Below the pieces are notes generated by a model that was not told where the DNA came from, ran no database searches, and was given only the letters and a program-made list of their open reading frames with translations. From NCBI GenBank assembly GCA_019746355.1, contig JAIESC010000013.1, positions 62,001 through 126,000 on the forward strand: a stretch of 64,000 nucleotides of DNA. The letters are read 5' to 3'. Positions 1 through 64,000 of this stretch are shown one piece after another (position 1 is the stretch's first letter; each line of letters begins with the position of its first letter). Origin of the DNA: Xanthobacteraceae bacterium (GTDB lineage: Bacteria > Pseudomonadota > Alphaproteobacteria > Rhizobiales > Xanthobacteraceae). The position numbers and the translations under genes were made by a program.

Positions 1-20
1 AGGTTGACCAGCGTCTATTT

Positions 21-1118
21 ATGAACAAATTGCTCGCCGGGTTCTGGACAATGTTTTCGGTCCAAGAACGTCTGTTCGACGGACCGCACACGCCAGACCG
101 GCAGCAGGAGCTGCATCGACAATTCGTCAGCGCGTGGAATTTCCTCACCGTCCATACGGCTCGGTTCTGCGGCAATTATTGCCGGCCTCCGCAAGGGCCA
201 AGGTGGCGCTCGCCTCTCGTCGCACTCGATATCGATGGCGTTCTGGATCGCCGGCTGTTTGGATTTCCTTGCACCACGGCCGCGGGCATCGAGGCGCTTT
301 CGCTGCTAGCCCGCCATGAATTTTCCGTGGCCCTGAATACGGCTCGGTCGGTCGCTGAAGTGAAGGACTATTGCCAGGCGTATGGCCTCGCCGGGGGGGT
401 GGCGGAAAACGGCAGCTTTCTGTGGGACGCCGTAGCCCAGCAAGGGAGAGTCTTGATCAACTCCGAGGCAATTCGCCAGCTCGACGAACTGAAGCGACGT
501 TTGCGGCAGCTTCCGGCCGTATTCCTGGACGATCGGCATCAATATTCCATTCGGGCTTTCACGTATGCGGATAAGGCCAGCAGTGTGCTTTCCCGCTTGG
601 TAAAATACCTTGACGCGTCCATTCCTTGGTTTCCTGCCCCACTCCCGCTGTCGACGCTCGTCACGGGTCATTTGATGACGAGCTTGCGGCTCGATCAACT
701 GTCTGTCCACCGCACGACGATCGACACGACGATCGTGGCCAAGGACATCGACAAGGGCACCGGCCTGTTGGCACTGCGCGACTGGGTCTTGGGCTCCGAG
801 GCCGAGACAATCGCTGTAGGCGACTCGGGCGCTGACCTGCCGATGTTTCGTGACGCCACGCGCAGTTTTGCGCCGGCGCACATCGATTGCGCCAATGAAG
901 CCCGGCTGGCGGGCTGCCGAATTTCGCCGTACGCTCTCCAGCGAGGGCTGTTGGACATTGCGCGCGAGATCGTTCGCTTGAGCGGCCAACGAGACACGTA
1001 TGCCCACGGTACGGCGACCGGGTCTGGCCCCGAGCATTTGTTCTTGGAATTGCTGCAAGCTGCGGATCAGACATGGTTCAAGAGCTTGATCAGCGTTCTA
1101 TTCGACCGTGTTATCTGA
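21..1118 (+). CDS. HAD-superfamily hydrolase domain protein (possibly C-terminal part of a longer protein)
   Basis: The 365-residue reading frame carries the haloacid-dehalogenase phosphatase signature. Motif I is LDIDGVLD with the nucleophile at D70 and the acid/base at D72, motif II is LNTAR around T107, a Lys lies in KDIDKG (241-245), and motif IV is GDSGAD (267-272). The cap-like insert at about 110-240 and motif IV are those of the Cof/sucrose-phosphatase-like branch, so a phosphatase acting on a small phosphorylated metabolite is expected; the substrate is unknown. The frame has no stop between the window edge and the ATG at 21, so residues 1-60, which are not HAD-like, may be the inner part of a larger protein whose start lies outside the window. 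No ribosome binding site is visible at 21. The next gene, an IclR regulator, converges on it. Confidence 0.7.
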   Translation: MNKLLAGFWTMFSVQERLFDGPHTPDRQQELHRQFVSAWNFLTVHTARFCGNYCRPPQGPRWRSPLVALDIDGVLDRRLFGFPCTTAAGIEALSLLARHEFSVALNTARSVAEVKDYCQAYGLAGGVAENGSFLWDAVAQQGRVLINSEAIRQLDELKRRLRQLPAVFLDDRHQYSIRAFTYADKASSVLSRLVKYLDASIPWFPAPLPLSTLVTGHLMTSLRLDQLSVHRTTIDTTIVAKDIDKGTGLLALRDWVLGSEAETIAVGDSGADLPMFRDATRSFAPAHIDCANEARLAGCRISPYALQRGLLDIAREIVRLSGQRDTYAHGTATGSGPEHLFLELLQAADQTWFKSLISVLFDRVI

Positions 1119-1302
1119 GGAGGTTCATCCGCTGGCGCCGCCCTTCTGGCGGCCAGCCCGCCACGTTCTTCGAACCTGGAGGGTCTATCTCAAGATCGCC
1201 TACATGCGCCATCTGCCGTTCAACGACCCCGAAGCGGAGGCGCAGGCGGTTTCGCCGACACAGAACGTCTTGGCCTGTTCCCCACGCGCCGGGACCAGAT
1301 CG

Positions 1303-2118
1303 CTAGGTGCCAAGATCCCTTGTTGCCGCCGCCTTGGCGAGACTTGCCGCGGTCCGCTGCAAGTCCGGCAGGTGCAGGTCCGCGATCCGGTTCTCGAGGT
1401 CGAATTTGTTCGGCCAGACGATATTGATGCAGCCCAGCACGCCCGAGTCGCTCAAGATTGGCACGGCAATTGCTGCCAGGTGGTCGGCGGGGGTGTCGCT
1501 TTTCCGGCTTCGGCCGAATTGTGGATCGCGCACGGCATAGCCGCATTGCCGCACCGAGGCGAGAACCTTTCGCAGCGAGTTCTGTCGCTCTCCGAAATCC
1601 ATCGTCCGCGTGCGTCCCTCGGCATCGCTTCGCAACAAATGACGGACCAGCATTGTCCGTTCCTCTTCTGGACAGAATGCGAGGTAGGCGCGGCCCATCG
1701 CAGAATACAGCATGTTGATCCGTCGTCCGATCGGGTCGCGGAACAGGCCGAGCGCCGCCCGTGAGCGGGTGGTCTCCAGCAGCACCATTCCATAGCCATT
1801 GCGTACCGCGAGGTCGGAAGGCCAGATGATTCGCTTCCGAAGCGCTTCGAGATGCGGCATCGCGATTTCGGCCAAGCGATGGTTTTTGCGGTAGGCGATG
1901 CTGCGATGCTGGAGGTTGAGCGTATTGCGATAGCTGCCATCGGCCATGGCCCGCCACACCACGTGCTCGTCCTCGAGCGTCGCCAAGATGCGCTCGAGCG
2001 TCGCCTTCGGAAGGCCGGTCGATTGTTGCAGGGTGGCCAACGTCTGCCCTGGCTTGCGATGCAGCGAGCGAAGCACCGCGACGGCCCTTGAAACCGCTCT
2101 GATCCGCTTGATTCCCAT
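1303..2118 (-). CDS. IclR-family transcriptional regulator
   Basis: At 271 residues the protein has normal IclR length. An N-terminal winged helix-turn-helix (about 8-65, with TLATLQQSTGLPKATLERIL as the HTH) is followed by an IclR effector domain. That domain contains the family features PHLEALR, a central SAMGRAYLAF stretch and C-terminal AIAVPILSDSGVLGCINIVW. IclR proteins bind as dimers or tetramers and respond to small aromatic or carboxylic acids. It is divergent from the sulfatase/TctC/cysteine-hydrolase unit, with 97 bp between the two start codons, so it is the likely local regulator of that unit. The ligand cannot be predicted from sequence. Confidence 0.9.
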   Translation of the reverse strand: MGIKRIRAVSRAVAVLRSLHRKPGQTLATLQQSTGLPKATLERILATLEDEHVVWRAMADGSYRNTLNLQHRSIAYRKNHRLAEIAMPHLEALRKRIIWPSDLAVRNGYGMVLLETTRSRAALGLFRDPIGRRINMLYSAMGRAYLAFCPEEERTMLVRHLLRSDAEGRTRTMDFGERQNSLRKVLASVRQCGYAVRDPQFGRSRKSDTPADHLAAIAVPILSDSGVLGCINIVWPNKFDLENRIADLHLPDLQRTAASLAKAAATRDLGT

Positions 2119-2215
2119 GGCGGGCTGCGTCTCACCTGGTGAGCCATCGGCGCATTTCGGTTTTCCGCCGACGTGGCCTGGCTACAATCCCAACCAGACT
2201 TTGACCAAATCTAGC

Positions 2216-3811
2216 ATGAACCGGGAAGGCCTCGCCGTGACGACCGCCGTTCGCAACGTGCTTTTCATCATGTGCGATCAGTTGCGGTGGGACTATCTGT
2301 CCTGTTACGGCCATCCCACGCTGGCGACCCCGCATATTGATGCGCTGGCGCGCCGCGGCGTGCGTTTCACCAACGCCTATGTCCAGGCTTCGGTCTGCGG
2401 GCCGTCGCGAATGTCTTATTACACCGGTCGCTACGTGGTCAGCCACGGCGCCATCTGGAATTTCGTGCCGCTGCGGCTGAACGAATGGACCATCGGCGAC
2501 TATCTGCGGCCCAAAGGCGTGCGCACCGCGGTGGTGGGCAAGACGCATGTCACGCCCGATCTGGAAGGGCTGCGCCGCGCAGGCATTGACCCGGACAGTC
2601 CGCAGGGCGTTTTGCTGCGGGAAAGCGGTTTCGAGCCATACGACCGTGACGATGGCGTCCACCCCGGCGATTCCTCGAGCAACTCCACGCGCTACGCGGA
2701 CTATCTCCGCGGCCACGGCTATCGCGCCGACAATCCGTGGCATGACTTTGCCAATTCGGCCGAGGATGCCGAGGGCGCCATCCTGTCAGGATGGAATATG
2801 CGCTGGGCCAGGATGCCGGCTCGCTTGCCGGAGGTGCATTCCGAAACCGCGTATACGACGCGGCGCGCCATGCAGTTCATCGACGAGCAGGGCAGCAAAC
2901 CGTGGTGCCTGCACCTGTCCTATATCAAGCCGCACTGGCCCTATGTCGCGCCGGCGCCCTACAATGACATGTATTCTGCGGCCGACGTTCTTCCGGTCAA
3001 CTGCCATCCGAGCGAACGGACCGACGAGCATCCCGTGCTGGCCGGGTTCAGGCAGGCGACCTTCAGCCGGAATTTCTCGAAGCCCGATGTGCGTGCGCAG
3101 GTCATTCCGACCTACATGGGCCTGGTCAAGCAGATCGACGACCGGCTCGGCGAGCTTTTTGCGTTTCTCGAGCGTCAGGGGCGCTGGTCCGACACCTTGA
3201 TCGTGTTTGCCAGCGATCACGGCGACTACCTCGGAGACCACTATCTCGGCGAGAAGGAGCTGTTTCACGACACCGTGTGCAAGGTGCCGCTGATCATCTA
3301 CGATCCCGCTGCGGCAGGTTCGCGCGGCACGACCAACGCGCAGTTGGTTGAGGCGGTCGACGTTCTTCCGACGATACTCGATGCCTATGGGATCGAGGCA
3401 CCAGGCCATAAATTGGAAGGGCGCTCGCTGTTGCCGCTGCTTCGACGGCAGGACGTGAAGTGGCGTGACTACGCCGTCAGCGAATCCGACTATTCCTTCC
3501 GGAGCTTCGTGCGCGAGCCGCTGCAGCGGGGCATCGACGGCTGCCGGAGCACCATGCTGCGGACGCAGCGTTGGAAATACATCCACTACGACGGCCTGCG
3601 TCCGCAACTCTACGACCTGGCGAACGATCCTGACGAGCTGGTGGACCTGGCTCTCGGCAGCGAGCATGCGGCCCTCTGCAAGGACTTCGAGACCATGCTG
3701 TTCGACTGGCTCCGACACCGCAAGATCCATACGACCATTTCTGACGCGGACATCGCCGGGTGGACCGCCGCCGAGCGTGATCAGGGAATCGCGATCGGCG
3801 AGTGGCGGTGA
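2216..3811 (+). CDS. Sulfatase-family hydrolase (arylsulfatase / phosphonate monoester hydrolase type)
   Basis: Type I sulfatase of the alkaline-phosphatase superfamily, 531 residues from the ATG at 2216; an in-frame GTG at 2237 is also possible. The metal site is visible at N14 and MCDQ (D21). The formylglycine motif CGPSR starts at Cys61 and is followed by YYTGR. A catalytic-Lys-like GKTH and the second metal pair SDHGD (D334, H335) are present. Cys61 would be oxidised to formylglycine by a maturase that is not in this window. No signal peptide is seen, so the protein is probably cytoplasmic, as in choline sulfatases and phosphonate monoester hydrolases. It heads a unit with a TctC binding protein (28-bp gap) and a cysteine hydrolase. 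That context suggests it desulfates or hydrolyses an imported ester; the exact substrate is unknown. Confidence 0.88.
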   Translation: MNREGLAVTTAVRNVLFIMCDQLRWDYLSCYGHPTLATPHIDALARRGVRFTNAYVQASVCGPSRMSYYTGRYVVSHGAIWNFVPLRLNEWTIGDYLRPKGVRTAVVGKTHVTPDLEGLRRAGIDPDSPQGVLLRESGFEPYDRDDGVHPGDSSSNSTRYADYLRGHGYRADNPWHDFANSAEDAEGAILSGWNMRWARMPARLPEVHSETAYTTRRAMQFIDEQGSKPWCLHLSYIKPHWPYVAPAPYNDMYSAADVLPVNCHPSERTDEHPVLAGFRQATFSRNFSKPDVRAQVIPTYMGLVKQIDDRLGELFAFLERQGRWSDTLIVFASDHGDYLGDHYLGEKELFHDTVCKVPLIIYDPAAAGSRGTTNAQLVEAVDVLPTILDAYGIEAPGHKLEGRSLLPLLRRQDVKWRDYAVSESDYSFRSFVREPLQRGIDGCRSTMLRTQRWKYIHYDGLRPQLYDLANDPDELVDLALGSEHAALCKDFETMLFDWLRHRKIHTTISDADIAGWTAAERDQGIAIGEWR

Positions 3812-3839
3812 AGTGGATGCAAAACCCGAGGGGGTCCCG

Positions 3840-4805
3840 ATGAGAAAAGCTGCGCTCTCGATCTTGCTTGTGGCGACCGCATTGGCCTGGTTGCCGGCGC
3901 AAGCCTCTGCTCAGGGCTATCCGGCAAAACCCGGCCGTTTCGTGATCCCGTTTCCGGCGGGCGGACCCGGAGACGTCGTGGTCAGGCTGCTGGCCGAGAA
4001 CCTCCGCGAGAGGCTGCATCAGCCCTTCATCGTTGAGAACCGGCCGGGGGCAGGCGGAGTCATTGGCACCGATGTGGTGGCCAAAGCGCCCGCCGACGGC
4101 ACCACCATTCTCGAAGGGCCGGACACGCTGCTCTCCGTCAATCCCAGCCTGTTCAAGAGCGTGCCGTTCAAGTCGACCGATCTGGTTCCGCTCACTTATC
4201 TGGCGGATTTCTCGCAAATGCTCGCGTGCCATCCGGCCACCGGGATCAGGTCGCTCGCCGATCTGCTCGCGCGCAGCAAGTCCGGGAGCCTCAATTACGC
4301 TTCCGGCGGACTCGGCTCGCCGGGGCACCTGGCCATGGAGCTTCTGCTGACAAGCACCGGCGCGGCCATGGTCCACGTGCCATACAAAGGCGCCGCGCCC
4401 GCCATCCAGGATATGCTGGCCGGCCAGGTGCAGTGCGGCTTCATCGCATCTCCCGCCGTGATCCCTCAAGTGCGGGACGGCAAGCTGTTGGGCGTTGCGG
4501 TCTCGAGCCGTACGCCGTCCTTGACCCTTCCGGAGGTTCCGCCGGTCGCCGACGCCGTGCCCGGCTATGACGCGACCTTTGCCGAGGCGCTGTTCGTGCG
4601 CGCCGGCACGCCGCAGAGCGTGATGCATCTGCTGCAATCCGAGGTAGCGCGGGCGCTCAAGCGACCCGATATCCGCGAGCGGCTCCTGGCCTACGATCTG
4701 GCACCGCTCGGCAACACGCCGGAGGAGGCGGCAGCCCGTCTCAACCGTGATACCGCGAAATGGGTGAAGCTTATGCAGACCATCAATCTGCGCGTTGATA
4801 ACTGA
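3840..4805 (+). CDS. TctC/Bug-family tripartite tricarboxylate transporter substrate-binding protein
   Basis: Periplasmic solute-binding protein of 321 residues. It has a Sec signal peptide (MRKAALSILLVATALAW, cleavage likely near ASAQ-GYP) and then the Bug-family order: IPFPAGGPGDVVVR near the N terminus, VENRPGAGGVIG, PADGTTIL, HVPYKGAAPAIQDMLAGQV in the second lobe. Start at 3840 follows GAGGGGGTCCCG; the longer frame upstream overlaps the sulfatase and is not needed. Bug proteins capture carboxylates or related solutes for a TctA/TctB membrane pair, or act in sensing when orphan; no tctAB lies in this operon. Its place between sulfatase and cysteine hydrolase suggests uptake of their substrate. 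Confidence 0.92.
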   Translation: MRKAALSILLVATALAWLPAQASAQGYPAKPGRFVIPFPAGGPGDVVVRLLAENLRERLHQPFIVENRPGAGGVIGTDVVAKAPADGTTILEGPDTLLSVNPSLFKSVPFKSTDLVPLTYLADFSQMLACHPATGIRSLADLLARSKSGSLNYASGGLGSPGHLAMELLLTSTGAAMVHVPYKGAAPAIQDMLAGQVQCGFIASPAVIPQVRDGKLLGVAVSSRTPSLTLPEVPPVADAVPGYDATFAEALFVRAGTPQSVMHLLQSEVARALKRPDIRERLLAYDLAPLGNTPEEAAARLNRDTAKWVKLMQTINLRVDN

Positions 4806-4830
4806 CGCCACTGGTAGCGAGGACCAGCCC

Positions 4831-5553
4831 ATGCCCACCGCGATCATCCATGCCGAGCCGTCCGAGCTGTCGTTTCAGACTGAGACCGCCGCGGTGCTCG
4901 TCATCGACATGCAGAACGATTTCGGTGCTGCGGGCGGCATGTTCGACCGTGCCGGCATCGACATCTCGGGCATTCAACGAGCCACGGCACCGACGTCGCG
5001 CGTCGTCGACAGGGCGCGGGCTGCGGGACTCAAGATTGTCTTCGTCAAGATGGCGTTTATGCCCGATCTGTCGGACACCGGCGGGGAGAACTCGCCGACA
5101 TGGATCAAGCACGTGCCGCTGCAAGTCGGCAAGACCGTCCGCGCACCCAACGGCGAAGCCAGCCGGATCCTTGTTCGCGACACCTGGAACACCGATATCC
5201 TCGATCAGTTGACCCCTCGCGCCGGCGACATCGTACTTTACAAGAACCGCTTCAGTGCGTTCTTCAAGACCGCGCTTGATCACACGCTGCGTGAGCACGG
5301 CATCCGTACCCTCGTCGTCGTTGGCTGTACGACCAGCGTGTGTGTCGAAGCCTCTATCCGTGACGCGGCGGCCTTGGATTACACCTGTGTGCTGCTGAGG
5401 GATTGCAGCGCCGAGCCGATCGGCCAAGGTTTCGCGCGCAGCAACCACGACGCCTCGCTGCATGTGATCGGGACGATGTTCGGATGGGTGTCGGATTCGT
5501 CTTGCTTCATGGCCGCGCTGCAGGGAGCCCGCCTCGAGACCGCGGCTCTTTAA
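4831..5553 (+). CDS. Cysteine hydrolase of the isochorismatase family (RutB/ureidoacrylate-amidohydrolase-like)
   Basis: 240 residues from ATG 4831, chosen because GCGAGGACC precedes it; an upstream in-frame ATG at 4795 overlaps the tctC end. The Asp-Lys-Cys triad of the cysteine hydrolase fold is intact: D26 in VIDMQNDF, K138 in LYKNRF, C171 in TSVCVEASIRDA. The C-terminal FGWVS stretch and the overall length are those of RutB-type amidohydrolases, which open ureidoacrylate or related carbamoyl compounds. No other rut genes are present, so the substrate may be a different amide or carbamate. Located 25 bp after tctC in the sulfatase unit and convergent with the next tctC gene. Confidence 0.88.
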   Translation: MPTAIIHAEPSELSFQTETAAVLVIDMQNDFGAAGGMFDRAGIDISGIQRATAPTSRVVDRARAAGLKIVFVKMAFMPDLSDTGGENSPTWIKHVPLQVGKTVRAPNGEASRILVRDTWNTDILDQLTPRAGDIVLYKNRFSAFFKTALDHTLREHGIRTLVVVGCTTSVCVEASIRDAAALDYTCVLLRDCSAEPIGQGFARSNHDASLHVIGTMFGWVSDSSCFMAALQGARLETAAL

Positions 5554-5625
5554 GGTGTCGCCAAGTGTCGAGGCGGCGCCAAGCGGCCGCACGGTGCGGC
5601 TGCGCCGTTGGACCGACCGCAGCGA

Positions 5626-6633
5626 TCAGTCGCCCTTGATGTTCGCCGTGCGGATGACGTCGCCCCATTTGGCGATCTCGGCGCGCTGGAACGTGGCGAA
5701 TTGTTGAGCCGTGCTGCCGACCAGATCGAGCCCCAGCGTCTTTGCGCGCTCGGCGACATCGGGCTGCTGCAGCGCGCGGGCCACCTCCTGCTGCAGGATG
5801 GAAATGACCGGCGCAGGTGTGCCGGCGCGCACCACCATGCCGTACCAGTTCACCACCTCGAATTTCGGCAATGTCTCGTTGGCCGCCGGCACATTGGGCA
5901 GCGCCGCCATCCGTTTCGGTCCGGTCGTCGCAATGGCGCGGAGCCGGCCGGCTTCGATGTGCGGCTGCGCGATGGCAAGCGCGTCGAACACGAAATTCAC
6001 CTGACCGCTGATCAGATCCGTAAACGCCGGTGCACTGCCGCGATACGGCACGTGCCGCGTCTTGATGCCGGCTTGCAGGTTCAGGAGTTCACCTGAGAGG
6101 TGTGGCAGTCCGCCGTTGCCGCTCGAGCCGAACAGCATCTCACTCGGCTTGGCTTTGGCGAGGTCGATCAGCTCCTTCAGCGAGTTGGCCTGCACCGACG
6201 GGTTGACCACGAGGACGAAGCCAAGCGAGGCGACATGTGAGAGGGGCGCAAATTCGCGCTCCATGTCCATGCCCGGCTTGCCGGCATACAGCACCGGGTT
6301 GACCGCGAGGTTGCCGGTCGTGCCGAACAGGATGGTGTGGCCGTCGGCATCGGCCTGCAGCACGCCTTGCGTGGCGATCAGGCCGTTGGCGCCGGGCCGG
6401 TTCTCGACCACGACCGGCTGGCCGAGCCGCTCCGATATCTTGGGTCCGATGAGCCGCGCCAGAATGTCGATGCCGCCGCCCGCCGGAAAGCCGATCACGA
6501 TGCGGATCGTGCGCGACGGAAAACCGGACTGAGCAATGGCTGGAGCGGCCAGGAGCGGGGCCGCCGCGGCACCCAAGGCAGCACTCGAGGCAGCGCCAAG
6601 GATAAAAGAGCGTCGCGTCGTCGAACGAGCCAT
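5626..6633 (-). CDS. TctC/Bug-family substrate-binding protein (Tat signal)
   Basis: 335 residues. The N terminus carries a twin-arginine motif (TTRRSFILG) followed by an Ala-rich hydrophobic stretch and a probable cleavage site after AIAQ. Mature signatures are IGFPAGGGIDILAR, VENRPGANG, ADGHTILFGT, HVPYRGSAPAFTDLISGQV and the C-terminal WGDVIRTANIKGD. Start ATG is preceded by CGGGAGAAACGCC. It is transcribed toward the cysteine hydrolase and away from the BNR-repeat operon, so it is a single-gene unit sharing a divergent control region with the latter. An orphan binding protein without adjacent membrane subunits. Confidence 0.92.
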   Translation of the reverse strand: MARSTTRRSFILGAASSAALGAAAAPLLAAPAIAQSGFPSRTIRIVIGFPAGGGIDILARLIGPKISERLGQPVVVENRPGANGLIATQGVLQADADGHTILFGTTGNLAVNPVLYAGKPGMDMEREFAPLSHVASLGFVLVVNPSVQANSLKELIDLAKAKPSEMLFGSSGNGGLPHLSGELLNLQAGIKTRHVPYRGSAPAFTDLISGQVNFVFDALAIAQPHIEAGRLRAIATTGPKRMAALPNVPAANETLPKFEVVNWYGMVVRAGTPAPVISILQQEVARALQQPDVAERAKTLGLDLVGSTAQQFATFQRAEIAKWGDVIRTANIKGD

Positions 6634-6688
6634 GGCGTTTCTCCCGGTGGTGCTTGCCTCAGACGGTCGGCAGAGGCATCATTAAAAT

Positions 6689-6705
6689 ATCCCAAATCAT
6701 GGGAT
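6689..6705. promoter_or_regulatory. Inverted repeat in divergent control region, possible operator
   Basis: ATCCCA-AATCA-TGGGAT is a perfect 6-bp inverted repeat with a 5-bp spacer. It is set in an AT-rich patch between the divergent starts of tctC (6633) and the BNR-repeat gene (6750). Its size suits a dimeric repressor such as the nearby IclR proteins. No matching second copy was found by eye, so assignment to a regulator is speculative. Confidence 0.35.
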
Positions 6706-6749
6706 TATTGTTTGCGGCCGGTCAAGCCGCACGCACGGGGAGGGACAAG

Positions 6750-7856
6750 GTGACACAGACAACGGTCGGCGCGGACCGGGCACCTGAAGGCTTCGGGAAC
6801 GCCACTGCCGGCGTGCAGGTCTACGCCGGCACCGCCGGACACTCCGCCTGGTTCAGCGACGATCGCGGCGAGACGTGGGTGCATCCGAACAGTCACTCCG
6901 GCATGTACCTCGAGCAACGCGTGTGGTCGCTCGCGAGCCATCCCAAGACGCCCGGCCATCTGTTCGCCGGCACCGACGCCGGCGTGTTTCGCTGGAACGA
7001 AGCGTCGGCGCGCTGGACGCATCTTCCATCTCCCATGAACGACGTGTGGTCGATTGCGGTTGATCCGGCCGATCCCGATGTGCTGCTCGCGGGCACGCGG
7101 CCCGCCGCGTTCTATCGCTCCACCGATGCCGGCAGGACCTGGAAGGCCGTGACCCCGCCCGGCGTGATCCCGCTCTCCGACGTCAACGCCGGACCGACCC
7201 GGGTCACGCAGATCCTGTTCGATCCGGTCGACAACGGCACGGTCTGGGCCTCCATCGAAGTCGACGCCATTTACCGTAGCAGGGACGGCGGCCAGACCTG
7301 GGAGCGCAAGGACAAGGGTCTCGTCTCGGGCGACGTGCACGGGCTTGCGGTGATGAAGCTCCCGGCCGGCGGCAAGGCGCTGCTCGCCACCACCAACCGG
7401 GGCCTGCATCGCAGCGAGGATGACGGCGAGACCTTCGTGTTCCAGGAGCTGCCGACGCCGTGGCCCTACACGCGCGGCGTCGCGCCGCGTGCCGACCATT
7501 CCGGGGTGGTCTTTGTCGCCAACGGCAATGGTCCGCCCGGCAATGATGGCTTCCTGCTGCGCTCGCGCGACTACGGCAGGACCTGGCAGGACGCGAAGCT
7601 GCCGGGCCCGCTCGAAAGCTCGGTCTGGTGTATCGCCACCAATGCCGATGATCCGATGTTGATTTTCGTCTGCACCAACCTCGGCGAGCTGTTTCGTTCG
7701 ACCGACGGCGGTGAAAGTTGGAATCGAATGCCGCATGTGTTCGGCGAGCTGCGCGCGTTCCACTGGCGCAAATTGCCGCCGGGCACGCGCCAGGCGGCGC
7801 ACTCGGTGACAAGGCCGGTGTTGAAGGCCAAGCAGATGGGCTGGGTTGCAGCATGA
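6750..7856 (+). CDS. BNR/sialidase-like beta-propeller protein
   Basis: 368 residues from the GTG at 6750, which follows a strong GGGGAGGGACAAG ribosome binding site; an in-frame ATG at 6699 has none. The protein is built of repeated S-x-D-x-G-x-T-W (BNR/Asp-box) units: FSDDRGETW, RSTDAGRTW, RSRDGGQTW, RSEDDGETF, RSRDYGRTW, RSTDGGESW. This indicates a six- or seven-bladed beta-propeller of the Vps10/sialidase/YCF48-like type. There is no signal peptide and no clear sialidase active site, so enzymatic activity is doubtful and a binding role is possible. Its stop overlaps the next start (ATGA), so the two proteins are translationally coupled. The pairing with a racemase/isomerase-fold enzyme and TctC hints at a shared pathway. 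Confidence 0.8.
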   Translation: MTQTTVGADRAPEGFGNATAGVQVYAGTAGHSAWFSDDRGETWVHPNSHSGMYLEQRVWSLASHPKTPGHLFAGTDAGVFRWNEASARWTHLPSPMNDVWSIAVDPADPDVLLAGTRPAAFYRSTDAGRTWKAVTPPGVIPLSDVNAGPTRVTQILFDPVDNGTVWASIEVDAIYRSRDGGQTWERKDKGLVSGDVHGLAVMKLPAGGKALLATTNRGLHRSEDDGETFVFQELPTPWPYTRGVAPRADHSGVVFVANGNGPPGNDGFLLRSRDYGRTWQDAKLPGPLESSVWCIATNADDPMLIFVCTNLGELFRSTDGGESWNRMPHVFGELRAFHWRKLPPGTRQAAHSVTRPVLKAKQMGWVAA

Positions 7857-8563
7857 GCATGAGCACGAACGCGGCGCGGCAGGCAGGCACTCCGCTCAAG
7901 GTCGGCCTGATGGTCCCGGCGAACAACACCACCATGGTGGTCGAGCTCGCCGCCTGGCTGCCCGCAGGCTCGACCATCACCACGGTCAAGATTCCGCGCG
8001 GCCAGGGCCTGCTCACCCGCGAAACGCTTCCGGCCTATCGCGACAGCGCCATTGCGCTGGCGCGCCGGTATTTCACCGGCGGCCAGCACGATCTGATCGC
8101 CTATGGCTGCACCGCGGCAGGTTTCATCTCCGGCCCGGCCGGCGACGCCGAGCTGCAGGCGAAGCTCACGGAGGCGACCGGTTTGCCGGTGGTGACGACC
8201 GCGCGCGCGATGGTGAGCGCGCTCCAGCACGACAATGCCAATCGCATTGCCGTGATCACGCCCTATCATGATGCGGTGAACCAGCAGCTCGCGGCGTTTC
8301 TGGCCGACGGCGGGATCAGCGTGGCGCGCATGGACACGTTCCGCGCGCCCGACGTGGTCGCGCTCGGTAGGATCACCGCCGAGCAGGTGCGCGATCTTGC
8401 CCGCGCGACCATGGCGGCGGATTGCGACGCGATGTTCATCGGCTGCTCGCAACTGCCGACCCATGCCATCCTCGACGGCCTGCGGACCGAATTCAAACGG
8501 CCCACATGGTCGTCGATCTGCGCCACCGCCTGGGACGCGAAACGCCTGCCGGTGGCGGCCTGA
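7853..8563 (+). CDS. Asp/Glu racemase-superfamily protein (maleate isomerase / arylmalonate decarboxylase-like)
   Basis: 236 residues starting at the ATG that overlaps the previous stop by 4 nt. The N-terminal VGLMVPANNTTM is typical of maleate isomerases and arylmalonate decarboxylases. Two cysteines sit in the right contexts, C86 in YGCTAAGF and C198 in FIGCSQLPT. This two-cysteine arrangement is that of maleate cis-trans isomerase and the amino-acid racemases, whereas arylmalonate decarboxylase keeps only the second. A cofactor-independent isomerase or racemase of a dicarboxylic acid is therefore the best guess. Cytoplasmic; followed 68 bp later by a tctC gene that probably supplies the acid. 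Confidence 0.85.
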   Translation: MSMSTNAARQAGTPLKVGLMVPANNTTMVVELAAWLPAGSTITTVKIPRGQGLLTRETLPAYRDSAIALARRYFTGGQHDLIAYGCTAAGFISGPAGDAELQAKLTEATGLPVVTTARAMVSALQHDNANRIAVITPYHDAVNQQLAAFLADGGISVARMDTFRAPDVVALGRITAEQVRDLARATMAADCDAMFIGCSQLPTHAILDGLRTEFKRPTWSSICATAWDAKRLPVAA

Positions 8564-8631
8564 CGCGGTTTGTCCGGTCGAAAAACAAAACGCATCGCCG
8601 CAAGGCGACCCGAACGGCAAGGGAGGAAGAG

Positions 8632-9600
8632 ATGCGGATGGTGCGCGACGCGTTAGCCGTCGTATTGCTTGGCGCGCTGATCGGGCCGGCCGGCGCGCAA
8701 ACCTTCCCGGACCGTCCGATCCGCCTCGTCGTCCCCTACGGCACGGGCGGCATCACCGACATCACCGCGCGTATCGTCGCGCCGGCCATGGGCGACCAGC
8801 TCGGCCAGCAGGTGTACGTCGACAATCGTCCCGGCGGGGCGGGCATGATCGGCTTCGGTGCGACCGCGAGCGCCCCTGCCGACGGCTATACGCTTGTGCT
8901 CGCCACCACGGCACTCGCCGCCAATCCCATTCTGTTCAAGTCCATCCCCTACGACGCGCGGAAAAGCTTTGCGCCGGTCAGCTTGGTCGGCGTGGTGCCG
9001 ATGGTCGCGGTGGTGCCTGCGGCTTCACCGGCCAGGACGCTGAAGGAGATGGTTGAGCTCGCGCGGTCGAAGGGCAGCGAGACAAACTACGGCTCGGCGG
9101 GAAACGGCAGCGACAACCATCTCACCGCCGAGCTGTTCAACCATCTCGCCGGCATCAAGGTGACCCATGTGCCTTATCGCGGCGGCGGACAGGTGATGAC
9201 CGATCTGGTGGCAGGTCGGCTCTCCTATGTGTTCGCGACGTTGCCGACGGCACTGCCGTTCATCGGCGACGGACGGTTGCGCGCGCTTGCGACCACCGGA
9301 CAGGAGCGGAGCAAGGCCTTGCCGGACGTGCCGACCGTCGCGGAGGCGATGCTGCCCGGTTTCTCGCTCTACGCCTGGCTCGGCTTGTTCGGACCGGCCA
9401 ATCTTCCGGCTCCGGTCCAGGACAGGCTGAACAAGGCTGCGATTGCCGCCCTCAATCATCCTGAAACGGCGGAGCGCCTGCGCAAGATCGGCCTCGAGAT
9501 CAAAAGTGGTGCGCCGCAGGAGCTGGGCGCGCATCTCGACCGCGAGCTCGATCGCTGGGCTGATCTCGCCAGGCACGTGAAGATCGAGGTCACGGAATAG
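8632..9600 (+). CDS. TctC/Bug-family substrate-binding protein
   Basis: 322 residues from ATG 8632 behind a strong AGGGAGGAAGAG site; the frame is open further upstream but overlaps the isomerase. Short Sec signal with cleavage near AGAQ-TFP. Family landmarks are VPYGTGGITDITAR, VDNRPGGAGMIG, PADGYTLVLATT, HVPYRGGGQVMTDLVAGRL and GRLRALATTGQERSKALPDVPTV. Third gene of the BNR/isomerase operon, ending 5 bp from the convergent IclR gene. The operon context suggests a dicarboxylate or arylmalonate-like ligand, which is inference only. Confidence 0.93.
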   Translation: MRMVRDALAVVLLGALIGPAGAQTFPDRPIRLVVPYGTGGITDITARIVAPAMGDQLGQQVYVDNRPGGAGMIGFGATASAPADGYTLVLATTALAANPILFKSIPYDARKSFAPVSLVGVVPMVAVVPAASPARTLKEMVELARSKGSETNYGSAGNGSDNHLTAELFNHLAGIKVTHVPYRGGGQVMTDLVAGRLSYVFATLPTALPFIGDGRLRALATTGQERSKALPDVPTVAEAMLPGFSLYAWLGLFGPANLPAPVQDRLNKAAIAALNHPETAERLRKIGLEIKSGAPQELGAHLDRELDRWADLARHVKIEVTE

Positions 9601-9605
9601 ACGGT

Positions 9606-10427
9606 TCAGCCTATGGCGCGCGCCGGACGCGCGCTGCGTGGCTGCTCCTGCGCAATCAGGGTGCAGGCTTGCTTCGCCGCGGCCATGACCCGGTCCGCCA
9701 GCGCGGTGCGCTGCTTGGCGGGCACGCGGTGCGCCTCGGCGGCGATACCGAGGCTCCCCAGCACGCCGCCTTCGGCGTTGAACAGCGGCGCGGCGATGCC
9801 CAGGATCCCGGGCCGGAACTCGCCGATTGTCACGCTGTGCCCGGCCTCGCGAATGGCGCGCAGCGTGGCGCGAAACGCGTCCCAGTCCGCGCCGAGGCCG
9901 GCGCCGGCAATGGCGGTGCGATGGCGCGCGAACAGCGCGCGCAACTGGTGCGGAGGCAGGTGCGCCAGGATCACTTTCGAGGCTGCTCCGGCGAACAGCG
10001 GTCGCCGCTGTCCGCGGCTGAACAGCCCGGCCGGCGCGCCCGCCGCCGGCACGTCGTCGACGCACATCACCGTGCCGCTGAACAGCACGCACAGCAGCGC
10101 ACTGTACCCGGTGTCTCGCGCCAGGCGGCGCATCGGCGGCCCGCCGCCGGTGGCAACCGGATCGGTGAGCCGCATGGTGCGATCGAGCTCGATGACGCGG
10201 GGGCCGAGCATCCAGGCCCCGCCGGCCACAGGCGTCAGCAGCCCGGCATCCTGCAGCACCTTGATGTAGCGGTAGCACGTCGAGCGCGACGCGCCGGAAA
10301 ACCGGATCAGCTCCTCCGTCGACCACGCCGGGGCCGTCGGGGTGAACACGTCCAGCAACGCCAGCATCTTTTCCAGGCTGCTCGCGCCGCGTTCTGAAGA
10401 AAATCCCGCCATGCTGGACAAATTCAT
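9606..10427 (-). CDS. IclR-family transcriptional regulator
   Basis: 273 residues: N-terminal winged HTH (about 16-75, with STEELIRFSGASRSTCYRYI) and an IclR ligand domain with RRPLFAGAASKVILAHLP, GHSVTIGEFRPGILGIAAPLF and GVLGSLGIA. The final Gly-Ile-Ala-rich strand is the usual IclR effector pocket. Divergent from the binding-protein/TctC/amidohydrolase/CoA-transferase unit and convergent with the previous TctC operon, so it probably controls the aromatic-acid unit to its right. The gap to the first possible start on the other strand is only about 60 bp and contains the palindrome ACCATGGT at 10428-10435. Confidence 0.9.
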   Translation of the reverse strand: MNLSSMAGFSSERGASSLEKMLALLDVFTPTAPAWSTEELIRFSGASRSTCYRYIKVLQDAGLLTPVAGGAWMLGPRVIELDRTMRLTDPVATGGGPPMRRLARDTGYSALLCVLFSGTVMCVDDVPAAGAPAGLFSRGQRRPLFAGAASKVILAHLPPHQLRALFARHRTAIAGAGLGADWDAFRATLRAIREAGHSVTIGEFRPGILGIAAPLFNAEGGVLGSLGIAAEAHRVPAKQRTALADRVMAAAKQACTLIAQEQPRSARPARAIG

Positions 10428-10487
10428 ACCATGGTCTTAGCGTGCGCCAAACATCGGCGGACGCGGCCGAAGGAGGAAACCCGAGCC

Positions 10488-10547
10488 ATGCATGGATTCA
10501 GCGCTTTTCCGGCTCCGGGCGCAGCGGGGCGGCAGCCCGCAAACTGA
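10488..10547 (+). CDS. Possible 19-codon leader peptide coupled to the binding-protein gene
   Basis: An ATG at 10488 lies behind the best ribosome binding site of this control region (AAGGAGGAAACCCGAGCC). It opens a 19-residue frame, MHGFSAFPAPGAAGRQPAN, which ends in TGA overlapping the ATG of the next gene (TGATG at 10545-10549). The following gene has no good ribosome binding site of its own, so translational coupling is plausible. The peptide resembles nothing known. An alternative is a frameshift that separates a native start from the gene body. Confidence 0.4.
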   Translation: MHGFSAFPAPGAAGRQPAN

Positions 10548-11488
10548 TGTCGCGCCGGCGCCTGATCATATTTTCGGCGGCCGAGCGCCGCTATTGCGAG
10601 CCGCTGCTGCGCGGCTTCGCCGGACGTCATCCGGAGATCGGTATCGATTTCGTGTTCGGCATCAGCACCGACCTTCATCGCCGCTTTCTGAACGACGAGG
10701 CGTCCGGCGCTCCGCCTGCGGACCTGTTCTGGAGCAGCGCCATGGATCAGCAGATGAGCCTTGTGCTGGACGGCCACGCCCGGCCGCACGGCGTCAGGCA
10801 CAGCCTGCCCGCGGGCGCGGCGTATCGCGATCTGGCTGTTGCCACGACCTGCGAGCCGATTGTCACGCTCACACGCGACGTTGCGGCGCGCGCTGGTGCG
10901 CCGGCCGAGGTTGCCGCGCTGATCCGCAGCGACGTGGCGCGCTTTCGCGGGCGCATCGCGGTGCCGGACATTGAGACCAACGGGCTCGGCTTCGTCGCCA
11001 TGCTTTGGTGGGCACTGAAAGATCCGGCGTTCGACAGCTTTCTCGACGCGCTGTCGTGGTGCGAGCCGCGGGCCGTGGGATCGGCACCGGCGCTGATCGC
11101 GGCCATGGCGGACGGTGCCGAGCTCGCGCTGCATCTGCTCGGGGCCTATGCGGAACGCGCGACCGCAAGCGATCCGTCGCTGACGGTTGCGCCATCGGCG
11201 GTGCCGTCGATGGCGGTTGCTCGTGTTGCATTCATCCCGCGCCGCGCGGCCGATCCTGAAGCGGCATCGGCCTTCCTCGGCTACATGCTGTCGCCCGAAG
11301 GCCAGGCGGCGATCGGCGAGGCGGGTCTGTTCCCGATCAGCGCCGAGCAGGCGCGGCCGGTGACGCCGATCCCGCTGGACGATGACCTGTTCCGGCTGCT
11401 CGATCCGGCGTTTCGCGCCTCGGTGCTGATGCGCTGGCGCGCCGCCCTCGGCCGCACCCAAGATCAAAATCGGAGAAAACAAGCATGA
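10547..11488 (+). CDS. Type 2 periplasmic-binding-fold protein (ABC extracellular solute-binding, Fe3+/polyamine-like) without signal peptide
   Basis: 313 residues from ATG 10547. The sequence has the two-lobe binding-protein pattern: LIIFSAAERRYCEPLLRGF, a D-L-F-W-S-S stretch (PPADLFWSSAMDQQ), VPDIETNGLGF, then the C-terminal PEAASAFLGYMLSPEGQAAI that is diagnostic of iron/ABC-type binding proteins. Odd points: no signal peptide is encoded from this start, nor in the frame extended to the GTG at 10442, and no ABC permease or ATPase is nearby. The strongest upstream ribosome binding site serves a different frame. It may be cytoplasmic, or its N-terminus may be mis-set. Overlaps tctC by 4 nt (ATGA). 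Confidence 0.78.
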   Translation: MSRRRLIIFSAAERRYCEPLLRGFAGRHPEIGIDFVFGISTDLHRRFLNDEASGAPPADLFWSSAMDQQMSLVLDGHARPHGVRHSLPAGAAYRDLAVATTCEPIVTLTRDVAARAGAPAEVAALIRSDVARFRGRIAVPDIETNGLGFVAMLWWALKDPAFDSFLDALSWCEPRAVGSAPALIAAMADGAELALHLLGAYAERATASDPSLTVAPSAVPSMAVARVAFIPRRAADPEAASAFLGYMLSPEGQAAIGEAGLFPISAEQARPVTPIPLDDDLFRLLDPAFRASVLMRWRAALGRTQDQNRRKQA

Positions 11489-12468
11489 CCGCCATCAATC
11501 GCCGTGCGCTGCTGCTCGGCGCTGCGCTCTCGCCGCTGGCCATCGGCAGCCGCGCCGCGGCCCAGGCCAACTGGCCGAACCAGGTGATCCGCATTGTCGT
11601 GCCGTTCGCGCCCGGCTCGTTCACCGACGTTTCCGCCCGCCTCGTGGCGCAGGAGCTGACCGAGCAGCTCGGCCAGTCGGTCATTGTGGAGAACCGCGGC
11701 GGCGCGGGCGGCAACGCCGGGACGCTCGCGGTGGTTCGCGCCGCGCCGGACGGCTACACGCTGCTCCTGACCGACACGTCGTTGTCGATTGCGCCCGGCC
11801 TCTATGCGGCGAATTTGCCCTACGATCCGATCAAGGATCTCGCGCAGATCAGCCGTATCGCTGATTCTCCATCGATCCTGCTGGTGCGGCCAGGCCTTGG
11901 ACCAAAGACGCTGGCCGAGCTCGTCGATCTCGCGAGGCAGAAGCCGGGCGAGATCACCTTCGGCTCCGGTGGTCAGGGCTCGTCCGCGCATCTCGCCATG
12001 GAATTTCTGTTGAACGTCGCCGGCATCAAGGCGCTGCACGTGCCGTTTCGCGGCGTCGCGGCCGCCATTGCCGACGTCATCGCCGGCCGCATCGATATGG
12101 CGATTGCCAGCCTTGCGTCCGGCGTCGCCCATGTGAAGGCCGGCACGCTGCTCGGCCTCGGCGTGTCGGGTGACAAGCGCAGCGAGCTGTTGCCGGAGGT
12201 TCCGACCTTCGCCGAGGCGGGCCAGCCGCGCTACAACATGTCCTACTGGTGGGGCATTGCCGCGCCCGCCGGGACACCGCGGCCGGTCGTCGAGCGGCTG
12301 CATCGCGAAATCGTCAAGGCATGCGGCCAGCCGCGTCTGCGCGAAGCGTTCCTCAAGAGCGCGGCGCTCGCCGTCACCTCCACGCCGGAAGACATGACCA
12401 AATTCGTGACGGAAGAGATCGGTGTCTGGCGCAACGTCATCAAGAGCGCCAACGTCACCGCCCAGTAG
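11485..12468 (+). CDS. TctC/Bug-family substrate-binding protein (Tat-like signal)
   Basis: 327 residues. Begins in an ATGA overlap with the preceding gene and has CGGAGAAAACAAGC in front. The N terminus NRRALLLGAALS is Tat-like with a cleavage site near AAAQ-ANWP. Bug landmarks are VPFAPGSFTDVSAR, VENRGGAGGNAG, PDGYTLLLTDTS, HVPFRGVAAAIADVIAGRI and EVPTFAEAGQP. Followed after 25 bp by a LigI-like amidohydrolase, which suggests a pyrone-carboxylate or related lactone acid as ligand. Confidence 0.93.
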   Translation: MTAINRRALLLGAALSPLAIGSRAAAQANWPNQVIRIVVPFAPGSFTDVSARLVAQELTEQLGQSVIVENRGGAGGNAGTLAVVRAAPDGYTLLLTDTSLSIAPGLYAANLPYDPIKDLAQISRIADSPSILLVRPGLGPKTLAELVDLARQKPGEITFGSGGQGSSAHLAMEFLLNVAGIKALHVPFRGVAAAIADVIAGRIDMAIASLASGVAHVKAGTLLGLGVSGDKRSELLPEVPTFAEAGQPRYNMSYWWGIAAPAGTPRPVVERLHREIVKACGQPRLREAFLKSAALAVTSTPEDMTKFVTEEIGVWRNVIKSANVTAQ

Positions 12469-12493
12469 CGCAAGACGAAGAGGGAGATCAGCA

Positions 12494-13369
12494 TTGAGCC
12501 TCGAGAACGAGCCCGCGCCGGCATTCCGCGCACCGTCCCAGTCCTGTGACGCGCACTTTCACGTGTTCGGTCCGGCGGACAAATACCCGCACGGCGGCGT
12601 CAACGAGAAGCTGCGATACGCGCCGCCGCTTGCGCCGCTTTCGGATTACATGAAGCTCGCCAGGCACCTGGGCATGGAACGGTTCGTGTTCGTGCAGCCC
12701 AGCGCCTACGGCCGCGACAACTCCTGCATGCTCGACGCCATGCGTGAGGTCGGCATCGCCCGCTGTCGCGGGGTCGTCGATGTTGACGAGGATGCGCCCG
12801 ACTCGCTGCTCGCCGAGATGGACAAGCTCGGCGTGCGCGCCGTGCGCATCAATCAATCGCCGGTCAAGCAGCCGGAGCCGGGCTTCGCCGAGAAGTGGAG
12901 CAAGCGGATCGAGCGCATCGATGCGCGATGCGCCGAGCTCGGCTGGCACGTCGACTTCCTCAATCCCGGCTGGCTGACCGAGGAATTGCTGCCGGTCTTC
13001 GCCAGGATGCGCTGCTCCTATACCGTGGCGCATATGGGCATGTTCCTCGCCAAGGACGGACCCGCGCAACGCGGCTTCCAGAAGATGCTGGACGTGCTGC
13101 GCCACGGCGACGGCCGCATGTGGGTGAAGTTCACTGGGACCTATCGCATGGGGACCCTTCCGGCCATGGCCGACACTTTGCCGATGGCCCGCGCGCTCAT
13201 CGAAGCCGCGCCGGACCGGCTGATCTGGGGCAGCGACTACCCGCATCTGTCGTTTGCCGACAAGGTCGGTTCGGTGCAGCTCTTCAATCTGCTGGCCGAC
13301 TGGGCGCCGGACGACGCCACGCGCAAACGCATCCTGGTGGACAACCCCGCCGCTCTGTACGGGTTCTAG
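12494..13369 (+). CDS. TIM-barrel amidohydrolase (2-pyrone-4,6-dicarboxylate hydrolase LigI-like)
   Basis: 291 residues from a TTG start at 12494 with AGGGAGA upstream; no ATG occurs near the conserved N terminus. CDAHFHVFGP (H21, H23), the central AHMG (H180) and WGSDYPH (D248) are the metal/catalytic positions of the amidohydrolase_2 family. CDAHFHVFGP is particularly close to LigI and related lactonases that open pyrone or muconolactone rings. Cytoplasmic. It lies between two tctC genes and upstream of CoA-transferase subunits and an alpha/beta-hydrolase, so a role in aromatic-acid ring-cleavage-product degradation is the best inference. Substrate unproven. Confidence 0.87.
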   Translation: MSLENEPAPAFRAPSQSCDAHFHVFGPADKYPHGGVNEKLRYAPPLAPLSDYMKLARHLGMERFVFVQPSAYGRDNSCMLDAMREVGIARCRGVVDVDEDAPDSLLAEMDKLGVRAVRINQSPVKQPEPGFAEKWSKRIERIDARCAELGWHVDFLNPGWLTEELLPVFARMRCSYTVAHMGMFLAKDGPAQRGFQKMLDVLRHGDGRMWVKFTGTYRMGTLPAMADTLPMARALIEAAPDRLIWGSDYPHLSFADKVGSVQLFNLLADWAPDDATRKRILVDNPAALYGF

Positions 13370-13373
13370 CGCG

Positions 13374-13505
13374 GCTTCCACTCCGGCGTCATGGCCGGGC
13401 TTGTCCCGGCCATCTCGCTTAGGCGGGCACTCTGCTCTCCTCGTCGAGATGCCCGGCACACGGCCGGGCATGACGTGGAGAGACTGCTGCAAACCAACCG
13501 GCGAC
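13374..13505. repeat. Intergenic palindromic element, GGCCGGGC family (copy A)
   Basis: Contains two hairpins: ATGGCCGGG-ctTGTC-CCGGCCAT (13391-13412) and ATGCCCGG-caca-CGGCCGGGCAT (about 13449-13472). They are bounded by GCGGCTTCCA on the left and CAAACCAACCGG on the right. The same modules recur at about 16850, 25170, 32536 and 36128. Non-coding. The remaining bases to the next gene at 13604 show no gene. Confidence 0.8.
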
Positions 13506-13603
13506 CGTTTAACGCTCCATTTTTTTTCGACGCGCCGGGCGCCTGGTCTTTTAGGATATGATCGCGCGTCCGTTGTCAGCCACGGCCGAAGGATGGGGCG
13601 GCG

Positions 13604-14596
13604 ATGAGTGTCACACGGCGACAGTTGTTCCGGCGCTTCGCCGGAGGTGCCGCTCTGGCAACCCTGCCGCAGGCGGCCCGGCCGCAAGCCGGTGGGGCGC
13701 AGGATTATCCGTCGCGGCCGGTGCGCTGGACGCTCGGCTACACGACGGGCGGCACGACCGACATCATCTCCCGTCTGGTGACGCAGCCGCTGACCGAGCG
13801 GCTCGGCCAGCCGTTCGTCATCGAGCCGCGTCCCGGCGCCGGCACCAATCTCGCGACCGAATTCGTCGTGCGCGCCGCGCCCGACGGCTACACGCTGCTC
13901 TTTGTCGGGGCGCCGAACGCGATCAATGCCACGCTTTATCCGAAGCTGAATTTCGAGTTCGTGCGCGACATCGCGCCGGTGGCCGCGATCGCCAGCGTTC
14001 CCATGGTGCTGATCGTGCATCCGTCGGTTCCGGCGGCGACGATCCCCGAGTTCGTCGCCTACGCCAAGGCCAATCCGCAGAAGGTCAACATGGCCTCGTC
14101 GGGCGTCGGCACGACGCCGCATCTGGCGGGCGAGCTGTTCAAGATGATGGCCGGCGTCGAGTTCCAGCACGTGCCCTATCGCGGCGCGGCGCCCGCCATG
14201 ACCGATCTGCTCGCCGGTCAGGTCCAGTTCTACTTTTCAACCACGCCGTCCTGCATCGAGCACATCAAGACCGGCCGCGTGCGCGGCCTTGCCGCGACCA
14301 CAGCCGTCCGCCTCGAAGCGCTTCCCGAGCTGCCGACGATCGGCGAGTTCATCAAGGGCTATGAGGCCACCGCATGGTACGGGCTCGGAGCGCCGCGCCA
14401 GACGCCGCGGCCGATCGTGGAAAAGCTCAACCGCGAGATCAACGCGGTGCTGGCCGAGCCCAGAATGAAGACGAGGTTCGACGAGCTCGGTTGCGTGCTG
14501 ATCGCGGGCTCGCCCGACGAATTCGGCAAGCTGATCGCCGAGGAGACCGAGAAGTGGGGCAGGGTCGTCAAATTCGCCGGCGCCCGCGCCGACTGA
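13604..14596 (+). CDS. TctC/Bug-family substrate-binding protein (Tat-like signal)
   Basis: 330 residues. Twin-arginine-like N terminus TRRQLFRRFAGG followed by ALATLPQAARPQA. Landmarks are GYTTGGTTDIISR, IEPRPGAGTNLATE, PDGYTLLFVGAP, HVPYRGAAPAMTDLLAGQV, RLEALPELPTIGEF and a C-terminal WGRVVKFAGARAD. The start is preceded by AAGGATGGGGCGGCG. It stands 234 bp after the amidohydrolase with a palindromic element between, so it may have its own promoter. CoA-transferase genes follow 96 bp downstream. Confidence 0.93.
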   Translation: MSVTRRQLFRRFAGGAALATLPQAARPQAGGAQDYPSRPVRWTLGYTTGGTTDIISRLVTQPLTERLGQPFVIEPRPGAGTNLATEFVVRAAPDGYTLLFVGAPNAINATLYPKLNFEFVRDIAPVAAIASVPMVLIVHPSVPAATIPEFVAYAKANPQKVNMASSGVGTTPHLAGELFKMMAGVEFQHVPYRGAAPAMTDLLAGQVQFYFSTTPSCIEHIKTGRVRGLAATTAVRLEALPELPTIGEFIKGYEATAWYGLGAPRQTPRPIVEKLNREINAVLAEPRMKTRFDELGCVLIAGSPDEFGKLIAEETEKWGRVVKFAGARAD

Positions 14597-14692
14597 CCGG
14601 TGTGCCGGCGCAGGTGCCGGTGCACATTGACGTCCTGCTTGGCCGTGGCTGAGTATGCGGCTCCGACCGGATGAGGAAGGCGCAAATCCGCA

Positions 14693-15364
14693 ATGCCTAT
14701 CGACAAGCGTGTCGCGAATGCCGCCGAGGCTCTCGCCGATGTTCCGGACGGCGCCACCGTCTTGATATCCGGCTTCGGCGGGGCGGGCTTTCCCAACGTG
14801 CTGATCCGCGCGCTGCGCGATCGCGGCCCGAAGGACCTCACGCTGGTCGTCAACTCGGCCACGCATCGCTATTCCTATACCCACGAGCTGATCGAGGCGG
14901 GCCTCGTGCGCAAGGTCGTGTGCACGGCGGCGCGCGGCCACAGCAAGGAGCCGTCCGCCTTCGAGCGGCTCTGGATGGACGGCAAGATCGAGCTCGAATT
15001 CATGCCGCAAGGCACCTTCTCGGAGCGCATCCGCGCCGGCGGCGCCGGCATTCCGGCGTTTTACACCCCGGTCGGCTTCGGCACCGAGCTCGCGAGGGGA
15101 AAGGAAGTCCGCAACTTCGGCGGCCGCGATTACGTGCTGGAGCAGGCGATGACCGGCGACGTGGCGCTCGTGCGCGCCGACACCGCCGACCGCTACGGCA
15201 ACCTGTCGTTTCGCTACGCGCAGATGAACTTCGGCCCGGTGATGGCAACCGCCGCGCGGCTCGCGGTGGCCGAGGTGCGCACCGTGCTCGATGAGCCGAT
15301 GCCGCACGAGCGGGTGCAGCTGCCGGGCGTCTATGTCGATCGCGTGGTCGCGGTTGAGGCATGA
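14693..15364 (+). CDS. 3-oxoacid (3-oxoadipate-type) CoA-transferase subunit A
   Basis: 223 residues, full length for the alpha subunit of class I CoA-transferases. The N-terminal ISGFGGAGFPNVLI corresponds to the GGFG-containing oxyanion loop. LEFMPQGTFSERIRAGGAG, YTPVGFGTELARGKE and the N-L-x-F-R motif (ADRYGNLSFRYAQMNFGP) match PcaI/ScoA/AtoD proteins. It acts with the overlapping subunit B to move CoA from succinyl- or acetyl-CoA to a 3-oxoacid or dicarboxylate. Stop overlaps the subunit B start (ATGA). The Arg/Tyr-rich stretch SATHRYSYTHE replaces the usual N-N-A-G region, so the acyl acceptor may not be 3-oxoadipate itself. Confidence 0.9.
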   Translation: MPIDKRVANAAEALADVPDGATVLISGFGGAGFPNVLIRALRDRGPKDLTLVVNSATHRYSYTHELIEAGLVRKVVCTAARGHSKEPSAFERLWMDGKIELEFMPQGTFSERIRAGGAGIPAFYTPVGFGTELARGKEVRNFGGRDYVLEQAMTGDVALVRADTADRYGNLSFRYAQMNFGPVMATAARLAVAEVRTVLDEPMPHERVQLPGVYVDRVVAVEA

Positions 15365-16050
15365 TCATGCAGCCGCTCAATCGCCTGCAGATCGCCTGGC
15401 GCGCCGCCCAGGACATCGACACCGGGATGCTGGTCAATCTCGGGATCGGCATGCCGCTTGCCGTCGCCGACTATCTGCGGCCGGAGGCCGATGTCTTCAT
15501 CCAGTCCGAGAATGGCGTGATCGGCGTCGGCCCGGTCGCGCCGCCCGATCGCATCGACACCGATCTGGTCGATGCCGGCAGCCGCCGCGTCACGCTCCGG
15601 CCTGGCGCGGCCTTCGTCGATTCATCGTGGTCGTTCGCCATGATCCGCGGCGGCCACATCGACGTGGCGGTGCTGGGTGCGTTCGAGGTCGCGAAGAATG
15701 GCGATCTTGCCAACTGGGACATGCGACTGCCGGACAAGGGACCGCTGGTCGGCGGCGCGATGGATCTCGCCGCCTGCGCCCGTTCGGTCTGGGTGATCAT
15801 GGAGCACACGACACGCAAGGGCGAGCCACGGCTGCTCGACACATGCAAGCTGCCGCTCACCGCCGTGCGCTGCGTCAAGCGCATCTACACGGACCTCGCC
15901 ATCGTCGACGTCACGCCGGCGGGCATGGTGGTGCGGGAAATGCTCGGTGATCTCGGCGAAGCCGAGCTTCGCGCGCGCACCGGTGCGCCGCTCAGCTTTG
16001 CGCCGGACTGCAAACCGCTGGTGGCGCCTCCGATCGCGCTGCCGGACTAA
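15361..16050 (+). CDS. 3-oxoacid (3-oxoadipate-type) CoA-transferase subunit B
   Basis: 229 residues. Contains VNLGIGMPLAVADYL and the catalytic glutamate in the S-E-N-G motif (QSENGVIGVGP); this Glu forms the glutamyl-CoA thioester. GGHIDVAVLGAFEV, GDLANWDMRLPDKGP, GGAMDLA and CVKRIYTDLAIVDV follow in the usual order. Translationally coupled to subunit A by a 4-nt overlap. Together they activate the imported acid for beta-oxidation-like cleavage; the nearby LigI-like hydrolase favours a ring-cleavage product. Confidence 0.92.
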   Translation: MIMQPLNRLQIAWRAAQDIDTGMLVNLGIGMPLAVADYLRPEADVFIQSENGVIGVGPVAPPDRIDTDLVDAGSRRVTLRPGAAFVDSSWSFAMIRGGHIDVAVLGAFEVAKNGDLANWDMRLPDKGPLVGGAMDLAACARSVWVIMEHTTRKGEPRLLDTCKLPLTAVRCVKRIYTDLAIVDVTPAGMVVREMLGDLGEAELRARTGAPLSFAPDCKPLVAPPIALPD

Positions 16051-16056
16051 AGCGTC

Positions 16057-16845
16057 ATGAATTTCGTCGAGGTCAACGGCACGGCGCTCCGCTACGAGCT
16101 GTCCGGGCACGGCGCGTCGACGCTGGTTCTGATCCACGAAATGGGCGGGACGCTCGAGAGCTGGGACCTCGTCAGGTTTCGGCTCGCCGGGAAGCGGAAG
16201 GTCTTGCGCTACGACACGCGCGGCGCCGGATTGTCGCAGAAGGTCAGCGGCGCGCTCAGCATCGAGACGATGACCGACGATCTCGTGGCCCTCATGGACG
16301 CGCTCGACGTCACCAGCCGGGTCGTGCTCGTCGGTGTCGCCGTTGGCGGTGCCATCGCGATGCACACGGCGATTCGCCATCCCAGGCGCGTCGCGGCGGT
16401 CGTCGCCAGCAGTCCGGCGGTCGGGATCTCGCCGGATCGCCGTCTCGGGTTGCTGGAACGGGTCGAGAAAATGGAGCGGCTCGGCCTGCACGCCGTCATC
16501 GATACGCTCGACAATGGCTATCCGGCCGAGCTGCGCGGCGACGCGCAGCGCTTCGCCGAGTTTCGCGCCCGCTGGCTCGGCGGCGATCCGGTCAGCTACG
16601 GCGCCATCTACCGGATGCTGGTCCACACCGACCTGCAGCCGGAATTGCCGCAGATCATCTGCCCGGTTCTGGTGACAGCCGGCGCGCTCGATCGCGCGCG
16701 TCCGCCGCATCTGGTTGAGCCCGTCGCGCAAGCGATCCCCGCCGCGCGCTACGCCGTGCTCGAGACCGGACACTATGCGCCGGTGCAGACGCCCGAGCTC
16801 TACGCCCGCACGGTCGACGAGTTCCTCGATTCGATTGGGCTGTAA
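16057..16845 (+). CDS. Alpha/beta-hydrolase-fold protein (PcaD-like) lacking the nucleophilic serine
   Basis: 262 residues, with the fold and length of 3-oxoadipate enol-lactonases: oxyanion LIHEMGGTLESW, RYDTRGAGLS, a D in GALDRARPP and the catalytic-type His in ETGHYAPVQ. The nucleophile elbow that should read G-x-S-x-G is G93-V-A95-V-G97 (codons GGT GTC GCC GTT GGC), so the serine is replaced by alanine. Six bases after CoA-transferase B and surely in its operon. It may be a non-hydrolytic member (C-C lyase, binding or scaffold protein) or a recently inactivated lactonase. The remaining frame is intact. Confidence 0.85.
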   Translation: MNFVEVNGTALRYELSGHGASTLVLIHEMGGTLESWDLVRFRLAGKRKVLRYDTRGAGLSQKVSGALSIETMTDDLVALMDALDVTSRVVLVGVAVGGAIAMHTAIRHPRRVAAVVASSPAVGISPDRRLGLLERVEKMERLGLHAVIDTLDNGYPAELRGDAQRFAEFRARWLGGDPVSYGAIYRMLVHTDLQPELPQIICPVLVTAGALDRARPPHLVEPVAQAIPAARYAVLETGHYAPVQTPELYARTVDEFLDSIGL

Positions 16846-16849
16846 ACGC

Positions 16850-17076
16850 TTCTAGAGCGGCTTCCGTTTGTTTGCGCCACCCTCTCCACTGTCATGCGCG
16901 GGCACAGCCGTCCGAAGGACGGCGTCGCTTCGCTCGCCTATGACCCGCGCATCCACGCGATAGTGCGGCGTGCCGTGGACTTACGTGAGAATTCCGCCGC
17001 TGCACCGCTTCATGGATGGCCGGGTCAAGCCCGGCCATGACGTGGATGGGCTGATGCAAACCAACTGAAAAACGCT
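16850..17076. repeat. Intergenic palindromic element, GGCCGGGC family (copy B, extended)
   Basis: About 225 bp without a gene. It holds GTCATGCGCGGGC with a CCGTCCGAAGGACGG hairpin and TATGACCCGCGCAT, then a module ending in ATGGCCGGGTCAAGCCCGGCCATGAC. The order GCATGCCG...TTACGT...CCGCCGC is shared, inverted, with copy G at 36128. Flanked by GAGCGGCTTCCG and CAAACCAACTG. Between convergent genes. Confidence 0.8.
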
Positions 17077-17077
17077 T

Positions 17078-18232
17078 CTAAACCGTCGCCTGCGTGCCGA
17101 GAATGACGGTGGCCTGGGACGACAGCACGCCGCCGTTGCCGTGCGCCAGCGCAACTTCGCAGTCCTTCACCTGGCGCGCGCCGCATTCGCCACGCAGCTG
17201 GCGCACCGCCTCGATCAGGAGAAACAGTCCGTACATGCCGGGATGGCAATAGGACAGCCCGCCGCCGTTGGTGTTGACCGCAAGGCTGCCGTTCGGCGCA
17301 ATGCGCCCGCCGCTGACGAACGCGCCGCCTTCGCCCTTCTTGCAGAATCCGAGATCCTCGAGAAACAGGATGGTGTTGATCGTGAACGCATCATAGAGCT
17401 CGACCGCGTCGACATCCGAAGGCCCGAGCTTCGCCATCTTGTAGGCGGCTTGCCCGGCGGCGAGCGCGCCGGTCACCGTCAGGTCCGGCATGCTGGAGAT
17501 GTTGGCGTGGGTGGTCGACTGGCCGCAGCCCAGCACATAGGCCGGCGGCTTCTTCAGCGACTTGGCGCGCTCGGCCGACGTGACGACGATCGCGCCGCCG
17601 CCGTCGGTGACCAGGCAGCAATCACGCACCGTGAACGGATAGCTCACCATCCGCGCCGAAAGCACGTCGGCGATCGTCAGCGGCTTCTTCTCCCACGCCG
17701 CCGGATTGAGCAGCGCCCATCCGCGCGCCGCGACCGCGACCGCGGCAAGCTGCTCGCGCGTCGTGCCGAACTCGTGCATGTGCCGCGATGCGGCGAGCGC
17801 GTAGGCGCTCGACGGCAGGAACGGTTTGAACGGGGTCTCGTATGGATTGACCTCGCGCACCGACGCCTGCTTCCTGCCGACGCTGCGCTGCGTGCTGCCG
17901 TAGGCGATCACCGCGACGTTGCACAGGCCCTGCGCGATCGCGCCCATCGCATGCGCCACGTGGTATTCGAACGACGAGCCGCCCACGATCGTCGAGCCGA
18001 TGTACGGCGGATTGATGCCGAGATATTCAGCGAGGCCCAGCACCGACAGGCGGCTCTGGGTGGTGGCCGAGAACAGCCCGTCGACGTCCTTCAGCGTCAG
18101 GCCGCAATCGTCGAGCGCCCGCCGCGTTCCCTGCGCCATCAGGTCGAACACCGACATGTCTTCGGCGACCTGGCCGAGGTCGGATTCCGCGACGCCGACG
18201 ATGGCGGCGCTGCCGCGCTTGAGCCCGTCCAT
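17078..18232 (-). CDS. Thiolase-superfamily protein (SCP-x-like, DUF35-associated)
   Basis: 384 residues from the ATG that overlaps the upstream stop (TGATG). N-terminal AIVGVAESDLG, QGTRRALDDCGLTLKDVDG, GGSSFEYHVAHAMGAIAQGL, TVRDCCLVTDGGGAIV, VELYDAFTI, FVSGGRIAPNG and NTNGGGLSYCHPGMYG follow thiolase/SCP-x order. At the place of the acyl-accepting Cys the sequence reads GGSS (86-87), while the C-terminal H-G-N-G-G loop and the C-H-P motif remain. This serine-for-cysteine subfamily usually pairs with a DUF35 protein, as here. Likely acts on branched or steroid/aromatic acyl-CoA chains, possibly as a retro-aldolase-type partner; substrate unknown. Confidence 0.85.
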   Translation of the reverse strand: MDGLKRGSAAIVGVAESDLGQVAEDMSVFDLMAQGTRRALDDCGLTLKDVDGLFSATTQSRLSVLGLAEYLGINPPYIGSTIVGGSSFEYHVAHAMGAIAQGLCNVAVIAYGSTQRSVGRKQASVREVNPYETPFKPFLPSSAYALAASRHMHEFGTTREQLAAVAVAARGWALLNPAAWEKKPLTIADVLSARMVSYPFTVRDCCLVTDGGGAIVVTSAERAKSLKKPPAYVLGCGQSTTHANISSMPDLTVTGALAAGQAAYKMAKLGPSDVDAVELYDAFTINTILFLEDLGFCKKGEGGAFVSGGRIAPNGSLAVNTNGGGLSYCHPGMYGLFLLIEAVRQLRGECGARQVKDCEVALAHGNGGVLSSQATVILGTQATV

Positions 18233-18615
18233 CACGCGCCCTCCGCCGGCGTGAACACGGGGCAGGGCGGCTCGTCGCCGCCGGGCCGGTGCACGCGGAA
18301 GCGCACGCGCTGGCCGATGCGCACCTGCTCCGGCGCGATGTCCTCCACCCGGCTCATCAGGCGGAAGCCCTCGTCGCAGTCGATCAGCGCCACGTTGAAC
18401 GGCTTGCCTTCGGCCGGATGCACGACGGTCGTGGCATAGACCGTGCCGAGCCCCTTGCTGACGCGCCATTCGAGTTGGTCGCTGCCGGTGAACGGGCAGG
18501 TGACGCGCGGATAGAACACGGCCCGCCCTGCCGCCGGGCTGAACTGGTAGGCGAGCTCGCCTCGCGCAAGATGATCGAGATAGGTTTTGAGTGGAGAGTT
18601 CTGAATACTCGGCAT
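18232..18615 (-). CDS. DUF35-family OB-fold protein, degenerate zinc ribbon
   Basis: 127 residues. The OB-fold part (GTVYATTVVHPAEGKPFNVALIDCDEGFRLMSRV...IGQRVRFRV) is typical of DUF35/ChsH2-like partners of thiolases. In the N-terminal ribbon the expected two CxxC pairs are reduced to a single Cys in YPRVTCPFTGSDQLEW, so zinc binding is unlikely. Overlaps the thiolase-like gene by one base, so the two products are made together and probably form one complex binding acyl-CoA. Confidence 0.82.
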   Translation of the reverse strand: MPSIQNSPLKTYLDHLARGELAYQFSPAAGRAVFYPRVTCPFTGSDQLEWRVSKGLGTVYATTVVHPAEGKPFNVALIDCDEGFRLMSRVEDIAPEQVRIGQRVRFRVHRPGGDEPPCPVFTPAEGA

Positions 18616-18770
18616 GCGCGTCGACTGTAGCGCTGGCGCATGTCCCGGAAAAGTGGGTACCGGTTTTCCGAAAAGGACATGCGCAAATGCAGGAGTCTGG
18701 CGCGGAAGCGATCAACTGTGGTTATGTCCGCGTCGAAACAGCGAGCGGATCGAGTGCCGGAGGAAGATCA

Positions 18771-19649
18771 ATGAACGTCCCGCAGCAGCAGATACCCGGC
18801 GTCTATCACCGCCGCATCGGCGACATCGTCGTCACCGCCATCAGCGACGGATTTCTCGACGGCTCCATGCAGGTGCTGCGCAACATCAGCGTGGAGGAGG
18901 CGACCGGCATCCTGACCGCAGCGTTCCGCCCGGCGCGCCGGACATCGGTGAATGCGTTTTTGATCCATTCCAAGGGGCGGCTGGCGCTGGTCGACACCGG
19001 CTCGGGCACTTACCTCCTTCCGACCGCCGGCAAGGTACTGGCCAACATCAAGGCCGCCGGCGTCGATCCCGCGAGCATCGACACCGTGATCCTCACCCAC
19101 ATGCATCCGGACCATTCGGCGGGACTCGCCGACCGGACCACATGGCAGCCGTTTTATCCGAACGCCGAGCTGGCTATGCATGAGCGCGAGCCCGCGCACT
19201 GGTTCGACGACGCGGCGATGGCGAAGGGAACGGACCGCGAGAAGCGCGACTTCTTTCAGGCCGGGCGCGAGCAGATCACGCCTTACAAAGACCGCTGGCG
19301 CCTGTTCAAAGGCGGCGAGGAGGTCTTCCCGGGCGTCACGGCGATCCATCGGCCCGGCCACACGCCGGGCCACTCGACCTACATGATCAGCTCCGGCAAG
19401 GAGCAGCTCTTGATCTGGGCCGACACGGTCCACGTGCCAGAGGTGCAGACGGCGCGACCAGAGGTCTGCATGGACTTCGACACCGACAAGGGGCTTGCGG
19501 AGGATTCACGCCGCAAGGTGTTCGACATGGCCGCGACTGACCGGCTGCTCGTCACCGGCATGCATCTGCATTTCCCGGGCTTCGCCCATCTGGTGCGCGA
19601 CGGCGCGGGCTATCGGCTCATTCCCGAAGCTTGGCAGCACGGGCTGTAG
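18771..19649 (+). CDS. MBL-fold metallo-hydrolase
   Basis: 292 residues from ATG 18771, placed after CGGAGGAAGATCA. The metallo-beta-lactamase site is complete: H110-x-H112-x-D114-H115 in THMHPDHSAGL, the later His in GHTPGHS, Asp in WADTVH and a final His in GMHLHFPG. N-terminal GDIVVTAISDGFLDG is typical of the quorum-quenching lactonase/glyoxalase II-like branch. No signal peptide from this start. Divergent from the DUF35/thiolase pair and convergent with a tctC gene. A lactone or thioester hydrolase is likely. Confidence 0.88.
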   Translation: MNVPQQQIPGVYHRRIGDIVVTAISDGFLDGSMQVLRNISVEEATGILTAAFRPARRTSVNAFLIHSKGRLALVDTGSGTYLLPTAGKVLANIKAAGVDPASIDTVILTHMHPDHSAGLADRTTWQPFYPNAELAMHEREPAHWFDDAAMAKGTDREKRDFFQAGREQITPYKDRWRLFKGGEEVFPGVTAIHRPGHTPGHSTYMISSGKEQLLIWADTVHVPEVQTARPEVCMDFDTDKGLAEDSRRKVFDMAATDRLLVTGMHLHFPGFAHLVRDGAGYRLIPEAWQHGL

Positions 19650-19682
19650 CCAAGTGTCATAGCCAGGTGTCCCGCAGCCGCG

Positions 19683-20657
19683 TCACTGTGCCTTGATGTT
19701 GCCGGTTCGGATCACCTTGGCCCACTTGTCGACTTCGTCGGCAATCAGCTTGCCGGCGTCGGCGGCCGAGCCCGGCAACGCCCACGCGCCCATGTCGGCA
19801 AGCCTCGCCTTGAACTGCGCGTCATTCAGGCCGGCGTTGACCTCCCGATTGAGCTTTTGCACGATTTCAGCCGGTGTGCCCTTGGGGGCGCACACACCGT
19901 TCCACGTGCTCGCCTCATATCCAGGAACGAAATCGGCGATCGGTGGCAGTTCGGGCAGCGCCTGCGAGCGCGTTGCGGTCGTTACCGCCAGCGCCCGCAG
20001 CGTGCCGGCCTTGATGTGCGGGATGGACGGCTGCAGGTTGTCAAAGGCGACCTGGACTTGGCCGGCGAGGAGGTCGGTCAGCATCGGCGCCGAGCCGCGA
20101 TAGGGCACGTGCTGCATGTTCACGCCGGTCAGCAGCTTGAACAGCTCGCCGGACATATGAATCGACGTGCCGACGCCCGAAGAGGCCATGTTGATCTTCC
20201 CGGGATTGGCCTTGGCATAGGCGATGAACTCGGGAACGGTTTGGGCCGGAACCGACGGATGCACCACCATGACGTTGGGCGCGCGGCTGATGCCAGCCAC
20301 CGCTGCGACATCGAGAAAATTGTACTTGAGATTGTCGTAGAGCGTGGCGCTGATGGCGTTCGCGACGCTGCACAGAAGGAGCGTATAGCCATCGGCCGGC
20401 GAACTCAGCGCCGCCTCGCTGCCGACGTTACCGCCCGCGCCAGGCCGGTTTTCGACGACGATTTGCTGGCCGAGCCGGTCCGACAGCCACTGGCCGATGA
20501 GCCTTGCGGCGAGGTCGATCGAGCCGCCCGGTGGGAAAGGCGCGATCAGCTTCACCGGCCGCGTCGGATAGGCCTGCGCTGAGGCGAGGCGCGAAACGGC
20601 TGGAAGCGTCGCGACGCCTCCGACCAATGTCAGAAAACGGCGGCGGCCAAGCTTCAT
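19683..20657 (-). CDS. TctC/Bug-family substrate-binding protein (Tat signal)
   Basis: 324 residues from the ATG at 20657 with AGGGAGCGCTCAA upstream. Twin-arginine signal GRRRFLTLVGG, cleavage near ASAQ-AYP. Landmarks are IAPFPPGGSIDLAAR, VENRPGAGGNVG, PADGYTLLLCSV, HVPYRGSAPMLTDLLAGQV, ALPELPPIADFVPG and WAKVIRTGNIKAQ. A monocistronic orphan. A fragment of another tctC lies about 150 bp upstream on the same strand. Confidence 0.93.
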   Translation of the reverse strand: MKLGRRRFLTLVGGVATLPAVSRLASAQAYPTRPVKLIAPFPPGGSIDLAARLIGQWLSDRLGQQIVVENRPGAGGNVGSEAALSSPADGYTLLLCSVANAISATLYDNLKYNFLDVAAVAGISRAPNVMVVHPSVPAQTVPEFIAYAKANPGKINMASSGVGTSIHMSGELFKLLTGVNMQHVPYRGSAPMLTDLLAGQVQVAFDNLQPSIPHIKAGTLRALAVTTATRSQALPELPPIADFVPGYEASTWNGVCAPKGTPAEIVQKLNREVNAGLNDAQFKARLADMGAWALPGSAADAGKLIADEVDKWAKVIRTGNIKAQ

Positions 20658-20806
20658 TTGAGCGCTCCCTGATGGCATTTGCCGCGAGCGTCCAGGTGCA
20701 CACTGCGGCGCCTGCCGCGGCTTCCCGTCTGTCAGCTTTGCAGTCTCGTTCAACCCGTAAGTCTAAGAACTGGAGCCAACCTCCGAACCGTGACACGTTA
20801 GCACGG

Positions 20807-20935
20807 TCATTTGGTCTTGATACCCGCCTCCTTGATGACCTTGCCCCTGCGGTCGATCTCGCTTTTGACGTAGGCGGAGAACTGCGCGGAAGAATTGCCG
20901 ACCGCAATCACGCTCTGGGCGGCGAGTGCGGACAT
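20807..20935 (-). pseudogene. tctC remnant: C-terminal tail behind a good ribosome binding site
   Basis: From ATG 20935 the frame encodes 42 residues. SAQFSAYVKSEIDRRGKVIK followed by EAGIKTK is the characteristic C-terminal helix of TctC/Bug proteins. About 280 residues of the family are missing upstream. A strong CGGGAGGATATTTGAA precedes the ATG, so a short peptide could still be made. It lies 58 bp after the alpha/beta-hydrolase stop on the same strand, which suggests a tctC gene once followed that hydrolase and lost its body by deletion. Functional role unlikely. Confidence 0.7.
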
Positions 20936-20993
20936 TTCAAATATCCTCCCGGGATTCGGTGATTTCTCGTTGAGTGCTTGTGCGAATTTCAGT

Positions 20994-21779
20994 TCACGGC
21001 AGGCTCTTGATCCATTGGACAAGCGCCTCGACCACGGCCTTGGGCTGCTCGGGGACCAGCGCATGGCTCGCGTTCGGAATGACCATCACGGTGACGCGCG
21101 ATCCGAACTCGTCCTTCATCTCGTTGCGTTTGGCTTCCGGCTTGAACGGATCGTTCGCCGCCTGCAGGTCCAGAAGCGGCGCGGTGCCGCCGGACCACCA
21201 TTCGCTCTGCGCGACCGCCGCGGCCGCGGCGCGCTGGCTGTCGCGGATCTCCGGATGCCATCCCGTGAGCCACACCGTCGCATCGTTGCCCGGTGCGAAG
21301 AACGCAAAGCGCAGCGCGGCGATGCGCATGTCATCGGGAAGCGAAGGATTGCCGGCCGCTTCGATCGCGGCCGAGAGCTCCGGCGCGTACTGCTTGGCAG
21401 CCGCCGCGGCGATCACCACGCCCCGCACCAGGTCGGGATGGTCGGTCGCGGTCATCCGCGCCACCCAGTTACCGTAGGCATGGCCGACGATGACGGCTTG
21501 GCCGTTGCCGAGCGTCCTTACCACCTCGGCGGTGTCGCGCGCGAAGTCGTGCAGCGTGACCCGGCTGATCGGCCCGGCGCTGCGGCCGATGCCGCGCGGC
21601 TTCGGCCGCAGCACGCGGAAGCCTGCCGCCGCCAGGCCCTCCGCCACCTCGTCGTAGTCGTCGGAGTCGCGCGCGAGCGAGGGCAGCAGCACCACCGCCG
21701 GGCCGTCGCCGTCGATCACCACCTCGATCTCGACGTCGCCATGGCGAACGAGCTCGCTGCGGCGTTCGGCGGTCGCCAT
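20994..21779 (-). CDS. Alpha/beta-hydrolase-fold protein lacking the nucleophilic serine
   Basis: 261 residues from ATG 21779 (GGGAGGGATACGGC in front; the longer frame runs into the divergent gene). The fold is visible in VVLLPSLARDSDDYDEVAEGL, RPKPRGIGRS, RGVVIAAAAA and the late NASHALVPEQP. The nucleophile elbow reads G-H-A101-Y-G-N instead of G-H-S-x-G. This GHAYGN variant leaves no Ser, Cys or Asp at the elbow. Divergent from the CaiB gene with 91 bp between starts, so probably co-regulated with that CoA-dependent operon. Could be a non-hydrolytic member of the fold. Confidence 0.83.
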   Translation of the reverse strand: MATAERRSELVRHGDVEIEVVIDGDGPAVVLLPSLARDSDDYDEVAEGLAAAGFRVLRPKPRGIGRSAGPISRVTLHDFARDTAEVVRTLGNGQAVIVGHAYGNWVARMTATDHPDLVRGVVIAAAAAKQYAPELSAAIEAAGNPSLPDDMRIAALRFAFFAPGNDATVWLTGWHPEIRDSQRAAAAAVAQSEWWSGGTAPLLDLQAANDPFKPEAKRNEMKDEFGSRVTVMVIPNASHALVPEQPKAVVEALVQWIKSLP

Positions 21780-21870
21780 GCCGTATCCCTCCCGCAACGC
21801 TGATATTGACCTGCACGTCAGCTTTATATGACATCCGCACCGGCAAGAAGCTCCGCTTGGGAGGACGGAA

Positions 21871-23061
21871 ATGGCCGGCCCGCTGTCGCACATCCGCGTG
21901 CTTGACCTCAGCCGGATCATGGCCGGGCCGTGGGCCGGCCAGGTGCTGGCCGATCTCGGCGCCGACGTGATCAAGGTCGAGCGTCCGGAGGTGGGCGACG
22001 ACACCCGCGCCTGGGGGCCGCCGTTCCTCAAGGACCAATCCGGCCAGCCGACCGGCGAGGCCGGCTACTATCTCTCGGTCAACCGCGGCAAGCGCTCGAT
22101 CGCGCTCGAGCTCGACAAGCCCGCCGGCCAGGAGATCGTGCGTGCCATTGCCGCGCGCTCCGACATCGTGCTGGAGAACTTCAAGGTCGGTACCCTCAAG
22201 CGCTACGGCCTCGACTACGAAAGCCTGAAGGCGGTCAATCCGAAGATCATCTATTGCTCGATCACCGGCTTCGGCCAGACCGGGCCCAAGCGCGACGCCG
22301 CCGCCTACGATTTCATGATCCAGGCGATGGGCGGGCTGATGAGCGTCACCGGCGAGCGCGACGGCATGCCCGGCGCGGGCCCGCAGAAGGTCGGCGTGCC
22401 GATCGTCGACCTGATGACCGGCATGTACGCCGCGGTCGGCGTGCTGGCGGCGCTGGCGCGCAGGAGCGAGACCGGGCAGGGCGACTATATCGATCTCGCC
22501 ATGCTCGACGTGCAGGCGGCGTTTCTCGCCAACCAGGCGATGAACTGGCTCGTTTCCGGCAACCCGCCGAAGCGCGGCGGCAACCGCCATCCCAACATCC
22601 AGCCGCAGGATGTGTTTCCCTGCGCCGACGGCTTTGTCGCGCTTGCCGTCGGCAACGACGGCCAGTTCTTGAAGCTCGCCGGAGTTCTCGGCCACCCCGA
22701 GTGGACCAAGGACGAGCGCTTCGCCACCAATCCGGCGCGGGTCCGCAACCATGCGCTGCTCGATCCGTTGCTGCGTGCCGAGTTCGCAACGCGCACCCGC
22801 GGCGAATTGGCAGCGCTGCTGGATGCCGCGGGCGTGCCGTGCTCGCCGATCAACACCGTGCCGGAGGTGTTTGCCGAGCCGCAAGTGCAGCACCGGGCGA
22901 TGCTGCGCGAGCTGCCGCACCCGACCGCGGGGCGCGTGCCGCAGGTCGTGAGCCCGCTGAATTTCGCCCAAGCGCCGCTCGCCTTCGACTGTGCGCCGCC
23001 GCTGCTCGGCGAGCAGACCGAGGAAATCCTCCGCGAGCTCGGGCTCGTTCCGGCCGCCTGA
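21871..23061 (+). CDS. Family III CoA-transferase (CaiB/BaiF-type)
   Basis: 396 residues, standard length. LSHIRVLDLSRIMAGPWAGQ and LADLGADVIKVERP form the N-terminal CoA-binding domain, followed by NRGKRSIALELDKPAGQEI, the aspartate-bearing AAYDFMIQAMGGLMS (family III enzymes form an aspartyl-CoA intermediate here), the GGNRHPNIQPQDVF loop and the C-terminal GVPCSPINTVPEVF. The start follows TGGGAGGACGGAA. First gene of a CoA pathway operon with a carboxymuconolactone-decarboxylase-like protein, enoyl-CoA hydratase and flavin reductase. It would activate the acid substrate by CoA transfer. Confidence 0.94.
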   Translation: MAGPLSHIRVLDLSRIMAGPWAGQVLADLGADVIKVERPEVGDDTRAWGPPFLKDQSGQPTGEAGYYLSVNRGKRSIALELDKPAGQEIVRAIAARSDIVLENFKVGTLKRYGLDYESLKAVNPKIIYCSITGFGQTGPKRDAAAYDFMIQAMGGLMSVTGERDGMPGAGPQKVGVPIVDLMTGMYAAVGVLAALARRSETGQGDYIDLAMLDVQAAFLANQAMNWLVSGNPPKRGGNRHPNIQPQDVFPCADGFVALAVGNDGQFLKLAGVLGHPEWTKDERFATNPARVRNHALLDPLLRAEFATRTRGELAALLDAAGVPCSPINTVPEVFAEPQVQHRAMLRELPHPTAGRVPQVVSPLNFAQAPLAFDCAPPLLGEQTEEILRELGLVPAA

Positions 23062-23073
23062 GCCCTGGAGACC

Positions 23074-23691
23074 ATGATGCCCCGCCTGCGCCTTCCCTCC
23101 GTCGCCGAGATGACCCCCGAGCAGCGCGACGTGCATGACGAGGTCGTCTCGGGCGTGCGCGGCCGGCTGGTCGGTCCGCTCCGCGCGGTGATCCACAGCC
23201 CGGATCTCGCACGGCGCTGGTCGCGCCTCGGCGAGTATCTGCGCTTTTCCACCTGCCTGCCGAAGAGGCTCAACGAGCTTGCGATCATCGTCACCGGCCG
23301 CCGCTGGAACAGCCAGCTCGAGTTTCACATCCATGCGGAAGCCGCGAAGGCGGCTGGACTCGATCCCGCCTGCATCGAGGCGATCAGGCTTGCGCAGCCG
23401 CCGGTGTTCGCCGACGAAGCCGAGGCCGAAGTCTACGAGTTCGCCCGTCAGCTCCAGCAGACCGGCGACGTCGACGCGGCCGTGCATGCCGCGGTGACGG
23501 CGCGCTTCGGCGAGCGCGGCGTGGTCGAGCTGACCGGTGTCATCGGCTATTACACCATGGTGTCGATGACGCTCAACGCGCATGACATCCCGCTGCCGGA
23601 CGGCGCGAGCGCCCCGCTTGCGCCGTCGCCGGGCGGCGGGCTGACGACATTGCCGCCCTGCCGGCTGAAGGCCGCGGGAGATGCGGCATGA
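23074..23691 (+). CDS. Carboxymuconolactone decarboxylase-family protein
   Basis: 205 residues. LRAVIHSPDLARRWSRLGEYLRF, LPKRLNELAIIVTGRRWN, QLEFHIHAEAAKAAGLD and the C-terminal GVVELTGVIGYYTMVSMTLN match the AhpD/CMD fold. The redox CxxC of AhpD is absent and the E-x-x-x-H (EFHIH) site of the gamma-carboxymuconolactone decarboxylase type is present. It may decarboxylate or isomerise a ring-cleavage product. ATG 23074 has CTGGAGACC in front. Twelve bases after the CaiB gene, so co-transcribed. Confidence 0.87.
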   Translation: MMPRLRLPSVAEMTPEQRDVHDEVVSGVRGRLVGPLRAVIHSPDLARRWSRLGEYLRFSTCLPKRLNELAIIVTGRRWNSQLEFHIHAEAAKAAGLDPACIEAIRLAQPPVFADEAEAEVYEFARQLQQTGDVDAAVHAAVTARFGERGVVELTGVIGYYTMVSMTLNAHDIPLPDGASAPLAPSPGGGLTTLPPCRLKAAGDAA

Positions 23692-23731
23692 ACCGCACGC
23701 TTGACGGCTGACCGAACACGAGGACACCGAC

Positions 23732-24505
23732 ATGGCCGACGCTTATGAGTGCTTCAAGCTGGAGGTTGCCGACCACGTCGCAACCGTCACGCTCGCCCGC
23801 CCGCCGGTGAACGCGCAGAACCGCCGCTTCCGCGAGGAGATCATCGCCATCTTCGACCTGCTGAGCGACCGCGCCGACGTGCGCGCCGTGGTGCTGACCG
23901 GCGAGGGCAAGGTCTTCTCGGCCGGCGCCGACCTCAAGGACCGGCCGGCGCTCGAGGAGACCGGCGCCTATCCGCGGCACAACCGCATCGTCCGCGAAAG
24001 CTTCAACGCCGTCATGGAATGCGAGAAGCCGGTGATCGCCGCGATCAACGGCGCCGCGATCGGCGCGGGCTGCGTGCTGGCGCTCTGCTGCGACATCCTG
24101 ATCGCGAGCGAGAGCGCCTATTTCGCCATGACCGAGGTCGACGTGGGCCTTGCCGGCGGCGTCGCCCATGTGCGGCGGTTCTTCCGCGAGTCCGATGCGA
24201 GGCTCCTGGTCTACACCGCGCGCCGTGTGCCCGGCCCGGAGCTTTACCGCATGGGCGCCGTCTCCGCCTGCGTGCCGCCCGATGCGCTGCTGGAAACCGC
24301 CCGCGGCATCGCCCGCGAGATTGCCGCAAAGAGTCCGACGGCAGTGCGCGCGGCCAAGCGCTCGTTCAACGTCACCGAGGACATGCCGCTCCGCGACGCC
24401 TACCGCTTCGAGCAGTCGCAGACCGTGGCACTGGCCGGGACCGAGGAGACCAAGGAGGCGCAGCGCGCCTTCGCCGAGAAGCGCAAGCCGGTGTTCAGGA
24501 GTTAG
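23732..24505 (+). CDS. Enoyl-CoA hydratase/isomerase-family protein
   Basis: 257 residues, normal crotonase length. Oxyanion-hole motifs are FSAGADLKDR and NGAAIGAGCVLALCCDILIA; the acid position is in MTEVDVGLAGG. The second glutamate of classical hydratases (usually E-x-x-x-G-L-P-G) is modified to VGLAGGVAHVRRF, so the reaction could be hydration, isomerisation or hydrolysis of an acyl-CoA. In the CaiB operon, 3 bp before the flavin-reductase gene. Confidence 0.92.
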   Translation: MADAYECFKLEVADHVATVTLARPPVNAQNRRFREEIIAIFDLLSDRADVRAVVLTGEGKVFSAGADLKDRPALEETGAYPRHNRIVRESFNAVMECEKPVIAAINGAAIGAGCVLALCCDILIASESAYFAMTEVDVGLAGGVAHVRRFFRESDARLLVYTARRVPGPELYRMGAVSACVPPDALLETARGIAREIAAKSPTAVRAAKRSFNVTEDMPLRDAYRFEQSQTVALAGTEETKEAQRAFAEKRKPVFRS

Positions 24506-24508
24506 CCT

Positions 24509-25159
24509 ATGTACTACGACCCCCGCCGCAGCAACCACGGCCTGTCGCACAACCCGATGACGGCGCTGGTCGTGCCGCGGCCGATCGGCTGGATCTCGAC
24601 CCTAAGCCGCGACGGCGTGGTCAACCTCGCGCCCTACAGCTTCTTCAACGTGGTGTCCGGCGCGCCGCCGTTCATCATGTTCGCGAGCAAGCCGCGCAAG
24701 GACTCCCAGCGCAACGCCGAGGAGACCGGCGAGTTCGTCTACAACATGGCGACCTACGACCTGCGCGATGCGGTCAACGCCTCGTCCGCCGAATACGCGT
24801 CCGCGATCAGCGAGCCGGACCGCATCGGGCTCGAGATGGCGCCGTGCCGCGCGGTGAGGCCGCCGCGGGTGGCGCGCTCACCGGTCGCGCTGGAGTGCAA
24901 ATATTACAAGACCGTCGAGCTGGTCAGCGCCGACGGCACGCGCAACACCTCCTCCGTCATCCTCGGCGAGGTGGTCGGCATCCACATCGACGATCAAGTG
25001 ATCGTCAACGGCCACATCGACGTGACGCGCATGCAGCCCCTGGCGCGGCTCGGCTACATGGACTACTGCGCGGTGAACGAGCTGTTCGCGATCCAGCGGC
25101 CCGCGGTGCCGGACCCCGAGGCGTCGGCGGAACAGGCCGTCCCGGCCAAGGTCTCGTAG
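24509..25159 (+). CDS. Flavin reductase-like domain protein (FMN-binding split barrel)
   Basis: 216 residues. MTALVVPRPIGWISTLSRDG, VNLAPYSFFNVVSGAPPFIM, KDSQRNAEETGEFVYNMA and HIDVTRMQPLARLGYMDYC are the order of the FMN-binding flavin reductase-like family. These proteins supply reduced flavin or act as small flavoenzymes in aromatic catabolism. Three bases after the hydratase, last gene of the tight CaiB cluster. No partner monooxygenase is in the window. Confidence 0.88.
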   Translation: MYYDPRRSNHGLSHNPMTALVVPRPIGWISTLSRDGVVNLAPYSFFNVVSGAPPFIMFASKPRKDSQRNAEETGEFVYNMATYDLRDAVNASSAEYASAISEPDRIGLEMAPCRAVRPPRVARSPVALECKYYKTVELVSADGTRNTSSVILGEVVGIHIDDQVIVNGHIDVTRMQPLARLGYMDYCAVNELFAIQRPAVPDPEASAEQAVPAKVS

Positions 25160-25164
25160 AGTGA

Positions 25165-25335
25165 CTTACAGTCGGTTTGCACCACACTGTCCGCCGTCAT
25201 GCGCGGGCTTGACCCGCGCATCTCGATTAGGAAAGCACAGTGCCAGCCTAAGCGAGATGGCCGGGCATAGGCGAGCGAAGCGACGCCGTCCTTCGGACGG
25301 CTAAGCCCGGCCATGACGACCGCTGGTTCAGTGTC
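25165..25335. repeat. Intergenic palindromic element, GGCCGGGC family (copy C)
   Basis: Starts with CGGTTTGCACCAC, then CGTCATGCGCGGGC-TTGA-CCCGCGCAT, then ATGGCCGGGC...GCCGTCCTTCGGACGGC...GCCCGGCCATGAC. The two halves are the building blocks seen in the other copies. Fills the gap between the flavin-reductase and GST genes; a promoter for the GST gene could lie in it. Confidence 0.8.
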
Positions 25336-25356
25336 TCGCGGAAGCGGAGGCTCTCC

Positions 25357-25974
25357 ATGAAGCTGCACTGGTCGCCGCGCTCGCCGTTCGTGCGCAAGGT
25401 CATGGTGTTCGCCCACGATGTCGGCATCGCCGGCCGGATCGAATCCGTCCGCACCGTCGCGGCGATGATGAAGCCGCACGCCGAGCTGATGCGCGACAAT
25501 CCGCTGTCGAAGATCCCGACGCTGGTGCTCGACGACGGCACGGTGCTCTACGATTCGTCGGTGATCTGCGAATACTTCGACCATCTGCACGACGGCCCGA
25601 AGCTGTTTCCCGCCCCGTTCGCCGAGCGCATGACCGCGCTGCGCCGCCAGGCGCTGGGCGACGGCTGGCTCGACGCCCTGGTGCTGTGGCGCGGCGAGCT
25701 GTCGCGCCCGGCCGAGCAGCAGTCGCAGCCTTATCTCAAAAGCTTTTCGGTTCGCAACGAGGCGACGCTGTCCTCTGTGGAACACGAAGTGCCGGCGCTG
25801 GAGTCGAGTGCTTACTCGATCGGCCACATCGCGATAGGATGCGCGCTCTGCTATCTCGACTTCCGGTTCGATGAACGGCAGTGGCGCAAGGATTTCCCGC
25901 GGCTCGCGGCGTGGCATGCGACGTTTGCCGCGCGTCCATCGGTCCGCGCGACGGAGCCCGTCGATGACTCATAG
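25357..25974 (+). CDS. Glutathione S-transferase-family protein
   Basis: 205 residues. The N-terminal thioredoxin-like domain has SPRSPFVRKVMVFAHDVGI, NPLSKIPTLVLDDGTVLYDS (cis-Pro and the E/D-S glutathione motif) and VICEYFDHL. The helical C-terminal domain includes GHIAIGCALCYLDFRF. The catalytic residue would be Ser in SPRSP. The start is preceded by GCGGAGGCTCTCC. May conjugate or isomerise (maleylacetoacetate-like) an intermediate of the neighbouring catabolic genes. Confidence 0.9.
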   Translation: MKLHWSPRSPFVRKVMVFAHDVGIAGRIESVRTVAAMMKPHAELMRDNPLSKIPTLVLDDGTVLYDSSVICEYFDHLHDGPKLFPAPFAERMTALRRQALGDGWLDALVLWRGELSRPAEQQSQPYLKSFSVRNEATLSSVEHEVPALESSAYSIGHIAIGCALCYLDFRFDERQWRKDFPRLAAWHATFAARPSVRATEPVDDS

Positions 25975-25984
25975 AGCATCTCTC

Positions 25985-26170
25985 AGTTGTCCAGAGCCGC
26001 GAGCCACAACCGCGGTGTCATTGCCGGGCCGGCGCGTAAGCGCCGTGACCCGGCAATCCATGACGCGGCGCAACGCGTCCCATTCGTAAAAGCGAACCTC
26101 GCGGCGGCACCTCATGGACCCGCGCGTCAAGCGCGCGGGTGACGATGTGCACGTTGCGCGGGCGCGCACT
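25985..26170. repeat. Intergenic palindromes (copy D, divergent)
   Basis: Two hairpins related to but divergent from the main family: GTCATTGCCGGGCCGGCGCGTAAGCGCCGTGACCCGGCAAT around 26018-26058 and CCCGCGCGTCAAGCGCGCGGG around 26116-26136. A third hairpin-like stretch GCGAACCTCGC lies between. No gene was found between the GST stop and 26318. Confidence 0.6.
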
Positions 26171-26317
26171 CAAGCGGGATTGCCCTGAAGTCCGCTCCGC
26201 ACCAGCGCCGCGCGCACATTATCGGTTCACGAGCCGGGCGAGAGACGCTTGCCCGTCACCAGGTTTCCCGATGTACTCTGTCCTTCGGACATCGTGCCTT
26301 GCCGGGGACGTTTCGAC

Positions 26318-28270
<1,953 letters not shown>

Positions 28271-28315
28271 CCGAGGCCGTTTCGCCATCATCCACGGGGA
28301 CCTGCAGCAACTGTC

Positions 28316-28750
28316 ATGTTCGAGCGTGCGCTCAACCTGTTCTGGATCATGCTCGGCGCGGCCGCGGCGGCCTATGCCTGGACGCTGGGCCTCGTCGGCC
28401 CGTCCGGACCCGAGAGCGGCCTGTTTCCGTTCATCGCCGCCCTGATCATCGTCGGAGCCGGTGCGGTTCTGCTGCTCCGGAGTGAGCCGCTGTCGCCGCA
28501 TTTTCCGCGCGGCGCCGCGCTCGGCCGGGTGCTCGGCGTCATTGCCGGCCTCGCCTTCATGGCGCTGAGCATCGCCTGGCTTGGCTTCGCGGTCGCGGGC
28601 TTCATCACCATGATCATTCTGCTGCGCTCCGTCGAGAAATCCGGCTGGGCCTTCTCGATCACGCTGGCCCTGGTCTCGGTGATCGTCGTGGTCTGGCTGT
28701 TCGGCCATGTGCTGGGCATGACGCTGCCCCGCGGTCCATGGGGCTTTTGA
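28316..28750 (+). CDS. tctB: Tripartite tricarboxylate transporter small membrane subunit TctB
   Basis: 144 residues with four predicted membrane spans (about 8-26, 36-54, 70-95, 106-130). Contains GLVGPSGPESGLFPFIAALIIVGAG, whose pattern is that of the TctB family. Small inner-membrane subunit of a secondary, ion-gradient-driven carboxylate importer. Followed 3 bp later by tctA. With tctA and tctC it forms the only complete TTT transporter here. Confidence 0.92.
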   Translation: MFERALNLFWIMLGAAAAAYAWTLGLVGPSGPESGLFPFIAALIIVGAGAVLLLRSEPLSPHFPRGAALGRVLGVIAGLAFMALSIAWLGFAVAGFITMIILLRSVEKSGWAFSITLALVSVIVVVWLFGHVLGMTLPRGPWGF

Positions 28751-28753
28751 CGC

Positions 28754-30244
28754 ATGGATGCGCTCGGCGGTCTCATCACCGGCTTCGGCGTCATCCTCAC
28801 GCCCGAGAATCTCTATTACTGTTTTCTCGGAAGCGTAATAGGCACCCTGGTCGGCGTGCTGCCGGGCGTGGGGCCGCTCGCCGCGCTGGCACTCCTTCTG
28901 CCCATCACCTTCACGCTGTCGCCGGTCGGCGGCATGGTGATGCTCGCCTCGATCTTCTACGGCGCGATGTATGGCGGCTCGACCACCTCGATCCTCCTGA
29001 ACATTCCCGGCGAGGCGTCATCGGTCGTCACCTGCATCGACGGCCACCAGATGGCGAGGCAGGGCCGCGCCGGCGCGGCGCTCGGCATCGCCGCGCTCGG
29101 ATCGTTCGTCGCCGGAACGCTCGGCGTCATTGTCATGACGTTCTTCGCGCCGGCGATCGCGGCGGTCGCCATCCGCTTCGGGCCGCCCGAGAACTTCGCG
29201 CTGATGGTGCTCGGCGTGGTCTGCACCCTGTTCATGATCAGCGGCTCGCCGGTAAAGGGCGTGCTGATGATGGCGCTGGGCTTCCTGATGGCGGCGATCG
29301 GCATCGACGTGGTCAACGGCCGCGAGCGCTTCACCTTCGGCTCGGTGAACCTCTCCGCCGGCATCGAGCTGCTGGCCGTGGTGATCGGGCTGTTCGGCCT
29401 GACCGAGGTGCTGGGCAACGTCGAGCGTCTCGTCAAAGGCACCGTCGTCACCGACCGCATCCGCAACCTGTGGCCGACGCTCGCCGACTGGAAAGCGTCG
29501 TGGCGGCCGATGCTGCGCGGCAGCGGTCTCGGCTTCCTGCTCGGCCTCGTTCCCGGCGGCGGGCCGGTGACGGCGTCGTTCATGTCTTACGCGCTGGAGA
29601 AGCGGGTCTCTGCCCACCCCGAACGTTTCGGCAAGGGCGCGATCGAGGGCGTCGCCGGCCCGGAATCGGCCAACAACGCCGCCGTCGCCGGCAGCATCAT
29701 CCCGGTGCTGTCGCTCGGCATCCCGGGCAATCCTGTGACCGCGCTCCTTCTCGGCGCGCTGGTGATCCAGGGCATCCAGCCCGGCCCGCTGTTCATGAAC
29801 CAGCGGCCGGACCTGTTCTGGGGCATCGTCGCCAGCATGTATGTGGGCAACGTCTTTCTGCTGCTCCTGAACCTCCCGCTGGTGGGCTTGTGGGCACAGC
29901 TCCTGCGCATTCCCTATCGCGTGCTGTTTCCGATCGTGCTGCTGCTGTCGGTGGTGGGCACCTATTCGGCCAACAAAAACGTGTTCGACCTGTGGGTCAT
30001 GCTCGGCTTCGGTATCGGCGGCTATGTGCTGATCAAGCTCGAATACGACCTCGCGCCCTTTGTCATCGCCTTTGTGCTGGCGCCGCTGCTCGAGCAGTCG
30101 CTGCGGCAGTCGTTGGCGATGTCCCCCGACGGGGCTATGATCTTCGTCCAACGCCCGGGGACGGCGCTGATGCTCGCGGCCAGCGTCGTTCTCGTCGCCT
30201 TGATGTTTCGCCGCAAACAAAAAATTTCGGGAGGGACTTCATGA
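28754..30244 (+). CDS. tctA: Tripartite tricarboxylate transporter large membrane subunit TctA
   Basis: 496 residues with about twelve hydrophobic segments. TctA signatures are GVLPGVGPLAALALLLPITF, GAMYGGSTTSILLNIPGEA, GLVPGGGPVTASFMSYALEK, AGPESANNAAVAGSIIPVLS and LGIPGNPVTALLLGALVIQG; the repeated G-x-P-G motifs of the two halves are intact. Energised by the proton or sodium gradient. Its stop overlaps tctC (ATGA). It may also serve the many orphan TctC proteins around it. Confidence 0.95.
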   Translation: MDALGGLITGFGVILTPENLYYCFLGSVIGTLVGVLPGVGPLAALALLLPITFTLSPVGGMVMLASIFYGAMYGGSTTSILLNIPGEASSVVTCIDGHQMARQGRAGAALGIAALGSFVAGTLGVIVMTFFAPAIAAVAIRFGPPENFALMVLGVVCTLFMISGSPVKGVLMMALGFLMAAIGIDVVNGRERFTFGSVNLSAGIELLAVVIGLFGLTEVLGNVERLVKGTVVTDRIRNLWPTLADWKASWRPMLRGSGLGFLLGLVPGGGPVTASFMSYALEKRVSAHPERFGKGAIEGVAGPESANNAAVAGSIIPVLSLGIPGNPVTALLLGALVIQGIQPGPLFMNQRPDLFWGIVASMYVGNVFLLLLNLPLVGLWAQLLRIPYRVLFPIVLLLSVVGTYSANKNVFDLWVMLGFGIGGYVLIKLEYDLAPFVIAFVLAPLLEQSLRQSLAMSPDGAMIFVQRPGTALMLAASVVLVALMFRRKQKISGGTS

Positions 30245-31260
30245 AGTGTGCTGCCGCTTTAGCGTTTCTCGCTGCCTTGCTGGTCACGCCCGCCGTGGCG
30301 CAAGGCGACGCCAAAGCCGACCCCAAGGCTGATCTCGCCAAGCTCAAGCCGAAGGACTTCCCGACCGCGCCGATCGAATACACCGTGGTCTATCCGGCCG
30401 GCGGCGGCATGGACGTCACCGCGCGCCTTCTCGCCAAACATGTCGAGAAATGGAGCGGCGACAAGATCGTCGTCAACAACCGCACCGGCGGCGCCGGCAT
30501 GGTCGGGCACTCCTATCTCGCGACCCAGGCCAAGCCCGACGGCTACACCGTCGGCGTGATCGCCAACCTGATGTGGGGCGACGCGATGCTGCGCGCGCAG
30601 GGCCGCTGGTCCTACACCGACCTCGAGCCGATCGGCTATCTCAACTCCGATCCGCTGAGCTGGGTCGGCCCGACCGAAGGTCCGTACAAGGACATGTCGG
30701 TCAAGCAGATTGTCCAGGCCGCCAAGGACAAGCCTGGCACGGTGCGCGCCGCGACCGTTCCCGGCAGCATGTGGGACTACATCCTCGATCAGGTCGAGGC
30801 GAACACCGGCGCCAAGTTCCTGCGCGTGCCGTTCCAGGGCGGCGGCGCCGGCATCAACGCGCTCGCGGGCGGCAATGTCGACATCGCGCAGGGCTTCTTT
30901 TCCGAGTTTCGCGGCCTCGCCGACGCCAAAAAGGTCAGGCCGATCGGCGTCGCCGCGTCCGAGCGCATGAGCTTCATGAAGGACACGCCGACCATGAACG
31001 AGGCGCTCGGCGGCAACGAGTACCAGTGGATCATCATCCGCTATGCCGTCACGCCGAGGGGCACGCCGGCGGACCGCAAGGCCTATCTCGGCGCCGCGGT
31101 GCAGGCGGCCATGAAAGATCCCGAGCTGGTCGCCGAATACCAGAAGGCCGGCGTGTACTTCGATCCGAAGTTCACCGATCCTTCGCGCCTCGAAGCGAGC
31201 GTCAAGGAATACGCCGAGCGCGAGCGCGAGTTCTACGTCAAGACCGGACGGCTGAAGTAG
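30241..31260 (+). CDS. tctC: Tripartite tricarboxylate transporter substrate-binding protein TctC
   Basis: 339 residues from the ATG overlapping the tctA stop, with CGGGAGGGACTTC upstream. Sec signal MKCAAALAFLAALLV, cleavage near AVAQ-GDA, then a Lys/Asp-rich linker (KADPKADLAKLKPKD) not seen in the other copies. The domain VYPAGGGMDVTAR, VNNRTGGAGMVG, KPDGYTVGV, VPFQGGGAGINALAGGNV and EYAEREREFYVKTGRLK is the divergent TctC type usually linked to its own tctAB. This is the dedicated binding protein of the transporter. Confidence 0.94.
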   Translation: MKCAAALAFLAALLVTPAVAQGDAKADPKADLAKLKPKDFPTAPIEYTVVYPAGGGMDVTARLLAKHVEKWSGDKIVVNNRTGGAGMVGHSYLATQAKPDGYTVGVIANLMWGDAMLRAQGRWSYTDLEPIGYLNSDPLSWVGPTEGPYKDMSVKQIVQAAKDKPGTVRAATVPGSMWDYILDQVEANTGAKFLRVPFQGGGAGINALAGGNVDIAQGFFSEFRGLADAKKVRPIGVAASERMSFMKDTPTMNEALGGNEYQWIIIRYAVTPRGTPADRKAYLGAAVQAAMKDPELVAEYQKAGVYFDPKFTDPSRLEASVKEYAEREREFYVKTGRLK

Positions 31261-31282
31261 CGGCATCGCTCTGACATCGGCT

Positions 31283-31309
31283 GGGCGGCGCGGCGCATCC
31301 GCGCCGCCC
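31283..31309 (+). terminator. Putative transcription terminator after tctBAC
   Basis: Perfect 11-bp stem GGGCGGCGCGG-cgcat-CCGCGCCGCCC, 22 bp after the tctC stop, followed by AACACTTTCAT. The U-tract is short, so efficiency is uncertain. Confidence 0.6.
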
Positions 31310-31336
31310 AACACTTTCATCGAGGCCGGCAACTCC

Positions 31337-32506
31337 ATGCGACGCAGCACCGAACGAATTCTGACCACCCACGCCGGCAGCCTGCCGCGACCGGAGAATT
31401 TGACCGCTCTGTTCGTCCGCCGCGCTCGCGGCGAGGGTGTCGGCACAGATGAGATCGCTGCGGCGGGCCGCGAGGCGCTGCGCGCGATCGTGCCGAAGCA
31501 GGTCGAGGCCGGCGTCGACGTCGGCAACAACGGCGAGCAGCAGCGCGACTCCTTTTTCCTTTATCTCAAGGAGCGGCTGACCGGGCTGGGCGGCACATGG
31601 CAGCGGCCGTCGCGGGCCGACGTCGACCGCTATCCCGAGTTCAAGAAGCTCTATCTGGCGCAGACGTCCAGCAAGGCCCGCGTATCGCCCAACGAGGGGC
31701 TGCCGATGGCGGTCGGCGCGGTCCGATACGTCAAGCCGGACGCCATCGAAGCCGAGTGCCGCGACTTCGCCGGCGTTCTCGCGGCCAATCCGGGCGCGTT
31801 TGCCGACACGTTCATGAACGCGCCGTCTCCCGGCATCCTCGCGGCCGCGATCAGGAACCAGCACTACGACACCGAGCTGAAATATCTCGAGGCGCTCGCC
31901 GAGGCGCTTCGGGTCGAATACGAGGCCATCGTCCGGTCGGGCTTCGTGCTGCAGATCGATGCGCCCGACCTCGCGCTCGAACGGCACATCTCGTTCAAGG
32001 ACAAGCCGCTGCCGGTGTTCGTCGAGTTCGTCGACAACGTCGTCGCGGTGATCAACAACGCGCTGCGAAACATTCCGCCCGACCGCGTGCGGCTGCACAT
32101 CTGCTGGGGCAATTCGGAATCGCCGCATGATGCCGACGTGCCGCTTGAGGATATCCTGCCCGCCGTGCAGCAGGCTAAGGTCGGCGCGTTGTACCTGCCG
32201 TTTGCCGGGCCGCGTCACGCCCACGAATTCCGCTGCTTCAAGCGGTTTCCGCTGCGAAACGACCAGATCCTGATCGCCGGCGTGATCGACCCCCTGACCA
32301 ACATCATTGAGCATCCGGAGGTGGTCGCCGACCGCATCGAGCGCGTGGCGGCGGTGCTGGGCGACCCGGCCAAAGTCATGGCGGCCAACGACTGCGGCTT
32401 CGACACCTCCGCCGGCTGGGGCCGCGTTTCACCCGACGTGGTCTGGGCCAAACTCCGCACGCTGCGCGACGGCGCGCGCATCGCGTCGGAGCGGTTGTTC
32501 AAGTGA
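31337..32506 (+). CDS. MetE C-terminal-like (cobalamin-independent methionine synthase family) methyltransferase
   Basis: 389 residues, only the catalytic barrel of MetE. ERILTTHAGSLPRPE is the conserved N-terminal strand. The Zn-ligand motif His-x-Cys is present (H254, C256 in RLHICWGN) and a late Cys353 is in ANDCGFDT; VLQIDAPDLALERH lies between. The MetE N-terminal half is absent, which fits stand-alone archaeal MetE and alkyl-transfer relatives such as epoxyalkane:CoM transferase. The methyl donor and thiol acceptor are unknown. Immediately follows the TTT operon and terminator; one of three such genes in the window. Confidence 0.85.
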   Translation: MRRSTERILTTHAGSLPRPENLTALFVRRARGEGVGTDEIAAAGREALRAIVPKQVEAGVDVGNNGEQQRDSFFLYLKERLTGLGGTWQRPSRADVDRYPEFKKLYLAQTSSKARVSPNEGLPMAVGAVRYVKPDAIEAECRDFAGVLAANPGAFADTFMNAPSPGILAAAIRNQHYDTELKYLEALAEALRVEYEAIVRSGFVLQIDAPDLALERHISFKDKPLPVFVEFVDNVVAVINNALRNIPPDRVRLHICWGNSESPHDADVPLEDILPAVQQAKVGALYLPFAGPRHAHEFRCFKRFPLRNDQILIAGVIDPLTNIIEHPEVVADRIERVAAVLGDPAKVMAANDCGFDTSAGWGRVSPDVVWAKLRTLRDGARIASERLFK

Positions 32507-32535
32507 AGGGCAGGATGCCGTGGCGATCCGCGAGA

Positions 32536-32690
32536 GCGGTTTCCAGTTGGTTTGCACCAGCCTAACCACGTCATGGCCGGGCTTGTCCCGGCCATCCTGA
32601 TCAGGTTGGCACAGTGTCTCCCTGAGCGGGATGCGCGGGTCAAGCCCGCGCATGACGGCGGAGCGAGTGGCGCTGCAACCTGGAAACCGC
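32536..32690. repeat. Intergenic palindromic element, GGCCGGGC family (copy E)
   Basis: Best-preserved copy, with outer perfect inverted repeat GCGGTTTCCAG (32536-32546) / CTGGAAACCGC (32680-32690). Inside are CGTCATGGCCGGGC-TTGT-CCCGGCCAT and ATGCGCGGGTCAAGCCCGCGCATGACG. Sits between convergent genes and ends 1 bp before the stop of the next. Confidence 0.85.
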
Positions 32691-32691
32691 G

Positions 32692-33735
32692 CTAAAGCCC
32701 GCGCCGCACCAGCGCCGCGCCGTCGACCATCGCCTTCAGCTTCCCGAACGCCACGTCGCGCGGCAGGTACTTCATCCCGCAATCCGGCGCGATGACCAGC
32801 CGCTCCGCCGGCACATAGGCCATCGCCCGGCGGATGCGTTCGGCGACGATCTCTGGCGTCTCCACTCTCATGTCCCGCAAATCGATCACCCCCAGCACGA
32901 TCGTCTTGCCCGGCAGCTTCGCCAGCATCGCGCCGTCGAGCTTCGCCTCCGCGGTCTCGATCGAGATCTGGTCGGCGGTCGTCGCTTCGAGCTCCGGCAG
33001 GAACGAATAGCCGGACGGCTTTTCCTTCACCCGCGCCGCGTAGCCGAAGCAGAGGTGCACCGCGGTGGTGCCTTTGACCCCGTCGAGCGCGCGGTTGATC
33101 GCCGCCACACCGAAGCGGCGCGCTTTGTCCGGCTGGGCCTGCAGGAACGGCTCGTCGAGCTGCACCACGTCGGCGCCGGCCGCGAACAGGTCCTTGACCT
33201 CCTCGTTGAGCGCCGCGGCACAGTCCATCGCGACCGCGGCCTCGTCCTTGTAGTGCTCGTCGAGGAGCTGCTGCGTCATGGTGAACGGCCCGGGAATGGT
33301 GATCTTGATCGGGCGGTCGGTGTTCGCGCGCAAAAACGTCACGTCCCTGACCTGCACCGGATGCCTGCGGCGGATCTTGCCGACCACCCGCGGCACGGTC
33401 TGGAAGCGCCCCGGCGTGCGCGAGGGGACCTGCGCCGGATTGTCGCTGTCCATGCCCTCGAGCGCGGTGGCGAAACGGTTGGAATAGCTCTCGCGGCGGA
33501 TTTCGCCGTCGGTCACCACGTCGATGCCCGCGCGCTCCTGGTCGCGGATCGCGAGAATCGTCGCGTCGTCCTTGGCCTGCTCCAGCAGCGACGCCTCGAC
33601 CCGCCACAGCTCCGGCGCGCGGGCGCGCGGCGGCACGATGTCGGTGAGCCGCTTGCGGTCGATCAGCCAGTCGGGCTGCGGATAGCTGCCCACCAACGTG
33701 GTCGGCAGCAGCGTGTTGACGCGGAAGTTGGGCAT
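32692..33735 (-). CDS. MetE C-terminal-like (UROD/MetE) methyltransferase
   Basis: 347 residues. LPTTLVGSYPQPDWL, DGEIRRESYSNRF, ITIPGPFTMTQQLLDEHY, VVQLDEPFLQAQPDKA and the Zn-site elements H-x-C (AVHLCFGY) and PDCGMKYLPR identify the MetE C-terminal fold. Another stand-alone barrel; the acceptor is unknown. More distant from the other two copies than they are from each other, being shorter and with different internal motifs. Divergent from a tctC gene with 132 bp between, in which the palindrome ATGCTAGCAT (33772-33781) lies. Confidence 0.86.
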   Translation of the reverse strand: MPNFRVNTLLPTTLVGSYPQPDWLIDRKRLTDIVPPRARAPELWRVEASLLEQAKDDATILAIRDQERAGIDVVTDGEIRRESYSNRFATALEGMDSDNPAQVPSRTPGRFQTVPRVVGKIRRRHPVQVRDVTFLRANTDRPIKITIPGPFTMTQQLLDEHYKDEAAVAMDCAAALNEEVKDLFAAGADVVQLDEPFLQAQPDKARRFGVAAINRALDGVKGTTAVHLCFGYAARVKEKPSGYSFLPELEATTADQISIETAEAKLDGAMLAKLPGKTIVLGVIDLRDMRVETPEIVAERIRRAMAYVPAERLVIAPDCGMKYLPRDVAFGKLKAMVDGAALVRRGL

Positions 33736-33867
33736 GCGAACGGGATTCCCGGCGTGTCGGCTGATGGTTCTATGCTAGCATGACTGCACGCGAGAAGGTC
33801 CCGGCCGCGCGCATCATCCGATGTCACGTGAGCACAGGAGACCCCGCAAGCGCTCCGGGAGGAATGC

Positions 33868-34845
33868 ATGAGGCGTCCGGCTTTCGCGATTCTTGCTGCG
33901 TCGATTTTTGCCATTTCGCTTTTTGCAGAGACCGCGGCCGCGCAGTCGTTCCCCGAACGTCCCATCACATTGATCAATCCCTACGCCGCAGGCGGCCCGG
34001 CCGACCTTCTTGCCCGCACGGTCGCCGAGGGCATGAGCGAAACGCTCGGCCGTCCGGTGGTCGTCGAGAATCGCGCGGGCGCGGGCACGGCGATCGGGGC
34101 GAGGGCGGTCGCCACCGCCAATCCGGACGGCTACACGCTGTTCCTCGGCGGCTCGCCGTCGCACGTCATCACGCCGACGCTGATGAAGGATGCGAACTAC
34201 GACGGCATCAAGGACTTCACGCCGGTCGCGACCGTCGCCAACCTTCCCAACATGCTGGTCGTGCCGCCGGACCGCCCGTACAAAACCGTGAAGGAATTGG
34301 CCGCCGCGGCCAAGGAGGCCAACGGCAAGATGACCTTCGCGTCGATCGGTGTCGGCAGCATCCCGCAGTTTCTCGGCGTGCTGTTCCAGCTTCGCGCCGG
34401 CCTGAAGCTCGTCGACGTGCCCTACAAGGGCGCGGCGCCCGCCTCGGTCGATCTGATCGGCGGCCGGGTCGACATGGCGTTTCTCAACGTGCCCGCCGTG
34501 CTGTCCCAGGTGAAGAGCGGCCAGTTGCGCGGGCTCGCGGTCGCCAACACGACGCGGATTGCGGCGCTGCCCGACACGCCGACGATGGGCGATGCCGGAT
34601 ATCCGGCGGTCGCCATGGGCACCTGGTACGGAATCTCGGCGCCGGCGAAGACCCCGCGCGACGTCGTCAACAAGCTCCACGCCGCCATTGCCAAGACGCT
34701 CGGCACGGCGAAGTACAAGGACAAGATGGAAGCGCAGGGCGCGGAGATCTTCGTCAAAAATCCCGACGAGTACGCCGCCTTCCTTCAGGCCGACGCCAAG
34801 CTGATGCTGGAGCTGATCAAAGCGGCGAACATGACGGCGAATTGA
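33868..34845 (+). CDS. TctC/Bug-family substrate-binding protein
   Basis: 325 residues, start after CGGGAGGAATGC. Sec signal with cleavage near AAAQ-SFP. Landmarks are INPYAAGGPADLLAR, VENRAGAGTAIG, PDGYTLFLGGSP, DVPYKGAAPASVDLIGGRV, ALPDTPTMGDAGYP and a C-terminal LELIKAANMTAN. Divergent from the MetE-like gene, so possibly co-regulated. Orphan without tctAB. Confidence 0.93.
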   Translation: MRRPAFAILAASIFAISLFAETAAAQSFPERPITLINPYAAGGPADLLARTVAEGMSETLGRPVVVENRAGAGTAIGARAVATANPDGYTLFLGGSPSHVITPTLMKDANYDGIKDFTPVATVANLPNMLVVPPDRPYKTVKELAAAAKEANGKMTFASIGVGSIPQFLGVLFQLRAGLKLVDVPYKGAAPASVDLIGGRVDMAFLNVPAVLSQVKSGQLRGLAVANTTRIAALPDTPTMGDAGYPAVAMGTWYGISAPAKTPRDVVNKLHAAIAKTLGTAKYKDKMEAQGAEIFVKNPDEYAAFLQADAKLMLELIKAANMTAN

Positions 34846-34884
34846 GCCCGGCCGCTCGCCTGGCTGGCGGCGGAAAGCCTCCGC

Positions 34885-34985
34885 GTCATTCCGGGGCGCG
34901 CCGAAGGCGCGAACCCGGAATCCATACTCCGCAGCAGTGGTTATGGATTCCGGGTTCGCTCGCTGCGCTCGCGCCCCGGAATGAC
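34885..34985. repeat. Nested palindrome, ATTCCGGGG family
   Basis: Two nested perfect 16-bp inverted repeats: GTCATTCCGGGGCGCG (34885-34900) with CGCGCCCCGGAATGAC (34970-34985), and GAACCCGGAATCCATA (34911-34926) with TATGGATTCCGGGTTC (34942-34957). Could fold into one 100-nt hairpin. A second full copy is at 47017-47134 and a half copy near 44618. No gene lies in the 270 bp between the two tctC genes. Confidence 0.85.
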
Positions 34986-35115
34986 CGCGGATGGGGTTTG
35001 AGCAGCCTGCTACCGACCGCCCATCCTGCGGGTTGCGCCTGTGTCGGAAAACGCAGCCTATTGTTGCCTTCGCCGGCTTCACCCTATAACCCCTGCGAAA
35101 CTGCAGGGAACGCCA

Positions 35116-36108
35116 TTGACCTTGAGCGCTGCGATACGTCGCCTCCTTGTCGGAACCGCGCTGCTGACCGGCCTCGCCGTCTCAGCGTCCGCGCAGGAGC
35201 AGCCGGCGGCGTGGCCGTCGCGGCCGGTCAAGATCATCACGCCGCTGGCCGCAGGCGGCGCCGCCGACATTCTGGCTCGCGCCGTCGGCGACGAATTGTT
35301 CGCGACGCTCAAGCAACCGGTGGTGATCGAGAACCGGCCGGGCGGCGGCGGCATCCTCGCCGCGGGCACGGTCGCCCGCGCGCAGCCCGACGGCTACACG
35401 CTGCTGCTTGGCACCGCGGGCACGCTCACCATCACGCCGGTGCTCGCCAAGAACGTGACGTTCGATCCGGTCGCCGACTTCACGCCGCTGACCATCGCCA
35501 TCGAGACGCCGATCTGTCTCGTCGTGCACAAGGACCTGCCGGTCAGTTCCGTCGCCGGGCTCGTCGCCTACGCCAAGGCCAATCCCGGCAAGCTCTCGTT
35601 CGGCAGCTCCGGCCCGAACACGACGCATCATCTGGCCGGCGAATTCCTCAAGAGCCAGGCCGGCATCGACATGGTCCACGTGCCCTATCGCGGCGGCAAT
35701 CCGGCGATGACCGATTTTCTCGCCGGCCAGATCCCGGTGCTGTTCGCCACGCTGTCGACCGTGCTGCCGCATCTTTCCAGCGGCAGCTTCAAGGTGCTCG
35801 GCACGATCGAGGCGAGCCGCTCGCGGGCGCGCCCGGAGATCCCGACGATCGGCGAAAGCGTGCCGGGCTATGCCGTGCCCTCGAGCTTCTTGGGCTTCCT
35901 CGCGCCGGCCGGTCTCCCCGAGCCCATGACCGGACGGCTGAACGTGGCTCTGGTGAAAACGATCGAGACGCCGTCCGTGCGCCGGACGCTGGAGGGCAGC
36001 GGCTTCGAGGTCACGACCGGCACGTCCGCGCAGTTCGGCGCAATCATCAAGGCGGCGCTGGAGCGCTACCGCAAGATCGCCGCCGACGCCCGCATCGAGC
36101 CGCAGTAA
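35116..36108 (+). CDS. TctC/Bug-family substrate-binding protein
   Basis: 330 residues from the TTG at 35116, which has GCAGGGAACGCCA in front and gives a clean Sec signal (MTLSAAIRRLLVGTALLTGL, cleavage near SAQ-EQP). An in-frame GTG at 35041 would add a charged extension. Landmarks are ITPLAAGGAADILAR, IENRPGGGGILA, QPDGYTLLLGTA, HVPYRGGNPAMTDFLAGQI and ARPEIPTIGESVPG. Paralog of the preceding tctC but not a recent duplicate, as they differ throughout. Confidence 0.92.
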   Translation: MTLSAAIRRLLVGTALLTGLAVSASAQEQPAAWPSRPVKIITPLAAGGAADILARAVGDELFATLKQPVVIENRPGGGGILAAGTVARAQPDGYTLLLGTAGTLTITPVLAKNVTFDPVADFTPLTIAIETPICLVVHKDLPVSSVAGLVAYAKANPGKLSFGSSGPNTTHHLAGEFLKSQAGIDMVHVPYRGGNPAMTDFLAGQIPVLFATLSTVLPHLSSGSFKVLGTIEASRSRARPEIPTIGESVPGYAVPSSFLGFLAPAGLPEPMTGRLNVALVKTIETPSVRRTLEGSGFEVTTGTSAQFGAIIKAALERYRKIAADARIEPQ

Positions 36109-36127
36109 TAAGGAGAAGGGTGATCGC

Positions 36128-36358
36128 ATGTGGCCAGATCGCTTTCCAGTATGTCTGCACCGGCCCATCCACGTCATGGCCGGGCATAGCCGTCCGAAGG
36201 TCGGCGTCGCTTCGCTCGCCTATGACCCGGCCATCTATGACGCGGCGCAGCGGCGGAAGCCTTACGTAAGTCCACGGCATGCCGCGCTGTTGTATCGATG
36301 CGCGGGTCAAGCCCGCGCATGACGGCGAGAGAGTGGTGCAAGCCAACCGGAAACGGCA
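36128..36358. repeat. Intergenic palindromic element, GGCCGGGC family (copy G, extended)
   Basis: Left boundary GCTTTCCAGTATG, right boundary CAAGCCAACCGGAAACGG. Contains CGTCATGGCCGGGCATAGCCGTCCGAAGG...TATGACCCGGCCAT, a middle block GCGGAAGCCTTACGTAAGTCCACGGCATGCCG and ATGCGCGGGTCAAGCCCGCGCATGACG. The middle block and module order match copy B in inverse orientation. Occupies nearly all of the gap before the FAD oxidoreductase. Confidence 0.8.
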
Positions 36359-36431
36359 CCAGGCTGGCGCCACAAGCCGGGAGAAGGCTCTACAGCGAGC
36401 CACATGAGATAGCCGTGTGTTAGGAACTCCG

Positions 36432-37835
36432 ATGGCCACCCACCGCCTGACCCGCGAGATCCCGGTCGACGACAGCTACGACATCCTGGTCGCCGGCGGC
36501 GGACCGGCCGGCACCGCGGCCGCGGTCTGCGCTGCCCGCCTCGGCGCCAGGGTGCTGCTCGCCGAAGCCACCGGCTGCCTCGGCGGCATGGGCACCTCGG
36601 GCCTCGTCTCGACCTTCGGCCCGGTGTCCGACGGCAAGCGCATGCTGGTCGGCGGCTTCATGAAGGAGCTTGTCGAGTCTCTCTATCAGCGTGGCGATCT
36701 CGGCCCGCACGTGGTGCCGGAGTATCTCTACAGCCAGCTCAACCGCTGGGTCCCGTTCAAGCCGGAGGCGCTCAAGCGCACGCTCGACGCCATGGCGCAG
36801 GACGCCGGCGTCGACGTGCGCTTCTTCACCCGCGTGATCGACGCCGAGGCCGCGAACGGCCGCGTCGAGGGCGCGGTGATCAACAACGTCGAGGGCCACC
36901 GCTTCATCCGCGCCAAGGCGTTCATCGACTGCACCGGCGACGCCGCGCTGTCCGACCTCTGCGGCGCCGAGTGCAGGATCATCCTGCGCGACATCGACGC
37001 GATCGCGCCGTCGACGCTCTGCTCGATGTTCTCCGGCGTGAACTGGGACGATCCGGCCTATGGCGACGACTGGCGCGGCCTCGACAAGGTGAAGGCGTTC
37101 TCCAAGCAGCAGATCCTGAAAGCCATCGAGGACGGCCATTTCACCCAGCCTGACCGCTTCATGCCGGGCATGAACAAGATCGGCAGGCGCGCGGCCCAGC
37201 TCAACGGCGGCCACATCTTCAACCTCAACGGCCTCGACAGCCGCTCGCTGTCGGACGGCATGATGTTCGGGCGCAAGCTCGCGGTCGAATACACCGAGTT
37301 CTTCCGCAAATACGTGCCGGGCTGCGCGGAGATCGAGCTCCTCACCACCGCGCCGGTGATGGGCGTGCGCGACACCCGCCGCATCGTCGGCGAGTTCGAG
37401 CTGACGATCGACGACTTCAAGTCGGCGCGCCAGTTTCCCGATCAGGTCGCGGTCTACAATCGGCCGACCGACGTGCATCCGACCGACACGTCGGAGAAGG
37501 AGTACAAACGCTTCCTCGACGACTTCGAGGGCTTCCACGGGCTCGGCGAGGGCGATTGCCTCGGCGTGCCCTACGGCATCCTGGTGCCGAAGGGCTGGAG
37601 CAATCTCTGGGTCGCCGGACGCTGCCACTCGAGCGACACCAAGGTGCATGGCTCGATCCGCGCCCAGTCCGCCGCCTACATGATGGGCCAGGCCTCGGCC
37701 ACCGCCGCCGTGCAGTCGATCCGCACCGGCGAGCCCGCCTGCGATCTCGACACCTGGACGCTCGTGGAAACGCTGCGCGGGCAGGGCGCCTATCTGCCGC
37801 AGGACAAGCTCAGCCACGCGATGACGCGAAGCTGA
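36432..37835 (+). CDS. FAD-dependent oxidoreductase (FAD_oxidored family)
   Basis: 467 residues from ATG 36432 (TAGGAACTCCG upstream). An N-terminal dinucleotide-binding domain (DILVAGGGPAGTAAAVCAAR and GARVLLAEATGCLGGMGTSG) is followed by a long substrate domain with VEGAVINNVEGH, FIDCTGDAALSDLCGAE and TAPVMGVRDTRRIVGEF. C-terminal FAD contacts are in NLWVAGRCHSSDTKVHGSIR and AAYMMGQASATAA. It resembles the FAD-dependent oxidoreductases related to fumarate reductase/succinate dehydrogenase flavoproteins. No signal peptide. Substrate unknown; presumably linked to the adjacent tctC genes. Confidence 0.87.
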   Translation: MATHRLTREIPVDDSYDILVAGGGPAGTAAAVCAARLGARVLLAEATGCLGGMGTSGLVSTFGPVSDGKRMLVGGFMKELVESLYQRGDLGPHVVPEYLYSQLNRWVPFKPEALKRTLDAMAQDAGVDVRFFTRVIDAEAANGRVEGAVINNVEGHRFIRAKAFIDCTGDAALSDLCGAECRIILRDIDAIAPSTLCSMFSGVNWDDPAYGDDWRGLDKVKAFSKQQILKAIEDGHFTQPDRFMPGMNKIGRRAAQLNGGHIFNLNGLDSRSLSDGMMFGRKLAVEYTEFFRKYVPGCAEIELLTTAPVMGVRDTRRIVGEFELTIDDFKSARQFPDQVAVYNRPTDVHPTDTSEKEYKRFLDDFEGFHGLGEGDCLGVPYGILVPKGWSNLWVAGRCHSSDTKVHGSIRAQSAAYMMGQASATAAVQSIRTGEPACDLDTWTLVETLRGQGAYLPQDKLSHAMTRS

Positions 37836-37889
37836 AGTCATTGCGTTGTTGCGTGGGCAAATTCTACTGCGTCAGAAGAGCCGAGGCGC

Positions 37890-38050
37890 TTGTTGTTGTG
37901 CCCTCTCCTTGTGGGAGAGGGCTGCACCGACCGCTCAGCGAAAAGAAAGGGTGAGGGGTGACGGTCCATCGATAGGTCGTAACCCCTCACCCATTCGAAT
38001 GTACTGCACAGTTGGTGTAGCCCTCTCCCACAAGGAGAGGGCGCAATAAC
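37890..38050. repeat. Compound nested palindrome next to the RAYT cassette
   Basis: Outer arms 37901-37928 and 38014-38041 are inverted repeats with one mismatch, and each arm is itself a hairpin (CCCTCTCC-ttgtg-GGAGAGGG). An inner perfect 11-bp inverted repeat pairs GGGTGAGGGGT (37949-37959) with ACCCCTCACCC (37982-37992). The layout is that of paired REP units in inverse orientation (BIME-like). Part of a 550-bp stretch without genes. Confidence 0.8.
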
Positions 38051-38092
38051 CAACGGCGGCGTTTTTGACGCAGTAGGACAAAGGCGCGCCAT

Positions 38093-38128
38093 CAGCGCGT
38101 TCACGCGCGTCTTCGAGGCGCTATGGCG
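38093..38128 (+). repeat. 36-bp dispersed repeat (first copy)
   Basis: Begins CAGCGCGTTCACGCGCGTCT and ends GCGCTATGGCG. A second copy with two mismatches is at 44745-44780, about 6.6 kb away on the same strand. Non-coding in both places. Confidence 0.75.
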
Positions 38129-38276
38129 GCGTGCCCACGCGATGCCTCCGCGAGCGCAAGAAGCAGGTGGGCGCGCCGCCTGTGGCGGCTTTGCCCACTC
38201 TACAATTCTGCTGTCACCGCAATGGCGTAATCGCCGCCGCCCGCGGCTGACGCCGTAGCCGGTTGCCCCGTCTAAC

Positions 38277-38320
38277 CGCCGAAGATGACCCGGCGGAAAC
38301 GCCGCAGCGAGAACGCGAAG
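38277..38320. repeat. 44-bp direct repeat, left copy
   Basis: Identical over 44 bp to 38973-39016. Read on the minus strand it encodes the end of an RRFRRVIFG C-terminus and continues into GGT TAG, which is probably the original 3' end of the ABC permease gene. Confidence 0.9.
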
Positions 38321-38325
38321 ATCGC

Positions 38326-38358
38326 GTAGGATGGGTTGAGCCGCAGGCGAAACCCATC
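38326..38358. repeat. REP-like element, left of RAYT
   Basis: 33 bp, GTAGGATGGGTTGAGCC-gca-GGCGAAACCCATC. Its own arms pair (GATGGGTT with AACCCATC), and the whole unit is the inverse of 38918-38950 except for the 3-nt loop. Confidence 0.88.
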
Positions 38359-38385
38359 GCGGTGCCGTTTTGCTATGCTGCAATC

Positions 38386-38919
38386 ATGACGCAGTACCGG
38401 CGCAATTTTGTTCCAGGCGGCAGCTTCTTCTTCACCGTTAATCTCGCGGAGCGACGGTCGTGCTTGCTCACCGAACATATCGGCGCATTGCGTGCGGCGT
38501 TTCGCGAAACGAAGGCCGATCATCCGTTCAGCATCGAGGCAATTGTCGTCCTGCCCGATCATCTGCATGCGATCTGGAGTCTGCCCAAGGGGGACGCCGA
38601 TTTCGCGACGCGCTGGCGATTGATCAAATCGAGGTTTTCGCATGCGTTGCCAGGAGGTGAGCGAATTTCCGCAAGCCGCCGCAGCAAGGGCGAGCGCGGC
38701 ATCTGGCAGCGGCGCTATTGGGAGCACACGCTGCGCGATGAAGGCGATTTCGCTCGGCATGTCGACTATATTCATTTCAACCCGGTGAAGCATGGGCATG
38801 TCGTACGCGTGGCGGATTGGCCGTATTCTTCATTCAATCGCATGACGCGGCTTGGTGTTTATCCCGCGGATTGGACGCGCGATGCTGGTAACGCAGACGC
38901 CGAGTTCGGGGAGAGGTGA
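38386..38919 (+). CDS. REP-associated tyrosine transposase (RAYT, Y1/HUH family)
   Basis: 177 residues from ATG 38386. N-terminal YRRNFVPGGSFFFTVNLAER is typical of RAYTs. The HUH metal motif is H59-x-H61 in LPDHLHAIW and the nucleophilic tyrosine is Y128 in DYIHFNPVKHG. W-Q-R-R-Y-W-E-H (107-114) and WPYSSFNR follow. The gene is intact and full length for the family, so the enzyme may be active. It would cut and join single-stranded REP hairpins. The stop codon overlaps the first bases of the right REP. A TATGCT box lies at about 38372, upstream of the start. Confidence 0.93.
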   Translation: MTQYRRNFVPGGSFFFTVNLAERRSCLLTEHIGALRAAFRETKADHPFSIEAIVVLPDHLHAIWSLPKGDADFATRWRLIKSRFSHALPGGERISASRRSKGERGIWQRRYWEHTLRDEGDFARHVDYIHFNPVKHGHVVRVADWPYSSFNRMTRLGVYPADWTRDAGNADAEFGER

Positions 38920-38950
38920 TGGGTTTCGCCTTTGGCTCAACCCATCCTAC
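38918..38950. repeat. REP-like element, right of RAYT
   Basis: 33 bp, GATGGGTTTCGCC-ttt-GGCTCAACCCATCCTAC, inverse of the left REP at 38326-38358; the arms are identical and only the loop differs. Overlaps the RAYT stop codon by 2 bases. Confidence 0.88.
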
Positions 38951-38967
38951 GGGCTACGGGCTCCCCG

Positions 38968-40149
38968 TCAGGCGCCGAAGATGACCCGGCGGAAACGCCG
39001 CAGCGAGAACGCGAAGTACCCGCAGCCGAGTGCGACAAGCGCCAGAAGCTGCGGCCAGACGATCGAAAGATCAGCGCCGCGATAGAGCACGGCCTGCGCG
39101 AAGGCCACGAAATGCGGCGTCGGGCTGATGGTCAGCATCACGGTGCGCAGCCAGAGCGGCATGCTCTCCATCGGGGTGGTGCTGCCGGACAGGAGCTGCA
39201 TCACCAGCAGGACCGGGATCGCGAGCAGCGCGAACTGTCCCATCGTGGTCGCCAGCGTGCCGAGGAGGATGCCAAGCGCCGCGACCGTGAAGGCATAAAG
39301 CGCTCCGCCGAGCAGAAACAGCACCAGCGATCCGGCGATCGGCACGCCGAGCAGCCATTGCACCACCAGCGCGAGCGACAGCCCCGCCGCCGACACGATG
39401 ACGAGCCCGTTGGCGACGATCTTCGCCAGCATGATCTCCGTCGGGACCACCGGCATCACCAGCAGGTGTTCGACCGTGCCTTGCTCACGCTCGCGGATCA
39501 GCGCCGCGCCGCTGAGGATGACGGTGAGCAAGGTCAGATTGTTGACCACCTGCATGACCGCGGTGAACCAGCTCGGCGTCAGGTTGGGGTTGAACTTGCT
39601 GCGGATCACCAGATTGACCGGCGCTTCGCTGCTTCCTTCGCGCCTCGCCTTGAAACGGGTGATCTCGCTGTTGAGGATATTCTGGATATAGATGGCACCG
39701 TTGCCCGCCTGCGCCATCGCCGTCGCGTCCACATTGATCTGGATGGATGTCGGGCGACCTGCCAGCACGTCGGCCTCGAATTTGGGCGGCGCGACCACGA
39801 CGAACACCATCCGTCCTTGATCCAGCGCGGCGTCCATCTCGGCGGCCGAGAGCGATATGGTCCTTTGGAACAACGGCGGGAGCAGCGCGTCTCTGAGCTG
39901 GCGGGAGAGCGATGAGTGGTCCTCGTCGACGAAGCCGACCGTCATGTTCCTGACTTCGGTCGAGGCCCCGGTGGTCACCATATAGACCGCGATACTGAAG
40001 GAGTAGAGCACCAGGACGAGCATCAGCGGGTCGGCGCGGATGCTGCGCAGCTCCTTGATCGCCAGCTGATAGAGGTTCGCGATATGCCTGCCGAACGCTG
40101 ATCGCCGGCTCGGCCGGTTGATTGCCGAATCGCGGGCGCGATCTGCCAT
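38968..40149 (-). CDS. ABC-2 type transporter permease (YhhJ-like)
   Basis: 393 residues. One N-terminal span (about 40-60, MLVLVLYSFSIAVYM), a large periplasmic loop, then five spans from about 205. Signatures are REREQGTVEHLLVMPVVPTEIMLAK and SGSTTPMESMPLWLRTVML, as in ABC-2 permeases of the YbhS/YhhJ group. Starts 1 bp after the stop of the RbbA-like gene. Its last codons lie in the 44-bp repeat of the RAYT cassette; the protein ends FGA instead of the probable original FGG, with unchanged length. Exporter subunit, cargo unknown. Confidence 0.92.
   Translation of the reverse strand: MADRARDSAINRPSRRSAFGRHIANLYQLAIKELRSIRADPLMLVLVLYSFSIAVYMVTTGASTEVRNMTVGFVDEDHSSLSRQLRDALLPPLFQRTISLSAAEMDAALDQGRMVFVVVAPPKFEADVLAGRPTSIQINVDATAMAQAGNGAIYIQNILNSEITRFKARREGSSEAPVNLVIRSKFNPNLTPSWFTAVMQVVNNLTLLTVILSGAALIREREQGTVEHLLVMPVVPTEIMLAKIVANGLVIVSAAGLSLALVVQWLLGVPIAGSLVLFLLGGALYAFTVAALGILLGTLATTMGQFALLAIPVLLVMQLLSGSTTPMESMPLWLRTVMLTISPTPHFVAFAQAVLYRGADLSIVWPQLLALVALGCGYFAFSLRRFRRVIFGA
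38973..39016. repeat. 44-bp direct repeat, right copy (in permease 3' end)
   Basis: Identical to 38277-38320; here it forms codons near the C terminus of the ABC permease on the minus strand, followed by GCC TGA supplied by the cassette. Confidence 0.9.
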
Positions 40150-40150
40150 G

Positions 40151-42892
40151 CTACGCCTCCTGCTTGCGCAGAATGAGCTGAGCTATGACGAGGTAGGTCA
40201 GGCCGAAACCAGCAAGCACGATCACGTTCAGCCAGAGATCGTAAAATCCGAGCGACTTGGTGAAGGTGCCGACGCTGACCGGCTGATACCACGCCGCCGG
40301 GAATGCCAGCCCGGTGACGCGGGCACCGCCCGAGAGGGATGAGACGGGCACCAGCAGCCCCGAGAAATTCACGGTCGGAATGATGGCGAGGATTGCGGTC
40401 GCGAACACGGCGGCGACCTGCGTGCGCGTGAACGACGACACCAACTGCCCGAACCCGGTGGCGGCCAGAACATACAGAAGGCTTCCCACCGCGAGCGTGG
40501 CGAACGACCCCTTGACCGGGACATCGAAGATGAACAATGCCATGAGCACCAGCAGCACGAAGCTGCCCATCGCGACGGCGACGTAGGGAAGCTGCTTGCC
40601 GACCAGGAATTCGAACTTGGTCATGGGTGTCGAGCGGAAATTGGCGATTGAGCCGGTCTCCTTCTCGCGCACCACCGCGATGGCGGACATGATGGCCGGG
40701 ATCAGCAGCAGCATGAGCATGATGACGCTGGGGATCATCGCAAACACGCTCCTGAAGGCCTGATTGTAGAGAAAGCGCGGCTCGAAGGTCACGGCGCTGA
40801 CGGTCGCCTGGGGCCCGTAGCGTCGCTTCATCAGTTCCTCCGCAAATTGTGCGGCAACGCCGGTGACATAGCCCCTCGCGGTCTCGGCACGGAACGGCAT
40901 GCTGCCGTCGATCCAGACCGCCACCTCCGGCGTCCTGCCGGATTGCAGATCGCGGCCGAACCCGGAAGGGATTTCGATCGCAAATGTCAGCTCGCCGGAT
41001 CGGAAGCGGCGATCCATATCGTCGCTGGAGCCGATCGGCGGCCGTTCGGTGAAGTAGCGCGAGCCCGCGAAGTTCTCCAGCAGCGTCCGGCTCTCCGGCG
41101 TCTGATCCTGATCGAAGGTGGCGTATTTGAGGTTTTCCACGTCGAAGGAGATGCCGAAGCCAAAGGCCAGCATCAGCACCAGCGGCCCCAGCAGGGCGAA
41201 GGCGATCCGTATCGGGTCGCGCAGCAGCTCCAATGTCTCGCGTCGCGCGCAGGCCCACAGCCGGCCGGGATCGAACTGGCGGATCGCATGCACGGGCTCC
41301 GCCGACGGCGCCGCGGCGGGCTGCGGCGCGGCCTGGGCCTTCTTGCTGCGGTCGATGCCGGCCGCATCGGCCAGATAGCCGACGAACGCCTCTTCGATCG
41401 AAGCGGCCCGGCGTTGCTGCACGAGCTCATCCGGTGTTCCAACGGCCAGCACCTTTCCCGCGTGCATCAGCGAAATCCGGTCGCAGCGTTCGGCTTCGTT
41501 CATGAAATGCGTCGACAGAAAGATCGTCACGCCGTCATCGCGGGAGAGTTCGATCAGGATGCGCCAGAACGAGTCGCGCGCCACCGGATCGACGCCGGAG
41601 GTCGGCTCATCGAGGATGAGGATGGCCGGCCGATGCAGGATCGCGACCGCAAGCTGCAGTCTCTGCTTCATGCCGAGCGGGAGCTTCTCCGGCCTCTCGC
41701 CGTCGACCTTATCGAGGTCGAAGCGCGCCAGAAGCTCCTGGACGCGGCTGTCCCTTTCGTCCGATGGCAGTTGATAGATGTGGGCGTGAAACGCGAGGTT
41801 CTGCCGGACGGTAAGCTCGTTGTAGAGCGAGAACGATTGGGACATGTAGCCGACGTTGCGGCGCATCTCCATGTCGTCCGTTTCCATGGGACGGCCAAAC
41901 AGCTTCGCCCATCCCTCCGTCGCGGGCAAAAGCCCTGTCAGCATCTTCATCGTCGTGGTCTTGCCGCTGCCGTTCGAGCCGAGGAAGCCGAAGATCTCGC
42001 CTGTGGCGATGCGGAAGCTCACATGGTCCACGGCGACGAAATTGCCGAAGCGCCGGGTCAGACCCTCGGCCTCGATGGCCGGGACCGTGTCGTCATGGGT
42101 TGGGCGGCGCCGGAGCACCACCTTCTGGTACTGCGCGCGCTGCTCCTTCGGGAGCAGCGCGATGAAGGCCGCTTCGAGCGATGTCTCGCCCGCCTGCTGC
42201 AGGATGTCCTTGAGCCCGCCGCGGGCGATGATCTTGCCGTCGTTCATCGCCACCAGAGCGTCGAAGCGCTCGGCCTCATCCATGTAGGCGGTCGACACGA
42301 TCACGCTCATCTGCGGCCGCCGGGCCCTGATCGAATTGATGAGATCCCAGAATTGTTCACGCGAAAGCGGATCGACGCCGGTGGTCGGTTCGTCGAGGAT
42401 GAGCAGATCGGGATCGTGAATCAGCGCGCAGCACAGGCTGAGCTTTTGCTTCATCCCGCCGGAGAGCTTGCCCGCCGGCCGGTCCTCGAACGGATCGAGG
42501 CCGGTCGCTTGCAGGAGTTCGTCGATGTGCGCGCGCCGTTCCGGCTTGGATTGACCGAACAGGCGGCCAAAGAAGTCGATATTCTCCAGGACGGTGAGGG
42601 TGGGGTAGAGATTGCGTCCGAGTCCCTGGGGCATATAGGCGATGCGGCCGTAGGACCGCGTTCGATGCGCTGCGTCCGCCATGTCTCCGCCGAGGACCGT
42701 GACGCGGCCGTCCTGGATTTTCCGGACGCCTGAAATGAGTGCCAGCAAGGTCGACTTGCCCACGCCGTCGGGCCCGATCACGCCGGTCATGCGGCGCGCG
42801 GGAACGTCGAGCGTGATGTCGTCGAGCGCCGCCCGGCTCCCATAGTGATGGGAGACGCGCATGAGACCCGCGACCACTGCATTCGCCGTCAT
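40151..42892 (-). CDS. rbbA: RbbA-like ABC transporter: two ATP-binding domains fused to an ABC-2 permease
   Basis: 913 residues from the ATG that overlaps the upstream stop (ATGA). NBD1 spans 5-235 with Walker A GPDGVGKST (40-48), LSGGMKQK (143-150) and LLILDEPT (163-170). NBD2 spans about 272-505 with GSNGSGKTT (305-313), a variant signature LPLGMKQR and LILDEPTSG. An Ala/Pro-rich linker (519-531) leads to an ABC-2 permease (about 545-913) with VVREKETGSIANFRSTPMTK. Architecture is that of E. coli RbbA/YhiH. The second NBD has L-P-L-G in place of L-S-G-G, as is usual for this family. Works with the adjacent permease and membrane-fusion protein as an efflux or export system. Confidence 0.93.
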   Translation of the reverse strand: MTANAVVAGLMRVSHHYGSRAALDDITLDVPARRMTGVIGPDGVGKSTLLALISGVRKIQDGRVTVLGGDMADAAHRTRSYGRIAYMPQGLGRNLYPTLTVLENIDFFGRLFGQSKPERRAHIDELLQATGLDPFEDRPAGKLSGGMKQKLSLCCALIHDPDLLILDEPTTGVDPLSREQFWDLINSIRARRPQMSVIVSTAYMDEAERFDALVAMNDGKIIARGGLKDILQQAGETSLEAAFIALLPKEQRAQYQKVVLRRRPTHDDTVPAIEAEGLTRRFGNFVAVDHVSFRIATGEIFGFLGSNGSGKTTTMKMLTGLLPATEGWAKLFGRPMETDDMEMRRNVGYMSQSFSLYNELTVRQNLAFHAHIYQLPSDERDSRVQELLARFDLDKVDGERPEKLPLGMKQRLQLAVAILHRPAILILDEPTSGVDPVARDSFWRILIELSRDDGVTIFLSTHFMNEAERCDRISLMHAGKVLAVGTPDELVQQRRAASIEEAFVGYLADAAGIDRSKKAQAAPQPAAAPSAEPVHAIRQFDPGRLWACARRETLELLRDPIRIAFALLGPLVLMLAFGFGISFDVENLKYATFDQDQTPESRTLLENFAGSRYFTERPPIGSSDDMDRRFRSGELTFAIEIPSGFGRDLQSGRTPEVAVWIDGSMPFRAETARGYVTGVAAQFAEELMKRRYGPQATVSAVTFEPRFLYNQAFRSVFAMIPSVIMLMLLLIPAIMSAIAVVREKETGSIANFRSTPMTKFEFLVGKQLPYVAVAMGSFVLLVLMALFIFDVPVKGSFATLAVGSLLYVLAATGFGQLVSSFTRTQVAAVFATAILAIIPTVNFSGLLVPVSSLSGGARVTGLAFPAAWYQPVSVGTFTKSLGFYDLWLNVIVLAGFGLTYLVIAQLILRKQEA

Positions 42893-43950
42893 TTCGGCAG
42901 CCTCACTTGCAGGTCCGGCGGCCATTCGACCGTCGCGGAGGTTCGCACGAAGCCAAAGCCGCGGACGCCGGTCTTCACCCGCCGGTAGTGTCTCTTCAGG
43001 ACGGCGGGATCAATCTGCAGCTTGACGCGGAACATCAGCTTCTCGCGTTCCTCGGCGGTCTCCACGCTCTTCGGCGTGAACTGGGCATCCGCGGCGACAA
43101 AGCCGACGGTCGCCGGCACGACATATTGAGGCAGTGGATCGACAATGATGCGCGCCTCATCGCTCAGGATCAGCGGTCCAGCCTGTGCCGCAGGCAGGAA
43201 GATCGTCATATAGACGTCGTTCAAGTCGAGGATGGTCAGAACCCGCGTCCCGGCGCTGACCACTTCGCCTGCGCGCGCGAGCCGGTACTGCACGCGCCCG
43301 CTGCGCGGCGCGACGAGCTGCAAATCGACCAGGATCGCCTCGATCCGGTCGACCTCCGCCTCGGCGGACTTGATCGCGAACGTCGCTTGCTCGTTCTGCG
43401 CCTTCGCGGCGCGCAGGGCGGCGTCGGCGGCGTCGCGCTTGTTGCGCCGCTGATCGAAGGCCTGCCGCGCCAGGTGGCCCCTGTTCAAGAGCTCTTCGCC
43501 TCTCTCGAATTCGACTTGCGCGAAGGCCTGATCGCTCTTGCGCTGGGCAATCATGGCCTCGGACTCGGCCAGCGCTCGTTTTGCCCGCAAGACTTCCGCG
43601 CGGGCGCCGCGGAGTTGCGCTTCGTATTCAGGCGCCGAGATGCGGGCCACCACCTGCCCGGCGGTTACGTCGTCGCCTTCATTCACGGCGAGCGCGGCGA
43701 GACGTCCCGCGTACTTTGCCGCCACGTCGATCTGGGTGGCCTCGATACGGCCGTTCGCCTTGACGATGCCTTCCGGCATTTGCCGGCCGCGCAAGCGATC
43801 GAGCAGCGTCCGGAGCCTCGGTAGCGCCTGTGCGGGAGACGCGAGCACACTGTCGATCGGGGGAATGTTGCTCTGGATGGAGTTCGAGAGAGCGCCGACG
43901 ACCAGGATTGCAGGAGCAACCAGGAAGGCGGCGGCACGACGTCCGAACAT
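42889..43950 (-). CDS. HlyD/EmrA-family membrane fusion protein of the ABC exporter
   Basis: 353 residues from ATG 43950 (CGGAGGGCTGCC upstream; an in-frame start at 43992 adds 14 residues). An N-terminal anchor (AAFLVAPAILVVGALS), a biotinyl-lipoyl half (GRIEATQIDVAAKYAGRLAAL, VNEGDDVTAGQVVARI) and a long alpha-helical hairpin (about 100-190) are followed by the returning lipoyl half DLQLVAPRSGRVQYRLARAGEVV and a beta-barrel domain. It is the YhiI-type periplasmic partner of RbbA-like exporters. First gene of the three-gene operon apart from a possible small upstream gene. Confidence 0.92.
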   Translation of the reverse strand: MFGRRAAAFLVAPAILVVGALSNSIQSNIPPIDSVLASPAQALPRLRTLLDRLRGRQMPEGIVKANGRIEATQIDVAAKYAGRLAALAVNEGDDVTAGQVVARISAPEYEAQLRGARAEVLRAKRALAESEAMIAQRKSDQAFAQVEFERGEELLNRGHLARQAFDQRRNKRDAADAALRAAKAQNEQATFAIKSAEAEVDRIEAILVDLQLVAPRSGRVQYRLARAGEVVSAGTRVLTILDLNDVYMTIFLPAAQAGPLILSDEARIIVDPLPQYVVPATVGFVAADAQFTPKSVETAEEREKLMFRVKLQIDPAVLKRHYRRVKTGVRGFGFVRTSATVEWPPDLQVRLPK

Positions 43951-44013
43951 GGCAGCCCTCCGCGTTGAAACGATCCAGGCACGGGGCCTCAAGGAATCGA
44001 TAAGCCGGTATCC

Positions 44014-44244
44014 TCAGTGTTTTCGCGCTCCCTTTGCGGACGACGCGGGCTCGAACGCGAACCCGAGAACATGCGGCACGTCGCCGGCCATATGTTCGAG
44101 GTAATTGTTGCCGCGCTGGCGCGACACGTCCTGCATCAGCACGTTGCGTTGGACGATGTGCAGCACACAATCGGCGAGAGCCGCGCACTCGATCGCCGAT
44201 GGTCTTCGATGCAACGGGCTCGCAGCTGCGTCTGTCGACATCAC
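44014..44244 (-). CDS. Small hypothetical protein upstream of the exporter operon
   Basis: Up to 76 residues (ATG at 44244 or 44241) with two cysteines (IECAALADC) and a soluble, mixed composition; no domain recognised. ACGGAG lies 10 nt before the start. It is on the same strand as the exporter genes and ends 63 bp before the membrane-fusion start, so it could be the first gene of the operon. A chance frame is not excluded. Confidence 0.45.
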   Translation of the reverse strand: MMSTDAAASPLHRRPSAIECAALADCVLHIVQRNVLMQDVSRQRGNNYLEHMAGDVPHVLGFAFEPASSAKGARKH

Positions 44245-44452
44245 GCGTCGACTCCGTGACGTAAGCTCGCACCGCTCCCGACAAGGGAACGTTACGCTTC
44301 AGAGCAACGTGACGCAACAACAGAGGCATGTGCGCAGTGTCGGACCGATCGGTGCGAAGACATTGCGCGCTGGTGTCCCGTCACAGGCCTTCTCGAAGGT
44401 GATTTGCTGGTGATGCGATTGGCAGTGTTTTTTCGGAAATCTGTCGGGAAGC

Positions 44453-44599
44453 GGCCTGTTCGCCGACTTCGCCGCGGTGCAGGCGGCGAGCGCCCAGGTC
44501 GGCAGCAACGTGGTGATCACGCTCGATGCGTCGAACACCATCACGCTGCAGAACGTCAGCCTGGCAAACCTGAACCAGAACGATTTCCAGCTCGTTTGA
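44453..44599 (+). pseudogene. C-terminal remnant of an RTX/cadherin-type calcium-binding secreted protein
   Basis: In one frame the bases encode GLFADFAAVQAASAQVG, then NVVITLDASNTITLQNVSL and a final NLNQNDFQLV stop. The pattern V-V-I-x-L-D-x-x-x-T-I-T-L-Q-N-V-x-L-x-x-L-x-x-x-D-F is the usual C-terminal end of type I-secreted hemolysin-like repeat proteins. The frame closes at a TGA at 44411 and no start is present, so only about 48 residues survive. A gene fragment left by deletion or by insertion of the neighbouring repeats. Confidence 0.65.
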
Positions 44600-44617
44600 G
44601 AGGCCTGGCGAAAAACT

Positions 44618-44690
44618 CTCCGCGGTCATTCCGGGGCGGCCCGAAGGGCCGAGCCCGGAATCCAGACACACGGGGATTCGGGCTCGCGCC
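44618..44690. repeat. Degenerate half copy of the ATTCCGGGG palindrome
   Basis: CTCTCCGCGGTCATTCCGGGG...GCCCGGAATCCAGACACA...GGGATTC matches the left part of the complete copy at 47017-47134; the right arm is lost after about 44700. The rest of 44600-45383 holds the 36-bp repeat, a three-arm palindrome and a REP-like unit, with no credible gene. Confidence 0.7.
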
Positions 44691-44744
44691 TTCAGCCTTC
44701 GCGCTCACGCGTTTCGGCGACTCCAGGACCGCGTAGCTCGCCGC

Positions 44745-44780
44745 CAGCGCGTTCACGCGCGTCTTTGACGCGCTATGGCG
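44745..44780 (+). repeat. 36-bp dispersed repeat (second copy)
   Basis: Matches 38093-38128 with two mismatches. Both copies are intergenic in the repeat-rich region around the exporter operon. Confidence 0.75.
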
Positions 44781-45017
44781 CGGCCCGATGACAGGCTCCG
44801 GCGGGCGATCCAGTGTCGCCCACCGGCGCATGCGCATCGGCACCGGCTGCGCCAGGCCGAATTCCCCTGCAAACGCAATCGGATAAGACAGGGCTGTCGA
44901 TGGGTTGTATTCCCATTTGTTCATGCTACGTTCCTGTTGCCCTGCTCAATCGAGGGTGCCGTCGATCGCGGCGTTCGAGGCGGAGCAGGGTGTGGTGCCC
45001 GACAATGGCATCGCGGT

Positions 45018-45142
45018 GGAGCGCCGGGAGGCGCCGCCCCCCTGCGTCACTGGGGGGCAGCGTGCCTCGTCAGGCGCGCTGCGGACCGCGTTATGGTCCG
45101 CGGGCACCTACGTCACTGGTGCCCGGCGCCTCCCGGCGCTCC
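45018..45142. repeat. Three-armed palindrome (cloverleaf-like)
   Basis: Outer perfect 18-bp stem: GGAGCGCCGGGAGGCGCC (45018-45035) with GGCGCCTCCCGGCGCTCC (45125-45142). Inside are two hairpins: CCCCCC-tgcgtcact-GGGGGG (45037-45057) and GCGGACC-gcgttat-GGTCCGC (45081-45101). GTCACTGG occurs twice inside (about 45046 and 45113). Folds as a three-way or four-way junction in RNA or single-stranded DNA. Confidence 0.8.
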
Positions 45143-45280
45143 ATTCCCTCGTTTCGAGGGAGACGGAAAAAGGGGAAGGGCGGGCCCGGCAGCCCGAAGA
45201 AAGTGAAGTCGCCGGGCGGCGAAGGTTGTCTACGCCACGGCGGATTCGGCTCACATGAAAACATGTTCTGGGCAAGCGAA

Positions 45281-45353
45281 CGTAGCCCGCATGGAGCGAA
45301 GCGGAATGCGGGGCAACCGGTCCCGGATTGCGCTGCGCTTCATCCGGGCTACG
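45281..45353. repeat. REP-like inverted repeat, TAGCCCGxATG family
   Basis: CGTAGCCCGCATGGAGCGAA on the left is an imperfect inverse of CGCTTCATCCGGGCTACG on the right, with GCGGAATGCGGGGCA against TCCCGGATTGCGC inside. This GTAGCCCGGATGGAGCGAAGCG-type unit is common between genes in proteobacteria. Lies just downstream (3') of the amidohydrolase and may act in termination. Confidence 0.75.
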
Positions 45354-45383
45354 TCTTGCGCCCCACAGCTCGACGAACAGACC

Positions 45384-46931
45384 TCAGGCACGCCGCTCCC
45401 CGGAGCCGAACGGCAGGCGCTCCAGGTCGAGCTCGGCCGCCATGATCTTGCGATGCGCAGCGTCGAGCCACGGCTGCAGCTTGGCAACGCGCGCCGAGAT
45501 CGCTGCGAAATCATGCCGGAAGCCGGGCATCACCGCCTCGACCGCGTCGTAGATCGTTGCTTCATCCACTGTCGCGAGCTTGCGGTCGCGCACCACGACA
45601 TTGCCGTCGACGATCACATGCCGCACGCCGCGCCCTGCCTCGACATGGACCAGCTGGCGCACCGCGCTGTTCATCGGCGACCAGCTTGGGTCCTGCATGT
45701 CGATCAGCGCGATGTCAGCCTTGTGGCCCGGCGTGATGCGGCCGAGCGCGTGGCCGAGCCGCGCGCCGTCGGCCCCGGCTTGCGTCGCGGCCTTCAGCGC
45801 CGCCGCGGCCTGCGGCGGTCCGGGGATCGGATCGCTCACCGCCGCGAGCAGCGCGTAAAGCTTCATCGCGACGAACATGTTCTGCGCGTCCGAGCAGCTG
45901 CAGTTGTCGCAGCCGAGCCCGATGCGCACGCCCGCATCCTGCAGCATGCGGATCGGCGGAATGCCGCACTTCATTTTCAGGTTGCCCTGCGGGTTGAGCA
46001 CCACGCCCGCGCCATGCTGTGCAAGGAGCTCGATCTCGGGCTTCGCCAGCCAGACGCTGTGCGCGAGGTTGAGCCGCGGGTCGAGCACGCCTTCCTTGGC
46101 AAGCCGCTCGATCAGCAGGCCGCTGTATTCCGGCACCGACAGCCGCGCCTGCAGCGCCATGCCGCGGGATTCGTAGATGTGCGAATAGACCGGGATGTCG
46201 TAGCGCCGCGCGAGCTCCATGGTCCGCTGCATCAGCGTGGTCGAGCAGCGCTCCGGGGCCGAGGGGCCGAGCGCCCACGACACGCGCGGCTGCGGCTTGG
46301 CCTTGAGCCGCGTCGCCTCGAAATGGCCGAGCAGGTCGAGATTGCGCTCCGGCTCGGCCGCGGTGGACAGCAGCGGATGCAGCTCGGGCGGGAATGTGTC
46401 CTTCCAGAACGGAATGGTTTCGAGGCCCTTGCGGTCGGCGTATTGCAGCGCGAACACCACGCGCACGCCGACCTTGGCATACGCGTCCATCACCGCCTCC
46501 ATGTGGCGGTCCTCGTAAGGATAAAGCGTCAGCATGTCCTGCACGGTGGTCATGCCCGAGCGCAGGCATTCCAGCGCGCCGAGCAGGGTGCGGGCATAGA
46601 CCTCCTCGGCCGAGCGCGGCGGGTATTGCGGCGGCAGCGCATAGAGCCGCCAGCTTTCCAGCGGCACCTCTTCGAGCGTGCCCTTCGCCAGCACGTCGTG
46701 CGAATGGTAGTGCGCGTTGATGAAGCCCGGCAGCACCAGGTGGCCGCGCGCGTCGATCGTCTGCATGCCCCCCGGTGCTGCGCCGGAGAACGCCTCCGCA
46801 ACGGCGGCGATCCGGTCGCCGGCGATGGCTATGTCGAGCGTCGGCGGCTTGTGCCAGTCGGCATCCGGCGTGAGCACCTGGCCGCCCTTGAGGAGCAGTG
46901 TCGTGCCGGCGGGGAGGGATGGCTCGGTCAT
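45384..46931 (-). CDS. Amidohydrolase (chlorohydrolase / SAH-deaminase-like, AtzB/TrzN type)
   Basis: 515 residues. GGQVLTPDADW and IDARGHLVLPGFINAHYHSH begin the barrel, with metal ligands H74 and H76. IYSHIYES-like PVYSHIYESRGM, NLAHSVWL and GLGCDNCSC (metal Asp) complete the subtype III metal site, followed by the C-terminal beta-sandwich (GRITPGHKADIALIDM, VRHVIVDGNVVVRD). The His-x-His is in A-H-Y-H-S-H rather than T-H-T/N-H. The family removes amino or chloro groups from N-heterocycles, or deaminates guanine or S-adenosylhomocysteine. Single gene, divergent from the sensor kinase. Confidence 0.9.
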   Translation of the reverse strand: MTEPSLPAGTTLLLKGGQVLTPDADWHKPPTLDIAIAGDRIAAVAEAFSGAAPGGMQTIDARGHLVLPGFINAHYHSHDVLAKGTLEEVPLESWRLYALPPQYPPRSAEEVYARTLLGALECLRSGMTTVQDMLTLYPYEDRHMEAVMDAYAKVGVRVVFALQYADRKGLETIPFWKDTFPPELHPLLSTAAEPERNLDLLGHFEATRLKAKPQPRVSWALGPSAPERCSTTLMQRTMELARRYDIPVYSHIYESRGMALQARLSVPEYSGLLIERLAKEGVLDPRLNLAHSVWLAKPEIELLAQHGAGVVLNPQGNLKMKCGIPPIRMLQDAGVRIGLGCDNCSCSDAQNMFVAMKLYALLAAVSDPIPGPPQAAAALKAATQAGADGARLGHALGRITPGHKADIALIDMQDPSWSPMNSAVRQLVHVEAGRGVRHVIVDGNVVVRDRKLATVDEATIYDAVEAVMPGFRHDFAAISARVAKLQPWLDAAHRKIMAAELDLERLPFGSGERRA

Positions 46932-47016
46932 GCGTCTCGTCCCGTTGCGGTAGCCACAGCTTGAACTGAATGGGCGAGCCTATGAAACAGGTCTCACAGG
47001 TTTCTGAGAACTCTCC

Positions 47017-47134
47017 CCACGGTCATTCCGGGACGCCGCAAAGCGGCGGGCCCGGAATCCAGACACATCGGGATTCCCTCCGTGTCTGGATTCCGGGCTC
47101 GCGCCTTCGGCGCGCCCCGGAATGACACCGTGGG
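47017..47134. repeat. Nested palindrome, ATTCCGGGG family (full copy)
   Basis: Outer arms CCCACGGTCATTCCGGG (47017-47033) and CCCCGGAATGACACCGTGGG (47115-47134) pair imperfectly; inner arms GGCCCGGAATCCAGACAC and GTGTCTGGATTCCGGGC pair almost fully. Same plan as 34885-34985. In the gap between the amidohydrolase and sensor kinase starts; any promoters must lie at its edges. Confidence 0.82.
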
Positions 47135-47208
47135 CCTCTCCTGAACGAGGCCGGACTTTGCAACCGGCCCCATCGGCAATATATCCGTGCAGCCGATACA
47201 CCCACGCC

Positions 47209-48681
47209 ATGACAAGGCCTTCAGAAACCACGGAATTTGCTGCGGTAGGTCCGGTCGGCGCGACCTGGCCGGTCGCGTTCGTGCCGTTTTTGCGGATCGC
47301 GGCGGTCATTTTCGCCGCGGCCGTCTTTGTCACCGACGCCTTCGTTGCCATCGATATCGCGATTGCCGTGCTCTATGTCGCGGTGGTGATCGCATCGATC
47401 ACGTTCTGCAACCGGCGTGGGGTTCTGCTCGTTGCCGCCGGCTGCATCGGCCTGACCATCCTCGCGTTCGTGATCCAGCACCATGACGAGCCGCTGACCA
47501 ATTCCGGCGCGCGTGGCGCTGTCAGCATTCTGGCGATTGCCATCACCGCTTTCCTGTCGGTCTGGATCCAGTCGACCACCGCGGCGGTCCGCAGCCAGGC
47601 CAGGCTTCTCGACCTGACCCATGATGCGATCTTCGTGCGCGACATGAACGACGTCATCACCTACTGGAACCGGGCCGCGGAAGAGCTCTATGGCTGGCCG
47701 GCCAAGGCGGCCTTGGGGGCGGTGTCGCACGAACTGGTGAAGACGGTTTTTCCCGCGCCTTACGCCACGATCAAGGCGCAGCTGCTGCAGGCAGGACATT
47801 GGGAAGGCGACCTCGTTCACACCAGGCGCGACGGCTCCAAGGTCACGGTGTCGAGCCGCTGGTCGCTGCAGCGCGATCCGCGCGGTCATCCCGTCGCGAC
47901 GCTCGAGACCAACACCGACATCGAGGAGCGCCGGCGCGCGCAGGAAAATCTCGCCAAGGCGCAGGCCGAGCTGGCGCAGCTGTCCCGCGTGTCGACGCTC
48001 GGCGAGCTCACCGCCTCGATCGCCCACGAGGTGAACCAGCCGCTCGCCGCGGTGGTCACCAGCGGCGAGGCGTCGCTGCGCTGGCTCGACAGCGAGGCGC
48101 CGCCACTCGACCGGGTCAAGCGCGGCATCACCCGCATGATCGGCGACGCCCGGCGGGCGGGCGATGTGATCCGCCGGGTGCGGCAGCTGGCCCGCAAGGG
48201 CGACATGCAAGGGTTGCCGGTCAACATGAACGACGTGGTCGAGGAGAGCGTGCCGCTGGTCCGGCGCGAGCTCCTGAGCCAGCACGTGTCGCTGACGCTC
48301 GATCTCGCCCGCCGGCTGCCGGACCTGGACGGCGATCGCTTCCTTTTACAGCTTGTGATCATCAACCTGATGGTCAATGCCGTGCAGGCGATGGCCACGG
48401 TCGAGAGCGACCGCAGCCGCGACCTGATTGTCCGGACGCACCAGGAGAACGACGACGAGGTGCTGCTGGCTGTCGAGGACAACGGCCTGGGTTTCGATCC
48501 GGCGGTGGAGGCCGATCTGTTTCAGGCCTTCTTTACGACCAAGCCAAGCGGTATGGGAATGGGGCTGGCGATCTGCCGCTCGATCGTTGAGGCGCATGAC
48601 GGGCGGATCTGGGCGTCGCGAAATGAGCGCGGCGGAAGCACGTTTCAGTTCGTAATCCCTCGGCAGGGGAAGACACAATGA
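47209..48681 (+). CDS. PAS-containing sensor histidine kinase
   Basis: 490 residues from ATG 47209; the frame is open farther upstream but through the palindromic repeat. Four membrane spans (about 20-120), a PAS domain (about 128-245, with [20 protein letters not shown] and ERRRAQENL at its end), a HisKA domain with the phospho-acceptor H273 in [13 protein letters not shown], and an HATPase domain with [23 protein letters not shown] and [20 protein letters not shown]. The type is that of DctB/TodS/FixL-like kinases paired with FixJ-family regulators, and indeed such a regulator overlaps it (ATGA). Confidence 0.94.
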
Positions 48682-49337
48682 ATCCCAAATCGGCGCCCGC
48701 GGCAGACGTGGCTGCCGCAACCGTCCTGGTGATCGACGACGATGCCTCGCTGCGCGAGGCGCTGACCGATCTGTTCAATTCGGTGGGGCTGCGGACGCAA
48801 TCGTTCGGCACGGCCGCCGAGTTCCTCAAGGCGTCGCTGCCGGATTTGCCAAGCTGCCTGGTGCTCGATATCCGGATGCCGGGGGTGAGCGGCCTGGACT
48901 TCCAGGATCAGCTTGCCCGCACCAACGTCCGCATCCCCGTCGTCATCATGACCGGCCACGGCGATATCCCGATGTCGGTCCGGGCGATGAAGGCCGGCGC
49001 GGTCGATTTTCTCACCAAGCCGTTCCGCGATCAGGACATGCTGGACGCGGTCACCCAGGCGATCGAGCGCGACCGTAAGCGCCGCGATGGTACCAAGGCC
49101 GAAGCGAGGATCCGCGGCCTGTTCGAGACGCTGACGCCGCGCGAGCGCGAGGTCATGACGCTGGTCACCTCCGGCATGTTGAACAAGCAGGCGGCCGCCG
49201 CCATGGGGCTCAGCGAGATCACGGTCAAGATCCACCGCGGCCATGTCATGCGGAAAATGGGCGCCCGGTCGCTGGCCGACCTGGTGCGGATGGCGGAGAG
49301 CCTGGAACTTCACCCAAACAGAAAGCCGGTCCCGTAA
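48678..49337 (+). CDS. FixJ/NarL-family response regulator
   Basis: 219 residues. Receiver domain with acidic pocket VIDDDAS (D20-22), phospho-acceptor D64 in [15 protein letters not shown] and KPF (FLTKPFRDQ). Linker of about 15 residues, then a LuxR-type HTH ([38 protein letters not shown]). Overlaps the kinase gene by 4 nt, so the pair is stoichiometrically coupled. Presumably transcriptional activator of genes responding to the kinase signal, which is unknown. Confidence 0.94.
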
Positions 49338-49452
49338 AACGTCCGTATGATTATAATTTTCGGCGGCCCGTCCCAGATTGGGGGTGACGCTGGCGTCCGC
49401 GCGGCCATTGTGGCGCGCAAAGGGTTTCGCCGGTGCAGCTCTGGGATGAAAC

Positions 49453-49824
49453 GTGTCCGAAGGCCGTGTTGTTTCGATTATCGATGACGACGACTCGATG
49501 CGCACCGCGATCGACGACCTCGTCAGCTCGCTCGGCCTGGTGGCGCACACCTACGGGTCCGCGGAAGACTTTCTGAGCTCGACGGACCGCGACGCGAGCT
49601 CGTGCATCATCTGCGATCTGCAGATGCCGGGGATGAGCGGCCAGGACCTGCAGCGCCGCCTGATCGCGGAAGGACACCACACGCCGATGATCTTCATCAC
49701 GGCGTTTCCGGAAAAGCGCATCCGCGACGGCGTCCTTGCGAAAGGCGCGCTGGCCTTCCTGGAAAAGCCGTTCGACGGCTGCTGGCTGGTCAGCCTGATC
49801 CGGGATGCCGTCGCGGCGCATTAA
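49453..49824 (+). CDS. Single-domain response regulator (CheY-like receiver)
   Basis: 123 residues from a GTG at 49453. Acidic residues IDDDDS (11-14), phospho-acceptor D55 in IICDLQMPGMSG, T in FITAFPEK and K in FLEKPFDG. No output domain, so it would act by protein contact or as a phosphate sink. Resembles the receiver half of FixJ regulators more than CheY. It follows the kinase/regulator pair by 115 bp and could be a second target of the same kinase. Confidence 0.9.
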   Translation: MSEGRVVSIIDDDDSMRTAIDDLVSSLGLVAHTYGSAEDFLSSTDRDASSCIICDLQMPGMSGQDLQRRLIAEGHHTPMIFITAFPEKRIRDGVLAKGALAFLEKPFDGCWLVSLIRDAVAAH

Positions 49825-49869
49825 AGCGAAGGCCGGTTGCCTGGAATCGACGCTCTCTCCCCGTTCGTC

Positions 49870-49885
49870 CCCCGCGCAAGCGGGG
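49870..49885. terminator. Short GC hairpin between convergent genes
   Basis: CCCCGC-gcaa-GCGGGG, perfect 6-bp stem, 45 bp after the receiver stop and 62 bp before the AraC stop on the other strand. No clear T-run on either side, so it may be a remnant of a repeat rather than a terminator. Confidence 0.4.
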
Positions 49886-49947
49886 ACCCAGGGGCCAGAA
49901 ATCGGCTTGGCTTGCCAGGCGGGCCGTTTGTGCCGTCCGCGGCCGGA

Positions 49948-50964
49948 TTATCCCGCGTTGCGCTGATAACCCGTTGGCGTGGTGCCCGTTGCCTTGCGGA
50001 AGGCGGCGCTGAACGAGCTGGTCTCGCCGAAGCCAAGCGCCAGCCCGATATGGGTGACCGATTGCTCGCGCTCGAGCAGCATGCGCTTGGCACGCTCGAT
50101 GCGGCGGTTGATGTGATAGCGGTGCGGCGGCACGCCGAGCGATTGCTTGAAGGCGCGGCAGAAGTAGTAGGGGCTGAGGTGAACGAGGCCGGCGAGCGCT
50201 GCAAGCGGGATTGCTTCGGTCAGGTGCTCCTCGATATAGCCGGTGACGATGCGCTGCTGCCAGGGCGCCAGTCCGCCACGGGCCGGTGGCTGGCCCGTCG
50301 ACAGGGCCGAATGCGCGTGCACGATCTCGTGGGCCAGCAGGACGCCGAGGGCCTCGAAGTACGGCTCGTCTTCGAACGCCGGATCTTCGAGCATCTCCTT
50401 CAGCTTCAACACCGAGTTCCACAGCGAAGCATGTTCGAAGAACAGGTGCGGCACGAGCGACGTGGCGCTGCGTCCTGCGTCACGCGGCAGGATGTCGGGA
50501 GAGAAGTGAAAGTAGACCGCCGACAGGTTGGTGCGCGGCGTGTGCTGATCGCGGTATTCGGTGCCGGCCGCCACGAACACGAGCTTGTGCGTCAGGTCGT
50601 GGATCGACGAGGGCGGAAGTCCCTCGATGACCGTCTTGCCGTCTTTTCGCGACCCGCGCCCGTAGGCGATCAGCGTGTGGTAGGGACTGCGAATGTGCGA
50701 GTCGAATTGCACCTTGTCCGTTCCCTGAACCAGCTCCGCCGCCATGTGGACGGTCTGGAATGAGCGGCGTCGGACGGCGCTCGCGGGCGAGAACGTCATA
50801 TGGGTGATGCCGGAGATGGAGACGTCGAGATGGTTGGAGGAGGCCGGCACGAGATGCGGTGGTCGCGCCAGCCCGTGCAGCAGATCGGATGGAACGAACG
50901 TGGGCCGCGCGTCCAAAGGATCGATGGAAAGATTCTTTGCGGCTATCGGAGTGCTGGTTGCCAT
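49948..50964 (-). CDS. AraC-family transcriptional regulator
   Basis: 338 residues from the ATG at 50964, preceded by AAAGGGTGACCGAT; upstream in-frame ATGs at 50982 and 50988 lack a ribosome binding site. The N-terminal part (about 80-220) carries the sensor-like region, with SSIHDLTHKLVFVAAGTEY. The C-terminal AraC/XylS DNA-binding domain is complete: PWQQRIVTGYIEEHLTEAIPLAALAGLVHLSPYYFCRAFK for the first HTH and HINRRIERAKRMLLE...IGLALGFGETSSFSAAFRKATG for the second. Target genes are not evident from its neighbours. Confidence 0.92.
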   Translation of the reverse strand: MATSTPIAAKNLSIDPLDARPTFVPSDLLHGLARPPHLVPASSNHLDVSISGITHMTFSPASAVRRRSFQTVHMAAELVQGTDKVQFDSHIRSPYHTLIAYGRGSRKDGKTVIEGLPPSSIHDLTHKLVFVAAGTEYRDQHTPRTNLSAVYFHFSPDILPRDAGRSATSLVPHLFFEHASLWNSVLKLKEMLEDPAFEDEPYFEALGVLLAHEIVHAHSALSTGQPPARGGLAPWQQRIVTGYIEEHLTEAIPLAALAGLVHLSPYYFCRAFKQSLGVPPHRYHINRRIERAKRMLLEREQSVTHIGLALGFGETSSFSAAFRKATGTTPTGYQRNAG

Positions 50965-51263
50965 ATCGGTCACCCTTTTCATGTCCATCGCCGATTTCGG
51001 AAAAAGTCGGTCAGCGATCGCGGGCTGGATTATTGACCGGCGGGCGGCAGACTCAATTTCTACACAGGTTGCGCCACCGTAGGTCAGAGTATGTGCGCTC
51101 CTATACTTTGGTTTGGCGTGGCGGGGTTGATTGCTGCATTTCTGCCGCAATGTGCTGGAGCGGGCAGGACTTTGCGTTCTGGCGCATGTCACAAACGATC
51201 GGGACGCGCCGAAAATCGTGCGCGCCCCGGAATCGGATGACCGGTGGCCGGCCAGGCGGATGT

Positions 51264-51500
51264 CTATCGCTTCTGCTGCTGGTTCACATGCACGCGTCGA
51301 TGGCTCGCGAAATGCCGCGGCGCCTCGGCGCGGGCCGAGAAGCCGCTGTCGCCGCCCTGATAGATGCTGGCGCCATTCTCAGCCTCGCCGTACGGCGGGG
51401 GCGCGATGTTGCCGGAACCGACGTCCGGATCCCAGGACTGGGCGAGCGCCGGCGAAGCGAGCGACGCGGCCAAAGCCGCCATGACAAGAACCTTTTTCAT
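51264..51500 (-). CDS. Small exported hypothetical protein
   Basis: 78 residues from the ATG at 51500 with ATGGAG 6 nt upstream (three in-frame ATGs precede it within 18 bp). Signal peptide MKKVLVMAALAASLASPALA, cleavage after ALAQ. The mature part SWDPDVGSGNIAPPPYG and ENGASIYQGGDSGF is Gly/Pro-rich, followed by a basic tail (HFASHRRVHVNQQQKR). Small periplasmic proteins of this look are frequent in Bradyrhizobium-like genomes; function unknown. Confidence 0.72.
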   Translation of the reverse strand: MKKVLVMAALAASLASPALAQSWDPDVGSGNIAPPPYGEAENGASIYQGGDSGFSARAEAPRHFASHRRVHVNQQQKR

Positions 51501-51816
51501 TTTCATCTCCATACTCATGTGGTCAGTCTGTCAGCGATCGGATTGAACAATCTCTGGCAACCGTCACGGAGATGGCGTGTTTTCGCGCCGCGCACCATCA
51601 TACGTCGAATTGACGCCATCACTCTTTGGTTTGTCGGCGCAACGCTGTTGCATGCCAGCTATTCGCGTGCCCGTTGCTGCAAACGGCGCAAGATCGAGAA
51701 ACAGGCGGCAAGTTCGCGCGATGCCAGCTACGTGCTGTTTGCCATGGGGCATTACGTCGAGAACACCGGCAACACGATGCCGCGATTTTCGGCGCAGAGC
51801 TCGCGAGCGAGATCCT
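51501..51816. other. Gene-free interval between two minus-strand genes
   Basis: 316 bp of lower GC content with no conserved frame and no strong repeat. It should hold the promoter of the small exported protein and the end of the CysB-like transcript. Confidence 0.5.
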
Positions 51817-52752
51817 TCATTTGTGATCGACCTGCGTGGCCGCGCGGATATCGGCTTCGGTGATCGAGGCCGCGCAGAGCTGGATGAACCGGCAAATGAA
51901 GCCGCGAAGATAGTTTCCCCGTCGGACCGCGATCCGCGTGGTGTTCGTTTGGAACAGATGCTCGCATGGCACCATGCGAAGCGCGCGGTCACGGTCAGGA
52001 TTGACCGCCATGGCGGCGACGATACCGACGCCCAATCCCAGCTCGACATAGGCCTTGATCACGTCCGCATCGAGCGCGGACATGGCGATATTCGGCGTGA
52101 TGCCGGCCTTGGCGAACGCCTCGTCGACGCGCGCCCGGCCGGTGAAGCCCTCGCTATAGGTGATGATCGGATAGTCCGCGATCCGCTCGATCGTCAGCGC
52201 GTGCCCGTTCTCGGCCAGCAGCGGGTGGCCGTTCGGAACGATCACCGCATGGTGCCATCGATAGTATGGAAACGTCGCGAACTCCGGTACGTTGTCGAGC
52301 GCCTCGGTGGCGATGGCGAGGTCGGCACGGCCGGACATCAGCAGGGCGACGATCTCGGCGGGGCCGCCCTGGTGCAGCACGAGCTGCACGTCGGGAAAGA
52401 GCCGTTTGAATTCAGCGACGACGAGAGGCAACGCATAGCGTGCCTGGGTGTGCGTCGTCGCGAGCGTTAACTGCCCGGTGTCGCGGCTGCTGAATTGCTC
52501 CGCTACTCCCTTGATGCCCTTGACGTCGAGCAGGATGCGTTCGACGCGCTCCGCCAACTCCTTTCCGGGTTCCGTGAGCGCGACGATGCGCTTGCCACGC
52601 CTGACGAAGATATCGACGCCGAGCTCGTATTCGAGGTCCATGATGTGCTTGCTCACGCCGGACTGCGACGTGTTCAAGGCTTTCGCGACCTCGGTGAGAT
52701 TGAGATCGCGCCGAAGCGCCTCTCCAATGATGCGAATTTGCTGCAAGTTCAT
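51817..52752 (-). CDS. CysB-like LysR-family transcriptional regulator
   Basis: 311 residues from the ATG at 52752. The N terminus MNLQQIRIIGEALRRDLNLT followed by VAKALNTSQSGVSKHIMDLE is the CysB/Cbl type HTH, and LATTHTQARYALPLVVAEF is the hallmark of the CysB effector domain. YPIITYSEGFTGR, SALDADVIKAYVELGLGVGI and TNTTRIAVRRGNYLRGF also match. CysB-type proteins control sulfate and organosulfur assimilation with O-acetylserine or related ligands. No sulfur-assimilation genes are adjacent, though a sulfatase is present 48 kb away in this window. Confidence 0.93.
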   Translation of the reverse strand: MNLQQIRIIGEALRRDLNLTEVAKALNTSQSGVSKHIMDLEYELGVDIFVRRGKRIVALTEPGKELAERVERILLDVKGIKGVAEQFSSRDTGQLTLATTHTQARYALPLVVAEFKRLFPDVQLVLHQGGPAEIVALLMSGRADLAIATEALDNVPEFATFPYYRWHHAVIVPNGHPLLAENGHALTIERIADYPIITYSEGFTGRARVDEAFAKAGITPNIAMSALDADVIKAYVELGLGVGIVAAMAVNPDRDRALRMVPCEHLFQTNTTRIAVRRGNYLRGFICRFIQLCAASITEADIRAATQVDHK

Positions 52753-53067
52753 GACACCTCTCGGCGGCCGCGTGCACAGGCCATCTCCAGCGATAGCCGC
52801 AGCCGCGTCAAATAACCAGAACGAGGATGAATCGTTCGCCCGCACGCGCCTGATGGAAAGAAGTTTTCTGCAGGGCCCTGATAGCGGCAAAGAATGTCCG
52901 AATGTTGGGCGGCACCCGATACCGTTGGAACAGTGGTTGGCTGATCGCACCGGGTGGAATGCTTTTCAAATCCAATTGGAAGGTCGGAGCGAGAGTTGTT
53001 GGTATGGAGGAGATGGCTGCGGGGCGACGCGCAGGGTGGCGCGGGTTCGATTTCGTGGAGGCGTTCG
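52753..53067. other. Gene-free divergent interval
   Basis: 315 bp between the CysB-like start and the small hypothetical gene. LysR proteins usually bind near their own start, so the bases next to 52753 are a likely regulatory site, but no clear T-N11-A palindrome was singled out. Confidence 0.4.
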
Positions 53068-53373
53068 ATGGGCAACACGTCGCAGGAGACCGTCGCGACC
53101 CTGGCCTTGTTGAATCTGATCCGGTTGCTCGCTGCCGAGCTCGTCACCGACGGCCGGCGGCACGATGTCGACAAGCTGATCCAGGCGATGGATCGGAAGC
53201 TCACCGCGACGCCCTTGCCGCGAGGCGTCGACGTGAACGATGCCCGCGCCGGCATTGCTCGTGCCAAGGAACTGCTTCGCCCCTATGTCAGGCAGGTCCG
53301 CGATCAGGCGAAGGTCGCGCGGATCAGAGACCCGCGTCCGGCCGCTTTGCGGTCGACCAAATATCTGCAATAG
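53068..53373 (+). CDS. Hypothetical protein
   Basis: 101 residues from ATG 53068 with GTGGAGGCGTTCG upstream. Mostly helical and soluble: TLALLNLIRLLAAELVTDGR, DKLIQAMDRKLTATPLP and AKELLRPYVRQVRDQ, then a basic tail. No family recognised. Convergent with the transglutaminase operon, 33 bp from its last stop. Confidence 0.6.
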   Translation: MGNTSQETVATLALLNLIRLLAAELVTDGRRHDVDKLIQAMDRKLTATPLPRGVDVNDARAGIARAKELLRPYVRQVRDQAKVARIRDPRPAALRSTKYLQ

Positions 53374-53406
53374 CGGGCCGGTTTCGGCCGGTGTGCCGTG
53401 GCCTGT

Positions 53407-54306
53407 TCACGCCGGAAGCTCCGCGGGCGCCACGACCGGCACAACCTGAACCGAAACCTCGATGCGCTGGCTGCCTGACGCGAAGATGACGCCGTCGATC
53501 GGGGCCACATCGGCGTAGTCGCGGCCGATCGCCAGCACCACGTGATCGTCTCCAGCGAGAATGTCGTTGGTCGGGTCAAGTCCGATCCAGCCGGCGTCCT
53601 CGCCGCACCAGGTCAGCACCCACGCGTGCATCGCGTCGGCGCCTTCGAGACGGACTTCGCCCGGCCGCTGCACCGTGCGCAGATAGCCGCTGACATAGGC
53701 CGCCGGCAGGCCGAGCGAGCGCATACCCGAAATCATGATGTGGGAGAAATCCTGGCAGACGCCACGGCGCAGCGCGAACGACATCGAAGGTGCGGTCGTG
53801 GCGGTGGTGGCGCCGATCTCGTAGACGAACTCCGCCTTGATGCGGTTCATCAGATCGATGGCGGCCTCGAGTGCCGGGCGCCCGGACGTGAAGCTTTGGG
53901 CCGCGTAGTCGCGGATCTCCGGATCGAGCGAGACCTGCCGGCTGGGAAAGAGGTAATGCGAGGGCGAGTGGGGCGACAGATCGGAGCTCGCATAGGCGGC
54001 CGATCGCACCTCCTCCCACGGCGGCGTAGCCGCAGGGTCGGCCGCAGGGCCGTGCTCTACCGCGATGCGGGCGGCAACCTTCACCTTCAGCGTGTCGTGC
54101 GGCTCGTTCAGCACGACCGAAGTCATGTGGTTGCCGAAAAAGTCACGCCGCTCGTGGCGCTCGACCGGATGCGGCGACACTTCGAGCGCCGCGGCGCGGA
54201 CACGCTGGTGCGGACGATCGATCGGCGTCAGCCGCAGCACGTGACTGGCGACGGCGACCGGCGACCCATAGCGATAGATCGTCGTCTGGCGCACGTCGTA
54301 GATCAT
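53407..54306 (-). CDS. Transglutaminase-like cysteine protease-fold protein (small)
   Basis: 299 residues from the ATG that overlaps the upstream stop (ATGA). N-terminal beta domain (YDVRQTTIYRYGSPV, VLRLTPIDRPHQRV) and transglutaminase core with a complete triad: Cys in RRGVCQDFSHIM, His in DAMHAWVLTW, Asp in GLDPTNDI. Members of this bacterial family are predicted peptidases or amide-forming enzymes. Last gene of a three-gene overlapping operon with the ATP-grasp/Alpha-E fusion. Confidence 0.92.
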   Translation of the reverse strand: MIYDVRQTTIYRYGSPVAVASHVLRLTPIDRPHQRVRAAALEVSPHPVERHERRDFFGNHMTSVVLNEPHDTLKVKVAARIAVEHGPAADPAATPPWEEVRSAAYASSDLSPHSPSHYLFPSRQVSLDPEIRDYAAQSFTSGRPALEAAIDLMNRIKAEFVYEIGATTATTAPSMSFALRRGVCQDFSHIMISGMRSLGLPAAYVSGYLRTVQRPGEVRLEGADAMHAWVLTWCGEDAGWIGLDPTNDILAGDDHVVLAIGRDYADVAPIDGVIFASGSQRIEVSVQVVPVVAPAELPA

Positions 54307-56810
54307 CCGAGCGCCTCGTGCTGCGCCTCGGACCGCATCTGGGTGGTGAAGTAGCTCGACGTGATGACGTCGGAGAGTGTCATCAGCGACGTTTCCATGT
54401 CGAGCAGCATCTCCTCGCCGATTGACGCAACGTCCGCAGTGCGCAGCCTGGTTGCAAGCGCCGCGGCAATCTGCTCCGGCGGCGACAGGCGGCCGTCGTC
54501 GCGGTTGGGTAGCGCCGCAAGGTGTGTTTCGATGCGCGCGAGCTGGTAGACGATCGAGCGCGGATTGGCCGGATCGAGCGCCACCAGATCGACCACCGGC
54601 GCCCGCGCCGCAACCATCACGTAGCGGAGCCGGTAGGTGATCTGGCTGTCGCAGAGCTCCAGCAGGACATCGAGCGAGCCGTCGGCCGGCGTGCCGTAGG
54701 CGAACTGGCGCAGGAAGCGGCAGGTCGCAAGCGTCCGCTCGATGCGGCGGCCGAGCTCCAGGAACCGCCAGCCGGCAAGCTGGCTCATGTTTTCCTGGGC
54801 GAGCCCGGAGAACGACGCGATGATCCGCAGCGCGCCGTTGAGGCGATCGAAGATCGCGCTCTCGCTCGGCCCCTGTTCGAGCGGGGCCCGGATCATCTCG
54901 ACCATGTCGGTGAGCGCACGCCACGCATCGGGCGAGAAGCGGTCGCGGATCGCCGAGGCCGCGGACTGTGCCATGCCGGTGAGCCGCGGCAGCGCGCCGG
55001 ACAATTCGCGCTGCTGCAGCGCCGAGGCCGCGACCAGCGCCGCACGGGCATTGAGCAGGTCCTGTGGCACCGCGTCCCAGGCGCGCAGCAGGCCGATGGT
55101 GTCAGCCTTGAGCTCGACTGCGGCCTCGCCTGTTTCCGAAGCGCGGTTGACCAGCGCGCGGACGAGCCGCAACGTCGCCTCGGCGCGCTCGACATAGCGG
55201 CCGAGCCAGAACAGATTGGCCGCCGCCCGGCTCGGCAGCGCGCCGGTGCTGCGATTGATGGTGATGCGGTCGGCGGCCGGCAGCAGGGTTGTCGGGGCAA
55301 CCGGCTTGTCGGAAAGGATCCAGGCGTCGGCGGTGCGGCCGCCCTGTTGCAGGCTGACGGCGCGCGCGTCGAGATCGTCGGCGATGCGGACAAAGCCGCC
55401 CGGCATCACGCGCCAGCCGTCGTCGGTCTTGGCCAGCAGCAGCCGCAGGATGAAGGGCCGCGGCGCCAGTTGGCCGTTGTTCCACACCGGCGTGGTCGAC
55501 AGCGTCACTGCTTCCTGGGCGACGAAATCGATGCCGCGGCGTCCGATCGCCTCCATCAGATCGGCGCGTGATTTCGGGTCGAGGTCGTTGCCGATCACGG
55601 TGCGCCGCTCGATGTGCGCCGGGATATCGCCGGAGAAGGCGGAGGCGATCACGAGATCATCGAAACGGCTCAGCGCGTCGGCGCGGACGGACGGATCGCC
55701 CAGCCACCAGGTGGCAACGTTGGGCAGCGCCAGATCTTCGCCGAGCACCGCGGGCGCGAGCGCCGGCAGGAAGCTCAGCATCGAATGTGCCTCGGCGACG
55801 CCCGAGCCGAGCGAGTTCGCCATCGCCACGGTGCCGTCGCGCATCGCCTGCACCAGGCCGGGGACGCCGAGGCGCGAGCGCGCCGACAGCTCCAGCGGAT
55901 CGGCAAAGTCGGAATCGAGACGGCGCAGCAGCACTTCGGCGCGCTTGAGGCCGGACACGGTGCGGATGAAGACGCCGTCGTGCTGGACAGTCAGGTCGTC
56001 GCCTTCGACCAGCAGGAAGCCGAGATAGCGCGCCAGATAGGCGTGCTCGAAATAGGTCTCGTTCAGCGGGCCGGGCGTCAGCACGCAGACCGGGGAGTCG
56101 TCGCGTCGGTTGAGCGCGGACAGCGACGCCTGGAAGGCCTGGAAGAACGGCGCGACGCGCTCGACGCGCAGCGCGCCGTAGATGTCCGGCATCGCCCGCG
56201 ACAGCGCGAGCCGGTTCTCCAGGGCAAAGCCCGCGCCGGATGGTGCCTGGGTGCGGTCGCCGAGCACCCACCAGCGGCCGCTGGGCGAGCGGCCGACGTC
56301 GACGCCATAGAACCGCAGATGCGTGCCGCCGGGCGGCGCGACGCCGACCATCGGCCGCAGGAACTCCGGATTGCCCGCGACCACGGCGGCGGGGAGCCGC
56401 CCTTCGCGAACGAGGTTGGCCGGGCCGTAGATGTCGGCGAGGATCGCTTCGAGCAGGCGCGCGCGCTGGATCAGGCCCGCTTGCAGCTCCTGCCATTCGG
56501 TCGCGTCGATCAGCAGCGGCACATGGCTGAGCGGCCAGGGCCGCACCGCGTCCGCCGGATCCTCGTAGACGCGGTAGAACACGCCGGAGTCGCGCAGATG
56601 CCGGTCGGCGGCGGCAAAGCGGCGGTTGACCTCGTCCTTGCCCAGCGCGGCGAGCATGCCGAGAAACGGCCGCCAGTGCGGACGCACCTCGCCGTCATGG
56701 TCCAGCATCTCGTCGAAGACGCGCGGGAACAGGCAGTGGTAGCCCGCGAGCAGCGGCTCGAAATCGGCGCTCCCCTGGCTGATGCTGTCCGGCTGGGCCA
56801 TGCGCGGCAT
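54303..56810 (-). CDS. Circularly permuted ATP-grasp / Alpha-E domain fusion protein
   Basis: 835 residues from the ATG at 56810, which overlaps the upstream stop by one base (TGATG). Residues about 10-480 are the circularly permuted type 2 ATP-grasp: RPWPLSHVPLLIDATEWQEL, GVDVGRSPSGRWWVLGDRTQ, GAGFALENRLALSRAMPDIY, LTPGPLNETYFEHAYLAR and ANSLGSGVAEA. Residues about 520-835 form the helical Alpha-E domain starting LPSRAAANLFWLGRYVERAE and ending LSDVITSSYFTTQM. In many genomes the two are separate genes; here they are fused. Comparative genomics predicts an amidoligase making a short peptide that the associated transglutaminases process. Product unknown. Confidence 0.92.
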   Translation of the reverse strand: MPRMAQPDSISQGSADFEPLLAGYHCLFPRVFDEMLDHDGEVRPHWRPFLGMLAALGKDEVNRRFAAADRHLRDSGVFYRVYEDPADAVRPWPLSHVPLLIDATEWQELQAGLIQRARLLEAILADIYGPANLVREGRLPAAVVAGNPEFLRPMVGVAPPGGTHLRFYGVDVGRSPSGRWWVLGDRTQAPSGAGFALENRLALSRAMPDIYGALRVERVAPFFQAFQASLSALNRRDDSPVCVLTPGPLNETYFEHAYLARYLGFLLVEGDDLTVQHDGVFIRTVSGLKRAEVLLRRLDSDFADPLELSARSRLGVPGLVQAMRDGTVAMANSLGSGVAEAHSMLSFLPALAPAVLGEDLALPNVATWWLGDPSVRADALSRFDDLVIASAFSGDIPAHIERRTVIGNDLDPKSRADLMEAIGRRGIDFVAQEAVTLSTTPVWNNGQLAPRPFILRLLLAKTDDGWRVMPGGFVRIADDLDARAVSLQQGGRTADAWILSDKPVAPTTLLPAADRITINRSTGALPSRAAANLFWLGRYVERAEATLRLVRALVNRASETGEAAVELKADTIGLLRAWDAVPQDLLNARAALVAASALQQRELSGALPRLTGMAQSAASAIRDRFSPDAWRALTDMVEMIRAPLEQGPSESAIFDRLNGALRIIASFSGLAQENMSQLAGWRFLELGRRIERTLATCRFLRQFAYGTPADGSLDVLLELCDSQITYRLRYVMVAARAPVVDLVALDPANPRSIVYQLARIETHLAALPNRDDGRLSPPEQIAAALATRLRTADVASIGEEMLLDMETSLMTLSDVITSSYFTTQMRSEAQHEALG

Positions 56811-59800
56811 CAAACCTGAGTCGGACGCCGCAGGTCGAGCGTCATGGGATATTCAAGCGAACGTTCTTCAACGGGAATGCGGAAGCTCCCGGGCGTGTGT
56901 CCTTTGGTTTCGAAGCGGGCGAGGCGGCGCGCCTGGGCCTCGTAGGCGTTGACCGGGAAGGTCTCGTAGTTGCGGCCGCCCGGGTGCGCCACGTGATAGA
57001 CGCAGCCGCCGAGCGAGCGGCCGTTCCAGCGATCGTAGATGTCGAAGGTCAGCGGCGAATGCACGTCGAGGGTCGGTTGCAGCGCGGAGGCAAGCTTCCA
57101 CGCCTTGAAGCGCACGCCCGCGACATATTCACCGGACCGGCCGGTGCTCGTCATCGGCATGTGGCGGCCATTACAGGCGATGACGTGCCGCGCCGGATTG
57201 AAGCCCTCGGCGCGGATCTGCAGCCGCGCGACCGACGAGTCGACGAAGCGCGTGGTGCCGCCGGCAAAGCCCTCTTCGCCGAGCACGTGCCAGGGCTCGA
57301 GTGCGTGCCGCACCTCGAGCTCGACGCCACTGTGGCTCACTGCGCCGTAGAGCGGAAAGCGGAACTCGCGCTGCGCCTCGAACCACGCTGGACCGAACGC
57401 GTAGCCGGCGTGGCGCAGATCGTCGAGCACGCCGAGGAAATCCTCCCAGACGAAATGACCGAGCATGAAACGATCGTGCAGGACGGTGCCCCAGCGCGGC
57501 AGCGCGCCATGGAGCGGCTCGCGCCAGAACCACGCGGTCAGCGCGCGCAGCAGCACCTGCTGGGCGAGGCTCATGCGCGCGTCGGGCGGCATCTCGAACG
57601 ATCGGAATTCGACCAGCCCCAGCCGGCCGGTCGGTCCGTCCGGCGAGAACAGCTTGTCGATGCAGATTTCGGTGCGGTGGGTGTTGCCGGTGACGTCGAC
57701 CAGAAGATTGCGAAGAAGACGGTCGATCAGCCACGGCCGTGGCGCTTCGCCCCGTCCCGGCGACGGCACCTGCGACAGCGCGATGTCGAGCTCGTAGAGC
57801 AGATCATGCCGCGCCTCGTCGAGTCGCGGCGCCTGGCTGGTCGGACCGATAAACAGCCCGGAGAACAGATACGACAGCGATGGATGCCGCAGGAAATAGA
57901 TGATCAGGCTCTTGAGCACGTCGGGCCGGCGCAGGAACGGACTGTCTGCCGCGGTCGCACCCCCGAGCACCACGTGATTGCCGCCACCGGTGCCGGTGTG
58001 GCGGCCGTCGATCATGAATTTGTCGGTGCCGAGCCGCGTCAGCCGCGCTTCCTCATAGAGCCCGCGTGTCACGTCGACCGCCTCGCGCCAGGATGTCGCG
58101 GGATGGATGTTGACCTCGATGACGCCGGGATCGGGCGTCACCTTGATGACGCGCAGCCTCGGATCAGGCGGCGGCAGATAGCCTTCGACATGAACCGGCA
58201 GCTTGAGGTCGTGCGCGGTGGCCTCGACCGCCGCAAGCAACTCGAGATAACCCTCCAGCCGCTCGGTCGGCGGCATGAACACGCAGAGCCTCCCGTCGCG
58301 TGGCTCGATCGCGAGCGCAGTGCGGACCGGGATTGCGCCCGTTGCCGAGCGCGCCATCGGCGCAACGTCGTAGCCCGAGGGTACACGCGGCGGCGCGTAG
58401 CTTCCGCCGTTGGTGGCGTAGGCGCGAACGAGTTGCTCTGGATCGGGCAACGTCTCGCGCTCGATGAACGGATCGGCCGGCACCAGCCGCGGCTCGTCGG
58501 CGGGGGCAAGATACGGCAGCGAACCGAGCGGCAGCCGGAAACCGACCGGCGAATCTCCCGGCAGCAGGAACAGCCGCCGCCGGCGCAACTGCCACACCTC
58601 GCTGATCCAGCCGCCGGAGGCCTTGGCGGTCCAGCGCTGCACCGGAAGGACGTAGCCGGCCGGCACCGTCAGATGCCGCTCGAACTCGCGCACGATGCGC
58701 GCCCGTTCGATCGGATCGTCGATCTTCGGGTCGGCGGGATCGACATTGGCGGGCAGTAGGCCTTCCTTGAGCATCCGGTCGGCCGGGTCCTCGAAGGCCG
58801 GCAGCACGTGCTCGGTGGCGATGCCGAGCCGGCCCGCGAGACTTTCGGTGAACCAGTGCGCGTCGTTGACCGACGCCGCCTTCAGCGGCTTCTCGGTCGC
58901 GATCAGCGCTTCGTCCTGCCAGATCGGTTTGCCGTCGGTCCGCCAGAACAGCGAGAACGCCCAGCGCGGCAGCGGCTCGCCGGGATACCATTTGCCCTGG
59001 CCGTGGTGGATCAAGCCGCCCGGCGCGAAGCGGTCGCGCAGCCGCCGGATCAACTGGTCGGCGAGGATGCGCTTGGTCGGACCGACTGCGGCGGTGTTCC
59101 ATTCGGCCGACTGATAGTCGTCGATCGAGACGAAGGTCGGCTCGCCGCCCATGGTGAGGCGTACGTCCTGCGCGGCGAGATCGGCTTCGATCCGGTCGCC
59201 GAGCACGTCGAGCGCGTGCCACGCCGCGTCGGAAAACGGGGAGGTGACGCGCGCCTTCTCGTCGACGCGATCGACCTTCATTGCGAACGAGAAATCGACG
59301 TTGGCGGCCTCGACGCCGCCGCTGATCGGCGCGGCCGCGCGGTAGTGCGGCGTGGCGGCGAGCGGCAGGTGGCCTTCGCCGGTGAGCAGGCCTGATGTGG
59401 GATCGAGCCCGATCCAGCCTGCGCCGGGAATATAGACTTCGGTCCAGGCGTGCAGATCGGTGAAGTCGGCGGTCGACCCGGCCGGCCCATCGAGTGCCTT
59501 GAGGTCCGGCACCAGCTGAATAAGGTAGCCGGACACGAACCGCGCGGCGAGACCGAGATGGCGGAGGATCTGCACCAGCAGCCAGGCGGTGTCGCGGCAC
59601 GAGCCGGAGGCGAGTTTCAGCGTTTCCTCGGGCGTCTGCACGCCCGGGTCCATGCGGACCAGATAGCGGATCTCACGCTGCAGCCGCTGATTGAGGTGGA
59701 CGAGGAAGTCGACGATGTTCTGCCGCTCGCGCGGGATTGTCTTGAGATATTCGGCGAGCAGGGCAGTTGCGGCTTCCTTCGAAAGATAAGGCGCGAGCTC

Positions 59801-60136
59801 TTCGTCGAATTCGGCCGGATAGGCGAACGGAAAATCGGCCGCGGCCGGTTCGACGAAGAAGTCGAACGGGTTGATCACCGACATATCGGCCAGCAGATCG
59901 ACCGTGATGCTGAATTCAGCCGTGCGCTCGGGAAAGACGTAGCGGGCGAGCCAGTTGCCGTTCGGGTCCTGCTGCCAATTCACGAAGTGTTCGGCCGGCT
60001 CGACCTTCAGCGAATAGGCACGGATCGCGGTGCGGCAATGCGGCGCGGGCCTGAGCCGGATGATCTGCGGCCCGAGACTGATCGGGCGGCCGTACCGATA
60101 CCGGGTGACGTGCTGGAGGGCGACAAGGACGGACAT
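56810..60136 (-). CDS. Large transglutaminase-like protein with C-terminal DUF2126 domain
   Basis: 1108 residues. N-terminal transglutaminase unit (about 1-290): [20 protein letters not shown], catalytic Cys in [14 protein letters not shown], His in DLHAWTEVY, Asp in GLDPTSGLL. From about 320 the DUF2126 region has [74 protein letters not shown] and [20 protein letters not shown], recalling glutamine-synthetase-like or ATP-dependent ligase chemistry. First gene of the operon, without signal peptide. The pairing with a CP ATP-grasp/Alpha-E protein is the recurrent context of this family. Confidence 0.93.
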
Positions 60137-60236
60137 GCCGATAGGCTAGCCAATCTAAGCGGTTGCAGGGCCAAAATAACTGCTCAAATACGAAGCAAAA
60201 TCCGGGCCGCGGCCGGTGTGCGCGCCTGTCCGAGAA

Positions 60237-61424
60237 CTAGCCGCCCCACAATTTGCGGCTGGCAATGCCCGCGCCCTCGACCAGTGCCCTGAGCTTGGCC
60301 CAGGCCACGTCCGGATGAACCTCGTCGCCCGCGCCCGAGGTGCCGAAGCCGCAGTCGGTGCCGGCGATCACGCGCTCGCGCTCGACCACGTCCGCGAAGC
60401 GGATGATCCGCTGCGCCACCAGCTCCGGATGCTCGACCAGATGCACGCAGTGCGACACCACGCCCGGAATGAGCAGCCTGTCGGCCGGCAGCTTCACATC
60501 TTCCCAGATCTGCCACTCGTGCTCGTGGCGCGGGTTGGCCGCCTCGATCACGAAGGCCGCCGCACGGACCTGCAGCATGAGATCGACGAAGTGCTTCAGC
60601 TCGAAGTCATGCACGCGCGGGGCGATGTTCGTGCTGTAGCAGGTGTGGAACCGGACCTTGTCCTCGGGGATGCCGCGCAGCGCGTAGTTCAGCGCCTCGA
60701 CCCGCACAGCGATGAACTTGCGGCAATCGTCGATCGTCGCCTCCACCGCGCGATTGTAATGCGTCGCCATCCGCGGGTCGTCGATCTGCAGGACGAAGCC
60801 GGCATCGACGATGGCGAGGTATTCGACCCGCATCGCGTCCGACAGCGCCGCAAGGTATTCCTCGTCGGACTTGTAGTGCTGGTTTTCGTAATAGAGCTCG
60901 AGGTTGGAGGGTGAGATCGCGGTGACAAAGACATCCTCGTGGCGCCGGCCGTGAAGCGCCGACTTGAGATTGTCGAGATCGACCCGCAATTCATCCTGGC
61001 CGTCATATTTGATCGGCCCGGCGCAAACCAGCGCCTTCGGCCGCGCGGTGCGCTTGGCAACGAGCGCGCCGGAGCGCGCCGCGTGCATCACCTTCAGATC
61101 CTCGTAGGCTCCGGCGAACTCGATCGAGTCTCGCGTCGCGGTGCGAAAGCGCACCGGGCTGTCGATCTCCTTGAGCCCGCCAAGCCGGGCGCGGGCGTAA
61201 GCCATCCAGTTGAACTTGCTGTGCTCGCCGTCGCCGATCACATCGATGCCGGTGTCGACCTGCTGCTGGACGACCTCATCGATGGCGCGTTTCACCCGCG
61301 CGGCGAACGCGGCCCTGTCGTAGGGCTCGTCCAATTCCTTGGCGTTCAGCATCGCGACAAGATCGCCCGGCCGCGGCAGGCTGCCGGTGTGGGTGGTCAG
61401 GATGCGGCTGACGCTGCGTTGCAT
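60237..61424 (-). CDS. MetE C-terminal-like methyltransferase
   Basis: 395 residues. SRILTTHTGSLPRPGDLV and the Zn-site elements H-x-C (RFHTCYST) and ATDCGFGT (written GTDCGFGTS) match the MetE C-terminal barrel; FVLQIDDPRMATHYN and NPRHEHEWQIWED are also found in the copy at 31337, which has VLQIDAPDLALERH and RHAHEF. The two are therefore closer paralogs, and the gene at 32692 is more distant. No MetE N-terminal half. Upstream on the other strand is a decayed tctC, so an association with TTT binding proteins recurs for all three copies. Confidence 0.86.
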   Translation of the reverse strand: MQRSVSRILTTHTGSLPRPGDLVAMLNAKELDEPYDRAAFAARVKRAIDEVVQQQVDTGIDVIGDGEHSKFNWMAYARARLGGLKEIDSPVRFRTATRDSIEFAGAYEDLKVMHAARSGALVAKRTARPKALVCAGPIKYDGQDELRVDLDNLKSALHGRRHEDVFVTAISPSNLELYYENQHYKSDEEYLAALSDAMRVEYLAIVDAGFVLQIDDPRMATHYNRAVEATIDDCRKFIAVRVEALNYALRGIPEDKVRFHTCYSTNIAPRVHDFELKHFVDLMLQVRAAAFVIEAANPRHEHEWQIWEDVKLPADRLLIPGVVSHCVHLVEHPELVAQRIIRFADVVERERVIAGTDCGFGTSGAGDEVHPDVAWAKLRALVEGAGIASRKLWGG

Positions 61425-61550
61425 TCAAACTTCTCACGACGTCGCAGAAAAAATGCGCGAAGGGACCATAGCAATTTTTGAAGATTTCCCGGAAGCCAGC
61501 GTAAGCTGTTGGGCAACAAGATGGGCAGGGACGAACAAGGAGCTTGTGCC

Positions 61551-62107
61551 GTGCGACGCCGTGACATGCTCGCTCTGGCCGCAGCGACGGCCGCTATGGC
61601 CTTGCGTCCGCTCAACGCACTCGCGCAAGCCGATGCGAATTGGCCCACCGGCAACGTCACCCTGGTCTTTATCGTGGCACGCCGCCATCGATCACCGACC
61701 TGATCTCCGGCCAGGTGCAGGCGACCTTCGCCAGCGGCGTGTCGCTGCTGCCGCATGTCCGCAGCGGCGCGCTGCGCGCGCTCGGCTTCGGCACGCCAAA
61801 GCGCATTGCCGCTGCGCCCGACATCGCGGCCGGTGCTGAAACGGTGCCGGGCTTCGAGGCCTCGTCCTGGTATGGCGTGGTCGCGCCCGTGGCACGCCCG
61901 ACGCGATCGTGCAGCGGCTCTATCCCGGAAATCCGCAAGGCGATGGCGTCGCCGGAGATCGCGCGGCGGCTGAACACCGAAGGCGCCGAGCACTGGGATG
62001 TTTCGCCGGTCGACTTCCGCAGCTATGTAGCGGCCGAGATCCAGCGCTGGAAACGCGTGATCGAGGCCGCCCGCATCCGCGTCGAGTCGCGGCCACGCCG
62101 TGGCTGA
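61551..62107 (+). pseudogene. Decayed tctC with internal deletion and two frameshifts
   Basis: A GTG at 61551 behind AAGGAGCTTGTGCC opens a Tat-like signal (RRRDMLALAAATAAM, LNALAQADANWP) and the first strand NVTLV. The sequence then jumps, in another frame, to YRGTPPSITDLISGQVQATF, which is normally about 135 residues further on. The C-terminal lobe continues through WYGVVAP. Between about 61890 and 61926 the family sequence GTPDAIVQRLYP appears in a shifted frame, and the earlier frame resumes at EIRKAMASPEI. One large deletion and two small frameshifts are thus visible. Not functional. Confidence 0.85.
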
Positions 62108-62129
62108 TGGAGGGCTGCGCGCGGTTCGA

Positions 62130-63569
62130 TTATCGCGCCGACAGGTTGGTTCGCTTGCTTGTTGCGGCGCGCAGCGGGTATTGAGCGGTCATATTGTTCC
62201 GCGTTTGCGCCAACGCGTCCATGAAGTCCGCAAACCAGACATGGATGGAGGATTGCCGCAATGCCTTCATCATCGCTGACCACCGTTCGATTCGTTCCGG
62301 CTGCGGCATGGCAATGGCCGCGGCGAGCTTCTGTGCCATCCCGTCGATGTCGTGCGGATTGACCAGGACGGCGGCGTCCAGCTCGCGTGCGGCGCCGGCA
62401 AATTCCGACAGCACCAGCACGCCGGGATTGTCCGGGTTCTGCGCCGCGACATATTCCTTTGCCACCAGATTCATGCCGTCATGGAACGGCGTAACGAGGC
62501 CGACCGCGGCCGTGCGGTAGAATCCCGCGAGCGTCGACTGGCTGAATCCCTTGTTGAGATAGCGGATCGGCGTCCAGTCCACCTCGCCGTGCCGGCCGTT
62601 GATCCGGCCGGCCTGAAAGGCGAGCTTGTCCTGCAATTCGCTGTAGCTTTCGATGGCCGAGCGGGAGGGCACGGCAATCTGCAGAAACTGCACGTTGCGT
62701 TTGAGCTTCGGATGCTCGGCGAGCATCCGGTCGAACGTCTTGAAGCGGTTGATCAGGCCCTTGGAATAGTCGACGCGGTCGACGCCGATCACCAGCTTGC
62801 GACTCTGCAGGCTTTCCCGGAGCCGCTGCACCTCGGCATCGCTTGAGGCCTGGCCGGCAAACGCGGCGAACTCATCGGCATCGATGCCGATCGGGAAGGT
62901 CGCAATCCTGCAGCGCCCGTATTTGGTGTCGAACGCGCCATCGATACAGCTCAGATCGAATTCGGCTTCCACATAAGCGATGAAGTTGTTGGAGTCTTCC
63001 TGGGTCTGGAAGCCGATCAGATCGTAAGCCAGCATGGCGTCGACGATCTCGCGATGCTGCGGCAAGGCGGCAATGGTCGCCCGCTCGGGCCAGGGCGTGT
63101 GCAGAAAGAAGCCGATCGGCTGGCGGATGTGCAGCTTTCTCAGCTCTTCGCCAAGGCACAGGAAGTGGTAGTCCTGCACCCAGAAGCGCGCGTCCGGCTT
63201 TTCGAAGCGCAGCAGCGCGCGCGCCATATAGCGGTTGACCTCGCGATAGGAAGCGTAGTGCTGCTTGCCGCATTGCAGCAGATCGGTGCGGGAGTGCAGC
63301 GCCGGCCACAGCGCCGAGTTTGAATAGCCTTCGTAGAAATTGGCGTAATGCGTCTCCGGCAGGTCGACGGTCGCAAGCGCGCCGCAGCCCAGCGCCTCGA
63401 TCGACGCGAGCGCGCCGCGATCCTGCGGTTTCTGGAACTTGCCGCTGGAACCAACCCACACCGCGCCAAAACTTTTGACAGCGGGCAGCAGGGCGGAGGC
63501 AAGCCCGCCCATGATCGGCTCGCCAGTCGATACACGGGCGACCCTGTTCGATACCACGATAACTGTCAT
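62130..63569 (-). CDS. otsA: Alpha,alpha-trehalose-phosphate synthase (UDP-forming), GT20
   Basis: 479 residues. [20 protein letters not shown] and [18 protein letters not shown] start the first Rossmann domain; [33 protein letters not shown] and [20 protein letters not shown] follow. In the second domain [38 protein letters not shown] and [20 protein letters not shown] form the donor site. It joins UDP-glucose to glucose-6-phosphate to make trehalose-6-phosphate for osmotic or desiccation protection. GGTGGAGCAATC precedes the start. No otsB beside it in the window; malQ is divergent, which places it in an alpha-glucan/trehalose locus. Confidence 0.96.
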
Positions 63570-63722
63570 GATTGCTCCACCGTCCCGACAACAACATTGT
63601 TCCGCCCTGAATGTTCCGCATGCGCGGCGTTCATCTGAGATTCAGGAAAGCGGCGCGGCGGCGGTGGCGTTGGAACCCGGGAACCGTCACAGTCTTGATA
63701 GGCGGTAATCGGAGAGGCGGCG

Positions 63723-64000
63723 ATGACCGATGCGAGCGAAGCTGCCCGGTGGGGTGTCGAGCCGGGCTATCACGATATGTTGGGTGGCTGGCACACGCCG
63801 ACACCGCTGGCGCTGCAGGAGCTCACCGCGGTGCTTCGCGCCGGCCGGAGCGAGCCTGTGGCCATGCCGTCCGGAAAGCCGGCCGTGGCCTGGCAATGCG
63901 GCGACAGGCGGATGTGGGGCCTGTCAGTGCCGCTTTATGCGCTGCGCTCGGCGCAGAACTGGGGGCACGGCGATTTCGGCGACCTGGCGCGGCTCATCGA
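63723..64000 (+). CDS. malQ: 4-alpha-glucanotransferase (amylomaltase), 5' part
   Basis: The frame opens at ATG 63723 after TCGGAGAGGCGGCG and runs off the window end (92 codons seen). RWGVEPGYHDMLGGWHTP, VPLYALRSAQNWGHGDFGDL is the N-terminal region of GH77 amylomaltases, where the sequence R-S-x-x-N-W-G-x-G-D-F leads into the barrel. Divergent from otsA with 153 bp between. Processes maltodextrins, which feed trehalose or glycogen metabolism. Catalytic residues lie outside the window. Confidence 0.85.
   Translation, partial: MTDASEAARWGVEPGYHDMLGGWHTPTPLALQELTAVLRAGRSEPVAMPSGKPAVAWQCGDRRMWGLSVPLYALRSAQNWGHGDFGDLARLI

Follow-up and report, generated by a model that had tools for sequence, protein, structure and literature searches.

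A REP-RAYT-REP cassette interrupts the intergenic region behind an ABC-2 type permease gene in a 64,000-nt stretch of Xanthobacteraceae bacterium DNA (the window), and is bracketed by two identical copies (44/44) of a 44-bp direct repeat which corresponds to the 3' end of that gene (Table 1). The repeat, called A below (A1 on the gene side, A2 on the distal side), is duplicated host DNA and not cargo of the cassette, since the copies are local, the same geometry is found with other gene ends, and four other loci have relatives with a single A at an empty site. We estimate at about one chance in two that it is a target duplication, produced when the cassette entered the permease 3' end.

The layout of the window locus was analyzed first. 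The initial annotation had described the direct repeats bracketing the whole cassette, the inverted REP-like units around the transposase gene and the origin of the repeat from the permease 3' end, and our analysis bears it out on all three. The REPs are inverted, 34 nt long and 94% complementary to each other; each is predicted to fold on its own into a hairpin that leaves the 5' GTAG unpaired (-9.5 kcal/mol; z of -4.15 and -5.75). A 32-mer taken from within the repeat matched the window twice at no more than 3 mismatches, for a mean of 0.00 in 100 shuffles, and the permease ORF runs through the right copy to end in FGA and a stop codon. The further claim of a protein change from FGG to FGA is retained in part: the left copy would indeed read FGG-stop, but it lies outside the permease ORF, so that the two copies are alternative ends and a change of the protein is not demonstrated. 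A single 1-nt gap stretches the repeat to 54-55 bp (38266-38320 and 38963-39016), past the stop codon. The heptamer GACGGGG is present 3' of both copies; it carries no weight in the argument. The C/T step (the slash marks the boundary between the two bases) seen at the junction of A2 with the distal REP also occurs within A1, at 39016/39015. The same convergent intergenic region contains a 52-nt inverted repeat (37887-38055, 83% complementary, of the CCCTCTCC...GGAGAGGGC kind), adjoined by a further pair of arms (37846-37861 and 38190-38205); these belong to other repeat families at the same spot.

Table 1. Features of the window and flanking repeats of the seven other repeat-bearing loci
Locus	Feature	Position	Strand	Repeat
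Window	FAD-dependent oxidoreductase gene, convergent, far side of the intergenic region	36417..37835	+	
Window	Gapped extension of A2 beyond the stop codon; CCCCGTC common with 38963-38969	38266..38276	-	
Window	A2, distal copy, outside the permease ORF	38277..38320	-	44 bp
Window	C/T at the junction of A2 with the end of the distal REP (minus-strand C 38320, T 38319)	38319..38320	-	
Window	Left REP, 5' GTAG at 38326-38329	38325..38358	+	
Window	RAYT gene, 177 aa	38386..38919	+	
Window	Right REP, inverted	38918..38951	-	
Window	Leader separating A1 from the adjoining REP	38952..38972	-	
Window	ABC-2 type permease gene, 3' end repeated	38968..40149	-	
Window	A1, gene-side copy, last permease codons (...FGA, stop)	38973..39016	-	44 bp
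L157	Flanking repeat			46 bp, 44/46
L237	Flanking repeat			54 bp, 53/54
L292	Flanking repeat			52/52
L315	Flanking repeat			41/41
L169	Flanking repeat			31/31
L409	Flanking repeat			26/28, then 31/32
L288	Flanking repeat			31/34

The transposase gene, whose stop codon shares 2 bp with the right REP, encodes a protein with an HUH motif (HLH at residues 59-61) and with Tyr128, which we take to be the catalytic tyrosine, in a VDYI-NPVKHG block common to E. coli TnpAREP. It scores 204.6 bits against the NCBIfam model REP_Tyr_transpos (NF047646; cut-off 80) and 25.1 bits against Pfam Y1_Tnp (cut-off 23), and aligns with E. coli TnpAREP (4er8) across residues 1-169. The gene lies between inverted GTAG REPs with predicted hairpin folds. 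Judged by these matches, the window transposase is a bona fide RAYT. The E. coli-like RAYT/TnpAREP REPtrons (4er8) resemble the cassette in their Y1/HUH protein, in their inverted REPs, headed by GTAG and interrupted in the stem, and in the use of C/T; the cassettes surveyed here differ from them by empty sites and by flanking repeats of 31-62 bp.

No relative of the permease above 65% identity was present in a genome scan (8 loci) or in a draw of the order (matches in 191 of the 297 genomes, at 64% for the best), and related RAYT cassettes were therefore surveyed in its place. RAYT matches were obtained in 29 of the 297 genomes of the order draw (E <= 0.001), in 143 of 391 genomes of a family draw (1e-20) and, with two RAYT queries within one genus, in 165 of 265 genomes at 1e-40 and 159 of 265 at 1e-50; plasmid searches returned only distant RAYTs or permeases. 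The survey loci are a part of these matches, together with loci from the relatives searches. They gave 245 distinct cassettes, of which 241 had 200 bp or more on each side, and these were scanned uniformly for a direct repeat of at least 24 bp with no inverted match in the flanks. Eighteen of the 241 passed. Ten of these matches are REPs by eye (L122, L125, L129, L133, L150, L151, L155, L158, L243 and L333); direct repeats that are REPs themselves are common around RAYTs and were discarded as evidence. The other eight, window included, repeat a gene end, or a gene end plus terminator, outside the REPs. By the same scan criterion, 233 cassettes have no such repeat, for which decay of the non-coding A2 could be the reason. 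Because any repeat that also matched the flanks in inverted orientation was filtered out, genuine gene ends with a terminator can have been missed, as happened to part of the L409 repeat. As a control, left and right flanks of different cassettes were paired: 19 of 2,395 mismatched pairs contained a repeat, all REP-like by eye and none a gene end. Smaller surveys had preceded this one, with 123 and then 202 usable cassettes, neither list containing L288; the control of the second gave a repeat in 4 of 804 mismatched pairs, again all REP-like by eye. A scan of 733 kb of surveyed sequence, which missed the refetched L237 locus, found one non-REP repeat pair at 650-870 bp spacing with no RAYT enclosed (L426), and other repeats without a RAYT at L411, L417 and elsewhere.

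The eight loci share one geometry: gene, A1, REP, RAYT, REP, A2, downstream DNA, where A is 31-62 bp of the gene's own end or terminator. Outside the window, host genes were named from their last 199 residues. L157 lies behind an EmrB-type MFS transporter gene (the EmrB model matched below its full-length cut-off) and L237 behind the same transporter gene, about 80% alike; the others lie behind genes for a class III aminotransferase (L292), a CO-dehydrogenase-type flavoprotein (L315), a hopanoid-associated phosphorylase (L409) and, presumably, to judge by eye, a LuxR-type regulator (L288). L169 is more complex, with a REP after A2 and the succession A then REP occurring twice. At the gene of L409, a further locus (L440) has a degraded A2 (28/29) and was left out of the eight. 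By eye, the left leaders beside A1 at both L409 and L440 resemble a decayed extra copy of the gene's terminator, as if duplications had recurred there. The initial annotation had envisaged a longer element carrying the gene end with it; this finds no support in the seven other cassettes, where the repeated stretch is in each case the gene end or terminator of the locus itself. Nor are the 44 bp a constant part of the element: at the loci compared (all but L447-L476) they are absent, with a best stray match of 16 nt, and the cargo hypothesis was rejected.

Empty sites were identified for four of the other loci (L157, L237, L292 and L409), each with at least one relative that has a single A and no cassette. 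L157 was compared with its four closest relatives (L179-L182): the gene is 87-91% identical, there is one A and no REP, and the downstream DNA is about 88% alike over some 690 bp. The empty site of L237 is in L189 (gene 96%, downstream 86% over 587 bp) and that of L292 in L378 (gene 88%, downstream 79%); the other relatives of L292 vary, with REP pairs at that gene end in L381, L382, L385 and L393. For L409, the relatives L448-L457 (gene 87-92%) show the gene end and terminator and, over the 230 nt inspected, lack a RAYT cassette, and one of them, L454, has a REP-like piece. Likeness of the downstream DNA after A2 gave shuffle p values of 0.0005 at both L157 and L237 and of 0.022 at L292, and was judged by eye for L409. 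No matching downstream DNA for L169 was found in the relatives L209-L215. At the EmrB-like gene end, the RAYT cassettes of L157, L237 and L186 are three distinct ones and L184 has a REP pair only, which suggests preferred gene ends. No A2 was detected at L186, whose cassette is 75.6% like that of L237, the genes being 90.9% alike.

In most of the eight loci the distal junction bears a mark expected of the enzyme. In the available text of PMC8266576, TnpAREP is described as cutting in vitro at C/T and as requiring a C as the 3' base that attacks. On the coding strand a C/T lies exactly at the edge of A in four of the eight loci and at offsets of 1, 3 and 4 nt in three more, i.e. within 4 nt in 7/8; L288 has no C/T near the edge. 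Against random boundaries this gives p = 0.0008 (offset 0) and p = 0.0012 (within 4 nt) in a post hoc test, the motif having first been noticed in these same loci; it covers all eight, including L288, which was found after the first version of the test. The cut position lies 4-15 nt past the CTAC of the REP in six loci, 28 nt past it in L288 and 55 nt in L169. At the junction between A1 and the cassette, on the gene side, no C/T signature is visible by eye. Such an asymmetry, C/T at the distal junction and none on the gene side, leads us to infer one end made by the enzyme and one made by the host.

From these junctions a target-primed route can be drawn up. The RAYT would cut the coding strand at C/T, at a point which in six of the eight loci leaves about 40-57 nt to the end of A, and would join to the T the distal REP by its 3' end, a final C that lies 4-15 nt past CTAC in the same six. 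A host polymerase would then extend the freed 3'-OH of the gene through A before joining to the other end of the cassette; this extension would leave A twice and the gene end intact. The sequence position of C/T supports a distal junction made by the RAYT. The broader proposal, that RAYTs are still mobile as whole REP-RAYT-REP cassettes by this route (C/T nick, host copying of some 30-57 nt of gene end, 3' REP end joined to the nick), is put forward tentatively, as a possibility on the doubtful side.

The most serious rival to a target duplication is a secondary, partial tandem duplication, in which the cassette was already resident and A alone was later copied to its far side by the RAYT or by replication slippage, an event akin to tandem REPIN clusters in which the flanks are repeated as well. 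The L315 cassette is common to G698 (L322/L352) and, in more diverged form, to G697 (L321/L354), and A2 was not found at either of these copies; as A1 and A2 of L315 are identical (41/41), the duplication there looks younger than the cassette, and a secondary event explains L315 better than a duplication at insertion. The double succession of A then REP at L169 points the same way, as do the Pseudomonas REPIN clusters, reported in the accessible text of PMC3116915 as tandem repeats that include flanking sequences, and the C/T junction is equally compatible with both readings. Against it, A2 continues at L157, L237, L292 and L409 into downstream DNA like that of the relatives, and at these four loci no relative examined has the same cassette with a single A; the same-site cases are L186, with a different cassette and no A2, and L440 at the L409 site, with its degraded A2. 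For the repeats as a whole we consider a secondary duplication unlikely. Two observations were made on relatives of the L315 locus: the RAYT of L322 (G698) is broken, an internal stretch of the gene being missing, and the stop codon of the flavoprotein gene is by eye the TAG of a GTAG-REP in L354 (G697) and part of a GGGTAG beside a REP pair in L353 (G696).

Homologous or one-sided recombination, in which A plus cassette, on a donor allele or on a circle formed by excision, crosses over at the A of an empty allele, is decidedly improbable. A1 and A2 of the window do diverge abruptly past the identical block (CCTGACGGGG vs GTTAGACGGGG), as two alleles might. Were the leader beside A1 allelic downstream DNA, it should resemble the flank of the relatives: it does so significantly in one of seven comparisons (L292 vs L378, p = 0.047), the other six giving p = 0.13-0.48, and this candidate was rejected. 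Recombination does not predict C/T at the edge either. Finally, chance or an assembly artefact with no tie to the transposase is hardly credible, even with the window locus known from the window sequence alone, given that the repeat recurs in eight cassettes, that the contigs of L157 and L288 are as long as 7.2 Mb and 8.0 Mb, and that the mismatched flank pairs are devoid of any gene-end repeat.

Known systems cover parts of the arrangement. The IS200/IS605 family (IS608, ISDra2) shares the HUH chemistry and the subterminal palindromes; its known members are stated, in the consulted part of PMC2817692, to make no larger target site duplications. The 44-bp repeat sets the window apart from these members, and the empty sites of L157, L237, L292 and L409 show what the loci looked like without a cassette; the unusual entry route that the initial annotation read into the duplication agrees with this statement. 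The closest precedent is the tandem REPIN clusters of Pseudomonas fluorescens SBW25, in which the flank is repeated together with the REP elements; REPIN excision events with putative insertions are also reported in the text available (PMC3116915). In these clusters, as described there, every unit is a flank plus a REPIN. Searched with up to 3 mismatches allowed, the window yields the two REPs of the cassette and no third copy, so the second flank copy stands there without an element; A then REP occurs twice only at L169, which is the exception. The GTAG REPs of Bradyrhizobium are likewise located downstream of genes and often supply the TAG stop, and the accessible main text of PMC3733652 mentions no gene-end duplication, the word "duplication" occurring 0 times. 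In the open-access literature, as far as its texts were available, none was found that describes gene ends duplicated at RAYTs.

The tnpAREP genes are described as mostly single-copy, with no evidence of mobility (PMC8266576, in the part available), and Pseudomonas RAYT genes as present at novel sites of the chromosome, which they may have reached through duplication or horizontal acquisition (PMC3686654, likewise). The recurrence of the same arrangement around a few related transposases hints at how a supposedly immobile kind of transposase moves, and the association of an empty site, a flanking duplication and a C/T junction provides concrete insertion events for testing mechanisms. Duplication of the gene end would explain how cassettes land beside genes without breaking them. 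If the target-primed route is true, it would mean that a single-tyrosine HUH transposase gives rise to long target duplications and spares the host gene.
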